Assembly (NCBI RefSeq): GCF_003555505.1
Contig: NZ_CP032152.1
Coordinates: 1-64,000 of the forward strand
Length of the DNA: 64,000 nt
Origin: Thermosynechococcus sichuanensis E542
GTDB taxonomy: Bacteria > Cyanobacteriota > Cyanobacteriia > Thermosynechococcales > Thermosynechococcaceae
Reading direction: 5' to 3'
The position numbers and the translations under genes are program-made. Below the pieces are notes generated by a model that searched no databases, was not told where the DNA came from, and was given only the letters and a program-made list of their open reading frames with translations. Shown here piece after piece: positions 1 through 64,000 of the stretch. Within the stretch, counting starts at the first letter, position 1. Each line of letters begins with the position of its first letter.

Positions 1-1099
1 GTACAGTTGGTCACAGGTCCCCGGCCTTGGCCCGGTGTTACTCAAGCGACTGTGGCAGCACTTTGGGGACTTAAAAACGGCTTGGGAAGCGCCTCTAGAA
101 GCGCTAGGGGAAGTGGAAGGCATTGGTGCCAAACTACAAGGGGCGATCGCTTGCTATCGTCAGCAGTGCCACCCCCTAGCCCTCTATGAACACCACCGCC
201 AGCAAAATCCCCACCATTGGGTGCTGAGTGACCCTCGCTATCCACCCCTGCTGCGGGAAATTCCTGATCCGCCCCCCTTGCTATATTACGGCGGTGCCCG
301 TGTCACAGAACTCCTGAGTCAAGCCACACCAACGGTTGCTATTGTCGGTACCCGTGATCCTTCAGAATATGCACAGCGTTGGGCACACAAGCTGGGATAC
401 GCCCTCGGTCAGGCGGGGTTTGTGGTTGTTTCGGGTATGGCCGCAGGCATTGATGGTGCAGCGCATTGGGGTTGTTTAGAGGCAGGGGGAGCCACACTGG
501 CTGTTTTAGCCACGGGTGTGGATATGATCTACCCACCGGAAAATCGTCCCCTTTACTACCAAATCCGTGAACGTGGGGGGTTCTTGAGCGAGTATCCTAG
601 GGGGGTGGGTGCCGATCGCCCCCAATTTCCCCGCCGCAACCGCATTATTGCTGGTCTATGCCGTGCGGTGATTATTGCAGAGGCGCCCTACAAATCCGGT
701 GCCCTCATCACGGCTCGCTATGCTGCCGAGTATGGTCGCGATGTCTATGTGCTGCCGGGGCATCTTGATAACCACCGTGCCAAGGGTGCCCTTAGTCTGG
801 TGAATCAGGGGGCACAGATTATCTTGGGAGAAGAAGCCCTCCTCGAACAGTTGGGGCATACACCCCCCCTTGATCCAAAACCTTTCTCAGCTCCGCCCCC
901 AACCCTATCCCCACCACAGCAACAGATTCTGACGGCCATTCAACACCTGAGTCAAGGCAGCCATAGTGTTGCTTTTGATGACATTGTGCAGCAAGCGGCC
1001 TTAGAGACGAGTGTCGTCATGGCAGAACTAATGCACTTGGAACTGATGGGTTGGGTGGAGCAACTGCCGGGAAATCGCTATCGCAAAATTGAACGTTAG
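1..1099 (+). CDS. dprA: DNA processing protein DprA/Smf (5' end outside window)
   Basis: The frame is open from base 2, so the true start lies before the window; 365 codons are visible. DprA protects incoming single-stranded DNA and loads RecA during natural transformation. The Rossmann-fold core is clear: AIVGTRDPS (about residue 113), VVSGMAAGIDGAAH, LATGVDMIYPPENR, FPRRNRIIAGL and GALITARYAAEYGRDVYVLPG. A separate C-terminal winged-helix-like domain follows a proline-rich linker. The first visible residues (WSQVPGLGP) match the helix-hairpin-helix entry typical of the family, so only a few residues are missing. The GTG at 35 is an internal codon and not a credible start. Confidence 0.93.
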   Translation, partial: YSWSQVPGLGPVLLKRLWQHFGDLKTAWEAPLEALGEVEGIGAKLQGAIACYRQQCHPLALYEHHRQQNPHHWVLSDPRYPPLLREIPDPPPLLYYGGARVTELLSQATPTVAIVGTRDPSEYAQRWAHKLGYALGQAGFVVVSGMAAGIDGAAHWGCLEAGGATLAVLATGVDMIYPPENRPLYYQIRERGGFLSEYPRGVGADRPQFPRRNRIIAGLCRAVIIAEAPYKSGALITARYAAEYGRDVYVLPGHLDNHRAKGALSLVNQGAQIILGEEALLEQLGHTPPLDPKPFSAPPPTLSPPQQQILTAIQHLSQGSHSVAFDDIVQQAALETSVVMAELMHLELMGWVEQLPGNRYRKIER

Positions 1100-1121
1100 C
1101 AACGTTGAGTTGGAGGTTGAG

Positions 1122-1406
1122 ATGACAAACCCCCAGAACCTACAACATCCCCGTGAAGCCCAAGATCGCCTCGTTCTAGAGCGACTCCTCCAGGAGGGCA
1201 TGAGTGATTACAACTTGGCGGAGTTAGCACGATTGCTCATTCGCTACGATGGTTTCCCTGGTGCCGAAACCAATAAGAAGTTAATGGCAGAGCTGCTAGA
1301 AAAATGGCAACTCACCGAGGAAGAACTTTTTGAGCGTACCCGTGCCATTCACGCGCGCGGCGGTGTGTACAAGGTGGGCAGCGATAAACGGGAGGATTGG
1401 ACTTAG
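1122..1406 (+). CDS. DUF3288 family protein
   Basis: This 94-residue soluble protein has no known activity. The ATG at 1122 follows a GGAGGTTGAG ribosome-binding stretch, which makes it a better start than the in-frame codon at 1089 inside dprA. The protein is rich in charged helices (ERLLQEGMSDYNLAELARL, then a KWQLTEEELFERTRAI segment). It resembles the small DUF3288 family known from cyanobacteria. It lies 22 bases after dprA, so the two may be cotranscribed. Its stop overlaps the stop of the convergent J-domain gene by 4 bases. Confidence 0.7.
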   Translation: MTNPQNLQHPREAQDRLVLERLLQEGMSDYNLAELARLLIRYDGFPGAETNKKLMAELLEKWQLTEEELFERTRAIHARGGVYKVGSDKREDWT

Positions 1407-1969
1407 ATTTCTTTGCCGTAGAGGCGATCAAGGGTACGAAAGTCCTTTTCAGCTTCTTGCCAAAGAATGCGGTTGTCTGGATCGGCTTTCAGGGCGCGAT
1501 GCAGGTATTCCCGTGCTGCTTGGGGCTGGCGATCGCGCATGAGTTGCCGCGCCCAGCACTGATAGGTGACGGCTTGCCACTGGCGTACTTCCGCATCTTG
1601 GGGCAGCCGACTGGCCAACCCTTCCACAAGGGATATGGCACGTTGATAGCAGCGATATTTGAGAAATTCTTGAAGTTGGCGATAGCTAGCGCGCTTCAGT
1701 TCAATCTCAAAGGCAGAGAGAGGCGGCGGTGGCTGCGGCGGGCGAGATTGGGGTTCTGATTTAACAGGGGTGGGACGAAAGGTGGGCAGTACTCGTACTA
1801 ATTTTTCATAGGCCTGTTGGAGGAGAATAAACTTCTCATGGGCAGTGCGATCGCCAGGGTTGACATCGGGATGATAGCGTCGTGCTAGCCGTCGGTAGGC
1901 AGATTTCACTTGGGCTAAGGACGCCCCTTGTGGCAACTCCAGAATGCGATAGCACTCTTCTAAATTCAT
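1403..1969 (-). CDS. J-domain (DnaJ-like) protein with C-terminal TPR-like region
   Basis: This 188-residue protein starts with a J domain: LEECYRILELP, SAYRRLARRYHPDVNPGD (with the essential HPD tripeptide) and a final helix ending near residue 65. J domains stimulate ATP hydrolysis by DnaK/Hsp70. There is no Gly/Phe or zinc-finger region, so it is a specialised type III J protein. The C-terminal half (about 95-185) is helical and looks TPR-like. The start at 1969 (MNLEECY) fits J-domain proteins; an upstream in-frame start at 2071 would overlap the divergent glycosyltransferase gene. Its client is unknown. Confidence 0.8.
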   Translation of the reverse strand: MNLEECYRILELPQGASLAQVKSAYRRLARRYHPDVNPGDRTAHEKFILLQQAYEKLVRVLPTFRPTPVKSEPQSRPPQPPPPLSAFEIELKRASYRQLQEFLKYRCYQRAISLVEGLASRLPQDAEVRQWQAVTYQCWARQLMRDRQPQAAREYLHRALKADPDNRILWQEAEKDFRTLDRLYGKEI

Positions 1970-2059
1970 TCCCCAGGGCACAACATGACATCTGCTTTGC
2001 ATTGTCGGATGTTCACTTCGGTTCTGCAACCAATGTCCTACGCTGGAATCAGGTGAAAC

Positions 2060-2851
2060 ATGCGGAGTCACCCCAGCGTGGAGTCAGCGCATATTTTAGG
2101 GACACGGATTGATGTCACCACCTACCGCCAAGCCGGTGATCTCATTGCTGAATGGATCAGTCAAGGTAAGGGAGGCTATGTGGTGGCGGCCAATGTTCAT
2201 GTGGTAATGACAGGGGTGTGGCGATCGCCCTTCCGACGGGTGGTGAATGGTGCCCAACTGGTGACCTCTGACGGTATGCCCTTGGTGTGGGGCTTACGGC
2301 TCTTGGGCTTTCCTGAGGCGGAACGGGTCTATGGTCCTGATTTGATGCTGGCGTTGTGCGATCGCGCCCAAGAGGAAGGTTGGCGTATTTTCCTCTATGG
2401 CAGTGAATTCCTCGTCTTAGAGCGGCTGCAACGGAATCTGCGCGAACGCTTTCCCAATATCCAGTTAGTGGGTGCCTATGCACCGCCTTTTCGTCCTTTG
2501 ACCCCTGAGGAGGAAGCCAGCGATCGCCAACGCATCCTTGATAGTGGTGCTGATCTGGTTTTTGTCAGCCTTGGCTGTCCTAAACAGGAGGAGTGGATGG
2601 CTCGCCAAAGTCCTTTCTTGCCAATTGTCTTAGTGGGTGTCGGCGCCGCCTTTAACTTTCACAGTGGGGTTGTGGCGCAAGCGCCTCGCTGGATGATGGC
2701 GATCGGTCTGGAGTGGCTCTTTCGACTCCTGCAGGAACCCCGCCGTCTCTGGCAACGCTATCTGATTAACAATCCCGCATTTGTTGTGCTTTTTGCGGCT
2801 CAACTCCTGCGTCACTGGCTAGGCCGACGGCAGGCCAAGAGAGTCTCCTAG
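2060..2851 (+). CDS. WecG/TagA/CpsF family glycosyltransferase
   Basis: This 263-residue protein belongs to the GT26 family, which transfers N-acetylmannosamine-type sugars to lipid-linked acceptors in surface polysaccharide synthesis. Visible hallmarks are ILGTRIDV near the N-terminus, ANVHVV, TSDGMPLVWGLRLLG (with the conserved Asp), VYGPDLML, FLYGS, VGAYAPPF, LGCPKQEEWM and VGVGAAFNFHSG. The C-terminus has the family's WLFRLLQEPRRLWQRY membrane-association segment. The specific sugar and acceptor cannot be told from sequence. Its 3' end overlaps the convergent gene at 2819 by 33 bases. Confidence 0.88.
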   Translation: MRSHPSVESAHILGTRIDVTTYRQAGDLIAEWISQGKGGYVVAANVHVVMTGVWRSPFRRVVNGAQLVTSDGMPLVWGLRLLGFPEAERVYGPDLMLALCDRAQEEGWRIFLYGSEFLVLERLQRNLRERFPNIQLVGAYAPPFRPLTPEEEASDRQRILDSGADLVFVSLGCPKQEEWMARQSPFLPIVLVGVGAAFNFHSGVVAQAPRWMMAIGLEWLFRLLQEPRRLWQRYLINNPAFVVLFAAQLLRHWLGRRQAKRVS

Positions 2852-4066
2852 GGTTTGCAGGGGAGAGCGTCCCACCCGTTGCTGTGCCCACTGAAGGCTT
2901 TGCTGCAATTGAGTCACCAGGGGCAAGGATTTTGTTTGGGGAGCAGTCTCAAAGTAATAAATCAAACTCAATCCACTCAAGCGCAGCACATAGGCTGCCG
3001 TTGCTCCCTGTAAACAACTCCCTGCCAAATAGGTGAGGGAATTGCCCTTGAGCCACTGCCCTAGGGATTGCGTGCCCAGTTCCACAGCCCCCAACTGTAC
3101 CATTAGCCGCAATAGCTCCTTAGCAAGGGGTTCGGCATCCGCCAAGCGAAAGGAGCGGTGGTAGATTTGTCCTAAGTCCCACGTGAGGCGCACCAATAGC
3201 CCCCCGGCCATAACGAGATCCAGAAGCGGGAGAGGATTCACTGCCGTTGCCCCTGCTGCCAGCCATTGGTAGCGTTCAATGATCGGCGTGGCTCGTTCTT
3301 GGCGATAGTGGTTGAGGGCGGCTTGCGCCTGTTGATGGAGCTGTTGGGCACGGCGATAGGTGCCGGCTAGGACGAGATTTGCTCGCTGTTGGGTGAGACA
3401 GTGCAGCACTGCAGAGGTGAGGGCTTGGGGATTGTGGGGTGTAAAGGGAATTAGTTGGTCTTGCCCAATCTGGAGTTGTTGCAGTTGCTGTTGTAAATGC
3501 CCTGCCACGCGATCGCAAAGCGCGCCCTTCGGGCGATCGCTCTCCTGCGCCATTTCTGGATACCACACCACCAGAACGTGATAATGGCTTGCCTGCAACA
3601 CCCGCAGCATCTCAAACTCACTGGCGGTGAGGACACCCGTTACTGTCAAAAGCACTAAGTCTGCTTGGGGCACTGTTGCCAAGGTTTGCTGCTGAACCGT
3701 ACAGCGCTCAAGGGGTAGGGTAGCAACGGCATCGTGCACCTGATTGAGAGCATAGGCTGACTGGCCGAGGACACAGACCTCAACCGTTGGGCTATCTAAC
3801 CGCCGTTGGAGTTGGCTGTGGGTTGATTGTAGAGAGGCTTGACGCTCTGTGGGAAGTTCCTGCAAAAGAGTATGAGTCTCTGCCAGTTGCTTTTCAAGCA
3901 ATTGAGGATGCAGAGTAGGTGGCGGGGCTTTGACTTCCGTAGGAGCGGGCGATCGCCGCCAGTACCAATAGCCCAATCCCAGAGCGAGAATCAGGAGCCA
4001 TGCCCACGGATGGTCATTCACCCAGCCACTCAACAACAAAAGAATGATGGCGGCAGCAACAGCCAT
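2819..4066 (-). CDS. YcjF/DUF697-like membrane protein with degenerate GTPase-like domain
   Basis: The protein (about 415 residues) has one or two N-terminal membrane segments (AAAIILLLLSGW and WAWLLILALGLGYWYW). These are followed by a cytoplasmic region resembling the GTPase plus DUF697 proteins of cyanobacteria. In the place expected for the P-loop it reads VCVLGQSAYALNQV, which lacks the GxxxxGK(S/T) signature, so GTP binding is doubtful. The later segments ADLVLLTVTG and HVLVVWYPEM occupy positions where a GTPase would have its switch and NKxD regions. The C-terminal 150 residues contain hydrophobic helices (LLDLVMAGGLLVRLTWDLGQIY). ATG 4066 is chosen; an in-frame TTG at 4084 is possible. 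The role is unknown. Confidence 0.6.
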   Translation of the reverse strand: MAVAAAIILLLLSGWVNDHPWAWLLILALGLGYWYWRRSPAPTEVKAPPPTLHPQLLEKQLAETHTLLQELPTERQASLQSTHSQLQRRLDSPTVEVCVLGQSAYALNQVHDAVATLPLERCTVQQQTLATVPQADLVLLTVTGVLTASEFEMLRVLQASHYHVLVVWYPEMAQESDRPKGALCDRVAGHLQQQLQQLQIGQDQLIPFTPHNPQALTSAVLHCLTQQRANLVLAGTYRRAQQLHQQAQAALNHYRQERATPIIERYQWLAAGATAVNPLPLLDLVMAGGLLVRLTWDLGQIYHRSFRLADAEPLAKELLRLMVQLGAVELGTQSLGQWLKGNSLTYLAGSCLQGATAAYVLRLSGLSLIYYFETAPQTKSLPLVTQLQQSLQWAQQRVGRSPLQTLGDSLGLPSA

Positions 4067-4084
4067 GTCCTTTACCCCAAGCAA

Positions 4085-4432
4085 GATCCTCTGTTTGTTA
4101 GCTTACCTTGACTAGTGAGCAGCACTCAAATGCCCAAAGCTCGAGAAAGTACAGGCTGAGTTTTCTGCCCGCTTTTCAAAAATGCAAGCACCTCTGGACT
4201 GAAATATTCTCTGGATTGGTCAATATTCAAAAATAGCCTCTTGACTTGATTTGAGAGTTTTTGTTAGATTTAGAGGTGCTTGAAAATCTCTGAACCTATT
4301 CCCCAGAGCGGGATTGACAACTGAAGACGAGGCTAAACTAAAAATTTTACAGCCGCCAAAAAATCAAGTGCCTGAGGTGCTTGAAAACGGGGTGTGCTAA
4401 GCTAGTCCTAGAGGCACTTCCAGAGTGCCACT
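4085..4432 (+). promoter_or_regulatory. CRISPR leader region with two candidate promoters and a repeated motif
   Basis: About 350 bases with no gene separate the membrane-protein gene from the first CRISPR repeat. The stretch is AT-rich compared with its surroundings. It contains two sigma-70-like elements pointing toward the array: TTGACT (4241-4246) with 17-base spacing to TTAGAT (4264-4269), and a consensus TTGACA (4314-4319) with weaker -10 sequences. The 14-base motif GAGGTGCTTGAAAA occurs twice in direct orientation (4273-4286 and 4374-4387), and its first nine bases occur once inverted (4186-4194). The motif resembles the GTGCTT start of the repeat. The leader assignment is an inference from position, composition and promoters. 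Confidence 0.6.
4241..4269 (+). promoter_or_regulatory. Candidate promoter of the CRISPR array
   Basis: TTGACT at 4241-4246 and TTAGAT at 4264-4269 are separated by 17 bases. They match the -35 and -10 consensus in five and four of six positions and direct transcription to the right, into the array. The predicted start (about 4276) falls inside the first copy of the GAGGTGCTTGAAAA leader motif. Confidence 0.45.
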
Positions 4433-5181
4433 GTGCTTCTACCTCTGATGCCGCAAGGCGTTGAGCACGAACATCACCAATCCACGCCGCCCCCTGACCT
4501 ACAGGTGCTTCTACCTCTGATGCCGCAAGGCGTTGAGCACAATACTTGCAATGCTTGCTGGAAGTACTTGACATGTGCTTCTACCTCTGATGCCGCAAGG
4601 CGTTGAGCACTCAAACAGCAACGACTGACTGCGTTGAATTTTCCAGGTGCTTCTACCTCTGATGCCGCAAGGCGTTGAGCACAATTGGAACAGTCGTCAT
4701 TCATGTCTTGCCTCACAAGTGCTTCTACCTCTGATGCCGCAAGGCGTTGAGCACATACTAGAATCGCCGCATTACTTAAAATACAAGCTTATGTGCTTCT
4801 ACCTCTGATGCCGCAAGGCGTTGAGCACCGATCCACTTGACCCGCGAAAACTACCCCTGGGGTGTGCTTCTACCTCTGATGCCGCAAGGCGTTGAGCACA
4901 CACTACGCCTCAAATTTATACATTTGATTGGTCTGTGCTTCTACCTCTGATGCCGCAAGGCGTTGAGCACCTCAAAACGGGTTTAACCTACCGTTTTGAT
5001 GAAGAGTGCTTCTACCTCTGATGCCGCAAGGCGTTGAGCACTTTTTAATATCTGAGCCTTTTATAGGTAGTGTTGTGCTTCTACCTCTGATGCCGCAAGG
5101 CGTTGAGCACACGGAGGCAGAGTGGCAGGCGGCTGTTCAAAAAGAGTGCTTCTACCTCTGATGCCGCAAGGCGTTGAGCAC
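4433..5181 (+). CRISPR. CRISPR array, 11 identical 36-bp repeats and 10 spacers
   Basis: The repeat starts GTGCTTCTACC, contains the short hairpin GCC-GCAA-GGC, and ends GTTGAGCAC. Its ends are inverted (GTGCT/AGCAC). Repeats begin at 4433, 4505, 4575, 4647, 4719, 4793, 4864, 4935, 5006, 5075 and 5146, and all eleven read identically. Spacers are 36, 34, 36, 36, 38, 35, 35, 35, 33 and 35 bases long and all differ. No cas gene is present within the window, so the subtype cannot be assigned here. The plus strand is favoured as the transcribed strand because promoters lie on the left. In addition, the internal hairpin gains G-U pairs and a GNRA-type GCAA loop only in the plus-strand RNA. Identical repeats mean orientation cannot be read from a decayed terminal copy. 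Confidence 0.97.
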
Positions 5182-5358
5182 GCGCATAATCATGCGATCG
5201 CCACAGGAATTTAGACAAGGCGCGGCCTTCAATAAATTCAAATAAATTCAATAAAAAGGACTATATCAACAATCCTCCCATGCGCTTCACCCCTTGCGAC
5301 TGCTAGGATGGGAGTTACCCTTAAATTTTCAATTTTTCAATAAGGATTTCTGACGCCA
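5182..5358. other. Intergenic region between CRISPR array and hisA
   Basis: The 177 bases hold a tandem AATAAATTCA duplication (around 5231-5250), an inverted repeat CTCCCAT (5275-5281)/ATGGGAG (5308-5314), and a weak promoter-like pair TTGCGA (5294-5299)/TACCCT (5316-5321) reading toward hisA. AAGGA at 5342-5346 is a plausible, rather distant ribosome-binding site for hisA. The left part is AT-rich, so a leader on this side cannot be excluded. Confidence 0.4.
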
Positions 5359-6132
5359 ATGGATGTTATCCCCGCCATTGATTTACTTGACGGCAAATGT
5401 GTGCGCCTAGTGCAAGGGGACTATGGTAAGGTTAATGTTTTTCATGATGATCCCCTAAAAGTCGCCCTCTACTGGCAGCGGTTGGGTGCTCCCCGCCTGC
5501 ATGTCGTTGACTTGGATGCTGCCAAAACAGGAGAACCGCGGAACTACGATCTTATTGCCAAGATTGTTGCCTCCCTTGAAATTCCTGTGCAGGTGGGGGG
5601 TGGCTTGCGATCGCGCCAAGCCGTTGCGGAACTCTTTCTCCAAGGCGTCAATCGTGCTATTTTGGGCACCGTGGCTCTTGAGGATCCAGAGCTAGTGGCC
5701 AGTTTGGCCGCAGACTATCCGGGGCGGATTTGGGTCGGGCTGGATGCTCGCGATGGCTATGTGGCAACGCGGGGTTGGCTAGAAACCTCAACCATTTTGG
5801 CAACAGATCTGGCCCAAAAAATGGCCGCAATGGGGGTGGCGGGGTTTGTCTATACCGATATTCAGCGGGATGGCACCCTCCAAGGGCCGAATATTCCAGC
5901 CCTGCGGCAGTTATTGGCGGCAACCGATCGCCCAGTCATTGCCTCAGGTGGCGTGAGTTCTCTTACAGATATTCTCAGTCTCTTTGCCTTGAGTCCCCAA
6001 GGACTCTCGGGGGCGATCGTTGGCAAGGCACTTTACACCAAAGCAGTGGATTTGCGGGAAGCCGTTCGGGCGGTTGGTCAGGGGCGCTGGCAAGATATTC
6101 CGCCAGATTTGGGCAGCACGACTTGGGTATAA
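5359..6132 (+). CDS. hisA: Phosphoribosylformimino-5-aminoimidazole carboxamide ribotide isomerase HisA
   Basis: This 257-residue (beta/alpha)8-barrel enzyme catalyses the fourth step of histidine synthesis, the isomerisation of ProFAR to PRFAR. It opens with MDVIPAIDLLDGKCVRLVQGD, carrying the catalytic Asp. The half-barrel repeats show HVVDLDAAK, VQVGGGLRS and GLDARDG (second catalytic Asp region), and VYTDIQRDGTLQG and ASGGVSS form the phosphate-binding sites. Length is normal for the family. It stands alone rather than in a his operon; hisIE is also isolated in this window (54095-54739). An ABC exporter follows 38 bases downstream. Confidence 0.96.
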   Translation: MDVIPAIDLLDGKCVRLVQGDYGKVNVFHDDPLKVALYWQRLGAPRLHVVDLDAAKTGEPRNYDLIAKIVASLEIPVQVGGGLRSRQAVAELFLQGVNRAILGTVALEDPELVASLAADYPGRIWVGLDARDGYVATRGWLETSTILATDLAQKMAAMGVAGFVYTDIQRDGTLQGPNIPALRQLLAATDRPVIASGGVSSLTDILSLFALSPQGLSGAIVGKALYTKAVDLREAVRAVGQGRWQDIPPDLGSTTWV

Positions 6133-6170
6133 CTGGCTTAAGATTAAAGCGTTGTTACCTCTCAAACCGA

Positions 6171-7985
6171 ATGTTCAAGCACCCTGCACTGCGCTCCCTT
6201 GGCAAAATTTGGCGCCTACTGGATCGGGGCGATCGCTGGCAACTGGCAGGCATTGGTGTCTTGATGCTCATTGGTAGTATTTGGGAAGCCTTGGGGGTGG
6301 GCTTGGTGCTCCCTTTTATTGCCATTATTGAAAAACCCAGTCGCCTGAATGATCTCTTATTTTGGCGTCACAGTGCAGTGCCCTTAACCCCACAGGAGGA
6401 GTATCAATGGCTGCTGATTCTCAGTCTTGGATTCGCTATCCTCTTTATTTGCAAGAACCTATTTATTGCGGGGAGCAACTATCTTCAGTTTCGATTTCTC
6501 AACGAAAAGCAGCGTAAATTTTCAGTGATGCTCCTGCGCAGCTATCTCTTTAAGCCCTATACTTTTCACCTGCAAAATAATACGGCAAAGCTGATTCAAA
6601 ATGCGAACAATGAAACCACTAATATTTTTAATAGCTACTTATTGCCATTGCTAATTATCATTTCAGAATCCTTGATTGTTTTTGCTATTTTTACGGTGAT
6701 TATTCTCAGCAATCCTTTTATTTCTATTATTGTTATTACAGTTTTAGGTGTCCTCTCTTATCTATTCTTTAGGTTCTTCCGTAGAAAGCTGAAGGAAATT
6801 GGTGCCAAGCGAGTTCATTACGCTCAAAAGGTGGTGCAAAGTATTAATCAAGGCTTAGGCGGTATTAAGGAAGTCAAAGTTCTCGGTCGTGAGCAGGTCT
6901 TTCTCAATGTCTATGAAGAAAATCTGATTGAGGATCGCAAGGCTAACTTCTTCTTGAATTTTATTAACCAACTGCCACGCTCCTATTTTGAAACCCTTGC
7001 GGTTACAGCCATTATTCTGATTATCATTCTGACACTGATTCAACGGGGATCAATGGCTCAGGTCTTGCCCCTAATTTCTCTATTTGCTGCTGCTGCCTTT
7101 CGCCTCCTGCCCTCAGCAACCCGCTTGATGGTGAGTTTGAATAGCGTTATTTTCTACTCTGCCTCTGTAGATATTATTTACGATGACATTTTAGAGGCGC
7201 GATCGCTAGAAATTCAGCAGTCAGAACCTGTTACCATCAAGCCCTTTCGCGATCGCCTTGAACTCATTGATCTTCACTACACCTATCCCAATGCCCCTCG
7301 ACCCGCCCTCTGTGGGGTTTCTCTCACCATCAAACAGGGGGAAATGGTTGGCTTTGTCGGAGCCTCAGGGGCAGGAAAAACCACGATTGTGGATCTGATT
7401 TTGGGACTTCTCGAACCCTCTCAGGGGGATATTCGCGTCGATGGTGAGAGTATTTACCACAACCTTCCCCAGTGGCAACGGCAGATTGGCTACATCCCAC
7501 AAACCATTTATCTTTCCGATGATACGCTGCGGCGCAACATTGCCTTTGGCTTGCCGGATGAGGCCATTGATGAAACGGCGGTGTGGGCGGCGGTAGAAGC
7601 GGCGCAGTTATCCACATTTGTCCGTACCCTGCCTGAGGGACTAGATACGGTTGTCGGTGAACGCGGGGTGCGCCTTTCGGGGGGACAGCGGCAGCGAGTG
7701 GGGATTGCCCGTGCCCTCTATCACAATCCCTCAGTGCTGATCATGGATGAAGCAACGGCTGCTCTCGACAACCAGACGGAAGCAGGGGTCATGGATGCGA
7801 TTCAAGCCCTGAGTGGCGAGAAAACAATTATCATGATTGCCCACCGTCTCAGCACCGTTATGGAGTGCGATCGCCTGTACCTAATGGCCAATGGTCAAGT
7901 GGCGGCTGTCGGGAACTACCAAGAACTCCTACAAACCAGTCCAGACTTCCGAGCCATGGCGCAAGGGTATGCAGGAGTCAACTAG
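6171..7985 (+). CDS. ABC exporter, fused membrane and ATPase domains (PglK/flippase-like)
   Basis: This 604-residue half-transporter has six membrane helices in its first 330 residues, followed by a nucleotide-binding domain: Walker A GASGAGKTT (about 397), signature LSGGQRQRVGIARAL (about 500), Walker B VLIMDEATAALD and H-loop IAHRLST. The NQGLGGIKEVKVLGRE segment between helices 4 and 5 resembles PglK/WlaB lipid-linked oligosaccharide flippases more than peptide exporters. The substrate is therefore inferred to be a lipid or lipid-linked glycan. ATG 6171 is chosen because it begins a normal exporter N-terminus; the open frame upstream to 5730 lies inside hisA. The stop is interleaved with the ppk stop. 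Confidence 0.85.
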   Translation: MFKHPALRSLGKIWRLLDRGDRWQLAGIGVLMLIGSIWEALGVGLVLPFIAIIEKPSRLNDLLFWRHSAVPLTPQEEYQWLLILSLGFAILFICKNLFIAGSNYLQFRFLNEKQRKFSVMLLRSYLFKPYTFHLQNNTAKLIQNANNETTNIFNSYLLPLLIIISESLIVFAIFTVIILSNPFISIIVITVLGVLSYLFFRFFRRKLKEIGAKRVHYAQKVVQSINQGLGGIKEVKVLGREQVFLNVYEENLIEDRKANFFLNFINQLPRSYFETLAVTAIILIIILTLIQRGSMAQVLPLISLFAAAAFRLLPSATRLMVSLNSVIFYSASVDIIYDDILEARSLEIQQSEPVTIKPFRDRLELIDLHYTYPNAPRPALCGVSLTIKQGEMVGFVGASGAGKTTIVDLILGLLEPSQGDIRVDGESIYHNLPQWQRQIGYIPQTIYLSDDTLRRNIAFGLPDEAIDETAVWAAVEAAQLSTFVRTLPEGLDTVVGERGVRLSGGQRQRVGIARALYHNPSVLIMDEATAALDNQTEAGVMDAIQALSGEKTIIMIAHRLSTVMECDRLYLMANGQVAAVGNYQELLQTSPDFRAMAQGYAGVN

Positions 7986-10180
7986 CGGCTTGCTGCTACT
8001 TCCTTGAGGGTGCGCGCCATTAACACACTGTGGGTACCGCGCTCGGGTTCGCCGGGTGCTGGCTGTCGTTGCCGGTAGGTACCATCGGGTTGCAGCTCCC
8101 AGGCTTGGCGATTGTCTGCCAACATAATTTCAAGCAGCTCTTTAAGTTCCAGTTGAATGGTTGGATCTTGAATGGGGGTAATGGCTTCAACGCGGCGGTC
8201 TAAGTTGCGCGATCGCCAGTCGGCACTGCCAATGTAGTACTCTGGCTCGCCATTGTTGCCAAAGTAGAAAATCCGTGAGTGCTCCAGAAAGCGGCCAATG
8301 ATACTAATTACTCGAATGCGATCGCTCACTCCCGGTACGCCGGGGCGCAGACAGCACATCCCCCGAATAATCAAATCAATTTCCACTCCTGCTTGGGAAG
8401 CCTCATAGAGAGCGCGAATGACTTCTGTATCCGTAATCGCATTCATCTTGGCAATAATCCGCCCCGGTTGGCCATTGCGGGCGTGTTCCATCTCACGGTA
8501 AATCAATTGCAGCGTGCGATCGCGCATTGTTGTTGGCGCCACTAAAAGCTGGCGATAGTCCCGTTGGCGAGAATAGCCCGTCAGCACATTAAAGAGTTCC
8601 GAAAGATCAGCACCCAATTCCTCACGGCAGGAAAACAGCCCCAAGTCCTCATAGAGGCCAGCGGTTTTGGGATTGTAATTGCCGGTGCCAATGTGAACGT
8701 AGCGACGAATTTGCCCCGCCTCTTGGCGCACCACCAGAACCGTTTTCGTGTGGGTCTTCAGACCCGGTACGCCATAGACCACATGGACGCCCACTTTCTC
8801 TAGCTTCCGTGCCCAGAGGATATTGTTCTCCTCATCAAAGCGCGCCTTCAGTTCCACTAAGACCGCCACCTGTTTGCCATTCTCGGCAGCTTTAATCAGG
8901 GCACTGACAATTGGCGAGTCACCCGAGGTGCGATAGAGGGTCATCTTAATCGCCAGTACTTGCGGATCATGGGCCGCCAAGGTAATAAAGCGCTGTACCG
9001 TTGCCGCAAAGGAATGGTAGGGATGATGAACGATAATATCCCCCTCACGAATGAGACTAAAGAGTTCGTTGGCCACGGCTTCCCAATAGTCAGTGCCGAG
9101 GGTAGTAATTTCACTACTGGTGTCAAACATGGATTCCCGTTCCTCTACCCGCTGGAAACTGGGGGGAACTTGGGGTTGCCACTCCGGATCCTTGAACTGG
9201 GGCAAGGGTAATGCCATAAAGGCAAACAAATCATTCAAACACAACAGACCATCGAGTTCATAGACATCAATCTCCTCGAGATCCATCTCTTCCATCAGGG
9301 TTTGCCTCAGAAGCGGTGGAATGCCCCGCTGCACCTCTAGACGCACCACAGAGCCAAAGCGCCGTTTACGAATTTCCTGCTCAATGGCAATCAGTAAATC
9401 ATCGGCCTTATCTGTTTCCAGCTCGAGGTCAGCACTACGGGTAATGCGAAAGGCAAAGTAGGCCTGAATCTCCATCCCCGGAAAGAGGGCACTAAGGTTG
9501 TGGGCAATAATTTCTTCGAGAGGAACGCCCAGCCAATGGATCCCTTGGGGCGAGTGCAAGTGTTGGGGCAGGGCAACAAAGCGCGGAAACCGATTCGGTA
9601 CCTTCACCCGTGCTAGTCGCTCTTGACCAGATTCGGGATCACGGATCAGAACCGCAAGATTGAGGCTGAGACTAGAAATATAGGGAAAGGGGTGCGCCGG
9701 ATCAACTGCTAAGGGAGTGAGCACCGGAAAAACCTGCGCTTGGAAGTAGTCGTTGAGATAGGCCTGTTGCTCGGGGGTCAACTCATCAAAACGGGTGAGG
9801 AAAATCGCTTCCTTAGCCAAGAGGGCACGCAGTTCTTGGTCGAAATAGCGGTGTTGCTCGGTAACAATCGGTAGCAGATATTGCCGCACTGCTTGTAATT
9901 GCTCCGCTGGGGGCATGCCATCGGCTCCCCCTTGAACAATGCCACTTTCCACTTGCTGCTTTAGACCGGCCACCCGCACCATGAAAAATTCATCTAAGTT
10001 GGAACTGAAAATGGCCATAAATTTGAGCCGCTCTAGTAGGGGGGTGCGGGGGTCATAGGCTTCATGGAGTACCCGCTTATTGAATTCCAGCCAACTCAAG
10101 GAGCGATTGAAGTAGTATTGCGGGTCATGCAGATCAATGGGTGCGGGAGATTTACGGCGAGGGGACTTCGCAGGAGGCAT
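7982..10180 (-). CDS. ppk1: Polyphosphate kinase 1
   Basis: This 732-residue enzyme reversibly polymerises the gamma-phosphate of ATP into polyphosphate. It begins with the N domain (YYFNRSLSWLEFNKRVL, which marks the family). It continues through LEFMAIFSSNLDEFFMVRVAG-type head-domain sequences and the ATP-site motif NNILWARKLEKVGVHVVYG. HIGTGNYN carries the phosphorylated histidine, followed by the C-terminal phospholipase D-like fold (IDLIIRGMCCLRPG, YYIGSADWRSRNLDRR). ATG 10180 gives the usual length. The frame stays open to 10642, but that extension overlaps the divergent lysS and shows no family similarity. It is convergent with the ABC exporter. Confidence 0.95.
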   Translation of the reverse strand: MPPAKSPRRKSPAPIDLHDPQYYFNRSLSWLEFNKRVLHEAYDPRTPLLERLKFMAIFSSNLDEFFMVRVAGLKQQVESGIVQGGADGMPPAEQLQAVRQYLLPIVTEQHRYFDQELRALLAKEAIFLTRFDELTPEQQAYLNDYFQAQVFPVLTPLAVDPAHPFPYISSLSLNLAVLIRDPESGQERLARVKVPNRFPRFVALPQHLHSPQGIHWLGVPLEEIIAHNLSALFPGMEIQAYFAFRITRSADLELETDKADDLLIAIEQEIRKRRFGSVVRLEVQRGIPPLLRQTLMEEMDLEEIDVYELDGLLCLNDLFAFMALPLPQFKDPEWQPQVPPSFQRVEERESMFDTSSEITTLGTDYWEAVANELFSLIREGDIIVHHPYHSFAATVQRFITLAAHDPQVLAIKMTLYRTSGDSPIVSALIKAAENGKQVAVLVELKARFDEENNILWARKLEKVGVHVVYGVPGLKTHTKTVLVVRQEAGQIRRYVHIGTGNYNPKTAGLYEDLGLFSCREELGADLSELFNVLTGYSRQRDYRQLLVAPTTMRDRTLQLIYREMEHARNGQPGRIIAKMNAITDTEVIRALYEASQAGVEIDLIIRGMCCLRPGVPGVSDRIRVISIIGRFLEHSRIFYFGNNGEPEYYIGSADWRSRNLDRRVEAITPIQDPTIQLELKELLEIMLADNRQAWELQPDGTYRQRQPAPGEPERGTHSVLMARTLKEVAASR

Positions 10181-10312
10181 AGCCGTTTGTTCTTGGTCAT
10201 TGGTCACACTAGCTTCCACTGTACTCGATTCCCCTTTTGCAGCGTTGGTACCGATTCCAGAGCGTACAATGAGAAGGTTAAGGTTTGCTAATCGGGGAGA
10301 GTTTCTACCAAT

Positions 10313-11833
10313 ATGGCCGACGTGGGGGCAACGGGAGCCGAAATTCGGGCAACACGGATTGAGAAAGCAAAAACATTGCAAGCACAGGGAATGAACCCCT
10401 ATGCCTATCGTTGGGAACGCACCCATACTGCGGCAGTTCTGCAAGAAAAATATGCTCACTTGGCCGCTGGCGAAGCGGTGGGCGATCGCGTCAGTGTCGC
10501 TGGTCGAATTATGGCGCGGCGGGTTTTTGGTAAGCTGGCCTTTTTTACGCTTCAGGATGACAGCGGTACGATTCAGCTTTACCTCGATAAGCAAACCATT
10601 ACTCAGGGGATGGGGGAAGCCGCCTTTGCCGATTTGAAGCACCTTACGGATGTCGGCGATATTCTTGGCGCTGTGGGTACCCTGAAGCGCACGGAAAAGG
10701 GCGAACTCTCGGTGGTGGTGGAATCCTACACCATGCTCACCAAGTCATTGCTGCCCCTACCGGACAAGTGGCACGGCCTCACGGATGTGGAAAAACGCTA
10801 TCGTCAGCGCTATGTGGATCTCATCGTTAACCCCCACGTACGCGATACGTTCCGTAAGCGAGCACTGATCACCGCAGCCATTCGCCGCTACCTCAATGAT
10901 CAGGGCTTTATTGAAATTGAAACGCCGGTGTTACAGGCGGAAGCCGGAGGAGCCGAGGCGCGTCCTTTCATTACTTACCACAACACACTGGAGATGCAGC
11001 TTTATTTGCGCATTGCCACAGAACTGCACCTGAAGCGCCTCATTGTTGGTGGTTTTGAGAAGGTCTATGAACTGGGGCGCATCTTTCGCAATGAGGGCAT
11101 CTCAACCAAGCACAACCCCGAATTTACGTCCATTGAGGTCTATCAGGCCTACGCCGATTACAACGATATGATGACGCTGACGGAGGCAATCATCACCACA
11201 GCGGCAATGGAGGTGTTGGGCACGCTCAAGATTACCTATCAAGGGGAGACGATTGATCTGACACCCCCATGGCGACGGGTAACCATGCACGATGCAGTGT
11301 TGGAAGTCACTGGGATGGATTTTCGCCAAATTAAGGATTTGACAGCCGCAAAGACAGCAGCCCAAAAAGCAGGGGTAAAAGACCTAGACGCCTGTGACAC
11401 GATTGGCCGAGTCCTCAACGAAGTCTTTGAGCAAACCGTTGAACCGACATTGATTCAACCGACATTTGTTCTCGACTACCCTGTAGAGATTTCGCCCTTG
11501 GCCAAGCCCCACCGCAGCCAACCGGGACTAGTGGAGCGATTTGAATTATTTATCGTCGGTCGCGAACATGCCAATAGTTTTTCGGAGTTAACGGATCCCT
11601 TGGATCAACGGCAACGCCTAGAGGAACAGGCACGGCGCAAAGCGGCGGGGGATTTGGAAGCCCACAGTGTTGATGAGGATTTTCTCACGGCTCTAGAATA
11701 TGGGATGCCGCCCACAGGAGGTTTAGGGATTGGTATTGACCGCTTGGTGATGCTGCTAACGGATTCGCCCAGTATTCGGGATGTCATTGCTTTCCCGCTG
11801 TTGCGTCCTGAATCGACAAGTGGTCAAGTTTGA
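10313..11833 (+). CDS. lysS: Lysyl-tRNA synthetase, class II
   Basis: This 506-residue enzyme charges tRNA-Lys. The N-terminal OB-fold anticodon-binding domain ([32 protein letters not shown]) is followed by the class II catalytic core. Motif 1 is around [10 protein letters not shown], motif 2 is [17 protein letters not shown] with [17 protein letters not shown], and motif 3 is [13 protein letters not shown]. Length is typical. It is transcribed away from ppk; a TACAAT (10265-10270) in the 132-base gap could be its -10 element, though no good -35 is visible. clpS follows 74 bases downstream. Confidence 0.97.
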
Positions 11834-11907
11834 TCGGTTTGCTAAAATCTTAAGCATATTTCTTGAATTCCTTACTCAACTTCCACTGAATGGAGGCATG
11901 GCCAACA

Positions 11908-12189
11908 ATGTCAGTGCAAACCATTGAAAAACCAGCAACCGTTCGCAAGTTGGCGCCCCGCTATCGTGTGCTCCTTCACAATGACAATGTCAATTCCATG
12001 GAGTATGTGGTGGAGGTATTGCTGAAGACGGTGCCGAGCCTCACCCAGCCTCAAGCCGTGGATATCATGATGGAGGCACACACGACGGGGGTGGCCTTGG
12101 TCATTACCTGTGCCCTCGAGCATGCTGAATTCTATTGTGAAGGCCTGAAAATGGCAGGGCTGACGAGTACCATTGAACCGACTGAATAA
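11908..12189 (+). CDS. clpS: ATP-dependent Clp protease adaptor ClpS
   Basis: This 93-residue adaptor delivers N-degron substrates to ClpAP/ClpCP. It carries the family's signature RVLLHNDNVNSMEYVVEVLLK, with the Asn-Asp pair of the N-degron pocket, and the VALVITCALEHAEFYCEGL helix. ATG 11908 (MSVQTIEKP) is preferred over 11890 because GGAGG at 11892-11896 then sits at a workable distance upstream. Cyanobacteria often have two ClpS proteins; which one this is cannot be told here. The next gene starts inside its 3' end. Confidence 0.94.
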   Translation: MSVQTIEKPATVRKLAPRYRVLLHNDNVNSMEYVVEVLLKTVPSLTQPQAVDIMMEAHTTGVALVITCALEHAEFYCEGLKMAGLTSTIEPTE

Positions 12190-13024
12190 GCCACTTTTCG
12201 CTCAATTTTGGCGGCAAATGATCCGCCGCTCCTTTTGGATTCGCATTTTTAGTTTTGCCCTGACGCTGGTGCTGCTGTGGCTACCCATCGGCCTGAGTAT
12301 GTATTTTCTCTGGGGAGAGGGTGGTGCCGCCAGCTTTGTCAATATGGGGCTGTTGTACCTGATCTTTATTCTCTTGCTGCGAGTCTGGGGACGGCGGGTT
12401 CACCAACAGCGATCGCCCTTAGCATTTTATGGCCTGAAAGGGGGCTGGGCTTTTGGTGGTGATGCCCTGCTGGGCTGGCTGGCAGGTGTATTTTTGGTTG
12501 CGCTGCTATTTCTCATCGAAGGACTCTTGGGTTGGGTGACGTGGCAGGGGCTACCAGATCGTTTTGGTCTGCTGCTGTTGGATAGCCTCCTGACGGGGGT
12601 AGCCGTGGGTTTTGCTGAGGAATTGCTGTTTCGCGGCTGGTTATTGCAGGAGCTGGAGCTAGAGTACCAACCGTGGTTTGCCTTGGTGCTCAATGGCCTG
12701 ATCTTTGCTGCGTTGCACTATCTGCATCCCTTGGAGGTCATTTTGGCCACATGGCCGCAGTTTTTTGGCTTGGCACTGTTGGGCTGGATTCTTAGTTTGA
12801 GTAAATGGGTCTTTGGTGGGCGTTTGGGCTTTCCCATGGGACTCCACGGCGGCTTAGTCTGGGCTTATTTTGGCGTCAACGTGGGCAAGTTAGTGAGCTA
12901 TACGGGAATAGCGCCAGAGTGGCTCACGGGCATCAATGGCAACCCGATCGCTGGCTTGATGGGGGTAGGGATTTTAATTTTGGTGGCTTTGGGGCTTAGC
13001 TATCGCGTCGCAACCGCACCATAA
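12173..13024 (+). CDS. CPBP family intramembrane glutamic endopeptidase
   Basis: This 283-residue polytopic membrane protein is of the CAAX protease/bacteriocin-processing (Abi) family. Motif 1, GFAEELLFRGWLLQ, contains the EExxxR glutamates; motif 2, FAALHYLH, has the FxxxH histidine; and MGLHGGLVWAYFGVN supplies the later His and Asn. About eight hydrophobic segments are visible. Members cleave proteins within membranes or act in bacteriocin immunity; no substrate is evident here. The start overlaps the end of clpS by 17 bases, so translation may be coupled. The 3' end overlaps rsmB on the opposite strand by 29 bases. Confidence 0.87.
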   Translation: MNRLNKPLFAQFWRQMIRRSFWIRIFSFALTLVLLWLPIGLSMYFLWGEGGAASFVNMGLLYLIFILLLRVWGRRVHQQRSPLAFYGLKGGWAFGGDALLGWLAGVFLVALLFLIEGLLGWVTWQGLPDRFGLLLLDSLLTGVAVGFAEELLFRGWLLQELELEYQPWFALVLNGLIFAALHYLHPLEVILATWPQFFGLALLGWILSLSKWVFGGRLGFPMGLHGGLVWAYFGVNVGKLVSYTGIAPEWLTGINGNPIAGLMGVGILILVALGLSYRVATAP

Positions 13025-14324
13025 AAAAGCCATCCATATCATCCCGTTGCGGCCACACCGTAATCCAACCTTCGGGAGCTGCTTTTAGGGGAAAGAGCGG
13101 GGGAGGTGGTTCAATGTGCCACTGGGGGTGGTGAGCCAGAAAGTGCCGAATCTGGGCTTCATTTTCACTGGGTTCTAGGCTACAGGTGGCATAGACCAGC
13201 AGACCTTGGGGTTTTACCCACTGGGAAACATTGGCCAAAAGTTGAGCCTGTAGGGGCAGCAGTTCAGCTAAGCGTGTCTTCAGGGGCTGCCAGCGGGCAT
13301 CGGCATGGCGGTGCAGGGTTCCTGTGGCGGAGCAGGGCACATCCAAAAGAACGCGATCGCCCATTGCGGCAAAATCCCCTGCTGTTGCACTATCAAGGGT
13401 GTGAATTTCAATGCTCTTCAGGCCGAGGCGATCGCGATTTTGCGCTAGCTGCCGCAGGCGACTGGGGGTGCGATCGCAGGCAATGACGCGGCCTTGATCG
13501 GCCATCAACTCAGCAATATGCGTGGTTTTACCCCCCGGCGCGGCACAGGCATCAATCACCACTTCACCGGGCTGCGGATCTAGCAGATGACTGACCCATT
13601 GCGCCGCTCGATCCTGCACTGACCAGTGACCTTCGGCATAGCCGGGGAGTTCCGGCATTGGTTGGCCACAGTGGGACAGAACCAGTCCTTGGGGCAAATG
13701 GGGAATGGGTTGCAACCTATAGCCTGCTGTCTCAAAATCCGCAATCAGTTGATCAGCGGTTGTCCGCAGGGGATTAAGACGCAGATCGAGGCGGGGAGTT
13801 CGATTAAACCACTGACAGAGGGCAGTGCATTCCTCTTGTCCTAAACGCTCCAGCCAAGGGCGAACCAGTTCATCGGGAAAGCTATAGCGACACCCCAGTT
13901 GAGAGACCAAGGGCAGATGGGCAATGAGGGCATCAAGGGGATCAGTGGTAGAGCGGGTGTAACGACGTAAGACCCCATTCACCAATTTGGCAAAGCCGCC
14001 TAAGCCCATCTCTTTCACCAGTTCAACACTGCTGTGGACTGCGGCATGGGGGGGAACGCGATCCAGATAGCGCAGTTGGTAGAGGCCTAAGCGCAGCACG
14101 AGCTGTACCTTCAAGGGCGGCAGTTGCTGACAAAACCCCTGAATCAGGGTATCTAGGGTGCGCTGTTGGCGAATAGTCCCATAGACCAGCTCAGTCACTA
14201 GGGCGCGATCGCCCTCCTTGAGAAACCGCTGCTGCAACACCTGATGGAGCGCCACATCAGCATAGGCTCCCTTGGCCACCCGTTCTAGAGCCTCGAGGGC
14301 AATGCGCCGCGCACTTAGTTCCAC
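12996..14324 (-). CDS. rsmB: 16S rRNA (cytosine-967-C5)-methyltransferase RsmB
   Basis: This 442-residue enzyme of the RsmB/Sun family methylates C967 of 16S rRNA. The N-terminal NusB-like RNA-binding domain (RIALEALERVAKGAYADVAL, LVTELVYGTIRQQRTLD) is complete. The SAM-dependent domain shows DACAAPGGKTTHIAELM, the catalytic DVPCSATGT motif, and a second cysteine in YATCSLEPSENE. It is the last gene of a minus-strand operon, GST-DUF3531-rsmB, and overlaps the DUF3531 gene by 10 bases. Confidence 0.95.
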   Translation of the reverse strand: MELSARRIALEALERVAKGAYADVALHQVLQQRFLKEGDRALVTELVYGTIRQQRTLDTLIQGFCQQLPPLKVQLVLRLGLYQLRYLDRVPPHAAVHSSVELVKEMGLGGFAKLVNGVLRRYTRSTTDPLDALIAHLPLVSQLGCRYSFPDELVRPWLERLGQEECTALCQWFNRTPRLDLRLNPLRTTADQLIADFETAGYRLQPIPHLPQGLVLSHCGQPMPELPGYAEGHWSVQDRAAQWVSHLLDPQPGEVVIDACAAPGGKTTHIAELMADQGRVIACDRTPSRLRQLAQNRDRLGLKSIEIHTLDSATAGDFAAMGDRVLLDVPCSATGTLHRHADARWQPLKTRLAELLPLQAQLLANVSQWVKPQGLLVYATCSLEPSENEAQIRHFLAHHPQWHIEPPPPLFPLKAAPEGWITVWPQRDDMDGFFMVRLRRDS

Positions 14325-14773
14325 GCTGATTGTTCAATCATTTCCCGCTGTTCACTGGTGGCGATCGGCCATTCGGGGTTGTCACCGCCAATGATAAGAG
14401 ATTTCAAGGGCACATAGTCCTCACTAAATTGATTGAGGGCATTAATCAGCACATCCAAGGCCAACGCATCACTGGTGCCCAAGTCAAACCAGCAGCGTGC
14501 CCAGCGATCGTTGTATTCAAACTCGCCCATATTGTGCATTACTGCCATCATCGAACTCTCAGCTTGGGCGCGATCGTACTCTAGGTAACTGAGGTCTAAA
14601 CCCGTTTCTTGGACTTGAAGATTCTCAGCATTGAATCCCCCCAACTTCCCCAGAAAAAACCACGAGTTAAAGACTTCCTCTAGGTACTGTTGCTCAATCG
14701 AAGAAGGGGGTGCGGCAAATTCTACCCAAATCCATACGTCAAAGGGATTTACTTCGCGAAAGATGATATTCAT
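14315..14773 (-). CDS. DUF3531 family protein
   Basis: This 152-residue soluble protein has no known function. It matches the cyanobacterial/plastid DUF3531 pattern: an N-terminal FREVNPFDVWIWVEF strand region, central YLEEVFNSWFFLGKLGGFN, and a C-terminal acidic part with DRWARCWFDLGTSDALALD. The gene is sandwiched by short overlaps (4 bases with the GST gene, 10 with rsmB), which points to cotranscription and coupled translation. Confidence 0.75.
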   Translation of the reverse strand: MNIIFREVNPFDVWIWVEFAAPPSSIEQQYLEEVFNSWFFLGKLGGFNAENLQVQETGLDLSYLEYDRAQAESSMMAVMHNMGEFEYNDRWARCWFDLGTSDALALDVLINALNQFSEDYVPLKSLIIGGDNPEWPIATSEQREMIEQSAWN

Positions 14774-15330
14774 GCCCCAGCCCCCAGTAAACCCTTCTGG
14801 AATGCAGGCCGTTGTTGCAAGCGTGCCACGTAGTCCGCCACCGCAGGGTAGGGACTCAAATCCACCTGAAAGAGCATCTGGAGATAGGCCAGCACTGAAC
14901 CGAGGGCAACATCAGCAACGGAAAAGTCATTGCCCAGAATGTAGGATTGCCCCGTGAGGGCTGTCTCAATGCCCTTGAGCAGTCGCGGAAGCTGGCGATC
15001 GCGATTTTCAGGCGGAAACATCGCCTGTGTCAGGGTGGAATTAGCAAAGAGCACCCACTGATACACTTGGGCAGCCGCCGCCGCATCCTTGGGCAATTTA
15101 TCGTGCACTTGAGCCAGATAGAGCAAAATCGCCCCCGATTCCCAGAGCACGACATCACCATCCACGATCACGGGCACTTTACCCATGGGGTTGAGTTTGA
15201 GAAAGTCAGGCTGATGTTGCTCTTCCGCTTGTAGATCCATCAGCACAAATTCATAGGGAATACCCAATTCTTCTAGATACCAGCGCACAATACTGGCGCG
15301 GGATTTGGCACCGCCATAGAGCTTAAGCAT
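14770..15330 (-). CDS. Glutathione S-transferase family protein
   Basis: This 186-residue protein has a thioredoxin-like N-terminal domain (MLKLYGGAKSRASIVRWYLEELGIPYE). KLNPMGKVPVIVDGD holds the cis-proline, and WESGAILLYLA is the glutathione gamma-glutamyl binding motif. A helical C-terminal domain follows, with the N-capping box SVADVALGSVLAYL. Ser10 or Ser13 is the likely catalytic residue. It is the first gene of the operon with DUF3531 and rsmB. Its physiological substrate is unknown. Confidence 0.87.
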   Translation of the reverse strand: MLKLYGGAKSRASIVRWYLEELGIPYEFVLMDLQAEEQHQPDFLKLNPMGKVPVIVDGDVVLWESGAILLYLAQVHDKLPKDAAAAAQVYQWVLFANSTLTQAMFPPENRDRQLPRLLKGIETALTGQSYILGNDFSVADVALGSVLAYLQMLFQVDLSPYPAVADYVARLQQRPAFQKGLLGAGA

Positions 15331-15424
15331 AGGTCAGTTGCAGCGATCGGTGTGTCAATTCCATCTAAATCACTTTTATTATGCGCTTTGATCGGCTGCA
15401 AAATGATTGCTTGCCTCACCGTCC

Positions 15425-16120
15425 TCAACGCCAAAGCAGTTCCAGCGGCCATTCAGCCACCCTTTCCGCCAACTCCTCATTGGAGTGTTGACCACAGGGC
15501 AGCACCCCCAGCACGGGCACTTGGGTGAAACGGCTGAGAAATTCTGGCGGTGTCCACTGCGCAATATCCGTGTCGCTACAGGGGGTGACACAGTTGAGAA
15601 TCAGACCGCGAATCTCCAGCTTGTACTGCCGCGCAAGGGCAATATTGGCCACAATTTGGGCGATCGCCCCCAAGCGCACCGTTGCCACCAAGACAATGGG
15701 TAATTTCCAAGCGGCTGCCAAGTCTGCCACCGTCCACTCCCAAGTAATGGGCGACCCCAAGCCGCCAATCCCTTCAACTAAAAGGTAATCAAAGCGCTCC
15801 TGAAGTTGCTGGTACGTCTGCCACACAGGGGCTAAATCAATCGTGCGTTGCTCCAATTCCGCGGCAATGGGAGGCGCAAGGGGTGCGGCAAAACTCAGGG
15901 GACACACTTCACTGGCGGTTTGTTGCAGAGGCAGCACTTGGCAGTAGTAGTCGCCATCTCCGATTTCAACCGCAGTACCGCTCTGCATGGGTTTGAAAAT
16001 GCCCCAGCGTTCTTGGGAACGATAGCGATGGGCGTAAGACCACAGTGCCCGTGTGATCATCGTTTTGCCCACGCCGGTATCGACACCCGTAATCAGTAGG
16101 GACTGGCAATGCTGAGAAAT
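15425..16120 (-). CDS. bioD: Dethiobiotin synthetase BioD, start codon uncertain
   Basis: BioD closes the ureido ring of dethiobiotin using ATP and CO2, the penultimate step of biotin synthesis. The P-loop reads TGVDTGVGKT, and later motifs are KPMQSG, LVEGIGGLGSPI and LILNCV. No ATG, GTG or TTG exists between the in-frame stop at 16133-16135 and the P-loop. The GTG at 16072 lies inside the P-loop and would destroy it. The best start is ATT at 16120, seven bases after a GGGGGG run that can pair with 16S rRNA; ATC at 16126 is possible. Alternatively, a one-base change in the G6 run (16128-16133) would join a TTG at 16151. About 231 residues. Confidence 0.85.
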   Translation of the reverse strand: MSQHCQSLLITGVDTGVGKTMITRALWSYAHRYRSQERWGIFKPMQSGTAVEIGDGDYYCQVLPLQQTASEVCPLSFAAPLAPPIAAELEQRTIDLAPVWQTYQQLQERFDYLLVEGIGGLGSPITWEWTVADLAAAWKLPIVLVATVRLGAIAQIVANIALARQYKLEIRGLILNCVTPCSDTDIAQWTPPEFLSRFTQVPVLGVLPCGQHSNEELAERVAEWPLELLWR

Positions 16121-16153
16121 GGTGATTCCCCCCTAATGCGAAAATGCTCAATT

Positions 16154-16159
16154 ATTATA
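16154..16159 (-). promoter_or_regulatory. Candidate -10 element upstream of bioD
   Basis: On the minus strand this reads TATAAT, a perfect -10 hexamer, and would start transcription near 16147. Only a weak -35 (TTGCCG, 19-base spacing) is visible. If the element is real, the TTG at 16151 would lie outside the transcript, which supports a start at ATT 16120 for bioD. Confidence 0.35.
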
Positions 16160-16160
16160 T

Positions 16161-16802
16161 CTATTTCATTAAATGTGACGGCAAAATAATGTTCGGCAAT
16201 ATGGGTCGCAAATCATCCACAGACACAGGGCCAAAGTTCATAATGGTTGGATATTCAAGGGTGAAGTCCACAAGGGTTCCCCGCCGTCCATAGGCACAGC
16301 GCCCCCCATCCACGATTAGCGGCACTTGCTCGCCATAGTATTTTTGAGCATCTTCAAAGCTGACAATAAGTTCCGTGCCTACTTTCACCGTTGCTGCTAC
16401 CAAAAAGAAGGGCAGGGCACCCACCAAATCGTAGATAAAGCGATCAGGACAGGCCAAATAGACACAATCAAACCCCCGCGTAATTTGCGGATTGAGATGG
16501 GGTTTGCTCTTAACAATCATGGTGACGGGGTAGGGAAAGTGAGCCAACATTGTTTTTGCCTCTGGGGAGAGGTCTGCCACTTCCGCCGCGCGATCGCTCC
16601 GGGTCAGAATGGCCAAGGGCTGCTCTGTACTAAACTGCTTAAGACGGCGCAGATTTGCGATCGCTCTCGGACTGGTGCCATTGGCAACAAAGCTATAGAC
16701 CGTAGCCATCGGCAGGATGATGACATGATCTTGCTCTAAATGGGTCTGAATTGCTTGAAAGCTGCGGGTATCAGCGGGGAGCGATCGCGCCAAGGTGATC
16801 AT
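16161..16802 (-). CDS. Sua5/YciO/YrdC-like protein, divergent
   Basis: This 213-residue protein has the overall plan of the YrdC fold, whose canonical members make threonylcarbamoyl-AMP for tRNA t6A. Corresponding segments are LPMATVYSFVANG (canonical PTDTVYGLG), LKQFSTEQPLAIL (canonical KGRP...PL), YPVTMIV and GFDCVYLACPD. Several key residues differ: the KxR arginine is replaced, and the SAN motif near residue 140 reads AATVKVG. It may be a YciO-type paralogue rather than the tRNA-modifying enzyme, which would then be encoded elsewhere. bioD follows on the same strand after about 40 bases. Confidence 0.65.
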   Translation of the reverse strand: MITLARSLPADTRSFQAIQTHLEQDHVIILPMATVYSFVANGTSPRAIANLRRLKQFSTEQPLAILTRSDRAAEVADLSPEAKTMLAHFPYPVTMIVKSKPHLNPQITRGFDCVYLACPDRFIYDLVGALPFFLVAATVKVGTELIVSFEDAQKYYGEQVPLIVDGGRCAYGRRGTLVDFTLEYPTIMNFGPVSVDDLRPILPNIILPSHLMK

Positions 16803-16985
16803 ATTGGGTACTCCGAGAATGATAGAAAGTAGACGTGTCCTTGATCTCTAGCCTAGGCCCAATAGGTTTTAGGGGAAATTGAGGATAGATTGCGTTTAAT
16901 AATGACTCTGATAAGCATGATCGCAAGCGGTGCAGTTTCAACTACCCTAGGAAATAGTCCTTAATTGAGTGTATGCCGCGCAACC

Positions 16986-17969
16986 ATGGCCGAGACCTTC
17001 ATGTTTAATGCCCTGCGGGCTGCCATTGATGAAGAAATGGAGCGTGATCCCACCGTATTTGTGCTAGGGGAAGATGTGGGACATTATGGCGGCTCCTACA
17101 AAGTGACCAAAGACCTCTACAAAAAGTACGGTGAACTGCGCCTATTGGATACCCCCATTGCTGAAAACAGCTTCACTGGCATGGCGATCGGGGCAGCAAT
17201 GACCGGCTTGCGTCCCATTGTTGAGGGCATGAACATGGGCTTTTTGCTCTTGGCCTTCAACCAAATTGCCAACAATGCTGGCATGCTGCGCTACACCTCT
17301 GGCGGCAACTTCAAAATTCCGATTGTCATTCGGGGGCCCGGCGGTGTCGGGCGGCAATTGGGGGCAGAGCACTCCCAACGTCTGGAAGCCTACTTTCAAG
17401 CAGTCCCCGGCTTAAAAATTGTTGCCTGCTCCACACCCTACAACGCCAAAGGCTTGCTCAAATCGGCGATTCGTGATCCCAATCCCGTGCTGTTTTTTGA
17501 GCATGTGCTCCTCTACAACCTCAAGGAAGATCTCCCCGAAGAGGAATACTTACTGCCCTTAGATAAGGCGGAGATTGTCCGCAGCGGCGAAGAGGTTACC
17601 ATTCTGACCTACTCGCGGATGCGCCACCATGTGCTGCAAGCGGTAAAAACCCTTGAAAAAGAAGGCTACGACCCCGAAGTCATTGACCTGATTTCCCTGA
17701 AGCCTTTGGACTTTGAGACAATTGGTGCCTCAATTCGCAAAACCCACCGCGTGGTGATTGTCGAAGAGTGCATGAAGACGGGGGGAATTGGTGCCGAACT
17801 CTCAGCCTCGATCATGGAACGCTACTTTGACGAATTGGATGCCCCTGTGATCCGCCTTTCCTCCCAAGATATTCCCACGCCCTACAACGGCACCCTAGAG
17901 AATCTCACCATTGTGCAACCGCCCCAAATCGTAGCGGCCGTGCAGAAGCTGGTGCAGGGACAGGTCTAA
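16986..17969 (+). CDS. pdhB: Pyruvate dehydrogenase E1 component, beta subunit
   Basis: This 327-residue subunit forms the alpha2-beta2 E1 that decarboxylates pyruvate with thiamine diphosphate. Motifs include [19 protein letters not shown] (with the conserved Glu contacting the cofactor), [35 protein letters not shown] and [19 protein letters not shown]. The C-terminal transketolase domain shows [15 protein letters not shown] 16986 gives the usual cyanobacterial length; an in-frame GTG at 16965 adds seven residues. secD begins two bases after its stop, so pdhB-secD-secF is probably one transcript. Confidence 0.95.
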
Positions 17970-17971
17970 CC

Positions 17972-19402
17972 ATGGGGAAATATCGCGGCTGGCTGATTGC
18001 CATTTTGGTGTTGCTGATGGCCGCCACATGGGTCATTGTGCGCACACCGGCTCGGCTGGGGTTAGATCTGCGGGGGGGTGCCCAACTGACATTGCAGGTG
18101 CAAACAACGGACAAGGTGCCGCAGATTACGCCCCAAGTGCTGGCAGCCGTTCAAGGGGTGGTGCAACGGCGGATTGATGGTCTCGGGGTTGCCGAAGCAG
18201 TGGTGCAAACCGCCGGGGATGACAAGCTCTTGGTGCAATTGCCGGGGGTAACGGATCCGCAGCAGGCAGAGCGGATTCTCAAGGGAACAGCACAATTGCT
18301 CTTTGCCGCCCAGAAGCCCGGTACAGAGGCGCAACTGCAAATTGAGCGGCAGCTTCAGGCGCAACTGCTCTTGGAACAGGCTCAACTCTTGGCGGAGCAG
18401 GCTGAGAATGCCAATAATCCCGAAGCCCTAAAGGAGATTGAGGCGAAGCTAGAAAAAAACCGTGAATCCCTTGAAAAAAGCCAGCAGGCGATCGCCGGCC
18501 TCTTTACGCCCTCGGATTTGACAGGAGCAATGCTCAGGGAAGCTTTTGCCAGTCCCGTCGCCCCGGGCTCCCCCAACTGGAGTGTGATTGTCCGCTTTGA
18601 TAACCAAGGGGCTGAACTTTTTGCCCAACTGACCAAGGAGATTGCTGGCACCGGGCGCAGCCTTGGGATTTTTCTGGACGATCGCCTGATTAGTGCGCCA
18701 ACCGTGGCGGTGGAATATGCCGAAACGGGGATTGTGGGCGGCAGTGCCGAGATTTCCGGTGGCTTTAATGCCCAGAGTGCCAATGATTTAGCAATTCAGT
18801 TGCAAGGGGGGGCGCTGCCTGTTCCCCTCGAAGTGGTGGAAAACCGTACGGTGGGTGCTTCTTTGGGGCAAGATAGCATTCGCGATAGCCTCTATGCTGG
18901 TTTGGCGGGCTTGGTGTTGGTGCTGATCTTTATGGTGGCCTACTACCGCCTGCCGGGATTGATTGCTGATCTTGCCCTAATCCTCTACGCCATCTTTACC
19001 TATGCGGCGTTTCTGCTGTTTGGGGTGACGCTGACGCTGCCGGGGATTGCGGGTTTTATTCTCAGTATTGGTATGGCGGTGGATGCCAATGTGCTGATTT
19101 TTGAGCGCACTCGCGAGGAGTTACGGGCGGGCAAAACCCTCTACCGTGCCGTTGAATCGGGGTTTGATCGCGCCTTTGCCAGTATTCTCGATAGCAACGT
19201 TACCACCTTGATTGCCTGTGCGGCTCTCTTTGCCTTGGGAACAGGGTTTGTGCGCGGTTTTGCCGTGACCTTAGCCATTGGTATTGGCATTAGTATGTTT
19301 ACGGCCCTCACCTGTAGTCGCACATTCCTGTTTTACGCCATTAGCATTCCCAGTCTGCGTAAGCCGAATTGGTTCTGTCCGAAACTGGAGAGCTTTCGAT
19401 GA
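17972..19402 (+). CDS. secD: Protein translocase subunit SecD
   Basis: SecD (476 residues) assists Sec-dependent export using the proton motive force. There is one N-terminal membrane helix, then the P1 head containing [15 protein letters not shown] and [18 protein letters not shown] coiled, Glu/Gln-rich insertion (about residues 115-170) follows, then a second periplasmic part with [12 protein letters not shown]. Five C-terminal membrane helices carry [21 protein letters not shown]. Length is normal for cyanobacteria. Its stop overlaps the secF start by four bases (ATGA). Confidence 0.96.
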
Positions 19403-20352
19403 GCTTTAGTGTCAATCGCCAGCGATCGCTCTGGTGGGGTTTATCCCTCGTGGTCATTCTCAGTGGCCTTGTGGCGATGGTTCTCTCTTGGGCGTCCCTA
19501 GGCAGTCCTCTGCGCTTGGGCTTGGATTTTATTGGTGGCACGCGGCTGCAATTTGAACTGGCCTGTAGCGCTACGCAGACCTGTTCTCAGCCCATTGATA
19601 TTGATGCCGTGCGTCAAGTGCTCAACCAACAGGGATTGGGCAACAGCAGTCTGCAAATTATTGATCAGTACGGGGTAAGTATTCGCACAGTTCCCCTTGA
19701 TGTCGATCAGCGCACTCGCCTCAGGGATACCCTTACGCAGAAAATTGGTGACTTTGACCCCCAGAAAACCCAGATTGAGACTGTTGGCCCTACCCTTGGC
19801 GAAGAAATCCTGCGATCGGGGTTGCTAGCGCTACTGGTCTCGTTTATTGGCATTACGATTTATCTGACGCTGCGCTTCCAGTTTGACTATGCCTGTTTTG
19901 CCCTTGTTGCCCTTGTTCATGATGTGTTGCTGACAACGGGGGTCTTTGCCATTTTGGGACTCGTGGCGGGGGTGGAAATTGATAGCCTCTTTATTGTGGC
20001 GCTGCTAACGATCATTGGTTTTTCGGTGAATGATACGGTGGTCATCTACGATCGCGTACGGGAAACCCTGAAGCTCAACCCTGACCTTGGCATTAAAGAG
20101 GTGGTGGATCAGGCGGTTGTGCAAACCCTTGGCCGCTCGATAAATACCACCCTAACGACCCTACTGCCCCTGATGACGATCTTCATCTTTGGTGGTGATA
20201 CGCTGCGCTACTTTGCCCTAGCACTGATCATTGGTTTCACGACGGGAGCCTATTCCAGTATTTTTATTGCCAGTACTCTCCTTGCTTGGTGGCGCGATCG
20301 CCAGCCGCCTCGTCCCGCGACGAATACACTGGAGACAACGCCTACGCCCTAA
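19399..20352 (+). CDS. secF: Protein translocase subunit SecF
   Basis: SecF (317 residues) pairs with SecD. After the first membrane helix it reads [15 protein letters not shown], then the periplasmic P1-like region. The RND-type membrane domain contains [33 protein letters not shown] and [28 protein letters not shown] and [27 protein letters not shown] complete the fold. ATG 19399 overlaps the secD stop, which is typical of translational coupling. The next gene begins six bases after the stop. Confidence 0.96.
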
Positions 20353-20358
20353 CTGGTT

Positions 20359-21054
20359 GTGCTCATTCCCCTCACCCAAGAAAAAGTGCGTCAATTGGTG
20401 CCGCTGGTGGCCACGGGTTCCCAGTATCGCTATGTTTGGGGCAAACTTCAGGACTTTCTGCGACGCTTAACCTTCTCTGTGGTGGCGGTGGCCATTGTCG
20501 CCTTTGGTTTGAATTTTTTAGGGGATAGCACCCAACTGGTTTTGGGACTGATTGCCGGTCTCTATTGGCTCTGGGCACCCGCAGTCTTGGCTTCTTTTCG
20601 CAATCGTCGCCATCGGCGGTTTCCCTATGGGGGCTTTTGGCGCGGGCGCGTCTTGGATGTCTATGTCACCGAAGAATTAATTGGCAAAGAGGAGACCGTT
20701 AACGACAAGGGGCAACTGGTGATTATCGAGAACCGTGAACGCTGCTTAAATCTGGAGATTGGCGATAAAACGGGCTTTGAAACCAGAGTGCAGGCTAAGT
20801 TACTGCGTCAACATCGCGGCATTCGTCCCGGCGATGCGGCGGAAATGCTGGTTCTCTCCCGTCGCCCCGATCTGGCAGAGATTGAACTGATTTCTGAAGT
20901 TTTTTTACCCCGCCATCGTCTTTGGATTGGCACCTACCCGATTTTGCAACGGGATGCCTTTATTGATCTATCGGAAAGGCTGCGGCGCAAAGCACGTTCT
21001 CAATCTCCAAAATCTCCTCGGCGATCGCCCCGACCACGGCGTTCCAGCCTGTGA
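20359..21054 (+). CDS. Conserved cyanobacterial membrane protein (GTG start)
   Basis: This 231-residue protein has a short N-terminal cytoplasmic segment and two adjacent membrane helices (FSVVAVAIVAFGLNFL and LVLGLIAGLYWLWAPAVLAS). A basic linker (RNRRHRRFPYGGF) and a soluble beta-rich domain (GRVLDVYVTEELIGKEETV, GFETRVQAKLLRQHRGI) follow. The tail is rich in Arg, Ser and Pro. Proteins of this type are sometimes annotated as phosphate ABC permeases, but no permease motif is present. The GTG at 20359 follows secF by six bases, so it probably belongs to the pdhB-secDF transcript. Function unknown. Confidence 0.65.
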   Translation: MLIPLTQEKVRQLVPLVATGSQYRYVWGKLQDFLRRLTFSVVAVAIVAFGLNFLGDSTQLVLGLIAGLYWLWAPAVLASFRNRRHRRFPYGGFWRGRVLDVYVTEELIGKEETVNDKGQLVIIENRERCLNLEIGDKTGFETRVQAKLLRQHRGIRPGDAAEMLVLSRRPDLAEIELISEVFLPRHRLWIGTYPILQRDAFIDLSERLRRKARSQSPKSPRRSPRPRRSSL

Positions 21055-21099
21055 TACCTTAAAGGAAAGAAATAAAAGTTAACAATTTCTGATATTCCC

Positions 21100-21822
21100 T
21101 TGACTGCTCTTACTTCCCCCTCGGTTTTTCCTGCGCTGCGCCTTGGCTCACGGCTAGCTTGGTTCCTCTTTGGTTTTGCTGCTTTCTTGGTGTCGGTTCC
21201 CGTCTTTATTGAGGCGCCCTTGGTACGGACACTGCCTTGGCTAAGTTTGGCTCTGACGCCGCTGCTTCTGGGTCTCAGTTTCTATCTCCAACGCCAACCC
21301 CACTGCCGCTATTGGGGGGAGATGCTCTATGGATTTAGCTGGTGCTGGGGGGCAGGGTCGCTGTACTGGGGGTGGTTGCGCTGGGAACCCCTGTGGCACT
21401 TGCCCATTGAGGCGCTCCCCATGCCGCTCATGCTCTGGCACCTACGGCAGCGGCAGCAACTGGTGGGGGTGTTCTTTTTTTGGGGATCGTTTCTGGGCAC
21501 TGCCATTACCGATGCCTACTTTTACCTGATTGATGTGATCCCCCATTGGCGAGCCATTATGTACCTCGAAGGGGATGTCATTTCAGTTCAGGAGATGTTA
21601 GCGCAGGCGATCGCCCAAGCCCAGACCTTTAGTGGCCAAGTGTGGGGGGTGCTTTTGAGCCTGAGTTTACTGCTCATTGGTCTATTGCCCCTCTTTGAAT
21701 CCCAGATTCGCCGCGGCTATCCTTCTGTTTTGCCCGTGTGGGGATTTATGGGCGCTGTCTTGAGTACACTCGTTGTTGATGGTCTCTTTGGCCTCACCAT
21801 TGGCCTAATCTCTGTGGGTTAA
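21100..21822 (+). CDS. DUF3120 family membrane protein (TTG start)
   Basis: This 240-residue protein is strongly hydrophobic with about seven membrane helices, beginning LGSRLAWFLFGFAAFLVSVPVFIEAPLVR. Conserved aromatic stretches (YGFSWCWGAGSLYWGWLRWEP, ITDAYFYLIDVIPHWR) match the cyanobacterial DUF3120 family as remembered. The first possible start is TTG at 21100; no ATG lies upstream in frame. The gene follows the previous one by 45 bases on the same strand. No catalytic motif is evident. Confidence 0.65.
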   Translation: MTALTSPSVFPALRLGSRLAWFLFGFAAFLVSVPVFIEAPLVRTLPWLSLALTPLLLGLSFYLQRQPHCRYWGEMLYGFSWCWGAGSLYWGWLRWEPLWHLPIEALPMPLMLWHLRQRQQLVGVFFFWGSFLGTAITDAYFYLIDVIPHWRAIMYLEGDVISVQEMLAQAIAQAQTFSGQVWGVLLSLSLLLIGLLPLFESQIRRGYPSVLPVWGFMGAVLSTLVVDGLFGLTIGLISVG

Positions 21823-21883
21823 AAGGGTGACGTTCTGTCAGCGCAAATGACTAAAATCAGCACAGAGGGATTGAACGGCGGCT

Positions 21884-22651
21884 ATGGGGCTTTTTGCTCA
21901 CCTTTGCTTAACGGGTTCGGCCTGTCTCTTTGCCTTGGAGGGCTATTATCGTCTGAAGCTAAAGGGTATGCAGGTGGCCAACCCTAGCTCTATTCGTGAG
22001 TTACAGCAATGCCAGCAACAGGTGGCCCAAGAAATCGGTAGCGGCAGTTGGCGCGAGTACGTGCAGGTGGTTGGTCAAGTCACCACATCTCAACCCTTGC
22101 TCTCAGAAGTCAAGCGCATTCCCTGTGTTTATTACAAAACAATTATCAGCCGCGAGTATGAAAAAGAGGGAAGCGATCGCCACAATCGTCGAGAACGCCA
22201 CTGGGAAATTATTGGCCGCCATGAACAGTCAACCCTATTTTTTCTGCGAGATCAGCAGGGGGAGATTGAGGTGAACCCCCTCGGCGCTGAGATTGAAGCG
22301 GTGCAAGTCTTAGACGAACTGCGACCAGCGGATAAACCCCATTCTTTTGCCGTCTCCTTGGGGTTTCTGTCATTGAATTGGCGCTTTGGTAGCACGACAA
22401 CGCTGGGTTATCGCTATCAGGAGTGGGTGCTGCCCTTGGGGCAACCTGTTTCGGTGGTGGGCATGGTCTCGGATCAGGGGGGCGTTCTCCGCTTGCAAAA
22501 ACCACAAAAGAGGGGACAAAAATTCATCATTTCCCTAAGTTTTGAAGATCAGCTCACTCAACAGTACAAACAGCAAAAACGGAAAATGACCTATGCCTCC
22601 CTCAGTGCTGCCCTCTGTGGTGCCTGTGGTTTAGTCTTGGCTTTGTTTTAG
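21884..22651 (+). CDS. GIDE-domain membrane protein
   Basis: This 255-residue protein has one N-terminal membrane anchor (HLCLTGSACLFALEGYYRL), a large soluble domain and a C-terminal hydrophobic hairpin (ASLSAALCGACGLVLALF). The soluble part resembles the GIDE/MULAN domain found between the membrane segments of mitochondrial E3 ligases: EYVQVVGQV, LLSEVKRIPCVYYKTIISREYE, TLFFLRDQQGEIEVNPLGAEIE and YQEWVLPLGQPVSVVGMV. The RING finger of the eukaryotic proteins is absent. Its role in bacteria is unknown. It ends seven bases from the convergent gene at 22659. Confidence 0.65.
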   Translation: MGLFAHLCLTGSACLFALEGYYRLKLKGMQVANPSSIRELQQCQQQVAQEIGSGSWREYVQVVGQVTTSQPLLSEVKRIPCVYYKTIISREYEKEGSDRHNRRERHWEIIGRHEQSTLFFLRDQQGEIEVNPLGAEIEAVQVLDELRPADKPHSFAVSLGFLSLNWRFGSTTTLGYRYQEWVLPLGQPVSVVGMVSDQGGVLRLQKPQKRGQKFIISLSFEDQLTQQYKQQKRKMTYASLSAALCGACGLVLALF

Positions 22652-22658
22652 GCTGGGC

Positions 22659-22982
22659 TTAATTGGATTGCTTCGGGGGTTTAGGTTTTATCCAGATGAT
22701 CCGCCGCTGATTGGCAGCAATTAAATTGGCCTCCTCTTGGGCAATGCGCTGCCGCGCTTGGGGTTGGCGATCGCGCTCCTGTTCTAGTTGCAATTCCTTA
22801 ACTCGTGCCTCCAGTTGCGCCACTTCTGCTTCAAGGGCATGGAGCTTTTGCAGTTGACTGAGTTGATAGGGCACCAGCTTGGCGATCGCCCCAAGGGCAA
22901 AGGCCAGCAGGATCAGATTCACTGCTATTTTGGCACCCGCTTCCCAAGCGATCGCGGGAATTTTTCGAGAAGAGTGAACCAT
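22659..22982 (-). CDS. Slr1601-type putative cell division protein (FtsB/FtsL-like)
   Basis: This 107-residue protein has a short basic N-terminus, one membrane helix (AVNLILLAFALGAIAKLVP) and a coiled coil (LQKLHALEAEVAQLEARVKELQLEQERDR). It ends in a basic tail (RRIIWIKPKPPKQ). This single-pass plus coiled-coil layout resembles the divisome proteins FtsB/FtsL and the cyanobacterial Slr1601 group. The assignment rests on layout and remembered similarity. The gene lies downstream of psaM and its terminator, so it probably has its own promoter. Confidence 0.55.
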   Translation of the reverse strand: MVHSSRKIPAIAWEAGAKIAVNLILLAFALGAIAKLVPYQLSQLQKLHALEAEVAQLEARVKELQLEQERDRQPQARQRIAQEEANLIAANQRRIIWIKPKPPKQSN

Positions 22983-23023
22983 GACTAAACCATAAAGGGC
23001 GATTTGTCTATCAGTATAAAAAG

Positions 23024-23066
23024 AAAAAAGCAGCTCCCCTGTCTCAGCAACAACATCGGGAACCGC
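23024..23066 (-). terminator. Rho-independent terminator of psaM
   Basis: On the minus strand a 9-bp stem (GCGGTTCCC, 23066-23058, with GGGAGCTGC, 23038-23030, including two G-U pairs in RNA) encloses a 19-base loop and is followed by TTTTTT (23029-23024). It lies about 60 bases past the psaM stop and before the FtsB-like gene. Confidence 0.75.
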
Positions 23067-23126
23067 CTGATAAATTTTAGTTTGGAGAAATGCAGTGATG
23101 CAGCCAGTTGGGAAGAACAGTTGGGA

Positions 23127-23222
23127 CTACTTGTACAACTCAGTGGAAAGCCGAAATGCCAGCACCGCGGGCAGCAGAGCAATCACAAGGGCAATGTAAA
23201 CTTGGGTATCGGTCAGCGCCAT
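23127..23222 (-). CDS. psaM: Photosystem I reaction centre subunit XII, PsaM
   Basis: This 31-residue single-helix protein lies at the monomer interface of cyanobacterial trimeric photosystem I. Translation gives an N-terminus MALTDTQVY, a hydrophobic helix IALVIALLPAVLAFRL and a C-terminus STELYK, which is essentially the PsaM known from thermophilic cyanobacteria. AAAGGAG (23235-23229) sits seven bases before the ATG. An intrinsic terminator follows, so the gene appears to be monocistronic. It is short enough to be missed by length-filtered gene calling. Confidence 0.95.
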   Translation of the reverse strand: MALTDTQVYIALVIALLPAVLAFRLSTELYK

Positions 23223-23328
23223 GAACAACTCCTTTGTGGAATATACAGTCGCGATCAAGTGCTGTATTTATTACTCCATAGGCGCTTACCTTTGGCAACG
23301 CTTGCTCATAGTTTGTAACATTTCGCCT

Positions 23329-23919
23329 CTAGGTCTGGGGGGTGATCCTAGAACGCCAAAGAGGCAGCCGGCGCAGGAGAGTCAGCATTGAGAGTCCCGT
23401 GGCTAGAAGTGTCAGCAAACTTAGCCCCACCAAAAGAACATAGAAGGGACGCCCCACCTCCCCCCAGTAGGTTCCCTGATGCAGACTCAGGAAAATCGCC
23501 GCCTGTTCTTTGGAGAGGCCAAACCAGTTGCGGCCAAGGCGATAGGCCATTCCCGTCGTGGCACTCACGAGCAAGGGCAATGCGGCAATGGCCGCCAAAA
23601 GATGATGCAGCCGCCGCGCTGACCACTGGGCAGGGAGCGATCGCCCCCACAGAAGACCTAAACCCGTGGCAATGATTCCCAGCAAGCCTAAACCAATGAC
23701 CAATATATAGAGCGGCACGCCCCATTCCCCCAGATAGCGGCCTTCATGAAGGGTCATCATCGCCCGCCCAAAGTCTTTAGATAGCCCAAACCAACTGCGC
23801 CCAAGACGATGGGCGATTCCCGTTGTGGCGGAGATCAAGAGGGGTAGGGCAAAGAGTAGCACCAAGAATTGATGCCCCTGACTGCTCATCTTGGTAAGAC
23901 GCTGTTTCAGAGCACTCAT
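23329..23919 (-). CDS. Membrane protein with internal duplication (PepSY-TM-like)
   Basis: This 196-residue protein is built from two copies of a unit of about 85 residues, each with two membrane helices. Copy 1 has LPLLISATTGIAHRLGRSWF, GLSKDFG, LHEGRYLGEWGVPLY and GLLGIIATGL. Copy 2 has LPLLVSATTGMAYRLGRNWF, GLSKEQA, LHQGTYWGEVGRPFY and SLLTLLATGL. Conserved histidines near the membrane faces (HQF, HRL, LHEG, RRLHHLL, LHQG) recall the PepSY-associated membrane fold and could bind haem or metal; this is inference. The start overlaps the histidine kinase stop by four bases, so the two proteins are translationally coupled and probably functionally linked. Confidence 0.65.
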   Translation of the reverse strand: MSALKQRLTKMSSQGHQFLVLLFALPLLISATTGIAHRLGRSWFGLSKDFGRAMMTLHEGRYLGEWGVPLYILVIGLGLLGIIATGLGLLWGRSLPAQWSARRLHHLLAAIAALPLLVSATTGMAYRLGRNWFGLSKEQAAIFLSLHQGTYWGEVGRPFYVLLVGLSLLTLLATGLSMLTLLRRLPLWRSRITPQT

Positions 23920-25073
23920 CGTTCCACCTGCCTTGGTAAGGGAATCGTCAGTGTGAAGGCCGTACCGCGATCGCCCTCGTAGGGACTCGTAACCCGCAGA
24001 CTCAGACCATAGGGGCGCAGCAAATCCTGAGCGATCGCCAAACCCAGACCGCTACCCTCAATCGCGCTATTGGCTTGAATCCCTCGGTACCCCCGTTCAA
24101 AGAGGCGCGGCTGCACCTCCTGAGGAATGCCACAGCCGGTATCCCACACCGTTAATTCTAAGGCGGGGGGCGTGAGCGTCAAGCGCAGACCAATGGTGCC
24201 CCCCTTGGGAGTGTACTTAAAGGCATTATCCAGCAGATTGCCCACGACCTCCTGAAGCACCCGTTCCTCTAGCCAGATGGGCGGCAGTTGGGGCGGTATG
24301 TCCACCACAAAGGTTTTGCTCTCCATTTCTGCACGGGCTTGGGCGGCGCTGATCAGGGGCGAGAGGGTGGCAGCGAGATCGAGGGGTTTACCTGCAAGGG
24401 GCAGGGGCTGGCTGCCCGTGAGGGCAGGAATATCGTTGTGCTGTTGGCGATAGTCCTCCAACAATGCCATGAGGCGCTCTGTTTCCTTGGCAATCCCTTC
24501 GGCGAGGGGGCGCCCCTGATGATCAGGTTCCAACCGTTTGAGCAGGAGCTTGACAAACGTGCGAATAGCCGACACGGGATTGCGCAGTTGATGGAGCAGA
24601 TCATCAAAGCGTTGCTGCTGTTGATCCAGCGCGTTGGCAGGGGAGTGACTGAGCCATTGTTGCCGTTGATCCAAGATGCAGGCGATCGCCAGTGTTTGTG
24701 CCACCTGTTGCAATTGTGCCTGCTCTGCCGCCAGCCAAGGACGGTGCTGCCGCTGTGCCACCAGTACCCCCAAGACCCAATTTTGGTACATCAGGGGCAG
24801 GATCAGTTGATTGGTCAAGGACGAGACCACCTGTTGAGGGTGGTGCCTTGAGGGGATCTCTGCTGCTTGCGCTGGCGGTGGTAGTGTGGGGGGAATGGGT
24901 AAGCTCAGGGGGGGAGCCGCCTCTGGATAGACAGCAACGGGAGACCATGAGGGGGAGTCATTGAGGGTTTCACTCAGATAGACCGCCAGTGAAGAGGCAC
25001 CCAAGCTGTTGACAACGAGTTCTAGTTGGGTACGACAGAGGGCAGCAAATTCTTCACTGGCTGGCCAGAGCAT
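23916..25073 (-). CDS. GAF-domain sensor histidine kinase
   Basis: This 385-residue protein has no membrane segment. A GAF-like sensor domain (about residues 10-140, ending LAAEQAQLQQVAQTLAIACI) precedes the dimerisation domain, whose phosphoacceptor His lies in LLHQLRNPVSAIRTF (about 161). The ATPase domain shows the N box VVGNLLDNAFKYTP, G1 DTGCGIP and G2 GSGLGLAIA. No response regulator lies next to it in the window. It follows the coiled-coil gene directly (stop and start codons abut) and overlaps the duplicated membrane protein gene by four bases, giving a compact three-gene unit. Confidence 0.88.
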   Translation of the reverse strand: MLWPASEEFAALCRTQLELVVNSLGASSLAVYLSETLNDSPSWSPVAVYPEAAPPLSLPIPPTLPPPAQAAEIPSRHHPQQVVSSLTNQLILPLMYQNWVLGVLVAQRQHRPWLAAEQAQLQQVAQTLAIACILDQRQQWLSHSPANALDQQQQRFDDLLHQLRNPVSAIRTFVKLLLKRLEPDHQGRPLAEGIAKETERLMALLEDYRQQHNDIPALTGSQPLPLAGKPLDLAATLSPLISAAQARAEMESKTFVVDIPPQLPPIWLEERVLQEVVGNLLDNAFKYTPKGGTIGLRLTLTPPALELTVWDTGCGIPQEVQPRLFERGYRGIQANSAIEGSGLGLAIAQDLLRPYGLSLRVTSPYEGDRGTAFTLTIPLPRQVER

Positions 25074-25523
25074 CTAGGCAGTCACCCCGGAGTGACTCGA
25101 CGATTGCGGGAGCAGCGCTTGAAAATCACCACTCCCCTTTGTATATTCTTCCAGCAATTGCTTTTCAAGGGGAAGGAGATTGGGGTCGGGGTCAGCCTCC
25201 TGTTCCTTGAGGGTTTCTTCAATGAGTTCCATCTGCTCCTCTGCTTCAGCAAGGGCACTAAGGAGTTCCTCGTTGATGGGCGCATTGCCGTTTTGACTCA
25301 CGAGCAACTGGTAGCGATCGCGCAACTCATTGAGTTCCCGCTGCATCGCCTCTTTTTCCGCCGCGAGCTGCTCTGTCATTTGCTTGTAATATTTGAACGC
25401 CATGAGAAAAGGGACGAGCTTTTCCCGCAGCGTCATGTGGTCAATATCGAGTTTGGTATAGCGTTCTGCCAGTTGGCTATAGGCTTGGCACAGACGTAGG
25501 TAACGTTGGCTGAGGTTATCCAT
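25074..25523 (-). CDS. Coiled-coil protein of unknown function
   Basis: This protein of about 149 residues is almost entirely helical. It opens with MDNLSQRYLRLCQAYSQLAE and LDIDHMTLREKLVPFLMAFK. A long heptad region (EQLAAEKEAMQRELNELRD) and an acidic segment (EEQMELIEETLKEQEADP) follow. No enzymatic motif is visible. ATG 25523 is chosen because the sequence before it (to 25583) is low in similarity to a structured protein; the longer version cannot be excluded. It is the first gene of the minus-strand unit with the histidine kinase and the duplicated membrane protein. Confidence 0.6.
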   Translation of the reverse strand: MDNLSQRYLRLCQAYSQLAERYTKLDIDHMTLREKLVPFLMAFKYYKQMTEQLAAEKEAMQRELNELRDRYQLLVSQNGNAPINEELLSALAEAEEQMELIEETLKEQEADPDPNLLPLEKQLLEEYTKGSGDFQALLPQSSSHSGVTA

Positions 25524-25650
25524 AAGGTTATCTAAAGAAGTGGCTATTGACGCGCTACCCTCTATCATAAAGGGGCAGCCCATTGCTCACTATTGTTGCG
25601 GCTTCACAAATTGAAGCAATGTTAAATAGGTTACAAAATTTTTAGCTGAA

Positions 25651-28062
25651 TCATGATCCCCGACTGACGAGAGCGAGTGCCCAGATGGCCATGGGGCGTA
25701 GATACATACAAGCACGGAAGGTACCATTGGCCGTAATTGCCTCCGGCGTCCGAAATTGCAGACCATTCTCATAGATTTGGCGTACCACCACCTCGGCTAA
25801 GCGCCATGCTTCGTGGGTCATCCCCCGCTGCCATAAAAAGGCGGCCAAGCCAAAGTTAATCCCCGTCCACACTTCGAGGGGATGGGTAGCGTGGGGGTTT
25901 TCGGGTTGACCGTTGGGCAATAGACCATTGGCGGCACCAAACTGACCGTTGTAAAACTGGAGAAAACAGGTGTCGTAAATTTTCCGCAGGGCGCGATCGC
26001 AACAGTCTGGGGGCACGATATCCGCCAGGCCCAAAAGCTGGGCATAGAACTGGCCACACAGTTGATCCGCCATGATCACATCGGAGCCACTGCCGGTATC
26101 GAGACGATAGTACTCGCCATTCCATAGCAGTTGATGGTAGCGGGGGCGGGCTTGGTTAAGCCACTGGCGGTAGGTATGCACCTGCGGCTCTTGAAGAATC
26201 GTGCCAAGGGCGATCGCCGCTTCGAGGGCTGCCAACCACAAGCCGCCACAGTAGGCACTGACTCCTTGGAGTTTCCAGTCATCGTAGGTTTGATCCGGGG
26301 CACCGCCATTTTCGGGCAGGCCATCGCCATCGTGGTCAAATTGTTTCAAATAGGCCAAGGCTGCCACCACAGCCGGCCAACACTCACGGGCAAAGTCGAG
26401 ATCTGTCCCCCCAGTGAACAAAAAGTCCCGATAGACCAAGAGCACAAAGTCTGCGGCCAAGTCCTTCCAAAGATTGCAGTCTTGGTAGGCCGTGTAGTTG
26501 GTCTTTTCCCAAGGGTGTTCATTGGGGGCACCGAGATCGTGGGGTACGGCATTGGCCAATTTGCGAGGTGCTTTGTAGGCCGTTTCGGGATCACCGCGAT
26601 AGAAGTAGCCAATGATTCTCAGGGTTGGATCCGCTGTCGGAATCGCCCGCGCAAAGGCACGCATCACGGATTTTTCCAGTTCTGGCCACAGTTGCAGCAG
26701 GGCAAAGGAACCATAGAGCCGTACATCAAGGCTTTCATACCAGCGGTAGTCGAGGCATTCTAAAACGGCAAATTGACCCACCGGATCGCGATCGCTGGCC
26801 GCACTCCAGAGGCTCCCCCCACTGCTGAGAACGTATAGCTCATTACACAGAGCCATCTTGAACCAGTCGGGCCAATCCGGCTGATTGAGGATCGGTGCTT
26901 GCCAAGTGCGAATTTGCTCCCGCCATCGGGCATAGGCTGCTAGACCTCTCGCCGCAAGGGGCACGGCATTGGTACCCTGGCGATCGCAAAAATCCGTGTA
27001 GCGACGATAATAGATCACCCCCTTGCCAAACTCAGTGACAGGAAAGTCCCATGCCAAAACCACGGGAATTTGTTTGGTTTCCCCGGCGGCCAAGGAAAAG
27101 CGCAGGGCAAATGCGGCGGCCACCTGTTCTCCCGCTGCTGCAGGGGTGGGATCATTGACAATCGGTAAGGAACCATCCCCAGAAAATGACTGCCACAGCT
27201 CTGCCCCATCCCCCTCTGGCTGCCAGCGACTACAGCCAAAAAACTCCCCAAGGCCAGTAGGGATCAGCGCTGCCCATTCGCCATCGCCTTCTTGGGGTGG
27301 GTTGGGGTGGGGCGTACGGCGCAGTCGCCAACCTTGATAGGACTCCGTTTGAATCAATTCATTAAAACTCCCGTCACTTTGACCCCAACGGGGCGTGTAG
27401 GTATAGACGGGGCTGCCATCATCGCGAATCTCAATGGCCGAGGAAGGGGTAGTATTGCAAAACCAGCCAACAGTATTTTGCCACGAGAACATCAAGCTTA
27501 GCGTGAGGGGCTGATCCGTGGGATTGATGAATGTCCACAGAAACACCGCCACGGGGTAACTGGTTTCTTGGTAGTTGTGGGGCAGAATTGGTGAAAACTG
27601 TTCGCAGGTAATCTTGGCGCTAAAGACCCCCTCATAGACAAACCAACTGCGGGGATAGCGAGCAGCGTAGAGGCCTTGACCAGCGGGGTACCATTGCCAA
27701 GTGCTGAGGCGGCCATCGTTGGGGGGAGTTCCTAGGGCATAAGCTTGGGTCTGCTCTCCCTGCTCAAACAAACTAAATTGACAGGCGGGCAGGAGGCCAA
27801 AGAGATGCTCTCCGCCATCAAGGTGCCAAAGGTTGAAGTCCCCAGCAGAGGAACGGCCAATACAGCCAGCGCCAAAGCCACCGAGGGGCATCCCATGCCA
27901 AGGACCATCGTCTAAATTGCTGGTATAGCGAACGCGATAAGGATTTTCCCAGCCTTGGGCGATCGCCCGAGTCCAAGCACAGTTGGCAAATTCAATCACA
28001 CCACTTTCCGAAGACCCGCCTGATCCAGAATACCGCTTCAGCGCTGCGCCATCACTTGGCAC
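25651..28062 (-). CDS. GH116 family beta-glucosidase (GBA2-type glucosylceramidase fold)
   Basis: This 803-residue protein has the two-domain GH116 architecture: an N-terminal beta-sandwich (RYTSNLDDGPWHGMPLGGFG, GCIGRSSAGDFNLWHLDGG) and a C-terminal (alpha/alpha)6 barrel. The likely nucleophile Glu is in WYESLDVRLYGS (about 445) and the likely acid/base Asp is in QTYDDW (about 592), close to the positions known for the bacterial GH116 enzyme TxGH116. No signal peptide is seen, so it is probably cytoplasmic. The natural substrate in cyanobacteria is not known. Its start overlaps the end of the upstream Fur-family gene by 25 bases. Confidence 0.88.
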   Translation of the reverse strand: MPSDGAALKRYSGSGGSSESGVIEFANCAWTRAIAQGWENPYRVRYTSNLDDGPWHGMPLGGFGAGCIGRSSAGDFNLWHLDGGEHLFGLLPACQFSLFEQGEQTQAYALGTPPNDGRLSTWQWYPAGQGLYAARYPRSWFVYEGVFSAKITCEQFSPILPHNYQETSYPVAVFLWTFINPTDQPLTLSLMFSWQNTVGWFCNTTPSSAIEIRDDGSPVYTYTPRWGQSDGSFNELIQTESYQGWRLRRTPHPNPPQEGDGEWAALIPTGLGEFFGCSRWQPEGDGAELWQSFSGDGSLPIVNDPTPAAAGEQVAAAFALRFSLAAGETKQIPVVLAWDFPVTEFGKGVIYYRRYTDFCDRQGTNAVPLAARGLAAYARWREQIRTWQAPILNQPDWPDWFKMALCNELYVLSSGGSLWSAASDRDPVGQFAVLECLDYRWYESLDVRLYGSFALLQLWPELEKSVMRAFARAIPTADPTLRIIGYFYRGDPETAYKAPRKLANAVPHDLGAPNEHPWEKTNYTAYQDCNLWKDLAADFVLLVYRDFLFTGGTDLDFARECWPAVVAALAYLKQFDHDGDGLPENGGAPDQTYDDWKLQGVSAYCGGLWLAALEAAIALGTILQEPQVHTYRQWLNQARPRYHQLLWNGEYYRLDTGSGSDVIMADQLCGQFYAQLLGLADIVPPDCCDRALRKIYDTCFLQFYNGQFGAANGLLPNGQPENPHATHPLEVWTGINFGLAAFLWQRGMTHEAWRLAEVVVRQIYENGLQFRTPEAITANGTFRACMYLRPMAIWALALVSRGS

Positions 28063-28430
28063 TTGGCACAGAGGCCAAAAAACTCAAGGGTATGGTAGAA
28101 AATTTCAAAGTGGTGGGACTGTTGTAGCTCCGCTTCCAAATGCTGTACTGGACAGTGATCGATTTTTACTGATGTCCCACACTGCAAACAGGTGAGATAG
28201 TGTTGATCCTGCTGTACCAAGCTATAGACCAGTTCGCCGCTGGGCAGGGGACGGGCTTGCACCTCGCCATTGACGCGCAGATGATCGAGTGTGCGATAAA
28301 CCGTTGCCAGACCGAGGGGAGTTTGCCGTTGTCGCAGTTCTAAAAATAACTCCTGTGCCGAAAGCGATCGGCCACTGGCTCTAAGGGCATCGAGAATAAT
28401 AACTTGGCTACGGGTGCGGCGCGGCGGCAT
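28038..28430 (-). CDS. Fur family metalloregulator, most like Zur (FurB)
   Basis: This 130-residue regulator has an N-terminal winged helix (ILDALRASGRSLSAQELFLEL, PLGLATVYRTLDHLRVNG) and a C-terminal dimerisation domain. Two CxxC pairs (CLQCG and CAKC) make the structural zinc site. The HYLTCLQCG segment and the HTLEFFGLC segment resemble cyanobacterial Zur/FurB as remembered; PerR or Fur cannot be excluded from motifs alone. The protein probably represses target genes when its metal is bound. It is cotranscribed with the GH116 gene, which begins inside its 3' end. Confidence 0.82.
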   Translation of the reverse strand: MPPRRTRSQVIILDALRASGRSLSAQELFLELRQRQTPLGLATVYRTLDHLRVNGEVQARPLPSGELVYSLVQQDQHYLTCLQCGTSVKIDHCPVQHLEAELQQSHHFEIFYHTLEFFGLCAKCQVMAQR

Positions 28431-28497
28431 AGCAATAGAACAATATCACCTTAAATTTTACCGTTCCCCTTGCGGCTGCAATTAAATAGATGCAAGA

Positions 28498-29088
28498 TCA
28501 GAACTTGCAGCCAATCAGTTGGATCACCCAGCCTTGCCCACGATGGCCTTGACCCTCATGGATGTCCCGCTGGATTTCAACGGCGTGGAGCCACTCTAGA
28601 CCCGCCAGTTCTCTCTTCATTTCCTCTAGATCGTGCAGCAGTTCTAGGGTGGGAGGTCCCCCTGTGCCCATCCCTAGTTGTTTCTTGCTGTAGCTCTCAC
28701 TGAGATAGAGGCCTTGGGGCTTGAGGGCTTTGACAATACGCTGGTTGACTAATGTGCGCAGCTCTGGCGGTAGATGGCAAAAAATAGCAATAATCCCATC
28801 CCACGCATTTTCACCAAGGTCAAACTCCCGCAGATCGCAGTGACAGGTGGTAATGGCGACTCCCCGTTCTTGAGCAAGGCGCTGGGCTTTCGCGAGTCCC
28901 ACTGGGGAGGCATCCACAGCCGTGACGGCATATCCCTGCTGAGCCAGATAGACGGCATTACGCCCTTCCCCTTCGGCGAGGGAGAGAATTTGCCCTTGGG
29001 GCACAAAGTCATGGGCATGGGCTTTGAGGAAGTCGTTTGGCTCCGTGCCGTAGAAGTAAGTTTCCCCTTGAAAGCGAATGTCCCACAT
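28498..29088 (-). CDS. Class I SAM-dependent methyltransferase
   Basis: This 196-residue protein opens with WDIRFQGETYFYGTEPNDFL, the entry typical of TehB/thiopurine-like small-molecule methyltransferases. Motif I is ILSLAEGEGRNAVYLA (a variant of ExGxGxG), followed by VTAVDASPVGLAKA (acidic residue for the SAM ribose), CDLREFDLGENAWDGIIAIFCHLP and LKPQGLYLSESYS. The substrate is unknown. It stands apart from its neighbours, with about 120 bases free of genes on the upstream side. Confidence 0.82.
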   Translation of the reverse strand: MWDIRFQGETYFYGTEPNDFLKAHAHDFVPQGQILSLAEGEGRNAVYLAQQGYAVTAVDASPVGLAKAQRLAQERGVAITTCHCDLREFDLGENAWDGIIAIFCHLPPELRTLVNQRIVKALKPQGLYLSESYSKKQLGMGTGGPPTLELLHDLEEMKRELAGLEWLHAVEIQRDIHEGQGHRGQGWVIQLIGCKF

Positions 29089-29211
29089 AAACTATCAGTT
29101 AAATATGAGTTCTTTCTAAGGTTGTCCTTAACCAACCTAGCGGAATTCGCTATCCAATTAGTTCATATGGATAATGACTTGCCTTACTGAGCACATCCAG
29201 CTTTCTACAGT

Positions 29212-30501
29212 CTAGTTGCTGGCGATCGCCGCCAAAACACGAGCAATTAAGTAAAGGGAGCCACAGACCACACAGCGATCGCCTGCCCTATCGAGGGCCT
29301 CAGTCACATCGTTAAAACGTCGGCATTCTCCCAACGCAGGGCAACAGGTGTAGGCAAGTGCCTTCAAATCCTCTAAGTCAGCGCTAGGGTGATCCGGTAC
29401 GGGTACCAACCACAGGCGATCGCCCCCCCGCAGCAAATATTTGAGAATCCCCTCATGATCCTTATTGGCGAGCATCCCCACCACCCACGTCACCGCTGTC
29501 CAGCCCAGTTGATCCACGTATTGGCGTAGATAGGCGGCGGCAGGAGCATTGTGGGCACCATCAATGAGCAGTTTTCGCCCTTGCCACTGTAACCATTGCA
29601 GTCGTCCCGGCCAGCGAGTTTGTGCCATTCCCTGTTGAATCGCTTCGCGGGAAATCTGCCAGCCTTGAGATTGGAGCTGTTGTAGCGTGGCGATCGCGAT
29701 CGCTGAATTGGTTAATTGCATCTCGCCAGCCAAGGGCAAGGGGTACTCAATTCCACCCCAAGTCGCCCAGCCAGCACGCTCAGCACACCACTGCGCCGGT
29801 TCCGGCCAGATCCCTGGGCACGCCAATGCTGCCAAACGCTCCACAATCACGGCTTTTGCTTCTGGAGGAACAGGGCCAATGACAGCCGGTACCCCCTGCT
29901 TGAGAATGCCAGCCTTTTCGCCAGCGATCGCCCCCAAGGTATTGCCCAACCGCTGCCAATGATCCCAACCAATGGAGGTAATCACACTCACCAAAGGGGG
30001 CTGACACACATTCGTGGCATCCAAGCGTCCCCCCAAGCCCACCTCTATGACGGCCACCTCCACCTGCTGCTGGGCAAAATACAGCCATGCCGCCGCCGTG
30101 ACCACTTCAAACTGACTGGGAGGATAAGCCACTTGGGGCAGTACCGCTTCAATTTGTTGAATTAAGGTCAAAAAGACTTCAGGGGCAATGGGTTCACCAT
30201 CGATACAAATGCGCTCACACCAACTCACCAGATGGGGCGAAGTATAACGCCCCGTTCGATAGCCCGCCGCCCGCAAAACACTATCCAAATAGGCACACAC
30301 TGACCCTTTGCCATTGGTTCCCGCAACGTGGATCAAGGGCACCTGTAACTGGGGAGACCCCAAAGCAGTTAGCAGCGCTTGAATAGGTTCAAGGCCAAGG
30401 CGCACCCCAAAGCGGGCGTAGGGACTGAGCGCCGCCGTCAGCGGATCACTCACAGCCCGATTGAAGCAGATTAACGGGGTTCGCGGCGACCATTGCGCCA
30501 T
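29212..30501 (-). CDS. folC: Folylpolyglutamate synthase / dihydrofolate synthase FolC
   Basis: This 429-residue Mur-ligase-family enzyme adds glutamate to dihydropteroate and folates. The P-loop is VAGTNGKGSVCAYL, followed by TGRYTSPHLVSWCERI, VAVIEVGLGGRLDATN, SIGWDHWQRLG, IAGEKAGILK and the C-terminal IDGAHNAPAA. The annotated start at 30501 overlaps the upstream MORN gene by 31 bases; GTG at 30453 would avoid the overlap and still precede the conserved region. Cyanobacteria often have this single bifunctional enzyme. Confidence 0.94.
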   Translation of the reverse strand: MAQWSPRTPLICFNRAVSDPLTAALSPYARFGVRLGLEPIQALLTALGSPQLQVPLIHVAGTNGKGSVCAYLDSVLRAAGYRTGRYTSPHLVSWCERICIDGEPIAPEVFLTLIQQIEAVLPQVAYPPSQFEVVTAAAWLYFAQQQVEVAVIEVGLGGRLDATNVCQPPLVSVITSIGWDHWQRLGNTLGAIAGEKAGILKQGVPAVIGPVPPEAKAVIVERLAALACPGIWPEPAQWCAERAGWATWGGIEYPLPLAGEMQLTNSAIAIATLQQLQSQGWQISREAIQQGMAQTRWPGRLQWLQWQGRKLLIDGAHNAPAAAYLRQYVDQLGWTAVTWVVGMLANKDHEGILKYLLRGGDRLWLVPVPDHPSADLEDLKALAYTCCPALGECRRFNDVTEALDRAGDRCVVCGSLYLIARVLAAIASN

Positions 30502-31103
30502 GTCGCAATAATGCGGGAGCCATCCGGTAGTGTAAAGACCCCCTGTCCTTCAAATAAGCCATTGCGAAACTGTCCGGCATAGCTTGTGCCATCTCCAAAG
30601 GAGAGCGTTCCAGTTCCATGATACTTGCCTGCTAGAAACTGCCCCTCATAGCGGGTACCGTCGGGAAAGGTGAGTACTCCCTCTCCATGGTATTGACCAT
30701 TGAGAAACATGCCCTCGTAGCGTTGACCATTGGCCAGTTGCAAAATCCCCTTGCCGTTGAAGATGCCATCCACAAAGCCGCCTGCGTAGCGTCCCCCATC
30801 GGCATAGGTGAGCACCCCCTGACCGTGGTAGCGGCCATTGCGAAATTCCCCTTCGTAGCGGTTGCCATTGGCCATTGTGAGGATGCCTTGGCCATGAAAG
30901 CGACCATTCAGTAATTCCCCTTTGTAGGTGCTGCCGTCGGGAAGGGTCATAGTAACGTCCCCGGTAACCCGTCGCCCTTCATAAACAGCAATTTGAGCCG
31001 TTACAGGAGCTAAGTGCAGGGTTGCACATCCTAAACCAACAAGGCAAGAACTCATCACCCAGCGGTAGATAACAGCAGGATTTGGGCGGTGCGGATGAGT
31101 CAT
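30471..31103 (-). CDS. Secreted or membrane-anchored MORN-repeat protein
   Basis: This 210-residue protein has an N-terminal hydrophobic segment (VMSSCLVGLGCATLHLA) that ends in a signal-peptide-like PVTAQ. Six full MORN repeats of 23 residues follow (units such as YKGELLNGRFHGQG, YEGEFRNGRYHGQG and YAGGFVDGIFNGKG), with a partial seventh. MORN repeats form an elongated beta-sheet that binds proteins or phospholipids. The topology implies a periplasmic location. ATG 31103 is preferred to 31211 because it leaves a normal leader. It is cotranscribed with folC by overlap, although the functional link is unclear. Confidence 0.78.
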   Translation of the reverse strand: MTHPHRPNPAVIYRWVMSSCLVGLGCATLHLAPVTAQIAVYEGRRVTGDVTMTLPDGSTYKGELLNGRFHGQGILTMANGNRYEGEFRNGRYHGQGVLTYADGGRYAGGFVDGIFNGKGILQLANGQRYEGMFLNGQYHGEGVLTFPDGTRYEGQFLAGKYHGTGTLSFGDGTSYAGQFRNGLFEGQGVFTLPDGSRIIATWRNGRREPR

Positions 31104-31348
31104 CACTGGACACTCCACAAGGGTGGACAATCGCAACTTCTTTAACTGGCACAGCTTACCCCCTATGCAAAATTGAGGTGGAGACCCAAGTTTTTGTATC
31201 AGAGAATACATTTAGCTGCTCGCGAATTCAGGGATGATGAATTTATTTGTGTCAAACTTTGCAACTCAGCCCTCGGATTTTCCTAGGTATCTTGGCCGGG
31301 GGTTTACAAGTTCCAACTGTTTGCTGTGTCAATTGGACATCTGCACCT

Positions 31349-32872
31349 ATGAAACTGCGTTCTGTCTTGCGCCGGGGGCTACGTCTTCAGCATCCCCTGA
31401 CTCGGATTCTCTATCTGCCGACTCGCCGTACGCTATTGGCCTTTGCGGTGATGATTGGCTTGCTGAGTGCAACCGCCGCGTTGGGACAAGACACTACAAC
31501 TTCGGCAGCGGTTCCTGAAAAGGTGCAGGTGGCGCTCAACACGCTTTGGGTGATTTTTGCCGGTGTGTTGGTGTTTTTTATGAATGCTGGCTTTGGCATG
31601 TTGGAGACCGGCTTTTGCCGTGCCAAGAATGCGGTAAACCTGCTCTCAAAGAACCTGATTGTCTTTGCCCTTTCGAGTATTTCCTATTGGGCAATTGGCT
31701 TTGCCCTAATGTTTGGCGATGGCAATGGGGTCTTAGGTACGAGTGGTTTCTTTTTGCTGGGCGCCGATAATAGTCCGGCAACAGGAACAGCCTATCAGGG
31801 GGTATATGATGCCTTGAGTTGGGCGGCGGTGCCCCTCTTTGCTAAGTTTTTCTTTCAACTGGTGTTTGCCGGAACGGCAGCCACGATTGTTTCCGGGGCA
31901 GTGGCGGAGCGGATTAAGTTCTATGCCTTCTTTATCTTCAGCTTGCTCTTGGTGGGGATTTCCTATCCGATTACGGGTCACTGGATCTGGGGTGGTGGTT
32001 GGCTGCAACAGCTAGGCATGTGGGATTTTGCCGGTTCTACGGTGGTGCACTCTGTAGGCGGATGGGCCGCATTGATGGGGGCAGCTCTCCTAGGGCCGCG
32101 TTTGGGTCGCTTTCTGCCCGATGGGTCGGTGGCGGCAATTCCTGGGCATAATTTTGCGATCGCCACCCTAGGTTGTCTGATCCTCTGGTTGGGTTGGTTT
32201 GGCTTTAATCCGGGGTCAACGATGGCCGCAGATCCGGGGGCGATCGCCCACATTGTCGTGACCACGAATATGGCGGCAGCTTTTGGGGGCGTGACTGCAA
32301 CGGTGGTTTCCACGCTCTACTTTGGCAAGCCTGACCTTTCCATGATCATTAACGGGATTCTGGCGGGATTAGTGGCGATTACGGCGCCCTGTGCCTTTGT
32401 CACCATTGAGAGTGCAGCCTTGATCGGTATTATTGCCGGCATCATTATTGTCTTTTCGGTGGTGACGATTGACCGCCTCAAAATTGATGACCCAGTGGGA
32501 GCCATTTCCGTCCACCTCGTCAATGGCATCTGGGGCACGTTGGCGGTGGGTCTTTTTGCCGATGGACCGGGACGCTTTTATGAAGCTGGCGAAGGGCCTC
32601 TCAAGGGACTGCTTTGGAGTGGTGACTTTACCCAGTTGGGGCACCAGTTGGTGGGGGTACTGGCGGTGGGCGGGTTTACCGTTGCCTTTAGTACCGCAGT
32701 GTGGCTACTTCTGAATGCCACCATTGGTATCCGCGTTTCTCCGCAAGAGGAAATCGAGGGATTGGATATTGGCGAGCATGGCATGGAGGCCTATGCGGGC
32801 TTCCTTTTCCGCGAGGAAGTCAAAGGATTTGTGGATTTGCTAAAACGGCTGTCCGGCAGTGGTCGCTCCTAG
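31349..32872 (+). CDS. amt: Ammonium transporter Amt
   Basis: This 507-residue protein has a cleavable leader ([15 protein letters not shown]) followed by eleven membrane helices. Family hallmarks are [76 protein letters not shown] (with the first pore histidine), [10 protein letters not shown] and [17 protein letters not shown] (with the second histidine). Amt proteins conduct ammonium inward. ATG 31349 is preferred because the frame upstream to 31247 lacks leader features. No convincing NtcA site was found in the 130 bases upstream. A sugar-type permease overlaps its end. Confidence 0.94.
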
Positions 32873-33668
32873 GGTAGGCTTAACACTCCTATTGACTCTA
32901 GGGGCGTTGCTGGTGCTCAGCCCCCTACTGGTGGTGCTGTGTACGTCGGTCTGGCCACCGGGGACTTTACCTACCCAATTGTTGCCGCCCCAAGGCTGGA
33001 CATGGCAGAGCTATCAAGCCGCATGGCAGCAGGGACACTTTATCTTGGCCTTTGCCAACTCAACGTTGGTGGCCTTGGCGGTGACGGCGCTCCAGTTGTT
33101 GACCTCCGCCCTAGCAGGTTATGCCCTTGCGCGGCTTTCATTTCCGGGGCAGCAGACGATTTTGCTGCTGATGCTAGCGACACTGGTGATTCCGTTTCAA
33201 CTCTTGGTGATCCCAATTTTTCTCATCCTCAAGGCGGGTCATCTGATCAATACCTACGGCGCGTTGATCTTACCTACGGCGGCCAATGGCTTTGGCGTCT
33301 TTTTGATGCGGCAGTTTTTTCTCACTTTGCCCGTTGCCCTTGAGGAGGCAGCCCTCTTGGATGGGGCGAATCGCTGGCAAGTGCTCTGGCATATTCTCTT
33401 ACCCCTGAGCCGACCGGCCTTGGTCACGCTCTCTATCTTCACCTTCATCGGGGAGTGGAATGATCTCTTTAAGCCCTTGGTCTTTACCACTAAGCCAGAA
33501 CTGATCACAGTGCAGCTTTCCTTGGCCAATTTCCAAGAGCAGTTCACTAATGATTGGCCGCTGATGATGGCAGCAGCGGTGATTGCCACTGTGCCGGTGA
33601 TGGTGTTGTTTATTTTAGGGCAGCGACAATTGATTCGCGGCATTGCCACCACCGGCCTAAAGAACTAA
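32859..33668 (+). CDS. Carbohydrate-type ABC transporter permease (MalG family)
   Basis: This 269-residue protein has six membrane helices and the EAA loop [25 protein letters not shown], which contacts the ATPase subunit. The C-terminal region ([14 protein letters not shown]) is typical of CUT1 permeases for sugars or glycosides. The GTG at 32859 overlaps the end of amt by 14 bases. No partner permease, binding protein or ATPase lies nearby, so the rest of the transporter must be elsewhere. Substrate unknown. Confidence 0.87.
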
Positions 33669-33701
33669 AGTTCCGTTCGGAAAACCGTACTGCAACAGGA
33701 G

Positions 33702-33731
33702 TTGCGATCGCCAACTGTCTCTCGCTACATT
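33702..33731 (+). promoter_or_regulatory. Candidate groESL promoter
   Basis: TTGCGA (33702-33707) and TACATT (33726-33731) are separated by 18 bases. The -10 hexamer touches the CIRCE operator, so HrcA bound there would block initiation. The predicted start lies inside CIRCE. Confidence 0.6.
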
Positions 33732-33756
33732 AGCACTCGAAGGGTGAGAGTGCTAA
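33730..33756 (+). promoter_or_regulatory. CIRCE operator (HrcA-binding site)
   Basis: A perfect consensus CIRCE: TTAGCACTC, nine bases, GAGTGCTAA. It lies 100 bases before groES. HrcA represses chaperonin operons through this element and is released on heat shock; the hrcA gene is not in this window. Confidence 0.97.
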
Positions 33757-33855
33757 ACAATTGCAAGTGATGCTCTTGCCCCCCAGAAGCTGCGCGATGA
33801 GCCGTGCAGTGAGTGATATCAATCCATACTCTTACAATTGGGAGAACAGTACGCT

Positions 33856-34167
33856 ATGGCAGCCGTATCTCTAAGCGTTTCAACTGTGAAGCCGTTAGGC
33901 GATCGCATTTTTGTCAAAGTCAGCGAAAGTGAAGAACGTACGGCAGGGGGTATCCTCCTCCCCGACAACGCCCGCGAAAAACCCCAAGTGGGCGAAGTGA
34001 CCGCCGTCGGTCCCGGCAAACTCACTGAAGACGGCAAGCGTCAGCCCATGGATGTGAAAGTGGGGGACAAAGTGCTGTACTCCAAATACGCCGGTACCGA
34101 AGTGAAACTCGCAGGCGAAGACTACGTTCTCCTCTCGGAAAAAGACATCTTGGCCATTGTTGGCTAA
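33856..34167 (+). CDS. groES: Co-chaperonin GroES
   Basis: This 103-residue co-chaperonin caps the GroEL cavity. It shows [27 protein letters not shown] (mobile loop), [27 protein letters not shown] and the final [15 protein letters not shown] 33856 is preferred to 33838 because the ribosome-binding stretch GGGAG lies just upstream. It forms an operon with groEL, 68 bases downstream, under promoter and CIRCE control. Confidence 0.97.
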
Positions 34168-34226
34168 GTCGCTGACTGCCTTTGATCTCTGTGCGATTTT
34201 TCATCACTGTTGAACGATTGAGGTAG

Positions 34227-35873
<1,647 letters not shown>

Positions 35874-35939
35874 GCCCAATCCCTCGGTGAATCCCTCAGA
35901 CTCACTGGGTTCACCGCAAGTAACCTAAGTCACACTCAC

Positions 35940-35967
35940 AGCGGGGAAGCCACACCCCGCTTTTTTA
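35940..35967 (+). terminator. Rho-independent terminator of groESL
   Basis: AGCGGGG (35940-35946) pairs with CCCCGCT (35955-35961) across an 8-base loop, and the hairpin is followed by a run of T. A second, weaker hairpin (GGTGAA/TTCACC, 35886-35915) lies just upstream. Confidence 0.9.
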
Positions 35968-36047
35968 TTAGGTGGCGCCAAAGGGGGCTGGCAGCGTTGC
36001 TATAATAACCCTCAACGTAACGTTTTTTAACATTCGCAGTTTGCAGC

Positions 36048-38909
<2,862 letters not shown>

Positions 38910-38943
38910 TAGAATACAGGTTGCTCTGCCTTGCTTTGTGCCT

Positions 38944-39813
38944 ATGCCGACGATGACCCTCTCCATTTCCTGTCCCGATCAGCGGGGGCTAGTGGCCAAG
39001 TTGGCACAGTTTGTCTATCGCTACAACGGAAACATTGTCCATGCCGACCACCACACCGATGCCGTTGCGGGCATTTTTCTCTCCCGCCTCGAGTGGGAAC
39101 TAGAGGGTTTTGAAATCCCCCGCGATCAAATTGCTGCGACTTTCATCAACTATGCGCAGCAGGAAAAGGTCTTTGCCAGTTGGCAGGGGGTGCGCTGGCA
39201 GTTGCGGGCATCGGATATTCCCTATCGCTTGGCCATTTGGGTGAGCCGCCAAGATCATTGCCTTTGGGATCTGCTGCTGCGACAGCGGTCGGGGGATCTC
39301 TTTGCCGAAATTCCCTTGATTATCAGTAACCACGAGCATTTGCGTCCCATTGCCGAGCAGTTTGGCATTGACTTTCACTATATCCCGGTGACGCCAGAGA
39401 CCAAGCCCCTCGCAGAGGCCAAGGAACTGCAACTCCTCAAGGATTACCAGATTGATCTGGTGGTGCTGGCCAAGTATATGCAGGTGCTGAGTCCTGAATT
39501 TATTGCGGCCTTTCCCCAAGTGATCAACATTCACCATTCATTTTTGCCGGCTTTTGCAGGTGCCAATCCCTACCACCGTGCCTATGCGCGGGGGGTGAAA
39601 ATCATTGGTGCCACGGCCCACTATGCCACAGCAGACTTAGATGAAGGGCCGATTATTGAGCAGGCGGTTGTGCCGGTAAGTCATCGCGATACGGTGGCGG
39701 ATTTGATTCGCAAGGGCAAGGATTTGGAACGGGTGGTCTTGGCGCGGGCGGTACGGCTGCATGTGCAAAATCGGATTCTGGTGTATGGCAATCGCACCGT
39801 AGTCTTTGCCTAG
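38944..39813 (+). CDS. purU: Formyltetrahydrofolate deformylase
   Basis: This enzyme of about 289 residues releases formate from 10-formyl-tetrahydrofolate. The N-terminal ACT domain (LSISCPDQRGLVAKLAQFVYRYNGNI) precedes a formyltransferase-type domain with PLIISNHEHLRPIAEQFG, LAKYMQVLSPEFI, INIHHSFLPAFAGANPYHRAY (catalytic His region) and IGATAHYATADLDEGPIIEQ. Three starts are close together: GTG 38938, ATG 38944 and ATG 38953. uvrA ends 34 bases upstream and could be cotranscribed. Confidence 0.94.
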   Translation: MPTMTLSISCPDQRGLVAKLAQFVYRYNGNIVHADHHTDAVAGIFLSRLEWELEGFEIPRDQIAATFINYAQQEKVFASWQGVRWQLRASDIPYRLAIWVSRQDHCLWDLLLRQRSGDLFAEIPLIISNHEHLRPIAEQFGIDFHYIPVTPETKPLAEAKELQLLKDYQIDLVVLAKYMQVLSPEFIAAFPQVINIHHSFLPAFAGANPYHRAYARGVKIIGATAHYATADLDEGPIIEQAVVPVSHRDTVADLIRKGKDLERVVLARAVRLHVQNRILVYGNRTVVFA

Positions 39814-39850
39814 GAGCTAATCAGGGGGCAGTGGTCTTTTTGCCGAGGAA

Positions 39851-39921
39851 GCGGACGATGGGACTCGAACCCACGACGTTCAGCTTGGGAAGCTGACATT
39901 CTACCACTGAATTACGTCCGC
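39851..39921 (-). tRNA. tRNA-Gly (anticodon CCC)
   Basis: The 71-base cloverleaf folds on the minus strand: acceptor GCGGACG/CGTCCGC, anticodon stem TCAGC/GCTGA with loop TTCCCAA, and T-loop GGTTCGAGTCC. The loop places CCC at positions 34-36, reading GGG codons. The 3' CCA is not encoded. Confidence 0.95.
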
Positions 39922-39940
39922 AGTCTTGCAATGTATAATT

Positions 39941-40339
39941 TTAGCACGAACTGTCCGGCTGGCGATGGTGTTCAACCGTAATCACGGTATGCACATTGCC
40001 GCGAGGGGCAAAGTCCCCCTTGATTTTCATGTAGAGGGGGTCGCAGGCGGCCACGAGATCATCGAGGACTTGATTGACAGCTTCTTCGTGGGAAATGTAG
40101 CGATCGCGATAACTGTTGATGTAAAGCTTAATGGCTTTCAGTTCCACCACCTTCTCATGGGGAATATAGCTAACGTAAAGCGTGGCAAAGTCAGGATAGC
40201 CGGAAAATGGACACTTACAGGTAAACTCTGGCAGGGTAATCTCAATGGTGTATTGCCGACCGGGACGCGGATTGGGAAATGTAATTAGTTGCCCTTCTTG
40301 AATGGCCCGTTCGCCGTACTTCATTTCGGATACTTGCAT
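39941..40339 (-). CDS. queF: NADPH-dependent 7-cyano-7-deazaguanine reductase QueF
   Basis: This 132-residue enzyme reduces preQ0 to preQ1 in queuosine synthesis. The catalytic Cys is in FTCKCPFSGYPDFATLYV, and other family segments are ELKAIKLYINSYRDRYISHEEA, DLVAACDP and FAPRGNVHTVITVEH. Length fits the short, unimodular QueF type. ATG 40339 (MQVSEMKYGERAI) is chosen over 40405. No preQ1 riboswitch was recognised in the 140 bases upstream. Confidence 0.93.
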   Translation of the reverse strand: MQVSEMKYGERAIQEGQLITFPNPRPGRQYTIEITLPEFTCKCPFSGYPDFATLYVSYIPHEKVVELKAIKLYINSYRDRYISHEEAVNQVLDDLVAACDPLYMKIKGDFAPRGNVHTVITVEHHRQPDSSC

Positions 40340-40482
40340 TGTTTGGTTCCAACAGTTTGAGAACAACTCAGAGATTCTCTTCAGACTATAACTAAAGTTT
40401 ATCAAGATTTAAGTTCCTACCCCCTCGACACCCGTGTGCCGCGGTCAGAATAGGGTAGAGAGGTTGTTGAGGCAAGAGTGCC

Positions 40483-40722
40483 ATGGAACGTTATCAGCCA
40501 AATGGAACCCCTCTCTCAGAGGCCGATAAAGCAGAACTAGCCCGACTGAAGCAACTGCTAGAGCGAGCGATCGCCGATGGGGTATTAACTGCCGATGAAA
40601 TGGCGCAAATCAAGCGACAAATTAGCGCCGATGGCAAAGTTACCTATGAAGAGCTAGAGCTTTACCGCCAGCTTGTGGAGGAGAAAATCCGCCAAGGGCT
40701 TTTGGTGCGGGAAATCCGCTAA
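40483..40722 (+). CDS. Small acidic helical protein with paired EF-hand-like loops
   Basis: This 79-residue protein has two similar helix-loop-helix halves: AIADGVLTADEMAQIKRQI and SADGKVTYEELELYRQLV. Each keeps the DGxxTxxE end of an EF-hand loop but lacks the early acidic ligands, so calcium binding is doubtful. No known family was recognised with confidence. It begins at ATG 40483 and ends four bases from the convergent fasciclin gene. Confidence 0.6.
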   Translation: MERYQPNGTPLSEADKAELARLKQLLERAIADGVLTADEMAQIKRQISADGKVTYEELELYRQLVEEKIRQGLLVREIR

Positions 40723-40726
40723 CAGC

Positions 40727-41176
40727 CTAGACTTTGTAGGGGATGTTGGTGTCCTGAAAGGAGTGGGCGGGATTCAATCCCATCAGGATCACGGTGTCAA
40801 TCACATGGATAATACCGTTCTCCGCTTCAATATCAGCGGCAAGGACAGTGGCGTTTTTGACTTCCAAGGGAGTATCGCCATGAATCGGAATGGTGGAACC
40901 TTCGAGGGAAGTGACGATCCCCATCTTTTTCAGGTCTGCTGCTTTGTAAGCACCCGCAACCACATGGTACTTGAGAATCCGCGCCAATTGGGGAGGATTT
41001 TGCACGAGGGAGGTAATGGTGCCATCGGGCAGTTTGGCAAAGGCATCATCATTGGGGGCAAACACCGTAAAAGGCCCCGGCGCCTGCAGAGCTTCCACTA
41101 AGTTGGCCACTTTCACAGCAGTCACTAATGTGGAAAAGCCGGGAGTATTCACTGCAATATCAACGATAGTTGCCAT
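40727..41176 (-). CDS. Fasciclin (FAS1) domain protein
   Basis: This 149-residue protein is a single FAS1 domain: [28 protein letters not shown], then the H1 motif [17 protein letters not shown], the HVVAGAY motif and the H2 region [16 protein letters not shown]1 domains mediate adhesion. No signal peptide follows ATG 41176, so the location is unclear; longer starts (TTG 41212) add only a weak hydrophobic stretch. Similar small secreted or cytoplasmic FAS1 proteins are common in cyanobacteria. Confidence 0.88.
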
Positions 41177-41338
41177 AAAAGCGCGCCCCAAAACTGCGGT
41201 GACAATGCACAACGATGGTTTGCGATCGCCCCATTCATCAAAGCAATGAGAACTATAACAAACGCTAGAATTAGCATACTGAACCCGCGTCCTAGGCGCT
41301 AGCGATCGCTGGCGTCAGCCAGATAGGGAAATTTAATT

Positions 41339-42724
41339 ATGGCAATCGCCTCCGTTAATCCCACCACCGCTGAGGTCTTAAAAACCTTTTCCCCTTTAGG
41401 GGCTGAGGAAGTAGAGAGCGCCATTGCCCAAGCGGCGAGAACCTTTGAGATTTATCGCCTGACCTCCTTTGATCAGCGTGCCCAGTGGCTAGAAAACACG
41501 GCAAATCTGCTGCAACAGCAGCGGGATGCGCTTGCTCGCCTTATGACCCTTGAGATGGGCAAACCAATTACAGAGGCGCGGGCTGAAATTGACAAATGTG
41601 CGTGGGTGTGTCGTTACTATGCCGAGCAGGGGGCGGCTTTCCTGCGGCCTGAATTAATTCCTACGGAGGCAAGCTACAGCGCGATTCATTACCAACCCCT
41701 TGGCATTATTTTGGCGGTGATGCCGTGGAATTTTCCCTTTTGGCAGGTGTTTCGTTTTGCGGCACCGGCTCTGATGGCGGGGAATGTGGCTCTGCTCAAG
41801 CATGCTTCTAATGTGCCGCAGTGTGCGCTGGCGATCGCTCAGCTCTTGAGTGAAGCGGGCTTTCCTAAGGGGGTCTTTCAAACCCTGCTCATCCCTGGCA
41901 GTGCCGTTGCTGATCTGGTGGCAGATCCGCGTATTAAGGCAGCTACTCTCACCGGCAGCGAAGCAGCGGGCAAAAGCCTAGCCCAAGCAGCAGGTCAACA
42001 CCTCAAGAAAACCGTTCTGGAACTGGGGGGGAGTGATCCCTTTATTGTCATGCCCAGTGCCAATCTCCCTCAGGCGATCGCCACCGCTGTCCAAGCTCGC
42101 ATGATTAACAATGGTCAATCCTGCATTGCCGCCAAACGCTTTATTGTCCATGAGGCTGTCTATGACACCTTTGCTGAGGGCATGAAAGCTGCCTTCGAGT
42201 CATGGGTGATTGGCGATCCTTTGGAACCCACCACCCAACTGGGGCCCCTTGCCACCGCTGCCATCCGTGATGAACTTCACGCCCAAGTTGAACTCGCCTT
42301 GAGTCATGGCGCCAAGGTATTTTATCGCCGCTGTCTGAATCTACCGAGCCATTGTCAGCAAGGATATTTCTTTGCGCCGACAATTTTGACAGAAGTGACT
42401 CCAGCTAACCCCGTGTTTACCCAAGAGCTATTTGGGCCTGTGGCGATGCTCTTTCGGGTACCCTCCCTGACTGCGGCAATTGAACTGGCCAATGCCACAC
42501 CCTTTGGTTTAGGCGCCAGTGCTTGGACACAGGAGAGCGATGAAGCCGAGATACTCGTGCGGGATCTCGAAGCCGGTGCCGTCTTTATTAATGGAATGGT
42601 CAAGTCCGATCCGCGCTTGCCCTTTGGCGGAATTAAAACATCTGGCTATGGCCGCGAACTGGGACGGGCAGGGCTTTTGGAGTTTGTCAACATCAAAACG
42701 GTGTGTCGCTACGGCGATCCCTAA
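41339..42724 (+). CDS. gabD: NAD(P)-dependent succinate-semialdehyde dehydrogenase
   Basis: This 461-residue aldehyde dehydrogenase has the cofactor motif VMPWNFPFWQVFR, the general-base Glu in VLELGGSDPF, and the catalytic Cys in NNGQSCIAAKRF. PFGGIKTSGYGREL closes the active site. The close fit to the short (about 455-residue) SSADH type suggests it oxidises succinate semialdehyde, which together with 2-oxoglutarate decarboxylase closes the cyanobacterial TCA bypass. That decarboxylase gene is not in the window. Its stop is interleaved with the convergent ABC transporter stop. Confidence 0.88.
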   Translation: MAIASVNPTTAEVLKTFSPLGAEEVESAIAQAARTFEIYRLTSFDQRAQWLENTANLLQQQRDALARLMTLEMGKPITEARAEIDKCAWVCRYYAEQGAAFLRPELIPTEASYSAIHYQPLGIILAVMPWNFPFWQVFRFAAPALMAGNVALLKHASNVPQCALAIAQLLSEAGFPKGVFQTLLIPGSAVADLVADPRIKAATLTGSEAAGKSLAQAAGQHLKKTVLELGGSDPFIVMPSANLPQAIATAVQARMINNGQSCIAAKRFIVHEAVYDTFAEGMKAAFESWVIGDPLEPTTQLGPLATAAIRDELHAQVELALSHGAKVFYRRCLNLPSHCQQGYFFAPTILTEVTPANPVFTQELFGPVAMLFRVPSLTAAIELANATPFGLGASAWTQESDEAEILVRDLEAGAVFINGMVKSDPRLPFGGIKTSGYGRELGRAGLLEFVNIKTVCRYGDP

Positions 42725-44664
42725 CTGAGGGCATAAAATTTCCATTCGCGATCGCCCTTCAGTTCTAAAACGTACGTGTGATATTGCATTAGGCTCTCAC
42801 GGTGGCCAACACTAATGTAGTTGCGGGTGGTGCGCTGAATATGCTCATAGACCCGTTTTTCATTGGCCAAGTCTAGGGCACTGGTGGCTTCATCCAAAAT
42901 GGCATAGGGGCGGTGATTCAGCAGCAGGCGGGCGATCGCCAGTCGTTGCTGCTCCCCAAGAGACAACACATCATCCCAAGCTAATTCCACATCGAGGCCA
43001 CCAACGCGATCCGGCAAATGTGCCAAGTTGACTTCGTCAAGGGCGTGCAAAAGCACGTCGTCTGGCGTCTGGCGATCGCCACTGGGATAGAGCAACTGAG
43101 TACGCAGCGTACCCAGCACCATGTAGGGGCGTTGGGGTAAAAAGAGCACTTCATCCACCGCTGGACGAATAATACGGCCGCTGCCACTTTGCCAGAGTCC
43201 GGCGATCGCCCGCAGTAGCGAACTTTTGCCGACCCCACTCGGTCCCATGATCACCACACTTTCCCCCGCCTCAAGGGCAAACGTAACATCCTCCACCAGC
43301 CGCCGTGCCAGATTCGGCGTATCCACGGTCACATGTTCTAGGGCAATATAGGGCTTCTCTACCAATTCAATTTGCGATTGGGGTGGTACAGGGGGTGTCG
43401 TTAGCGCCTCATCAAACTCTGCCAAACGCTCAATGCCGGCAATAAAGCCCGTGAGGTTCGTAAACTGGTTCACAATGATTGAGAGTGCCCCCAGTACCTG
43501 AGAGAAGGCAAAACTGGCTTGGCTAATGGCACCAAAGTCAATCTCACCGGCAAAGTAGCGGGGCGCAACCACCGCCGCTGGCACAATGACGACAAAGTAG
43601 TTATAGGCGGTCGTGAAAAAATCAAGATTTCGCTGCCAGCCAATCAAAAGGTTAAAATTCCGCAGTACTTCGAGAAAGCGTTGACGCACCTGCACTGACT
43701 CTTGGCCTTCACCGCGATAAAAAGCAATGGACTCGGCATTATCGCGCACATGGACAAGGCCATAACGGAAATCCGCTTCTCGCCGCAGTTGGTTAAAATT
43801 CAGCCAAATCAGGCGTTGCCCAATTAAAACCGTGACAATGGTGCCGACAATAGCATAACCAATTAAGGTCAGGGTCAGGGTTTGCGAGATACTCCAGAGA
43901 ATGCCACTAAAAGCAACGAGGTCAATAATTTCCCCGAGAATGATCAGCAAAAACTGAAGCGAGGTTTGTGTAAATGAGCGGACATCCTCGGTGATCCGTT
44001 GGTCAGGGTTATCAATCTCCCCTTGGTTTTCAATGGTGTAGTAGGCTCGGTTCTGGAAATAGCGATCCAAAAAATGACGGGTGAGCCAATCCCGCCAGCG
44101 CAACCCTAGATATTCGCGCACGTAGCGATAAATGACGACAATGGGCGTTCCCACCACAAAAACGCCAGCATAGACCCAGAGGAATCGCCAGTAGGTTTCG
44201 GCATTTTTCTCCGCCAGTGCTGTTTGGAAGAAGCGCCCGACAAAGCTAATGATCACATTGAGGCCACTCACGGAGAGGGAGAGCATCAGCAGCAATCCCA
44301 AGAGTGCCCACGCTTGCCACCGAGGAAGTAGGGGTTGCCGCAGCAGCGCAAAAACGCCCAAGGGGACAATTACGGTGCCGAGCAGGATACTGCGGCTAAG
44401 GGGCTGTGCCCACAGGGATTGAATCATTTCCATAAGGCCGCCGGCAATTTGTCCCATCAGGTCAGGGGCAAGGGCATTGAGGCCAAAGGTAACGGCTGCG
44501 GTTAAGCCAAAGAGGAAGCCAAACATCAGGGCAATCACAAGAAGCAGCAGCAGAATAAAGATCACACTGCTGCCCCAGCGATCGCGGGGAAAGAAATAGG
44601 GTTGGGCAATCCGCAGAAACTGCCCCCAAACACGGAGATTAAAGCGATGGGTCGGCTGCGACAT
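42721..44664 (-). CDS. ABC transporter ATPase/permease fusion, SbmA/BacA (ABCD-like) type
   Basis: This 647-residue protein has long hydrophobic N-terminal segments and six to eight membrane helices. VYRYVREYLGLRWRDWLTR and YYTIENQGEIDNPDQRITED are the hallmark region of the SbmA/BacA and peroxisomal ABCD families. The ATPase domain has Walker A GPSGVGKSS (about 475), signature LSLGEQQRLAIARL and Walker B YAILDEATSALD. Substrates in relatives include peptides, cobalamin and fatty acyl compounds; none is indicated here. ATG 44664 (MSQPTHRF) is chosen over 44688. Confidence 0.85.
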   Translation of the reverse strand: MSQPTHRFNLRVWGQFLRIAQPYFFPRDRWGSSVIFILLLLLVIALMFGFLFGLTAAVTFGLNALAPDLMGQIAGGLMEMIQSLWAQPLSRSILLGTVIVPLGVFALLRQPLLPRWQAWALLGLLLMLSLSVSGLNVIISFVGRFFQTALAEKNAETYWRFLWVYAGVFVVGTPIVVIYRYVREYLGLRWRDWLTRHFLDRYFQNRAYYTIENQGEIDNPDQRITEDVRSFTQTSLQFLLIILGEIIDLVAFSGILWSISQTLTLTLIGYAIVGTIVTVLIGQRLIWLNFNQLRREADFRYGLVHVRDNAESIAFYRGEGQESVQVRQRFLEVLRNFNLLIGWQRNLDFFTTAYNYFVVIVPAAVVAPRYFAGEIDFGAISQASFAFSQVLGALSIIVNQFTNLTGFIAGIERLAEFDEALTTPPVPPQSQIELVEKPYIALEHVTVDTPNLARRLVEDVTFALEAGESVVIMGPSGVGKSSLLRAIAGLWQSGSGRIIRPAVDEVLFLPQRPYMVLGTLRTQLLYPSGDRQTPDDVLLHALDEVNLAHLPDRVGGLDVELAWDDVLSLGEQQRLAIARLLLNHRPYAILDEATSALDLANEKRVYEHIQRTTRNYISVGHRESLMQYHTYVLELKGDREWKFYALS

Positions 44665-44737
44665 TGGCTTGTTCCTCAACAGTGGCAAGGGGCTACAGGC
44701 CTACTATTGTAGTGGGGGCAGCTACGGAGGAGAACGG

Positions 44738-45415
44738 ATGCGCCATAAAAAAACGGCACCCACCACCTCTCACATCTCACCGTGGCTCTATTGGGGGTTA
44801 TGGCCGATTCATCGCCTATTTTTGCCCCTGTACTTTTCGCGGATTACCATTGTCGGTCGTGAGCAGTTGCCCAAGGAGGGGCATTTCTTGCTTGCCCCCA
44901 AGCACTGTAGCCGTTGGGATCCCGTGATTTTGCCCTTGGTGTGGCCTTATCCGCTGCGTTTTATGACCAACGCGATTGAGTTTGGGGGGGTGCAGGGCTG
45001 GTTTATCCGCCGTCTCGGTGCCTTTGCTGTGAACCTCAACCGTCCTCAGCCCAGTAGTTTGCGCCATGCGCTGGAGATTCTCAATGCCGGTCAGCCCCTA
45101 GTCATCTTTCCCGAGGGTGGGATTGTCCGCGATCAGGTGGTGCGCCCCCTAAAGCCCGGTCTGGCTCGCTTGGTCTTGCAGGCCGATCGCCCCCTGCCGA
45201 TTTTTCCCGTTGGCATTGCCTACGACCCGCAGCCGCAGTTTCGTGCCCGAGTGGCACTGTGGATTGGATCGCCCCTGTGGACGCCCGCTGAGCGCCAAGG
45301 CAACCTCAAACAACAGGCGCAGGAATTGACCCAACAACTGCAAGCCGCCTTGCATGCAGCCGTGCTTGAGGCGCGCCAATGTGCGAACCCTAGGGCTAAT
45401 AGACCCAGTTTGTAA
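44738..45415 (+). CDS. plsC: 1-acyl-sn-glycerol-3-phosphate acyltransferase family protein
   Basis: This 225-residue PlsC-type acyltransferase probably makes phosphatidic acid or a related acyl lipid. The catalytic HX4D box is KHCSRWDP, followed by the substrate-binding FVNLNRPQP-like segment and FPEGGIVRDQVVRPLKPG. One N-terminal membrane-associated stretch is seen (WLYWGLWPIHRLFLPLYF). ATG 44738 follows GGAGG and is preferred to 44669. It is divergent from the SbmA-like transporter gene. Confidence 0.85.
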   Translation: MRHKKTAPTTSHISPWLYWGLWPIHRLFLPLYFSRITIVGREQLPKEGHFLLAPKHCSRWDPVILPLVWPYPLRFMTNAIEFGGVQGWFIRRLGAFAVNLNRPQPSSLRHALEILNAGQPLVIFPEGGIVRDQVVRPLKPGLARLVLQADRPLPIFPVGIAYDPQPQFRARVALWIGSPLWTPAERQGNLKQQAQELTQQLQAALHAAVLEARQCANPRANRPSL

Positions 45416-45886
45416 CTAATTACACATTGGCCTCGACCACCAGAATTTTGTAGAATAAAGACAAGATTGAACAAGTCATCAAAAGGCTCAATTCTGTATT
45501 TTCCAACCTTTGAGCGGGCGATCGCGCTCCACTATTCGCCAACTTAAAACCTCTTCATTAAGTTAGGAAAAGTTGGGAAAGTGCCACCAATCCTAAAAGT
45601 TAATTAAGACAGCGTACAAATCGTTTTTCTGCTCTTATGCTGAAATTATAGTTTTACCAAAGTTCAGCACTCTACAGCCCTTTTCCTAGGCATAACAACA
45701 GATGTCACCTCCTTGATAGGGCTTCCCTATTTTAGAAACCGGCTGTGGGCAAGAGTGCAAGAGCAATTGAAACCTGAGTTGAGGGGGATATTTCGAGTGA
45801 TTGAAATTTTCGCGAATTCTGAGGGAGGTGCTCTTTAGCCCTATAAAAGCTATCTCAAGCGATCTGTTGTCACCGAGGTTCCAGTC
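45416..45886. promoter_or_regulatory. Long intergenic region upstream of pflA
   Basis: These 471 bases contain no convincing gene. The stretch is AT-rich. It holds an inverted repeat AACTTAA (45541-45547)/TTAAGTT (45558-45564) with a 10-base spacer and several GTTGGGAAA/GTTAGGAAA-like direct sequences. CTATAAAA close to the start of pflA could be part of a promoter. The length suggests regulation of the pflA-adhE fermentation genes, but no FNR-like or NtcA-like site was recognised. Confidence 0.35.
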
Positions 45887-46648
45887 ATGGTTTCCACACT
45901 CCCTGAAAAACAACCGCAAAAACAAGAGGTGACAGGTTACATTCACTCCGTTGAGACCTGTGGCACAGTGGATGGCCCCGGCATTCGCTATGTGATTTTT
46001 ACCCAAGGGTGTCCGCTGCGCTGTCTGTACTGCCACAATCCCGACTGCCGTGAACCCCATCAGGGCAAGCTCGTAACGGTGGATGAACTGATTGCGGATA
46101 TTCAGCACTATCAGTCCTATCTGCGCCAAGGGGGCGTAACGGTCAGTGGCGGGGAACCGCTGATGCAGCCGGAGTTTGTGCGGGAAATTTTTGAGCGTTG
46201 CCACGAATTGGGATTGCACACTGCCCTAGATACCTCGGGCTATGTGGTCTTGGAGGCGGCTAAACCGGTTGTGGCGGCAACGGATCTGGTTTTGCTGGAC
46301 ATTAAATCCTTTCTACCCGAGACCTATCGACGGGTCACCAGTGTCACGATTACCCCCACCTTGGAGTTGGCCAAGTACCTTGATGAGATCCATAAACCAA
46401 CGTGGATCCGCTTTGTCTTGGTTCCCGGGCTGACGGATGATCCCGAAAATATCCGCGGATTGGCGCAATTTGTGGCGGGTCTGCGTAACGTGGAGAAAGT
46501 GGAGGTGTTGCCCTTTCACAAAATGGGGGAATACAAATGGCAGCAACTAGGGTTGCCCTATGAACTCTTTGATACGCCAGCAGCAAGTCCCGAAGATGTC
46601 CAGCGGGCGATCGCCCTCTTCCGTGAATATGATCTCAACGTTCAATAA
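45887..46648 (+). CDS. pflA: Pyruvate formate-lyase activating enzyme (radical SAM)
   Basis: This 253-residue glycyl-radical activase has the radical SAM cluster motif CPLRCLYC (CxxxCxxC). Further motifs are GYIHSVETCGTVDGPGIRYV at the N-terminus, VTVSGGEPLMQPEFV for SAM binding, and HTALDTSGYV. It would generate the glycyl radical on pyruvate formate-lyase under anoxic conditions. No pflB lies in this window, which is unusual because the two genes are commonly adjacent. adhE follows 39 bases downstream and is probably cotranscribed. Confidence 0.93.
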   Translation: MVSTLPEKQPQKQEVTGYIHSVETCGTVDGPGIRYVIFTQGCPLRCLYCHNPDCREPHQGKLVTVDELIADIQHYQSYLRQGGVTVSGGEPLMQPEFVREIFERCHELGLHTALDTSGYVVLEAAKPVVAATDLVLLDIKSFLPETYRRVTSVTITPTLELAKYLDEIHKPTWIRFVLVPGLTDDPENIRGLAQFVAGLRNVEKVEVLPFHKMGEYKWQQLGLPYELFDTPAASPEDVQRAIALFREYDLNVQ

Positions 46649-46687
46649 CTTGCCCATTTAAGAAATTTCTTTCCTAAGGAGTCGCCC

Positions 46688-49345
46688 ATGACTGCCCAAA
46701 CCTTAACTCATTCTCAACCCGTTCAAAGCATTGCCGATCTCGAAGCACTCATTGAGCGTGTCCAAAGGGCACAAACCCAGTATGCTCAGTTTACCCAAGA
46801 GCAAGTGGATCACATTTTCCACCAAGCGGCCATGGCGGCCAACCAAGCGCGGATTCCCCTTGCCAAACAAGCTGTCGCCGAAACGGGCATGGGGGTGGTC
46901 GAAGATAAAGTCATTAAAAATCACTTTGCCTCGGAATACATCTACAACAAGTACAAACATGAGAAAACCTGCGGTGTGATTGAGGATGATCCCATCTTTG
47001 GCATCCAAAAAATCGCTGAACCTGTGGGGGTCATTGCCGGTGTGGTGCCGGTAACTAACCCAACCTCGACGACCATCTTTAAGGCGTTGATTGCCCTGAA
47101 AACCCGCAATGGCATCATCTTCTCGCCCCACCCCCGTGCTAAAGCTTGTACGATTGCAGCGGCTAAGGTGGTGTTGGATGCAGCGGTCGCCGCTGGCGCA
47201 CCCCCCGATATTATTGGCTGGATTGATGAGCCGACGATCGAACTCTCCCAAGCCCTGATGCAGCACCCGCAAATCAAGCTGATTTTGGCCACGGGTGGAC
47301 CGGGCATGGTGAAGGCCGCCTATTCCTCTGGCCATCCGGCGATCGGAGTCGGGGCGGGGAATACCCCCGTGCTCATTGATGCCACAGCCGACATTCCAAC
47401 AGCGGTGAGTTCGATTCTCCTGAGTAAGGCCTTTGACAATGGCATGATCTGTGCCTCGGAGCAGGCGGTGATTGTCGTTGATGAGATCTATGACGCGGTC
47501 AAGGCCGAGTTTCAACACCGGGGAGGCTACATTCTCTCCTCTGAGGAACGGCAGCGGGTGGCACAACTACTCCTGAAGGATGGTCGCCTCAATGCCGCCA
47601 TTGTGGGTCAATCGGCAGCCACCATTGCTGCCATGGCCAATATCCAAGTGCCACCGGAGACGCGGGTACTCATTGGTGAAGTGAGTGAAGTTGGGCCGCA
47701 GGAGCCATTTTCCTATGAAAAACTCTGTCCCGTATTGGCCTTGTATCGCGCCCCCCAGTTCCATAAAGGGGTGGAGATTGCAGCGCAGTTGGTGAATTTT
47801 GGCGGTATGGGGCATACCTCTGTGCTCTACACCGATCCCCGCAATCAAGATGATATTGCCTATTTCAAATACCGCATGCAAACGGCGCGGGTTCTGATTA
47901 ACACGCCTTCCTCCCAAGGGGCGATCGGAGATCTGTACAACTTCAAGTTGGATCCATCCCTGACCTTGGGTTGTGGTACGTGGGGCGGTAACATCACGTC
48001 AGAAAATGTTGGTCCCCATCACCTGTTGAATATCAAAACGGTGAGCGATCGCCGTGAAAATATGCTTTGGTTCCGCGTGCCGCCAAAAATTTACTTCAAA
48101 CCCGGCTGTCTTCCCATTGCCCTGCGGGATCTGGAAGGGAAAAAGCGCGCCTTCCTTGTGACTGATAAGCCCCTCTTTGATTTGGGCATCACTGACCCCA
48201 TTGTGCACACCCTTGAAGAACTGGGCATCAAGCACGACATCTTCCATGAAGTGGAGCCGGATCCGACGCTGAGTACGGTGAACCGAGGCCTAGAACTGTT
48301 GCGGGAATATCAACCCGATGTGATTATCGCCGTGGGGGGTGGCTCACCCATGGATGCGGCCAAGGTGATGTGGCTATTGTACGAGCATCCCGAAGTGGAG
48401 TTTGACGGCTTGGCCATGCGCTTCATGGATATTCGCAAGCGGGTGTATCAACTGCCCCCCTTGGGTCAAAAGGCAATCATGGTGGCGATTCCCACCACCT
48501 CAGGGACAGGTTCAGAAGTGACGCCCTTTGCCGTGGTTACCGACGATCGCGTCGGGATTAAATACCCCTTGGCGGACTATGCTCTTACGCCCACCATGGC
48601 GATTGTGGATCCCGACTTGGTGCTGCACATGCCCAAGAAACTCACGGCCTATGGTGGCATTGACGCGCTGACCCATGCCTTGGAGTCCTATGTATCGGTG
48701 CTCTCAACGGAGTTTACTGAGGGTCTAGCATTAGAGGCAATCAAACTGCTCTTTACCTATCTGCCTCGCGCCTATCGCTTGGGGGCGGCTGATCCAGAGG
48801 CGCGCGAAAAAGTCCACTATGCAGCGACGATCGCTGGCATGGCCTTTGCCAACGCCTTCTTGGGGGTTTGCCACTCGATGGCCCACAAACTTGGCTCTAC
48901 CTTCCATTTGCCCCACGGTCTGGCCAATGCGCTGATGATTTGCCATGTTATCCGCTATAACGCCACGGATGCCCCTCTGAAACAGGCAATTTTCCCGCAG
49001 TACAAGTATCCCCAGGCCAAGGAACGCTATGCCCAAATTGCTGACTTCCTTGAACTAGGGGGTAGCACCCCAGAGGAAAAAGTGGAGCGCCTGATTGCCG
49101 CCATTGAAGACCTGAAGGCGCAGTTAGAGATTCCAGCCACCATTAAGGAAGCCCTCAACAGTGAGGATCAAGCCTTCTATGAACAGGTAGAGAGCATGGC
49201 TGAACTGGCCTTTGACGATCAGTGCACGGGGGCAAATCCGCGCTATCCGCTGATTCAAGACCTGAAGGAGTTGTATATCCTTGCCTACATGGGGTGCCGG
49301 CGGGATGCGGCAGCCTATCATCCCCTGGAAGCGGCTTCGAGTTGA
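46688..49345 (+). CDS. adhE: Bifunctional acetaldehyde-CoA/alcohol dehydrogenase AdhE
   Basis: This 885-residue fusion converts acetyl-CoA to ethanol in two NADH-dependent steps. The N-terminal aldehyde dehydrogenase half has the catalytic Cys in DNGMICASEQAV (about 255). The C-terminal iron alcohol dehydrogenase half has VGGGSPMDAAKVMW, TTSGTGSEVTPFAVV, and the metal histidines in YGGIDALTHALESY, VCHSMAHKLGSTFHLPHG. Length is normal for spirosome-forming AdhE. Together with pflA it indicates ethanol fermentation in the dark. Confidence 0.97.
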   Translation: MTAQTLTHSQPVQSIADLEALIERVQRAQTQYAQFTQEQVDHIFHQAAMAANQARIPLAKQAVAETGMGVVEDKVIKNHFASEYIYNKYKHEKTCGVIEDDPIFGIQKIAEPVGVIAGVVPVTNPTSTTIFKALIALKTRNGIIFSPHPRAKACTIAAAKVVLDAAVAAGAPPDIIGWIDEPTIELSQALMQHPQIKLILATGGPGMVKAAYSSGHPAIGVGAGNTPVLIDATADIPTAVSSILLSKAFDNGMICASEQAVIVVDEIYDAVKAEFQHRGGYILSSEERQRVAQLLLKDGRLNAAIVGQSAATIAAMANIQVPPETRVLIGEVSEVGPQEPFSYEKLCPVLALYRAPQFHKGVEIAAQLVNFGGMGHTSVLYTDPRNQDDIAYFKYRMQTARVLINTPSSQGAIGDLYNFKLDPSLTLGCGTWGGNITSENVGPHHLLNIKTVSDRRENMLWFRVPPKIYFKPGCLPIALRDLEGKKRAFLVTDKPLFDLGITDPIVHTLEELGIKHDIFHEVEPDPTLSTVNRGLELLREYQPDVIIAVGGGSPMDAAKVMWLLYEHPEVEFDGLAMRFMDIRKRVYQLPPLGQKAIMVAIPTTSGTGSEVTPFAVVTDDRVGIKYPLADYALTPTMAIVDPDLVLHMPKKLTAYGGIDALTHALESYVSVLSTEFTEGLALEAIKLLFTYLPRAYRLGAADPEAREKVHYAATIAGMAFANAFLGVCHSMAHKLGSTFHLPHGLANALMICHVIRYNATDAPLKQAIFPQYKYPQAKERYAQIADFLELGGSTPEEKVERLIAAIEDLKAQLEIPATIKEALNSEDQAFYEQVESMAELAFDDQCTGANPRYPLIQDLKELYILAYMGCRRDAAAYHPLEAASS

Positions 49346-50055
49346 TGTGGCGTTACCTTCCTCCCTTGGCAGCACCGGGGAGGGTGCAAATGGCGGTGGA
49401 TCGGTGGTTGTGGCAGGTGAGCGATCGCCCCTGTCTGCGGTTTTACACTTGGTCACCACTCGCCATTTCCCTTGGTTATAGCCAACGGCAAATTCCAGAG
49501 CACTGGCAACACCTGCACTGGCAGGGGCAACCCGTAGAACTGGTGCGACGACCCACGGGGGGGCGAGCGGTTTTGCACCAAGGGGATCTCACCTACAGTC
49601 TGGTGGTGTGGGGGTTAGGACAACGGCGGCGACAGGTCTATGCCGATCTGTGTCAATTCCTGAGGGTGGGGTTTGAGCGCCTAGGGTGGCCACTTCGGTT
49701 GGGACAGGAGCGCTATCCCGCCAACGCTCCCATCAATTGCTTTGCGCGGGCAACGGCGGCCGATTTGGTGTTACTGAGCGGCGAGAAAGTCATTGGCAGT
49801 GCCCAAGCGTGGCGGGGCGATCGCGTTCTTCAGCAGGGTTCGCTTGTCCTTACCCCTGATCCCGACCTATGGCAGCAGGTCTTTGGCAGTGTTCCCCATC
49901 GGCAGTCCCTTCCCCCTTTAGAGGTAGTGCAAACGGCTCTCTTAGAGGCTTTTGAAGGGCAGTGGCAAGTGAAACTGACCCCAGAACCCTTGAGCGATCG
50001 CGAGTGGCAAGAAATTAATAGAATGTCAAACTTGACCTGTGGTTTGCCCCTCTAG
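49345..50055 (+). CDS. Lipoate-protein ligase A / octanoyltransferase family protein
   Basis: This 236-residue protein of the biotin/lipoate ligase fold has ISLGYSQRQ, ELVRRPTGGRAVLHQGDLTYSLVV (the lipoate-binding RRxxGGGxV-like motif) and GEKVIGSAQAWRGDRVLQQGSL with the conserved Lys. Members attach or transfer lipoyl/octanoyl groups to 2-oxoacid dehydrogenases such as pyruvate dehydrogenase. The ATG at 49345 shares one base with the adhE stop, so translation is coupled. Whether it is a ligase (LplA) or an octanoyltransferase (LipM) cannot be decided. Confidence 0.85.
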   Translation: MWRYLPPLAAPGRVQMAVDRWLWQVSDRPCLRFYTWSPLAISLGYSQRQIPEHWQHLHWQGQPVELVRRPTGGRAVLHQGDLTYSLVVWGLGQRRRQVYADLCQFLRVGFERLGWPLRLGQERYPANAPINCFARATAADLVLLSGEKVIGSAQAWRGDRVLQQGSLVLTPDPDLWQQVFGSVPHRQSLPPLEVVQTALLEAFEGQWQVKLTPEPLSDREWQEINRMSNLTCGLPL

Positions 50056-50087
50056 GCTATGATTGGCTTGTTGTCTTGGGTATCCAC

Positions 50088-50588
50088 ATGGCACGCTGGC
50101 TGACTGCGCTTGTTTTAGCCCTGACGCTTCTCATTACTGGTTGCGCCCCCACCCCCCCCTCCCCCTATGAGCAGGTGCAACAGGAAAGCACCCAGCGCAA
50201 TGCCCCACCGGCAGTGAGCCGCGAGGCCACCCAAGGCAGTGAATTTAATCGCTTCTTTCCGCCCGAGGGGAATGGCTTTGAGCGCATCTATGTCCAAGAG
50301 AAAAAGGGCTTTGCTGAGGCCAAGCTGAAAAAAGATGGTAAAGAATTGGCGATGCTAGCCATTTCCGATACGATTAGCACCCCTGAGGCCGCCGCCAAGT
50401 TTCAAAACAGCACGATGCAGATTGCTGGCTATCCAGCAGTGGAGGTGGGGACGACGCAAACGGCAATTCTGGTGGCCAATCGCTATCAGGTGAAGGTGCT
50501 CTCCCGCGATCCCAGTTTTACCGCCAGCGATCGCCGAGAATGGATTGAAAAATTTGATCTTGCTGGTTTAGCCCAACTTGCCCCCTAA
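50088..50588 (+). CDS. Putative lipoprotein
   Basis: This 166-residue protein has a type II signal peptide (ARWLTALVLALTLLITGC), with the lipobox LITGC placing the lipidated Cys near residue 18. A proline-rich linker precedes a globular domain (SEFNRFFPPEGNGFERIYVQ, KFQNSTMQIAGYPAVEVG). It is inferred to be membrane-anchored in the periplasm. No known family was recognised. The following gene begins 10 bases after its stop. Confidence 0.75.
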   Translation: MARWLTALVLALTLLITGCAPTPPSPYEQVQQESTQRNAPPAVSREATQGSEFNRFFPPEGNGFERIYVQEKKGFAEAKLKKDGKELAMLAISDTISTPEAAAKFQNSTMQIAGYPAVEVGTTQTAILVANRYQVKVLSRDPSFTASDRREWIEKFDLAGLAQLAP

Positions 50589-50598
50589 GGAGACCACC

Positions 50599-51486
50599 GT
50601 GAGCGAAGCTATCTACAAAATTGTTGATCAACTCCCCACTGGGGGCATCACCGTTATGGCCCTCAAATCCTTGGATTTCATCATTCCCGGCCAGTGGCAA
50701 AATATCGTTGGTTTTGATAACACGATCCGCCATGTGACCGGGGAAACGGATCCTGCCTTGATCCGCCAAATTGGCGATCGCGCCGTGCGGCTTTTTAATG
50801 ACAAATCCCAAGGCTATCAGCGGGCACTGTGGCTCTATCAAACCGTGGACAACACCGATGCCCTCCTCGGGGCGGCTGCCCTTGCCAACAAAGTGGGCGA
50901 GAAAATCTCCTTCCTTGGCTTTCTGGATAAAATGACGCCAAAGCCAGAGCGGGCGCAGGCCATTGACCTGAGCATTAAGCTGATTGTGGAAATTCTTGCC
51001 TTTTGTCAAATCAATGGCATTCCCGGCGATAGCCTCGGTGACTTCTTACGCGCGCTTGCCGACTACAGTGGTGAATCGCTGATGCGAATGGCCGCCCTCA
51101 TCTGCTTTGATGGTTTGATTCCCCTAGGTCCAGACTTTCTCCTCAAATGCTTGGGCACACTGCAAAGCTTGCAACCCAATGACCTACAGGAAAACCCCAC
51201 CTTCAAAGCGATTAGCAGTGTTGTGCCGGGGGGCAATCCCAGCGGTCAATTGGGCTTTATTATTGAGAGCTTTAATGCTGTGCAGGGGTGGCTGAACCAA
51301 TTTGTTAGCAGCCACGAGTTAACGCCACAAAAGGTGATCAATAGTCTGCAAAGCTTTATTGAACTCTCGAAGGATAATCTCGACTACTTGGGTGCCTTTT
51401 TGGACATGAGCACTAACTACTACTACCATACGGGGGTTCAGACCCTTGCCCGCCGCCTGATTGAGCGAGCTGTGGCTGAGATTTAG
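50599..51486 (+). CDS. Conserved protein of unknown function (GTG start)
   Basis: This 295-residue, mostly helical soluble protein is not recognised as a known domain. It begins SEAIYKIVDQLPTGGITVMA. The segments KSLDFIIPGQWQNIVGFD, RRLIERAVAEI and LGGNPSG-like VVPGGNPSGQLGF are distinctive. GTG 50599 follows AAGGAG at a normal distance, which makes it a better start than the in-frame TTG at 50578. It follows the lipoprotein gene by 10 bases, so cotranscription is likely. Its stop directly abuts the nadA stop on the other strand. Confidence 0.65.
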   Translation: MSEAIYKIVDQLPTGGITVMALKSLDFIIPGQWQNIVGFDNTIRHVTGETDPALIRQIGDRAVRLFNDKSQGYQRALWLYQTVDNTDALLGAAALANKVGEKISFLGFLDKMTPKPERAQAIDLSIKLIVEILAFCQINGIPGDSLGDFLRALADYSGESLMRMAALICFDGLIPLGPDFLLKCLGTLQSLQPNDLQENPTFKAISSVVPGGNPSGQLGFIIESFNAVQGWLNQFVSSHELTPQKVINSLQSFIELSKDNLDYLGAFLDMSTNYYYHTGVQTLARRLIERAVAEI

Positions 51487-52446
51487 CTACGACATTTCCA
51501 GCATGCGTTGAATGGGTTTGAGCGCAGCAAGGCGTATGTCCTCTGGCAGCTCAATCTGGGGCTGGCGATCGCGCATACACAAATAGAGTTTTTCTAGGGT
51601 ATTGAGGCGCATAAAGGGGCACTCATTACAATTGCAGGTCTGATCCTGAGGGGGCGCAGGAATAAACGTTTTCTCTGGGTTGCGCCGCTGCATCTGGTGG
51701 AGAATCCCCGGCTCGGTGACAACAATAAACGTATCGTGATCTTGGCGTTGGCTGTAGTTGAGCAAAGCCGTTGTCGAACCAATAAAATCGGCATGGCGGA
51801 GCACCGCCTCTTCGCATTCGGGGTGGGCAATCACCTGAGCCGTGGGGTAGGTGGCCTTGAGTTCGAGGATGCGTCGCTCTGAGAAGGTTTCATGGACAAT
51901 GCAACTGCCCTCCCACAGCACCATCTGCCGTCCGGTTTGGGCCATGACATAGCGACCTAGGTTGCGATCGGGGGCAAAAATCAGGGGCTGCTCCGCCGGC
52001 AACTGCTGCACAATTTTTACTGCATTAGAACTGGTGCAAATAATGTCACTCAGGGCTTTGATTTCGGCAGTGCAGTTAATGTAGGAAATCACCAAATGGT
52101 TAGGATACTGCGCCTTAAACGCTGCAAAGGCGTCCGCCGGACAACTGTCTGCCAAAGAACAGCCCGCCGCCAAATCCGGCAACAGCACTAGCTTATCGGG
52201 GTTGAGAATCTTGGCGGTTTCGGCCATGAAATGCACACCAGCAAAGACAATGACATCGGCATTGGTACTGGCGGCCTGCCGCGACAGCCCAAGGGAGTCA
52301 CCGATGTAATCCGCCACATCTTGGATGGCGGGGTCTTGGTAGTAGTGGGCGAGAATCACGGCATTCAGTTCCCGCTTCAGGTCTTGGATGGCCGCAATTA
52401 AATCCAACGGCAGGGACGGTTGAGGGGCAGCGAGGGTCGCAAACAC
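51487..52446 (-). CDS. nadA: Quinolinate synthase NadA
   Basis: This 319-residue iron-sulfur enzyme condenses iminoaspartate with dihydroxyacetone phosphate in NAD synthesis. It shows [83 protein letters not shown] and [10 protein letters not shown]-terminal Cys cluster reads [12 protein letters not shown] 52446 is chosen: it follows AAAGGA, and a TATAAT on the minus strand (52492-52487) would start transcription downstream of the longer TTG start at 52506. Confidence 0.94.
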
Positions 52447-52486
52447 GGGCTGTGGGTTCCTTTCGCAGTTTGTAACGAGTCTCTCT

Positions 52487-52492
52487 ATTATA
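52487..52492 (-). promoter_or_regulatory. Candidate -10 element of nadA
   Basis: The minus strand reads TATAAT, a perfect -10 hexamer, about 40 bases before the GTG start of nadA. No clear -35 hexamer is seen at normal spacing. It supports the shorter nadA start. Confidence 0.4.
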
Positions 52493-52518
52493 GTGATTTT
52501 CACCAAAATAGGAATCCC

Positions 52519-54015
52519 TTAGGCATCATTGGCGAGCAGTTGCTGCACAAGGGCACGGGCACCGTAGCTGACACCGGCAGTGCCTTCCCCGGGATGCACA
52601 GAGTCTCCCACTAACCACAGGTGGGGAATCGGGGTGCGGGTTGCCAAGCCGAAAGGGCCAAAGGTACTCAGGCGTTGACTAATGCCCCCGACGATGCCAT
52701 CAATCCGCGCGGTATAGCGCCAGAAGGTGCGAGGAGTGGCCGCTTCGCAGTGGACAATGTGCTCAGGCTGCAGATCAAAGAACTCGCCTAGGCGGTCAAG
52801 AGCCGTTTGGGTGTATTGTGCCTTGGTGGCCGCATAGTCTAAGTCGGGCTGGCGCCAAAAATTCGGCTCAGTAAAGCTAGAGGCAATCAGGGTACGATAG
52901 CCACTGGGGGCACGCCCATCCGCTGGCTGACTCACAGAGACAAACAGGGAGTTATTTTCGCCAATGGGGCCTTGGGCATCGTAGAGAAACTGCAAGTGGG
53001 GCGGACACGCTTCGGGAATGGCGGCCTCTTTAACGCCAAGGTAAATCACAAAGGCAGCGGAGGCTGGGGGCAGCGCTTTCAGGCGGCGGGCATAGCCAGG
53101 GGGAATGGCATCACCAAGGAGTTGGGGCAGGTTTTGGGCAGGGACATTGGCCACAATGTGATCCGCTGCAACGCGCTGAAGAGTTTTGGTTTTCAGGTTT
53201 TCCACCTGTACGGCGACGGCACGCCCGCGCTCCACTTCAATGTGACGCACTAGATGTCGGGTGTAGATTTGACCCCCATCCCGCTGCAAGGCATTGGCAA
53301 GTAAATCACTGAGCACCTGCATACTGCCGTGGAGATGGTAGAGGCCGTGGGGGTCTTGGGATAGACAGAGGGCGGTGGCGGCGTAGAGGAGTGCCGTTTC
53401 ACTGGCATCCACTTGGGAGTAGAGCTTGAGTTGGAGATCCAGAAATTGCCGCAGCCGGCGATCGCCCCCGACACCACAGAAGTTCATCCAATCAGTCACC
53501 GTCATCAGGCTAAAGGGCACTGTGAGGAGCGTATCGGGTCGCAGGGTCTGCACCAGTTGCCAAAGATCAAAGCCATTGCGGGGGGGCAAAATCGGCTGTC
53601 GCTGCTGAAATCGCCAACTAATGGCAAAGAGGTATTCGAGGCCTTGCCAAAATCGCTCACTGCGGGGAAAGTGGCGTTGCCGTTCCCGTTGCCAGCGATC
53701 GCGATCGCGCCAAACATTAATGGGGGTCGTTTCCTGCGGCAGATACACTGCACAGGCGGGGTCACAGGGGGTCGCTGCTGGCAGAGGCATCTCCAATTCA
53801 GCAAAAATCTCGGCGTGAATTCCCCCCGGCTCAAGACCAGCCACTTGGGTGGCACCGACATCAAAGGTAAACCCCCGCCGCTGAAAGGTTGAGGCACAGC
53901 CCCCCAGTTGTGCTGCCTGCTCAAAAAGCTGAACGCGATAGCCCCGCCGTGCCAACAATGCTGCTGTGGTCAGACCACCGATGCCGCCGCCAATGACGAC
54001 AACTTGCTTTGCCAT
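52519..54015 (-). CDS. crtD: Carotenoid 3,4-desaturase CrtD-like FAD-dependent oxidoreductase
   Basis: This 498-residue protein is of the phytoene desaturase/CrtISO superfamily. The N-terminal dinucleotide motif is VVVIGGGIGGLTTAALLARRG, followed by LGGCASTFQRRGFTFDVGAT, with DPACAVYLPQETTPINVW and a C-terminal FAD motif (LWLVGDSVHPGEGTAGVSYG). The GGCASTF...FDVGATQVAGLEPGG pattern resembles cyanobacterial CrtD, which makes the 3',4' double bond of myxol glycosides. CrtISO or another desaturase is possible. ATG 54015. It is upstream of nadA on the same strand. Confidence 0.75.
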   Translation of the reverse strand: MAKQVVVIGGGIGGLTTAALLARRGYRVQLFEQAAQLGGCASTFQRRGFTFDVGATQVAGLEPGGIHAEIFAELEMPLPAATPCDPACAVYLPQETTPINVWRDRDRWQRERQRHFPRSERFWQGLEYLFAISWRFQQRQPILPPRNGFDLWQLVQTLRPDTLLTVPFSLMTVTDWMNFCGVGGDRRLRQFLDLQLKLYSQVDASETALLYAATALCLSQDPHGLYHLHGSMQVLSDLLANALQRDGGQIYTRHLVRHIEVERGRAVAVQVENLKTKTLQRVAADHIVANVPAQNLPQLLGDAIPPGYARRLKALPPASAAFVIYLGVKEAAIPEACPPHLQFLYDAQGPIGENNSLFVSVSQPADGRAPSGYRTLIASSFTEPNFWRQPDLDYAATKAQYTQTALDRLGEFFDLQPEHIVHCEAATPRTFWRYTARIDGIVGGISQRLSTFGPFGLATRTPIPHLWLVGDSVHPGEGTAGVSYGARALVQQLLANDA

Positions 54016-54094
54016 TTGTATACTTCATCTAAATGACCTGTATCTAGCACTGTAACGACGTTGAGCCAGTGCCGACAAGGAAAACGGGAAGCAA

Positions 54095-54739
54095 CTAGCG
54101 CCGCCGCAACTGAAGCTGCTCATAGACTTGCCGCAGGGACACCCCATGATAGGCAAGGGCAACCAACGTGTGATAAAACAAGTCCGCTACCTCACTGGCG
54201 ATCGCCTCGGGATCATCGTCTTTGCAGGCCATGACAACTTCTACGGTTTCTTCCCCTAGCTTCTTGAGGATTTTATTGTCCCCAGCCGCAAAGAGGCTAC
54301 AGGTATAGGATTGGGCTTGGGGGTCATCCCGCCGCTGGCAAACAACTTCATACACTTGGGACAGTGTATCCGCTGGCGGCGGTTCAATGCATTCCCCTTG
54401 GGCGCCATGGCGGTGAAAACAACTGCGCTCCCCTGTGTGACAGGCAATGTGTCCCACCTGTTCGACAGTGAGCAATAGGGCATCACTATCGCAGTCATAG
54501 CGAATACTTTTTACCCACTGCACATGGCCAGAGGTTTCCCCTTTCGGCCACAATTCCTGCCGTGACCGACTCCAAAACCACGTGCGACCGGTCTCAAGGG
54601 TTTTCTGAAGGGATTCCCGATTCATCCACGCCAGCATCAACACAGTGCCATCCAAGTAGTCTTGGACAATTGCTGGCACTAAGCCCCGTTCATCGTAGCG
54701 AATCTGATCAAGGGGAAGACTAAGGGCAGTGGCAGGCAT
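54095..54739 (-). CDS. hisIE: Bifunctional phosphoribosyl-AMP cyclohydrolase/phosphoribosyl-ATP pyrophosphatase HisIE
   Basis: This 214-residue fusion performs steps two and three of histidine synthesis. The HisI half shows [20 protein letters not shown], the zinc and metal ligands in DCDSDALLL and [10 protein letters not shown]. The HisE half shows [20 protein letters not shown] and [21 protein letters not shown]. The SRP RNA gene lies 27 bases upstream on the same strand. hisA is elsewhere in the window. Confidence 0.96.
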
Positions 54740-54765
54740 GAATCGTTCGCAGTTCTCAAGAGGGT

Positions 54766-54859
54766 GACCCGGAGATCACGCCTATCACAAGCATCCCGTA
54801 TTGCTGCTTCCTTCCGGACCTGACAAGGTTTAGGCGTTGCGATCGCATGATTCCGAGCC
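54766..54859 (-). ncRNA. ffs: Signal recognition particle RNA (4.5S type)
   Basis: The minus strand contains the invariant SRP RNA core: GTCAGGTCCGGAAGGAAGCAGC with its GGAA tetraloop and asymmetric internal loop. The predicted ends pair (5' GGCTCGGA with 3' TCCGGGTC, allowing G-U), which defines a molecule of about 94 bases. It works with Ffh in cotranslational membrane targeting. Confidence 0.93.
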
Positions 54860-54866
54860 AAATTCC

Positions 54867-54895
54867 ATCTTAGCACACGGCATCGAACCGCATAA
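54867..54895 (-). promoter_or_regulatory. Candidate promoter of the SRP RNA gene
   Basis: On the minus strand TAAGAT (54872-54867) is preceded by TGC, forming an extended -10. TTATGC (54895-54890) lies 17 bases upstream as a weak -35. The start would fall at the predicted 5' end of the SRP RNA, seven bases further on. Confidence 0.55.
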
Positions 54896-54973
54896 ATCAC
54901 CCTATTAGGAATCTTTATCCCTAGTTTCTTAAAGAAAGTTTATATTAAAGAGGTAACAGCGTAAGATTTGGTA

Positions 54974-55651
54974 ATGCCTATGACCCTTGCTGCACTGATG
55001 GTGACGCAGGCTGAGATCCTCCGTGGTCTCTTTCGGACGTTGACGGCAACCAGTTGTCCCTATCGCTATAATTTTCATCTCCATACCATCTGCTCCGATG
55101 GGCAACTGACACCGCAGCAAGTGGCACAACAGGCCATGATCCACGGTCTCAAGGGCTTTGCCATTACCGATCACCACGCCCTTGAGGGATACTTTCAAGC
55201 ACGCACCTATATTGAGGCCTATCCGGGGAGCGATCGCCCCCAAATTTACACCGGCATTGAAATTACGGCTCAACTCCTTGGCACTGAGGTACATATCCTT
55301 GGCTATGGCTTTGACCCCCATGACCCGATCCTGCATCTCTATGCCATGGGCAGCGCCCCCGAAGGAGAATTGGCACAGGCGGAACGGGTGATTGCGGCAC
55401 TGCATGAAGCGGGAGGCTTGGCCATTTTGGCACACCCAGCGCGCTATCGTCTGCCCGCTGAACAATTGATTCCTGCTGCTGTGGCACGGGGCATTGATGG
55501 GGTTGAAACCTACTATTGCTACGGCAATCCTGATCCATGGGAATCGACGCCAGAAACGACTGCTTTGGTACACAGGCTGGCTGTTGAACACCAGCTCCTC
55601 GAGACCTGCGGCACCGATACCCATGGCCAAGATATTCTTGTGCGGCGATGA
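54974..55651 (+). CDS. PHP-domain metal-dependent phosphoesterase
   Basis: This 225-residue protein has the PHP motifs NFHLHTICSDGQLTP (first metal site), FAITDHHALEGYFQA, VHILGYGFD, LAILAHPARYR and GTDTHGQ. Relatives hydrolyse nucleotide or histidinol-type phosphates; the exact substrate is unknown. ATG 54974 is chosen from several close starts (TTG 54968, ATG 54980). Its last four bases overlap the start of the following membrane protein gene (ATGA). Confidence 0.85.
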   Translation: MPMTLAALMVTQAEILRGLFRTLTATSCPYRYNFHLHTICSDGQLTPQQVAQQAMIHGLKGFAITDHHALEGYFQARTYIEAYPGSDRPQIYTGIEITAQLLGTEVHILGYGFDPHDPILHLYAMGSAPEGELAQAERVIAALHEAGGLAILAHPARYRLPAEQLIPAAVARGIDGVETYYCYGNPDPWESTPETTALVHRLAVEHQLLETCGTDTHGQDILVRR

Positions 55652-55887
55652 CAGGGACTGAAATTCTGATCACCGTGGGGGCGATCGCCATCAGTTGGTT
55701 TGTGCTCCGCTGGCTGATCACGGTTCTCAAGGTCACTGTCGGCACAGCGATTAAAATTGCTCTGATTGTTTTCCTGTTGCAAATCTTTTTTGGAATTGGT
55801 CCTGAGCGTCTTTGGGAGCAAGCGCAGTCTCTATGGTCACAAGTGGCGAGTAATTTGCCGACGCCTTCTTTGCCATCCTCGCCATAG
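55648..55887 (+). CDS. Small membrane protein of unknown function
   Basis: This 79-residue protein has two hydrophobic helices (ILITVGAIAISWFVLRWLITVL and AIKIALIVFLLQIFF). A short amphipathic helix (RLWEQAQSLWSQV) and a Pro/Ser-rich tail follow. No family was recognised with certainty. The ATGA overlap with the PHP gene suggests translational coupling and perhaps a shared role. Confidence 0.65.
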   Translation: MTGTEILITVGAIAISWFVLRWLITVLKVTVGTAIKIALIVFLLQIFFGIGPERLWEQAQSLWSQVASNLPTPSLPSSP

Positions 55888-55994
55888 GAAAAAATGCAGA
55901 TTTCTGCCCCTGTTGAGCTTTGGCGGGCATCTTTTGTCAGATCGGCCAGAATCCAGTAAACTGACTGGCATCAAGCCCCTTTTGCGCCAACCCC

Positions 55995-58900
55995 ATGAAT
56001 CAAGCAGCGTGGTTAGAACTGGTCAAATCCGTCAGTGAGCAGGGCATCCAGTTACCCGCCAGCGGACTCAAAATTGGCCGTGCCCCCGATAATGACATTG
56101 TCCTGAATGATATTTCCGTCTCCCGCTACCACGCTTTCTTTGAGTGGCAAGAAGGGAAAGTTCACCTCGTGGATCTTGGCAGTAAAGCGGGCACCCACCT
56201 CAATGGCCAACCGGTTGTGCCCAATACCCCCATTCCCCTCGAAGATGGTGACTTGATTACACTGGGCAACTCTGCTGTGCGCTTTCGCCTCATCTGGCAG
56301 TACCACGATTATCAACCCCGGGCTACCGAGGTCAGCAAAGAGACTGAAGTCCCTGTGATTGAAGTGCGCACCAAAACATGGCGACAACGTTGGGGGCTAC
56401 AGGAGCAAACGACGCTATTGGGGACGCATCCCGCCTGCGATGTGGTGGTGGATACCCCTGAACTGTTGCCCTGCCACTTGAAATTACGGTTTGCGGATCA
56501 GCATTTGCAGGTGGTGGATCTCAGTGACTCGCAACCGGCGATGAATGTGCACTTGGGAATTGGGGAGAGTTATGCCCTGACGGAATTTGTCACACTCACC
56601 TATGTGGGGCAGGAGTTACCCGATCGCATTGATACAGAGCGCCATGCCGTTGTCTTTAGCCCCCCGACGCAGTTGAGCACAGCAACACTACTGGCGATTC
56701 CTGAGGCCGATGCGGCACCCACTGTCCCTGTGAAGACGATTTCGCTGGTGGGTTACAACACATTCACGATTGGCCGCGATCCCAGTAATGATCTGGTGAT
56801 TGAGCATCCAACGGTGTCCCGTCACCATGCCAAAATTGAGCGCCGTAACGGCGATTTCCTGCTCACGGATCTGGGGTCGAGTAATGGCACCTTTGTCAAT
56901 GGCCGGGAAGTCGAGGAACCGACGGTACTGCGGGTGGGGGACAGTATTCGCATTGGCAGCGATCGCCTTGTCCTCAATGGTGATGAAACCCTGACCCAAT
57001 ATGCCGAATCGGGTCACATGCGCCTAGATGCCATCAACCTCAGTAAGGTGGTGGGCAAGGGAACGCAAATTCTCCACGATATTTCCCTATCGATCATGCC
57101 CAAGGAGTTTGTGGCCATCTTGGGACCTAGTGGGAGCGGCAAGTCAACGCTTCTCGATGCCCTCAATGGACTACGGCCAGCAACAACGGGCACCGTACTG
57201 GTGAATGGGACAAACTTCTACCGTAACTATCAGGCCTTTCAAGCGCAATTGGGCTATGTACCGCAGAAAAACATTATCCATGAGGAACTGACGATCGCCC
57301 AAGCCTTGGAATACGCTGCCAAACTCCGCATGCCTCCCGATACAACCCCAGCGGAACGCCAACAGCGGGTGACAGAAGTTTTAACGGAATTGGGACTCAA
57401 CCATCGTCGCGATGTGCCCATTGCTCGACTCAGTGGCGGTCAACAGCGGCGGGTGTGTATTGGTGCGGAATTGCTCACACAGCCCAGTCTCTTCTTCCTC
57501 GATGAAGCCACCTCTGGCTTGGATCCGGGCACCGAGGCCGACCTGATGTTTTTGCTGCGGCAGTTGGCGGATCAGGGGCGCACCATTCTCATCATTACTC
57601 ACGCCACCCAAAATATCCGTGAGTGTGACCTTATCATCTACCTAGCGGAGGGCGGCCGGCTCGCCTACTTTGGCCCCCCGGATCAACTGTTGCCCTATTT
57701 CCGTGCTACCTTTGGCGATCGCTTTAGTGGCATCAAGCTGGAGGACTTCTCGGGCATCTACCGCGCTTTAGATAAAGAGAAGAACCCCAATGCGCCCACC
57801 TCGGCAGAACTAGAGGAAGCCTACCGGCGATCGCGCCTCTATCAGGAATACGTGGTTGGCCGACAGCAAGTACTGGCTCACATGCCCGATGAAAGTCAAC
57901 GGCGGATCAAGGGCAAATCCCGTCGCAGCAGCGAACCTAAGTCGAAAATCTCCCCTTGGCAACAATTTCTTATTCTCACCCGCCGCAATCTCACCATTCT
58001 TGGCCAAGATCGCAGTAACCTGCTGCTGACCCTCCTCATTGCCCCTCTGTTGGGGAGTTTGAGTTTTGTCTCTTGGCGGCGAGATCTCTTTAATCCCGAA
58101 ACAGGAAATGCGGGCCAAGCCCTGACGATGATTTTTGTCACCAGTCTGATTGCTGTGATGATTGGTGCCATGACGACGATGCGGGAATTGGTCAAGGAGG
58201 TGGAGGTTTATCGGCGGGAGCGGATGATTGGCCTGCGGCTGTTGCCCTACATTGGCTCCAAGGTGGCGATCGCCCTTGGGCTTGCCCTTTATCAAGCGGC
58301 CACCTACCTTGCGGTGACAAAACTAGCAGTGGATTTACCAGGGGATTGGGGGGTCACCTTTGCCATGTACATCACCCTTGCCCTTGCCATCTTCGGCGGT
58401 ATGGCGATGGGACTTCTGGTATCTGCCTTTGCCCCTAGCCAGAACATTGTGCCGCTGCTGGTGCTGATGTTTTTAGTGCCGCAAATTATCTTTAGTGGCG
58501 GTATTCAGCCCGTTTCTTCCTTTGGGCTGCCGGGGCAGATTATTAACCATTTGACAGTGATTAAGTGGCCCTTTGAGGCGATGGTGAAGCTCACGGGCAT
58601 GGGGGATGACATTGCCAATGACCCCTGCTGGCGCGAGCCAGAGGAAGAGCGGGAAAAAATGACTGAGGAGATGCAGCGGGATTTTTGTCTCTGCTATGGA
58701 CCGGGTCTCTTTCAGACCTGTAACTTCCCCGGTATCCGCTCCAAGTATGTTCCCGAGGTGGATGAACCCGCACCACCGCGTCCAGAATCTCCCGGTGATC
58801 CTCCCGCAGATCCAGCGGCGCTCCAGGACTATCTGCAACGACTGCAAGCCTATCAGGAGGCAATGGATGAGTGGGAAGTAAAATACGCCGAGTGGAATCG

Positions 58901-59075
58901 CCAACGCAGTCGTGCCATCAATGAAGCGCAGGGCACCATTAGCCGCTTCCAGCGGGATCAGGGCTATATGTTTACCGTGGATGTGCAAGGCCATTGGCGC
59001 GATCAAACCATTCTCATCTTGGCCATGCTCCTGGCTTTGCCCTTCTGCCAAAAACGCCGTGACTTTAGCCGCTGA
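55995..59075 (+). CDS. FHA-domain/ABC transporter fusion (ABCG/White type)
   Basis: In this 1026-residue protein, an FHA domain (LKIGRAPDNDIVLNDISVSR, about 25-95) is followed by a degenerate FHA-like repeat (LLGTHPACDVVV, about 135-205) and a second good FHA domain (FTIGRDPSNDLVIEHPTVSR, LGSSNGTFVNG, about 250-325). The ABC ATPase follows (Walker A GPSGSGKST about 375, LSGGQQRRVCIG, LFFLDEATSGLDPG). An ABC2-type membrane domain spans about 665-860. A hydrophilic, proline-rich loop (about 870-985) precedes a last membrane helix. FHA domains bind phosphothreonine, so control by a Ser/Thr kinase is inferred. Substrate unknown. Confidence 0.87.
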   Translation: MNQAAWLELVKSVSEQGIQLPASGLKIGRAPDNDIVLNDISVSRYHAFFEWQEGKVHLVDLGSKAGTHLNGQPVVPNTPIPLEDGDLITLGNSAVRFRLIWQYHDYQPRATEVSKETEVPVIEVRTKTWRQRWGLQEQTTLLGTHPACDVVVDTPELLPCHLKLRFADQHLQVVDLSDSQPAMNVHLGIGESYALTEFVTLTYVGQELPDRIDTERHAVVFSPPTQLSTATLLAIPEADAAPTVPVKTISLVGYNTFTIGRDPSNDLVIEHPTVSRHHAKIERRNGDFLLTDLGSSNGTFVNGREVEEPTVLRVGDSIRIGSDRLVLNGDETLTQYAESGHMRLDAINLSKVVGKGTQILHDISLSIMPKEFVAILGPSGSGKSTLLDALNGLRPATTGTVLVNGTNFYRNYQAFQAQLGYVPQKNIIHEELTIAQALEYAAKLRMPPDTTPAERQQRVTEVLTELGLNHRRDVPIARLSGGQQRRVCIGAELLTQPSLFFLDEATSGLDPGTEADLMFLLRQLADQGRTILIITHATQNIRECDLIIYLAEGGRLAYFGPPDQLLPYFRATFGDRFSGIKLEDFSGIYRALDKEKNPNAPTSAELEEAYRRSRLYQEYVVGRQQVLAHMPDESQRRIKGKSRRSSEPKSKISPWQQFLILTRRNLTILGQDRSNLLLTLLIAPLLGSLSFVSWRRDLFNPETGNAGQALTMIFVTSLIAVMIGAMTTMRELVKEVEVYRRERMIGLRLLPYIGSKVAIALGLALYQAATYLAVTKLAVDLPGDWGVTFAMYITLALAIFGGMAMGLLVSAFAPSQNIVPLLVLMFLVPQIIFSGGIQPVSSFGLPGQIINHLTVIKWPFEAMVKLTGMGDDIANDPCWREPEEEREKMTEEMQRDFCLCYGPGLFQTCNFPGIRSKYVPEVDEPAPPRPESPGDPPADPAALQDYLQRLQAYQEAMDEWEVKYAEWNRQRSRAINEAQGTISRFQRDQGYMFTVDVQGHWRDQTILILAMLLALPFCQKRRDFSR

Positions 59076-59150
59076 CACGCTGGCATCTTCAGGGGTGGGG
59101 TTTTGGAGCAATTTTTTTAATAATGGAAAAGCCGTCCTCTTCACGCGTCC

Positions 59151-61988
59151 ATGTCCGCCCCTAATCTCTTACTCATTGATGGCCATTCCTTGGCTTTTCG
59201 TGCCTACTACGCCTTTAGTAAAGGACGTGACGGCGGCTTGCGCACCTCCACAGGGATTCCCACCAGTGTGTGTTTTGGCTTTCTCAAGACGCTACTGGAG
59301 ATTTTGGATCAGCAGCAGGCGGATCACGTAGCGATCGCCTTTGACTTGGGGGAGCCGACATTTCGCCATACAGCGGATGAAAACTACAAGGCGGGGCGGG
59401 CAGAAACGCCAGAGGACTTTATTACCGATATTGCCAATTTGCAGGCGTTGCTGCGGGCACTGCGTTTGCCCCTGTTGAGTCAGACCGGCTATGAAGCCGA
59501 TGATGTGATTGGTACCGTGACCCATTGCTTGCGACCCCAAGGATGGCAGGTGTCCATTGTCAGTGGCGATCGCGATCTCTTTCAGTTGATTGATCGCGAA
59601 GGTCAAGTACAGGTCTTGTATCTAGGGAATACCGTTGGCCAACGCAAACAGGGTCTGGAGGCCTTTGATGCCCTCAAGGTCAAAGAAAAGATGGGGGTGT
59701 GGCCTGAGCAAATTGTGGACTATAAAGCCCTCTGTGGCGATGCCAGCGATCGCATTCCCGGTATCAAAGGCATTGGCCCCAAAACCGCCGTGCAATTACT
59801 GAGTCAGTATCCTACCCTTGAAGATATTTACGCCCACATCAATGAGATTACGCCCCTAAGCCTGAGAACGAAGCTGATTAATGGGGAGGCCGATGCCCGC
59901 CATTCCCGCACGCTGGCTCAAATTGTCCTCGATGTCCCTTTGGAACTCCCCCTAGAGGAACTGCACCTGCGTCCCTTTGACTGGCCAACACTGGATCATC
60001 TATTGGATCAGTTGGAATTTCGTGCCCTGCGGATGCAACTGCAGGACTGGCACCGACGCTTGGGGGGGACGCTGCCCGACTTGGAGACTGATGCCGACGA
60101 AACGTGGTTTTTCGCGCCGACGGATACCCCCGACCCCTTGAATGTACAACTCATTGAAACGCTAGAGCAACTGCAATCGCTGATCGCCCAGTTAGAAACC
60201 TGTACCGATGCAAATCATGCCGTTGCTTGGGACACCGAAACCACCGCCTTGAACCCCCGTGATGCTGCCTTGGTGGGCTTGGGCTGTTGTTGGGGAACAG
60301 CGCCGGATCAGGTGGCCTATCTGCCCTTGGGACACAAAGAGGGGCAGAACCTCCCCCTGCAAGAGACCCTCGCCGCTCTGCGACCCATTTTGGAGAGCGA
60401 TCGCTACCCCAAAGTCTTACAAAATGCCAAATTTGACCGCTTGGTATTGCGGTTTCAGGGGATTCAATTACGGGGCGTGGTGTTTGACACGATGCTGGCG
60501 AGCTATGTGATTAACCCCGAAGCCAGTCACAACCTCAAGGATCTGTGTCAACGCTATCTGCCCCTCCAAGCCCAAACCTACCGCAGTCTTGTCGGCAAAG
60601 ACCAAACCCTTGCGGATCTGTCTCCCGCCACGGTGGCACAATACTGCGGCCTCGATGTCCATACCACCTATCTTCTCAAGGAAAAATTAGAGGCCGACTT
60701 GACCCCCCGCCTGCGGCAACTGCTCCTAGAGGTGGAACTGCCCCTCGAACCCATTCTGGCGGAAATGGAAGCCACTGGGATTCGCATTGACAGTGACTAC
60801 TTGCGGCAACTCTCCCAAGAACTCGAGCAGCAACTGGCAGCACTACAACAACAGGCGTGGGACGCTGTGGGACAACCCTTTAACTTAGCCTCCCCCAAGC
60901 AACTGAGTGAACTGCTCTTTGGCAAACTGGGACTGGATCCGAAAAAGACCCATAAAACGAAACTGGGCTACTCCACCGATGCCGCAACCCTCGAAAAATT
61001 GCGGGGAGAGCATCCCGTAATTGAGATAATTTTGAACCATCGCACCCTTGCCAAGCTCAAATCCACCTATGTGGATGTGTTGCCCACACTGGTACGTCCA
61101 GATACGGGTCGGATTCACACGGACTTTAACCAAGCGGTAACGGCTACGGGGCGCCTGTCCTCCTCCAATCCCAACTTGCAAAATATCCCCATTCGCACGG
61201 CATTTAGTCGGCAAATTCGCCGCGCCTTTATTCCCGAAGCTGGCTGGTTGATGGTGGCAGCGGATTACTCCCAAATTGAGTTGCGCATCCTTGCCCATCT
61301 CAGTCAAGAGCCTGCCCTGCTAGAGGCCTACCAAAAAGGGGAGGATGTCCACCGCCTCACTGCTCAGTTTCTCTTGGAAAAAACAGATATTAGTTCCAGT
61401 GAGCGACGCTTGGGCAAAATCATTAACTTTGGTGTCATTTATGGGATGGGGGCACAGCGATTTGCCCGCGAGGCCGGGGTGAGTGTGGCCGATGCCAAGG
61501 TGTTCATTCAACGGTTTTACGATCGCTATCCACGGGTTTTTGACTATCTGCGGCAAATGGAACGGCTTGCCCTCAGCCAAGGCTATGTGGAAACAATTTT
61601 GGGGCGGCGGCGCTACTTTGCATTTGAGAGTCGCGAATTGCAAGCCCTGCGGGGCAAGTCCTTAGAAGCCTTAGCCGATGTGGATCCCAGTAAACTAAAG
61701 ATGAGCAATTACGAGCGGGGACTGTTGCGGGCAGCAGCCAATGCCCCCATCCAAGGTTCCAGTGCCGATATTATCAAGTGTGCAATGGTTAAGCTGGCAC
61801 CGTTATTACCAAGAGATCAGGCTCACCTGCTGCTGCAAGTCCACGATGAATTGGTGTTGGAAATGACCCCTGAGGCCTGGGAACAACTGCAAACCACCAT
61901 TCCGAAAGTAATGAGCACAGCAGTGCCCCTGAGTGTGCCCCTTGTGGTGGACATTTACGCGGCGACCAACTGGCTGGAGGCTAACTAG
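59151..61988 (+). CDS. polA: DNA polymerase I
   Basis: This 945-residue enzyme carries all three activities. The 5' nuclease domain (LLIDGHSLAFRAYYAF, GYEADDVIGTV, SGDRDLFQLI, GIKGIGPKTA) is complete. The 3'-5' exonuclease keeps its acidic residues (AWDTETTALNP, NAKFDRLVL, YCGLDVHTTYLL), so proofreading should be active. The polymerase motifs are AADYSQIELRILAHLS, RRLGKIINFGVIYGMG and LLQVHDELVLE. It functions in Okazaki fragment maturation and repair. ATG 59151, 76 bases after the FHA/ABC gene. Confidence 0.98.
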   Translation: MSAPNLLLIDGHSLAFRAYYAFSKGRDGGLRTSTGIPTSVCFGFLKTLLEILDQQQADHVAIAFDLGEPTFRHTADENYKAGRAETPEDFITDIANLQALLRALRLPLLSQTGYEADDVIGTVTHCLRPQGWQVSIVSGDRDLFQLIDREGQVQVLYLGNTVGQRKQGLEAFDALKVKEKMGVWPEQIVDYKALCGDASDRIPGIKGIGPKTAVQLLSQYPTLEDIYAHINEITPLSLRTKLINGEADARHSRTLAQIVLDVPLELPLEELHLRPFDWPTLDHLLDQLEFRALRMQLQDWHRRLGGTLPDLETDADETWFFAPTDTPDPLNVQLIETLEQLQSLIAQLETCTDANHAVAWDTETTALNPRDAALVGLGCCWGTAPDQVAYLPLGHKEGQNLPLQETLAALRPILESDRYPKVLQNAKFDRLVLRFQGIQLRGVVFDTMLASYVINPEASHNLKDLCQRYLPLQAQTYRSLVGKDQTLADLSPATVAQYCGLDVHTTYLLKEKLEADLTPRLRQLLLEVELPLEPILAEMEATGIRIDSDYLRQLSQELEQQLAALQQQAWDAVGQPFNLASPKQLSELLFGKLGLDPKKTHKTKLGYSTDAATLEKLRGEHPVIEIILNHRTLAKLKSTYVDVLPTLVRPDTGRIHTDFNQAVTATGRLSSSNPNLQNIPIRTAFSRQIRRAFIPEAGWLMVAADYSQIELRILAHLSQEPALLEAYQKGEDVHRLTAQFLLEKTDISSSERRLGKIINFGVIYGMGAQRFAREAGVSVADAKVFIQRFYDRYPRVFDYLRQMERLALSQGYVETILGRRRYFAFESRELQALRGKSLEALADVDPSKLKMSNYERGLLRAAANAPIQGSSADIIKCAMVKLAPLLPRDQAHLLLQVHDELVLEMTPEAWEQLQTTIPKVMSTAVPLSVPLVVDIYAATNWLEAN

Positions 61989-61996
61989 ATTTGTGG

Positions 61997-63508
61997 ATGC
62001 AGCAGCAACGCCACTGGCAAGTGCTCTTTTGGCAAATTCTCCTCTGCCTTGTTTTGGGGGCGATCGCCCTCTGCTTGCCGGCCAATGCCCAAACGATTCG
62101 CCCCTACATTGACCGTGCCATGGATCAAATTAGTGAATTTTACCTTGACAATGGGATGCACTTTATTGTCATGGAGCAACACCAAGCGCCCATTGTGTCA
62201 TTCCTCACCTATGTGGATGTGGGGGGCGTTGATGAACCCGAAGGCCAAACGGGGGTGGCCCATTATCTAGAGCACTTGGCTTTTAAGGGTACCCGCCGCA
62301 TTGGCACGACGGATTATGCCGCTGAAAAAGAAAAACTTGCCCAACTGGATCGCCTCTTTGAGCAACTGCAAGCCACCACCGATGAGCGGCAACGTCAAGC
62401 CCTGATTACAGAATTTGCGGCTGTGCAGCAGGCGGCCGATCGCTACGTCATTCGCAATCAGTATGGCCAAATTGTCCAACAGGCCGGGGGCGTGGGTCTG
62501 AATGCAACCACCTCTGCCGATGCCACCCGTTACTTCTACAGTTTTCCCGCCAACAAATTGGAACTGTGGATGTCCTTAGAGTCGGAACGCTTTTTGGAGC
62601 CGGTCTTTCGCGACTTCTATCAAGAAAAAGAGGTGATCCTTGAGGAACGGCGACTGCGCACTGAAAATTCTCCCACTGGCCAACTCTTTGAAGCCTTTTT
62701 GGCCACCACCTTTCGTCAACATCCCTACCGCCGACCCGTCATTGGCTACCGTGAGGATATTCAAAACCTGCGCCGCGCCGATGTGGAACGCTTTTTTCGC
62801 CAGTATTACACCCCCGACAAAATGACGATGGTGCTGGTGGGAGATGTGGATCCTCAAGAGGTTAAGAAATTAGCCAAGGTCTATTTCGGTCGCTATCCCA
62901 AGGGCACAGGCAAGGGTACGGTCATTTCCCCGGAACCGCCGCAAACGGCACCTCGGCAGATTACCCTTGAGTTGGACAGCCAACCTTTTTATCTGGAGGC
63001 CTATCCCTGCCCCCCTCTCAAGGATCCCGCCTATCTCACCTATGAAGTTCTGGCTCGCCTGCTCACGGGGGGGCGCACCTCCCGTCTTTACCGTTCCCTT
63101 GTCCTTGAGCAAAAACTCGCCCTCAATGTTCAAGCCTACGTGGGTTTCCCCGGCAATAAGTACCCCAACCGCTTTCTCATCTATGGGGCGCCGGCACCGG
63201 GTCAAACAACGGCCGCTCTTGCCGCAGGCATTGCCCAAGAACTCAAGGCACTGCAAACCACGCCCGTGACCCCAGCCGAATTGGAGCGGGTGAAAACCCA
63301 ACTGCGGATGGAACTGCTGCAAAACCTGATGTCCAATGAGGGCATGGCCAAGCTCTTGGCGGAGTATGCCGTTAAAGGAGGCGGCTGGCAGCAACTCTTT
63401 GCTCGTTTAGAGGCGATTAATGACATTACTCCTGCCGATATTCAGCGGGTGGCTCAATTGCTGCAACCTACGCAGCGAACGGTGGCACAGATTCAAACTC
63501 GCCCATGA
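61997..63508 (+). CDS. M16 family zinc peptidase, secreted
   Basis: This 503-residue insulinase-family protein has a signal peptide (ILLCLVLGAIALCLPANAQ). The inverted zinc motif HYLEHLAFKG (HxxEH) carries the third ligand Glu further on, in the EKEVILEERRLRTEN region. A C-terminal M16 domain (GGRTSRLYRSLVLEQKLA) lacks the motif, as usual. It is predicted to be periplasmic. M16 proteins often come as catalytic plus non-catalytic partner genes, but the next gene here is cobS. ATG 61997 is chosen over TTG 61991. Confidence 0.9.
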   Translation: MQQQRHWQVLFWQILLCLVLGAIALCLPANAQTIRPYIDRAMDQISEFYLDNGMHFIVMEQHQAPIVSFLTYVDVGGVDEPEGQTGVAHYLEHLAFKGTRRIGTTDYAAEKEKLAQLDRLFEQLQATTDERQRQALITEFAAVQQAADRYVIRNQYGQIVQQAGGVGLNATTSADATRYFYSFPANKLELWMSLESERFLEPVFRDFYQEKEVILEERRLRTENSPTGQLFEAFLATTFRQHPYRRPVIGYREDIQNLRRADVERFFRQYYTPDKMTMVLVGDVDPQEVKKLAKVYFGRYPKGTGKGTVISPEPPQTAPRQITLELDSQPFYLEAYPCPPLKDPAYLTYEVLARLLTGGRTSRLYRSLVLEQKLALNVQAYVGFPGNKYPNRFLIYGAPAPGQTTAALAAGIAQELKALQTTPVTPAELERVKTQLRMELLQNLMSNEGMAKLLAEYAVKGGGWQQLFARLEAINDITPADIQRVAQLLQPTQRTVAQIQTRP

Positions 63509-64000
63509 GACCCGTTTGGCAGGAATGGCTGGGGGCGATCGCCTTCTACACCTGTTTGCCCATTCCCCCTAGCTGGCCGATTCAATTGGCAGGGGCCGCC
63601 AAGTGGTGTCCTTGGGTGGGGCTATTGCTAGCAGGAATTCTCTGGGGGGCGCAGTGGCTACTGGCATGTTTGCGCCTTTCCCCCCTAGTGGCCAGTGTCT
63701 TGGTTGTGGCACTTTGGCTGGGATTGACGGGGGGATTGCACTTGGATGGTGCCATGGATACGGCCGATGGCTTAGCCGCCAAGGATCAACAACGGCGCCT
63801 AGAGGTCATGGCGGATAGTCGAGCGGGGGCTTTTGGTGTTATGGCTGCAATTGTGATCCTGCTGTTAAAAGTGACAGCCTTGGCTAGTTTAGAAAATGGC
63901 CGTACCCTAGTGTGGGTATTGGTGTTGGGGCGCCTTGCTCAGGTGTGGGCGATCGCCCGCTATCCCTATTTGAAACCCCACGGCACGGGTCAGATCCATA
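63505..64000 (+). CDS. cobS: Adenosylcobinamide-GDP ribazoletransferase CobS (3' end outside window)
   Basis: The ATG at 63505 overlaps the peptidase stop by four bases (ATGA), and 165 codons are visible before the window ends. CobS joins alpha-ribazole to adenosylcobinamide-GDP in the last steps of cobalamin assembly. The visible part has hydrophobic helices, the family motif GGLHLDGAMDTADGLA (metal-binding Asp residues), and MADSRAGAFGVMA. The start follows the family's short N-terminus (WLGAIAFYTCLPIP). Confidence 0.92.
   Translation, partial: MRPVWQEWLGAIAFYTCLPIPPSWPIQLAGAAKWCPWVGLLLAGILWGAQWLLACLRLSPLVASVLVVALWLGLTGGLHLDGAMDTADGLAAKDQQRRLEVMADSRAGAFGVMAAIVILLLKVTALASLENGRTLVWVLVLGRLAQVWAIARYPYLKPHGTGQIH

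What the first reader, a model, noticed from the sequence alone, without database searches (positions are those of the whole stretch)
4433..5181. Orphan CRISPR array of 11 perfectly identical repeats
All eleven 36-base repeats, including both terminal copies, read identically, and the ten spacers differ. No cas gene occurs anywhere in the 64 kb. The repeat does not end in the GAAAC-like handle common in many cyanobacterial type I and III repeats; it ends GTTGAGCAC. The array may depend on a distant Cas locus. Perfect repeats and unique spacers suggest it is maintained rather than decaying.
Basis: partly seen in the sequence, partly recalled or inferred. Interest (0 to 1): 0.55.

Follow-up and report, generated by a model that had tools for sequence, protein, structure and literature searches.

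The report
Distant CRISPR array sharing one leader
The array is not an orphan: it is a second memory bank of a complete CRISPR system elsewhere in the same cyanobacterial genome, and the DNA at the head of both banks appears to be kept nearly identical by copying between them, which would keep both readable by one spacer-inserting enzyme.

Summary
"Orphan" is not. The single-contig 2.65-Mb genome (by size, Thermosynechococcus PKUAC-SCTE542) has a complete type I-B (MYXAN) cas locus around a sister array, whose repeat differs at 2 of 36 positions and whose leader matches the window leader (4182-4432) at 247 of 251. Cas1 occurs once. Three further arrays with type III-like repeats carry leaders of the same family; all five leaders hold two AGGTGCTTGAA boxes exactly 101 bp apart. 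A Cmr (III-B) effector locus was also found. The array is best read as a trans-array served by one Cas4-Cas1/Cas2 module; sharing of this kind between I-B and III is already described. The less expected result is comparative: in four of four Thermosynechococcus genomes with two I-B leaders, the two resemble each other (94-98%) more than any leader of another genome (at most 93%), and trees that group leaders by position are rejected. That is concerted evolution, probably by ectopic gene conversion. Acquisition and crRNA production were not testable here; no protospacer was found (exact viral scans for 5 of 10 spacers; BLAST of the whole array against phages and plasmids).

The parts
4182..4432 (+). 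Leader, 251 nt; 247 of 251 identical to the leader of the cas-side array; its left end is where homology to the other leader copies starts
4185..4199 (+). Conserved left-end block CAAGCACCTCTGGAC, an inverted copy of the box motif
4274..4284 (+). Box 1, AGGTGCTTGAA
   Evidence: exact pair of boxes 101 bp apart in 5 of 5 leaders of this genome and 15 of 27 leader copies examined
4375..4385 (+). Box 2, AGGTGCTTGAA, exactly 101 bp from box 1
4338..4351 (+). Conserved A+T-rich block CTAAAAATTTTACA
4395..4403 (+). Extended -10-like sequence TGCTAAGCT, a candidate array promoter (inference)
4413..4429 (+). Hairpin (arms 4413-4419 and 4423-4429) just before repeat 1, with compensatory changes among related leaders; not present in all of them
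4433..5181 (+). CRISPR array: 11 identical 36-nt repeats and 10 spacers; predicted Cas6 stem-loop GCC-GCAA-GGC and 8-nt handle TTGAGCAC (handle inferred)
2819..4084 (-). DUF697 protein gene, the left neighbour; its orthologue also borders the leader in G005, G006, G007, G009 and G010
5359..6132 (+). Right neighbour, hisA-like gene (name recalled from the protein sequence, not searched); in G003 and G004 it lies next to the left neighbour without an array

Best explanation
The window array is a second, distant array of the genome's type I-B (MYXAN) CRISPR-Cas system. Shown by sequence: nearly the same leader and repeat as the cas-side array, one Cas1 in the genome, an orthologous site in six genomes of the genus, and leader pairs that group by genome and not by position. 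Inferred: the single Cas4-Cas1 fusion with Cas2 recognises the leader (boxes and leader end) and adds spacers here as well as at the cas-side array and at the three type III-like arrays with related leaders; Cas6 cuts the transcript 8 nt before each spacer and the I-B effector uses the crRNAs. Inferred: the leader copies are kept alike within a genome by ectopic gene conversion, so that all arrays stay usable by one adaptation machine.
For: Sister array (15 repeats, 2 fixed differences) beside cas4-cas1, cas2, cas6, cas3, cas8a1, cas7 and cas5. Leader 247/251 identical, flanks unrelated. One PF01867 hit in the genome. Five leaders of one family, each with an array; the 11-mer AGGTGCTTGAA occurs 12 times in the genome, 10 of them as the pairs in these leaders. 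Leader pairs 98, 98, 98 and 94% within G000, G006, G003 and G008, at most 93% between genomes; at 103 variable columns 93-96% within and 66-86% in the seven between-genome I-B pairs compared. AU test without G008: p 1.2e-5 for the cas-side group, 3.7e-6 for the syntenic distant group. Both arrays of G003 share T13 and both of G006 share A12, each not in the other genome's arrays. Five of 5 genomes with an intact Cas1 carry an array with at least 6 perfect I-B repeats; 1 of 6 without.
Against: In this genome the two arrays' repeats differ at 2 positions, so homogenisation did not cover the repeats. G007 has no Cas1 hit but keeps 7 repeats (6 perfect), so perfect repeats alone do not prove activity. 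No spacer is shared between any two of the 13 arrays compared (229 spacers), so no spacer documents exchange. Support for single genome pairs in the tree is moderate (about 74-92% bootstrap without G008), and I had seen the identity table before naming the groups. No protospacer, PAM or RNA evidence was obtained.
Confidence: 0.86

Rival explanations
1. Archive array: still transcribed and used by the I-B effector, but no longer gaining spacers.
For: Smaller than the cas-side array (11 against 15 repeats); repeat differs at 2 positions. G007 shows that an array can keep 6 perfect repeats without a Cas1 hit.
Against: The leader is full length with intact boxes. All 11 repeats carry both derived bases, which needs growth from one altered repeat after the change. 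In genomes without intact Cas1 the corresponding site is mostly a relic.
Confidence: 0.25
2. The two leaders are alike because of recent independent duplications of the leader in each lineage, not gene conversion between old copies.
For: G003's second I-B array lies at another site than the window array, so arrays can relocate.
Against: The distant leader borders the same gene at nearly the same point in six genomes (G000, G005, G006, G007, G009, G010), and G004 keeps 17 nt of leader at a deleted site; this points to one old position. Repeated insertion at one nucleotide is less simple. Copying over an existing leader would count as conversion.
Confidence: 0.15
3. Leaders are alike within a genome only because selection on Cas1 binding keeps them alike.
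For: Some blocks are conserved across all active leaders.
Against: At 103 variable columns, within-genome pairs still agree at 93-96% against 66-86% between genomes. Conserved blocks cannot give this.
Confidence: 0.05
4. True orphan array or CRISPR-like repeat without any cas partner.
For: The three cas families searched have no hit within the 64-kb window.
Against: Complete I-B locus with matching leader and repeat in the same genome.
Confidence: 0.02

Closest known systems
Type I-B (MYXAN) CRISPR-Cas, e.g. the locus annotated on plasmid pSYLB of Synechocystis PCC 6714
   Same: Fused Cas4/Cas1, Cas2, Cmx6-type Cas6, Cas3, Cas5; last 23 nt of the cas-side repeat identical in 11 of 12 repeats there
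   Different: The window array is far from its cas genes; its repeat has C22 and T5; the first half of the repeat differs from PCC 6714
Co-occurring I-B and III systems with distinct repeats and shared acquisition genes (Vink et al. 2021, PMC8482600, passages seen)
   Same: One Cas1 in the genome, I-B and III-B effectors, different repeats
   Different: Here a leader family common to both kinds of array is visible; PAM sharing could not be tested
Distant arrays with the same repeat as the cas-side array (PMC12814883, passages seen)
   Same: Distant array with nearly the same repeat and similar length
   Different: That paper treats equal leaders as a guess behind equal repeats; here leaders are compared directly and pair by genome
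Multiple type III arrays of Thermus thermophilus HB27c with two leader clades (PMC7515739, passages seen)
   Same: Several arrays, leader families tied to acquisition
   Different: No between-species test of concerted evolution in the passages seen

Membership tests
Array of the genome's type I-B (MYXAN) system | Repeat matches the cas-side array | tested here: met
   34 of 36 positions; same 3' end and a GNRA loop in both (GCAA, GTAA)
Array of the genome's type I-B (MYXAN) system | Leader matches the cas-side array | tested here: met
   247 of 251
Array of the genome's type I-B (MYXAN) system | Complete adaptation and effector genes in the genome | tested here: met
   cas4-cas1, cas2, cas6, cas3, cas8a1, cas7, cas5; over the NCBIfam cut-off in at least one model each (the Cas8 C-terminal model and MYXAN Cmx8 fall below)
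Array of the genome's type I-B (MYXAN) system | crRNAs from this array are made and loaded | not testable with these tools
   no RNA data
Array of the genome's type I-B (MYXAN) system | New spacers enter this array | not testable with these tools
   no strain series or culture data
Orphan CRISPR array | No matching cas genes in the genome | tested here: not met
I-B and III systems sharing one acquisition module | Type III locus without its own cas1; only one Cas1 in the genome | tested here: met
   no cas1 among the ORFs of L075 that were read
I-B and III systems sharing one acquisition module | Same PAM beside protospacers of both kinds of array | tested here: inconclusive
   no protospacer found for this array; type III-like spacers not searched
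Concerted evolution of leaders | Copies within a genome closer than orthologues between genomes | tested here: met
   4 of 4 genomes with two I-B leaders; AU tests. Type III-like copies: clear for G000 B1/B2 and G003 III1/III2, slight for G006 III1/III2, not met for G006 III3

The most novel reading that the evidence does not exclude
A CRISPR leader behaves as a portable address for one adaptation machine: copies at unlinked sites, heading arrays with quite different repeats (I-B and III-like), are repeatedly overwritten from one another by gene conversion, so that a single Cas4-Cas1/Cas2 can serve all of them while repeats are free to diverge for different effectors. The two boxes 101 bp apart and the inverted copy at the leader's end would be the recognition frame.
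Probability: 0.6. Interest if true: 0.6.

Novelty: new member of a known kind. Interest (0 to 1): 0.4.

Why it matters
It removes a false orphan and names its likely partner. It also gives a natural test of what a Cas1-Cas2 complex needs: five leaders in one genome with common blocks but different repeats. And it bears on a published remark that the type III-B system of strain CL-1 and of SCTE542 lacks repeats and is probably not functional (PMC7005997, passage seen): arrays with type III-like repeats and leaders of this family exist elsewhere in both genomes (G000 and G003 by size match).

Tried and rejected
Considered and dropped: type V-B from the AGCAC end of the reverse strand (a recalled resemblance), because the leader orients the array on + and the cas locus is I-B; tracrRNA-like reading of the AGGTGCTTGAA copies, because they are leader boxes in all five leaders.

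Led nowhere: exact scans of viral contigs with the first 22-23 nt of 5 of 10 spacers (W1, W6, W10, W3, W4), 0 matches each. BLAST of the whole array against phages gave only a 33-nt, 88% match (E 0.2, phage S-CBP4) over spacer W9 and 5 bases of repeat; not taken as a protospacer. Against plasmids: only the PCC 6714 array. A repeat scan of genome contigs found 0. PF10040 found no Cas6 in G000, so no second Cas6 for the type III-like repeats was found with that model (it also misses the I-B Cas6, so this says little).

Mended: counts used a best-match regex that can skip imperfect copies; one search repeats them by plain scanning, with the same conclusions and fuller counts. In the order-wide search 6 of 18 genomes outside the genus had matches, but the list was cut, so I cannot say whether leader or repeat matched.

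Full report
Observation. The array is as described: 11 identical 36-nt repeats and 10 distinct spacers at 4433-5181. On its left lies a 251-nt leader (4182-4432), so the array reads on the + strand.

Not an orphan. The window is the start of a single-contig genome of 2,650,294 bases, the size listed for T. elongatus PKUAC-SCTE542 in PMC9403480 (passages seen). A search with up to 3 mismatches finds one other array of this repeat, 15 copies at C1:2004988-2006006, each with the same two differences (C5, T22). If the contig is circular this is about 650 kb away. It lies between a fused cas4-cas1 with cas2 and a cas6-cas3-cas8a1-cas7-cas5 run, which NCBIfam and PADLOC models call type I-MYXAN / I-B. 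The two leaders differ at 4 of 251 positions and their flanks are unrelated. Cas1 (PF01867) has one hit in the genome. The last 23 nt of the cas-side repeat recur in 11 of 12 repeats beside an annotated MYXAN locus in Synechocystis PCC 6714.

One leader family, five arrays. The leader matches three more places at 69-70% identity, and each is the leader of an array with another repeat: GTGCTGAGGCTTGTCCTCAGCCGATTAAATGGAAAC (24 and 19 copies) and GTGCTGGGA(A/G)CCTTTCCCAGCCGAATAAATGGAAAC (16 copies). I did not search for arrays with unrelated leaders. The 11-mer AGGTGCTTGAA occurs 12 times in the genome; 10 are pairs exactly 101 bp apart, one pair in each leader. Over the 27 leader copies and relics of the genus that I lined up, 15 have both boxes exact at 101 bp, 19 have the 101-bp spacing if up to 3 mismatches per box are allowed, and 3 have no such pair. 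The genome also has a Cmr locus: Cmr2 and Cmr4 over the NCBIfam cut-off, Cmr3 over Pfam's; a 624-aa RAMP protein with Cmr6-like and Cmr1-like stretches below the NCBIfam cut-offs, and a 128-aa protein in the usual place of Cmr5 without a significant hit. That these effectors use the type III-like arrays is inference.

Concerted evolution. The genus search covered 11 genomes; the leader matched in 10. The distant leader borders the same DUF697 gene in six (G000, G005, G006, G007, G009, G010); in G005 and G009 it is a relic without repeats, in G010 one degenerate repeat remains. In G004 17 nt of leader remain at the site, and in G003 the site has no leader while a second I-B array lies elsewhere. 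Leader pairs within genomes are 98% (G000, G003, G006) and 94% (G008); between genomes the highest is 93%. At variable columns the contrast is 93-96% against 66-86%. With trimmed leaders a tree in which the cas-side leaders form one group is rejected (p 1.6e-6 for four, 1.2e-5 without G008), and so is one in which the syntenic distant leaders do (4.8e-7; 3.7e-6 without G008). A five-row test including G008 gave a p too small to take at face value. Support for single pairs is moderate, and I had seen the identities before the tests, though the groups are set by position. Repeats follow in part: both arrays of G003 have T13 and both of G006 have A12, while in this genome the window array alone has T5 and C22. 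In the type III-like leaders the pattern is mixed: G000 B1/B2 97%, G003 III1/III2 96%, G006 III1/III2 91% (89-90% to G003), G006 III3 only 72-73% to its genome-mates and 90% to G004.

Link to Cas1. Five genomes have an intact Cas1 (G000, G002, G003, G006, G008); all five have I-B arrays with at least 6 perfect repeats. Of six without (G001, G004, G007, G010 no hit; G005, G009 fragments, draft assemblies), one (G007: 6 perfect, 1 altered) does; G001 and G010 have one isolated repeat each. These genomes are related, so the count is only suggestive. G002 also has two isolated repeats 1.2 kb apart, one of them before the gene that follows the distant array in G007 and G010.

Leader end. A hairpin just before repeat 1 shows compensatory changes: in 8 leaders (7 distinct) of 27, chosen because they align without gaps, 98% of cells pair, 3 of 7 pairs change on both sides, and 0 of 500 shuffles reach the covariation score. 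Of 18 leader ends folded it is the fold or part of it in 12; G003's two fold otherwise, and G002, G007 and G008 (two) lack it. With repeat 1 included, the cas-side leader and both G006 leaders prefer to pair TAGAGGCA(C) with the repeat's start. Its role is open.

Literature. Sharing of acquisition genes between I-B and III systems with distinct repeats is described (PMC8482600; PMC12814883; passages seen). Exchange between arrays has been suggested (PMC3396285 for repeats; PMC4390879 for spacer-repeat stretches; passages seen). My searches for leader homogenisation, concerted evolution or gene conversion (in an open-licence library) listed no paper on CRISPR leaders in that sense from the titles and passages I saw; that is no proof of absence.

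Verdict. An ordinary kind of object, misread as orphan, with a comparatively unusual history of its leader.

Noticed in passing
G000:C1:1168250-1175699 (locus L075:8250-15699): Cmr (III-B) locus without cas1 among the ORFs read; CL-1 paper PMC7005997 calls this system non-functional for lack of repeats, cmr1 and cmr5, but type III-like arrays with related leaders exist elsewhere in the genome.
   Followed up: partly
L021 and L022 (type III-like arrays B1 and B2): B1 spacers 1 and 3 are the same but for one base; B2 has two tandem duplicated spacers (6/7 and 8/9). Similar tandem duplicates occur in G006 and G008 arrays.
   Followed up: partly
G008:C1:1585520-1586362: A second full Cas1 about 7 kb from RAMP genes in G008: there a type III locus seems to have its own adaptation gene, unlike in G000.
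   Followed up: no
window 4413-4429: Covarying hairpin directly before repeat 1, which can compete with pairing between leader and repeat 1.
   Followed up: partly
G003:C1:1929769 (L076): The second I-B array of G003 sits upstream of another gene, with about 75 bp that resemble the flank left of the window leader, as if array and flank had moved together.
   Followed up: partly
L023 (array C): Two repeat versions (A or G at position 10; 12 and 4 copies) within one array.
   Followed up: no
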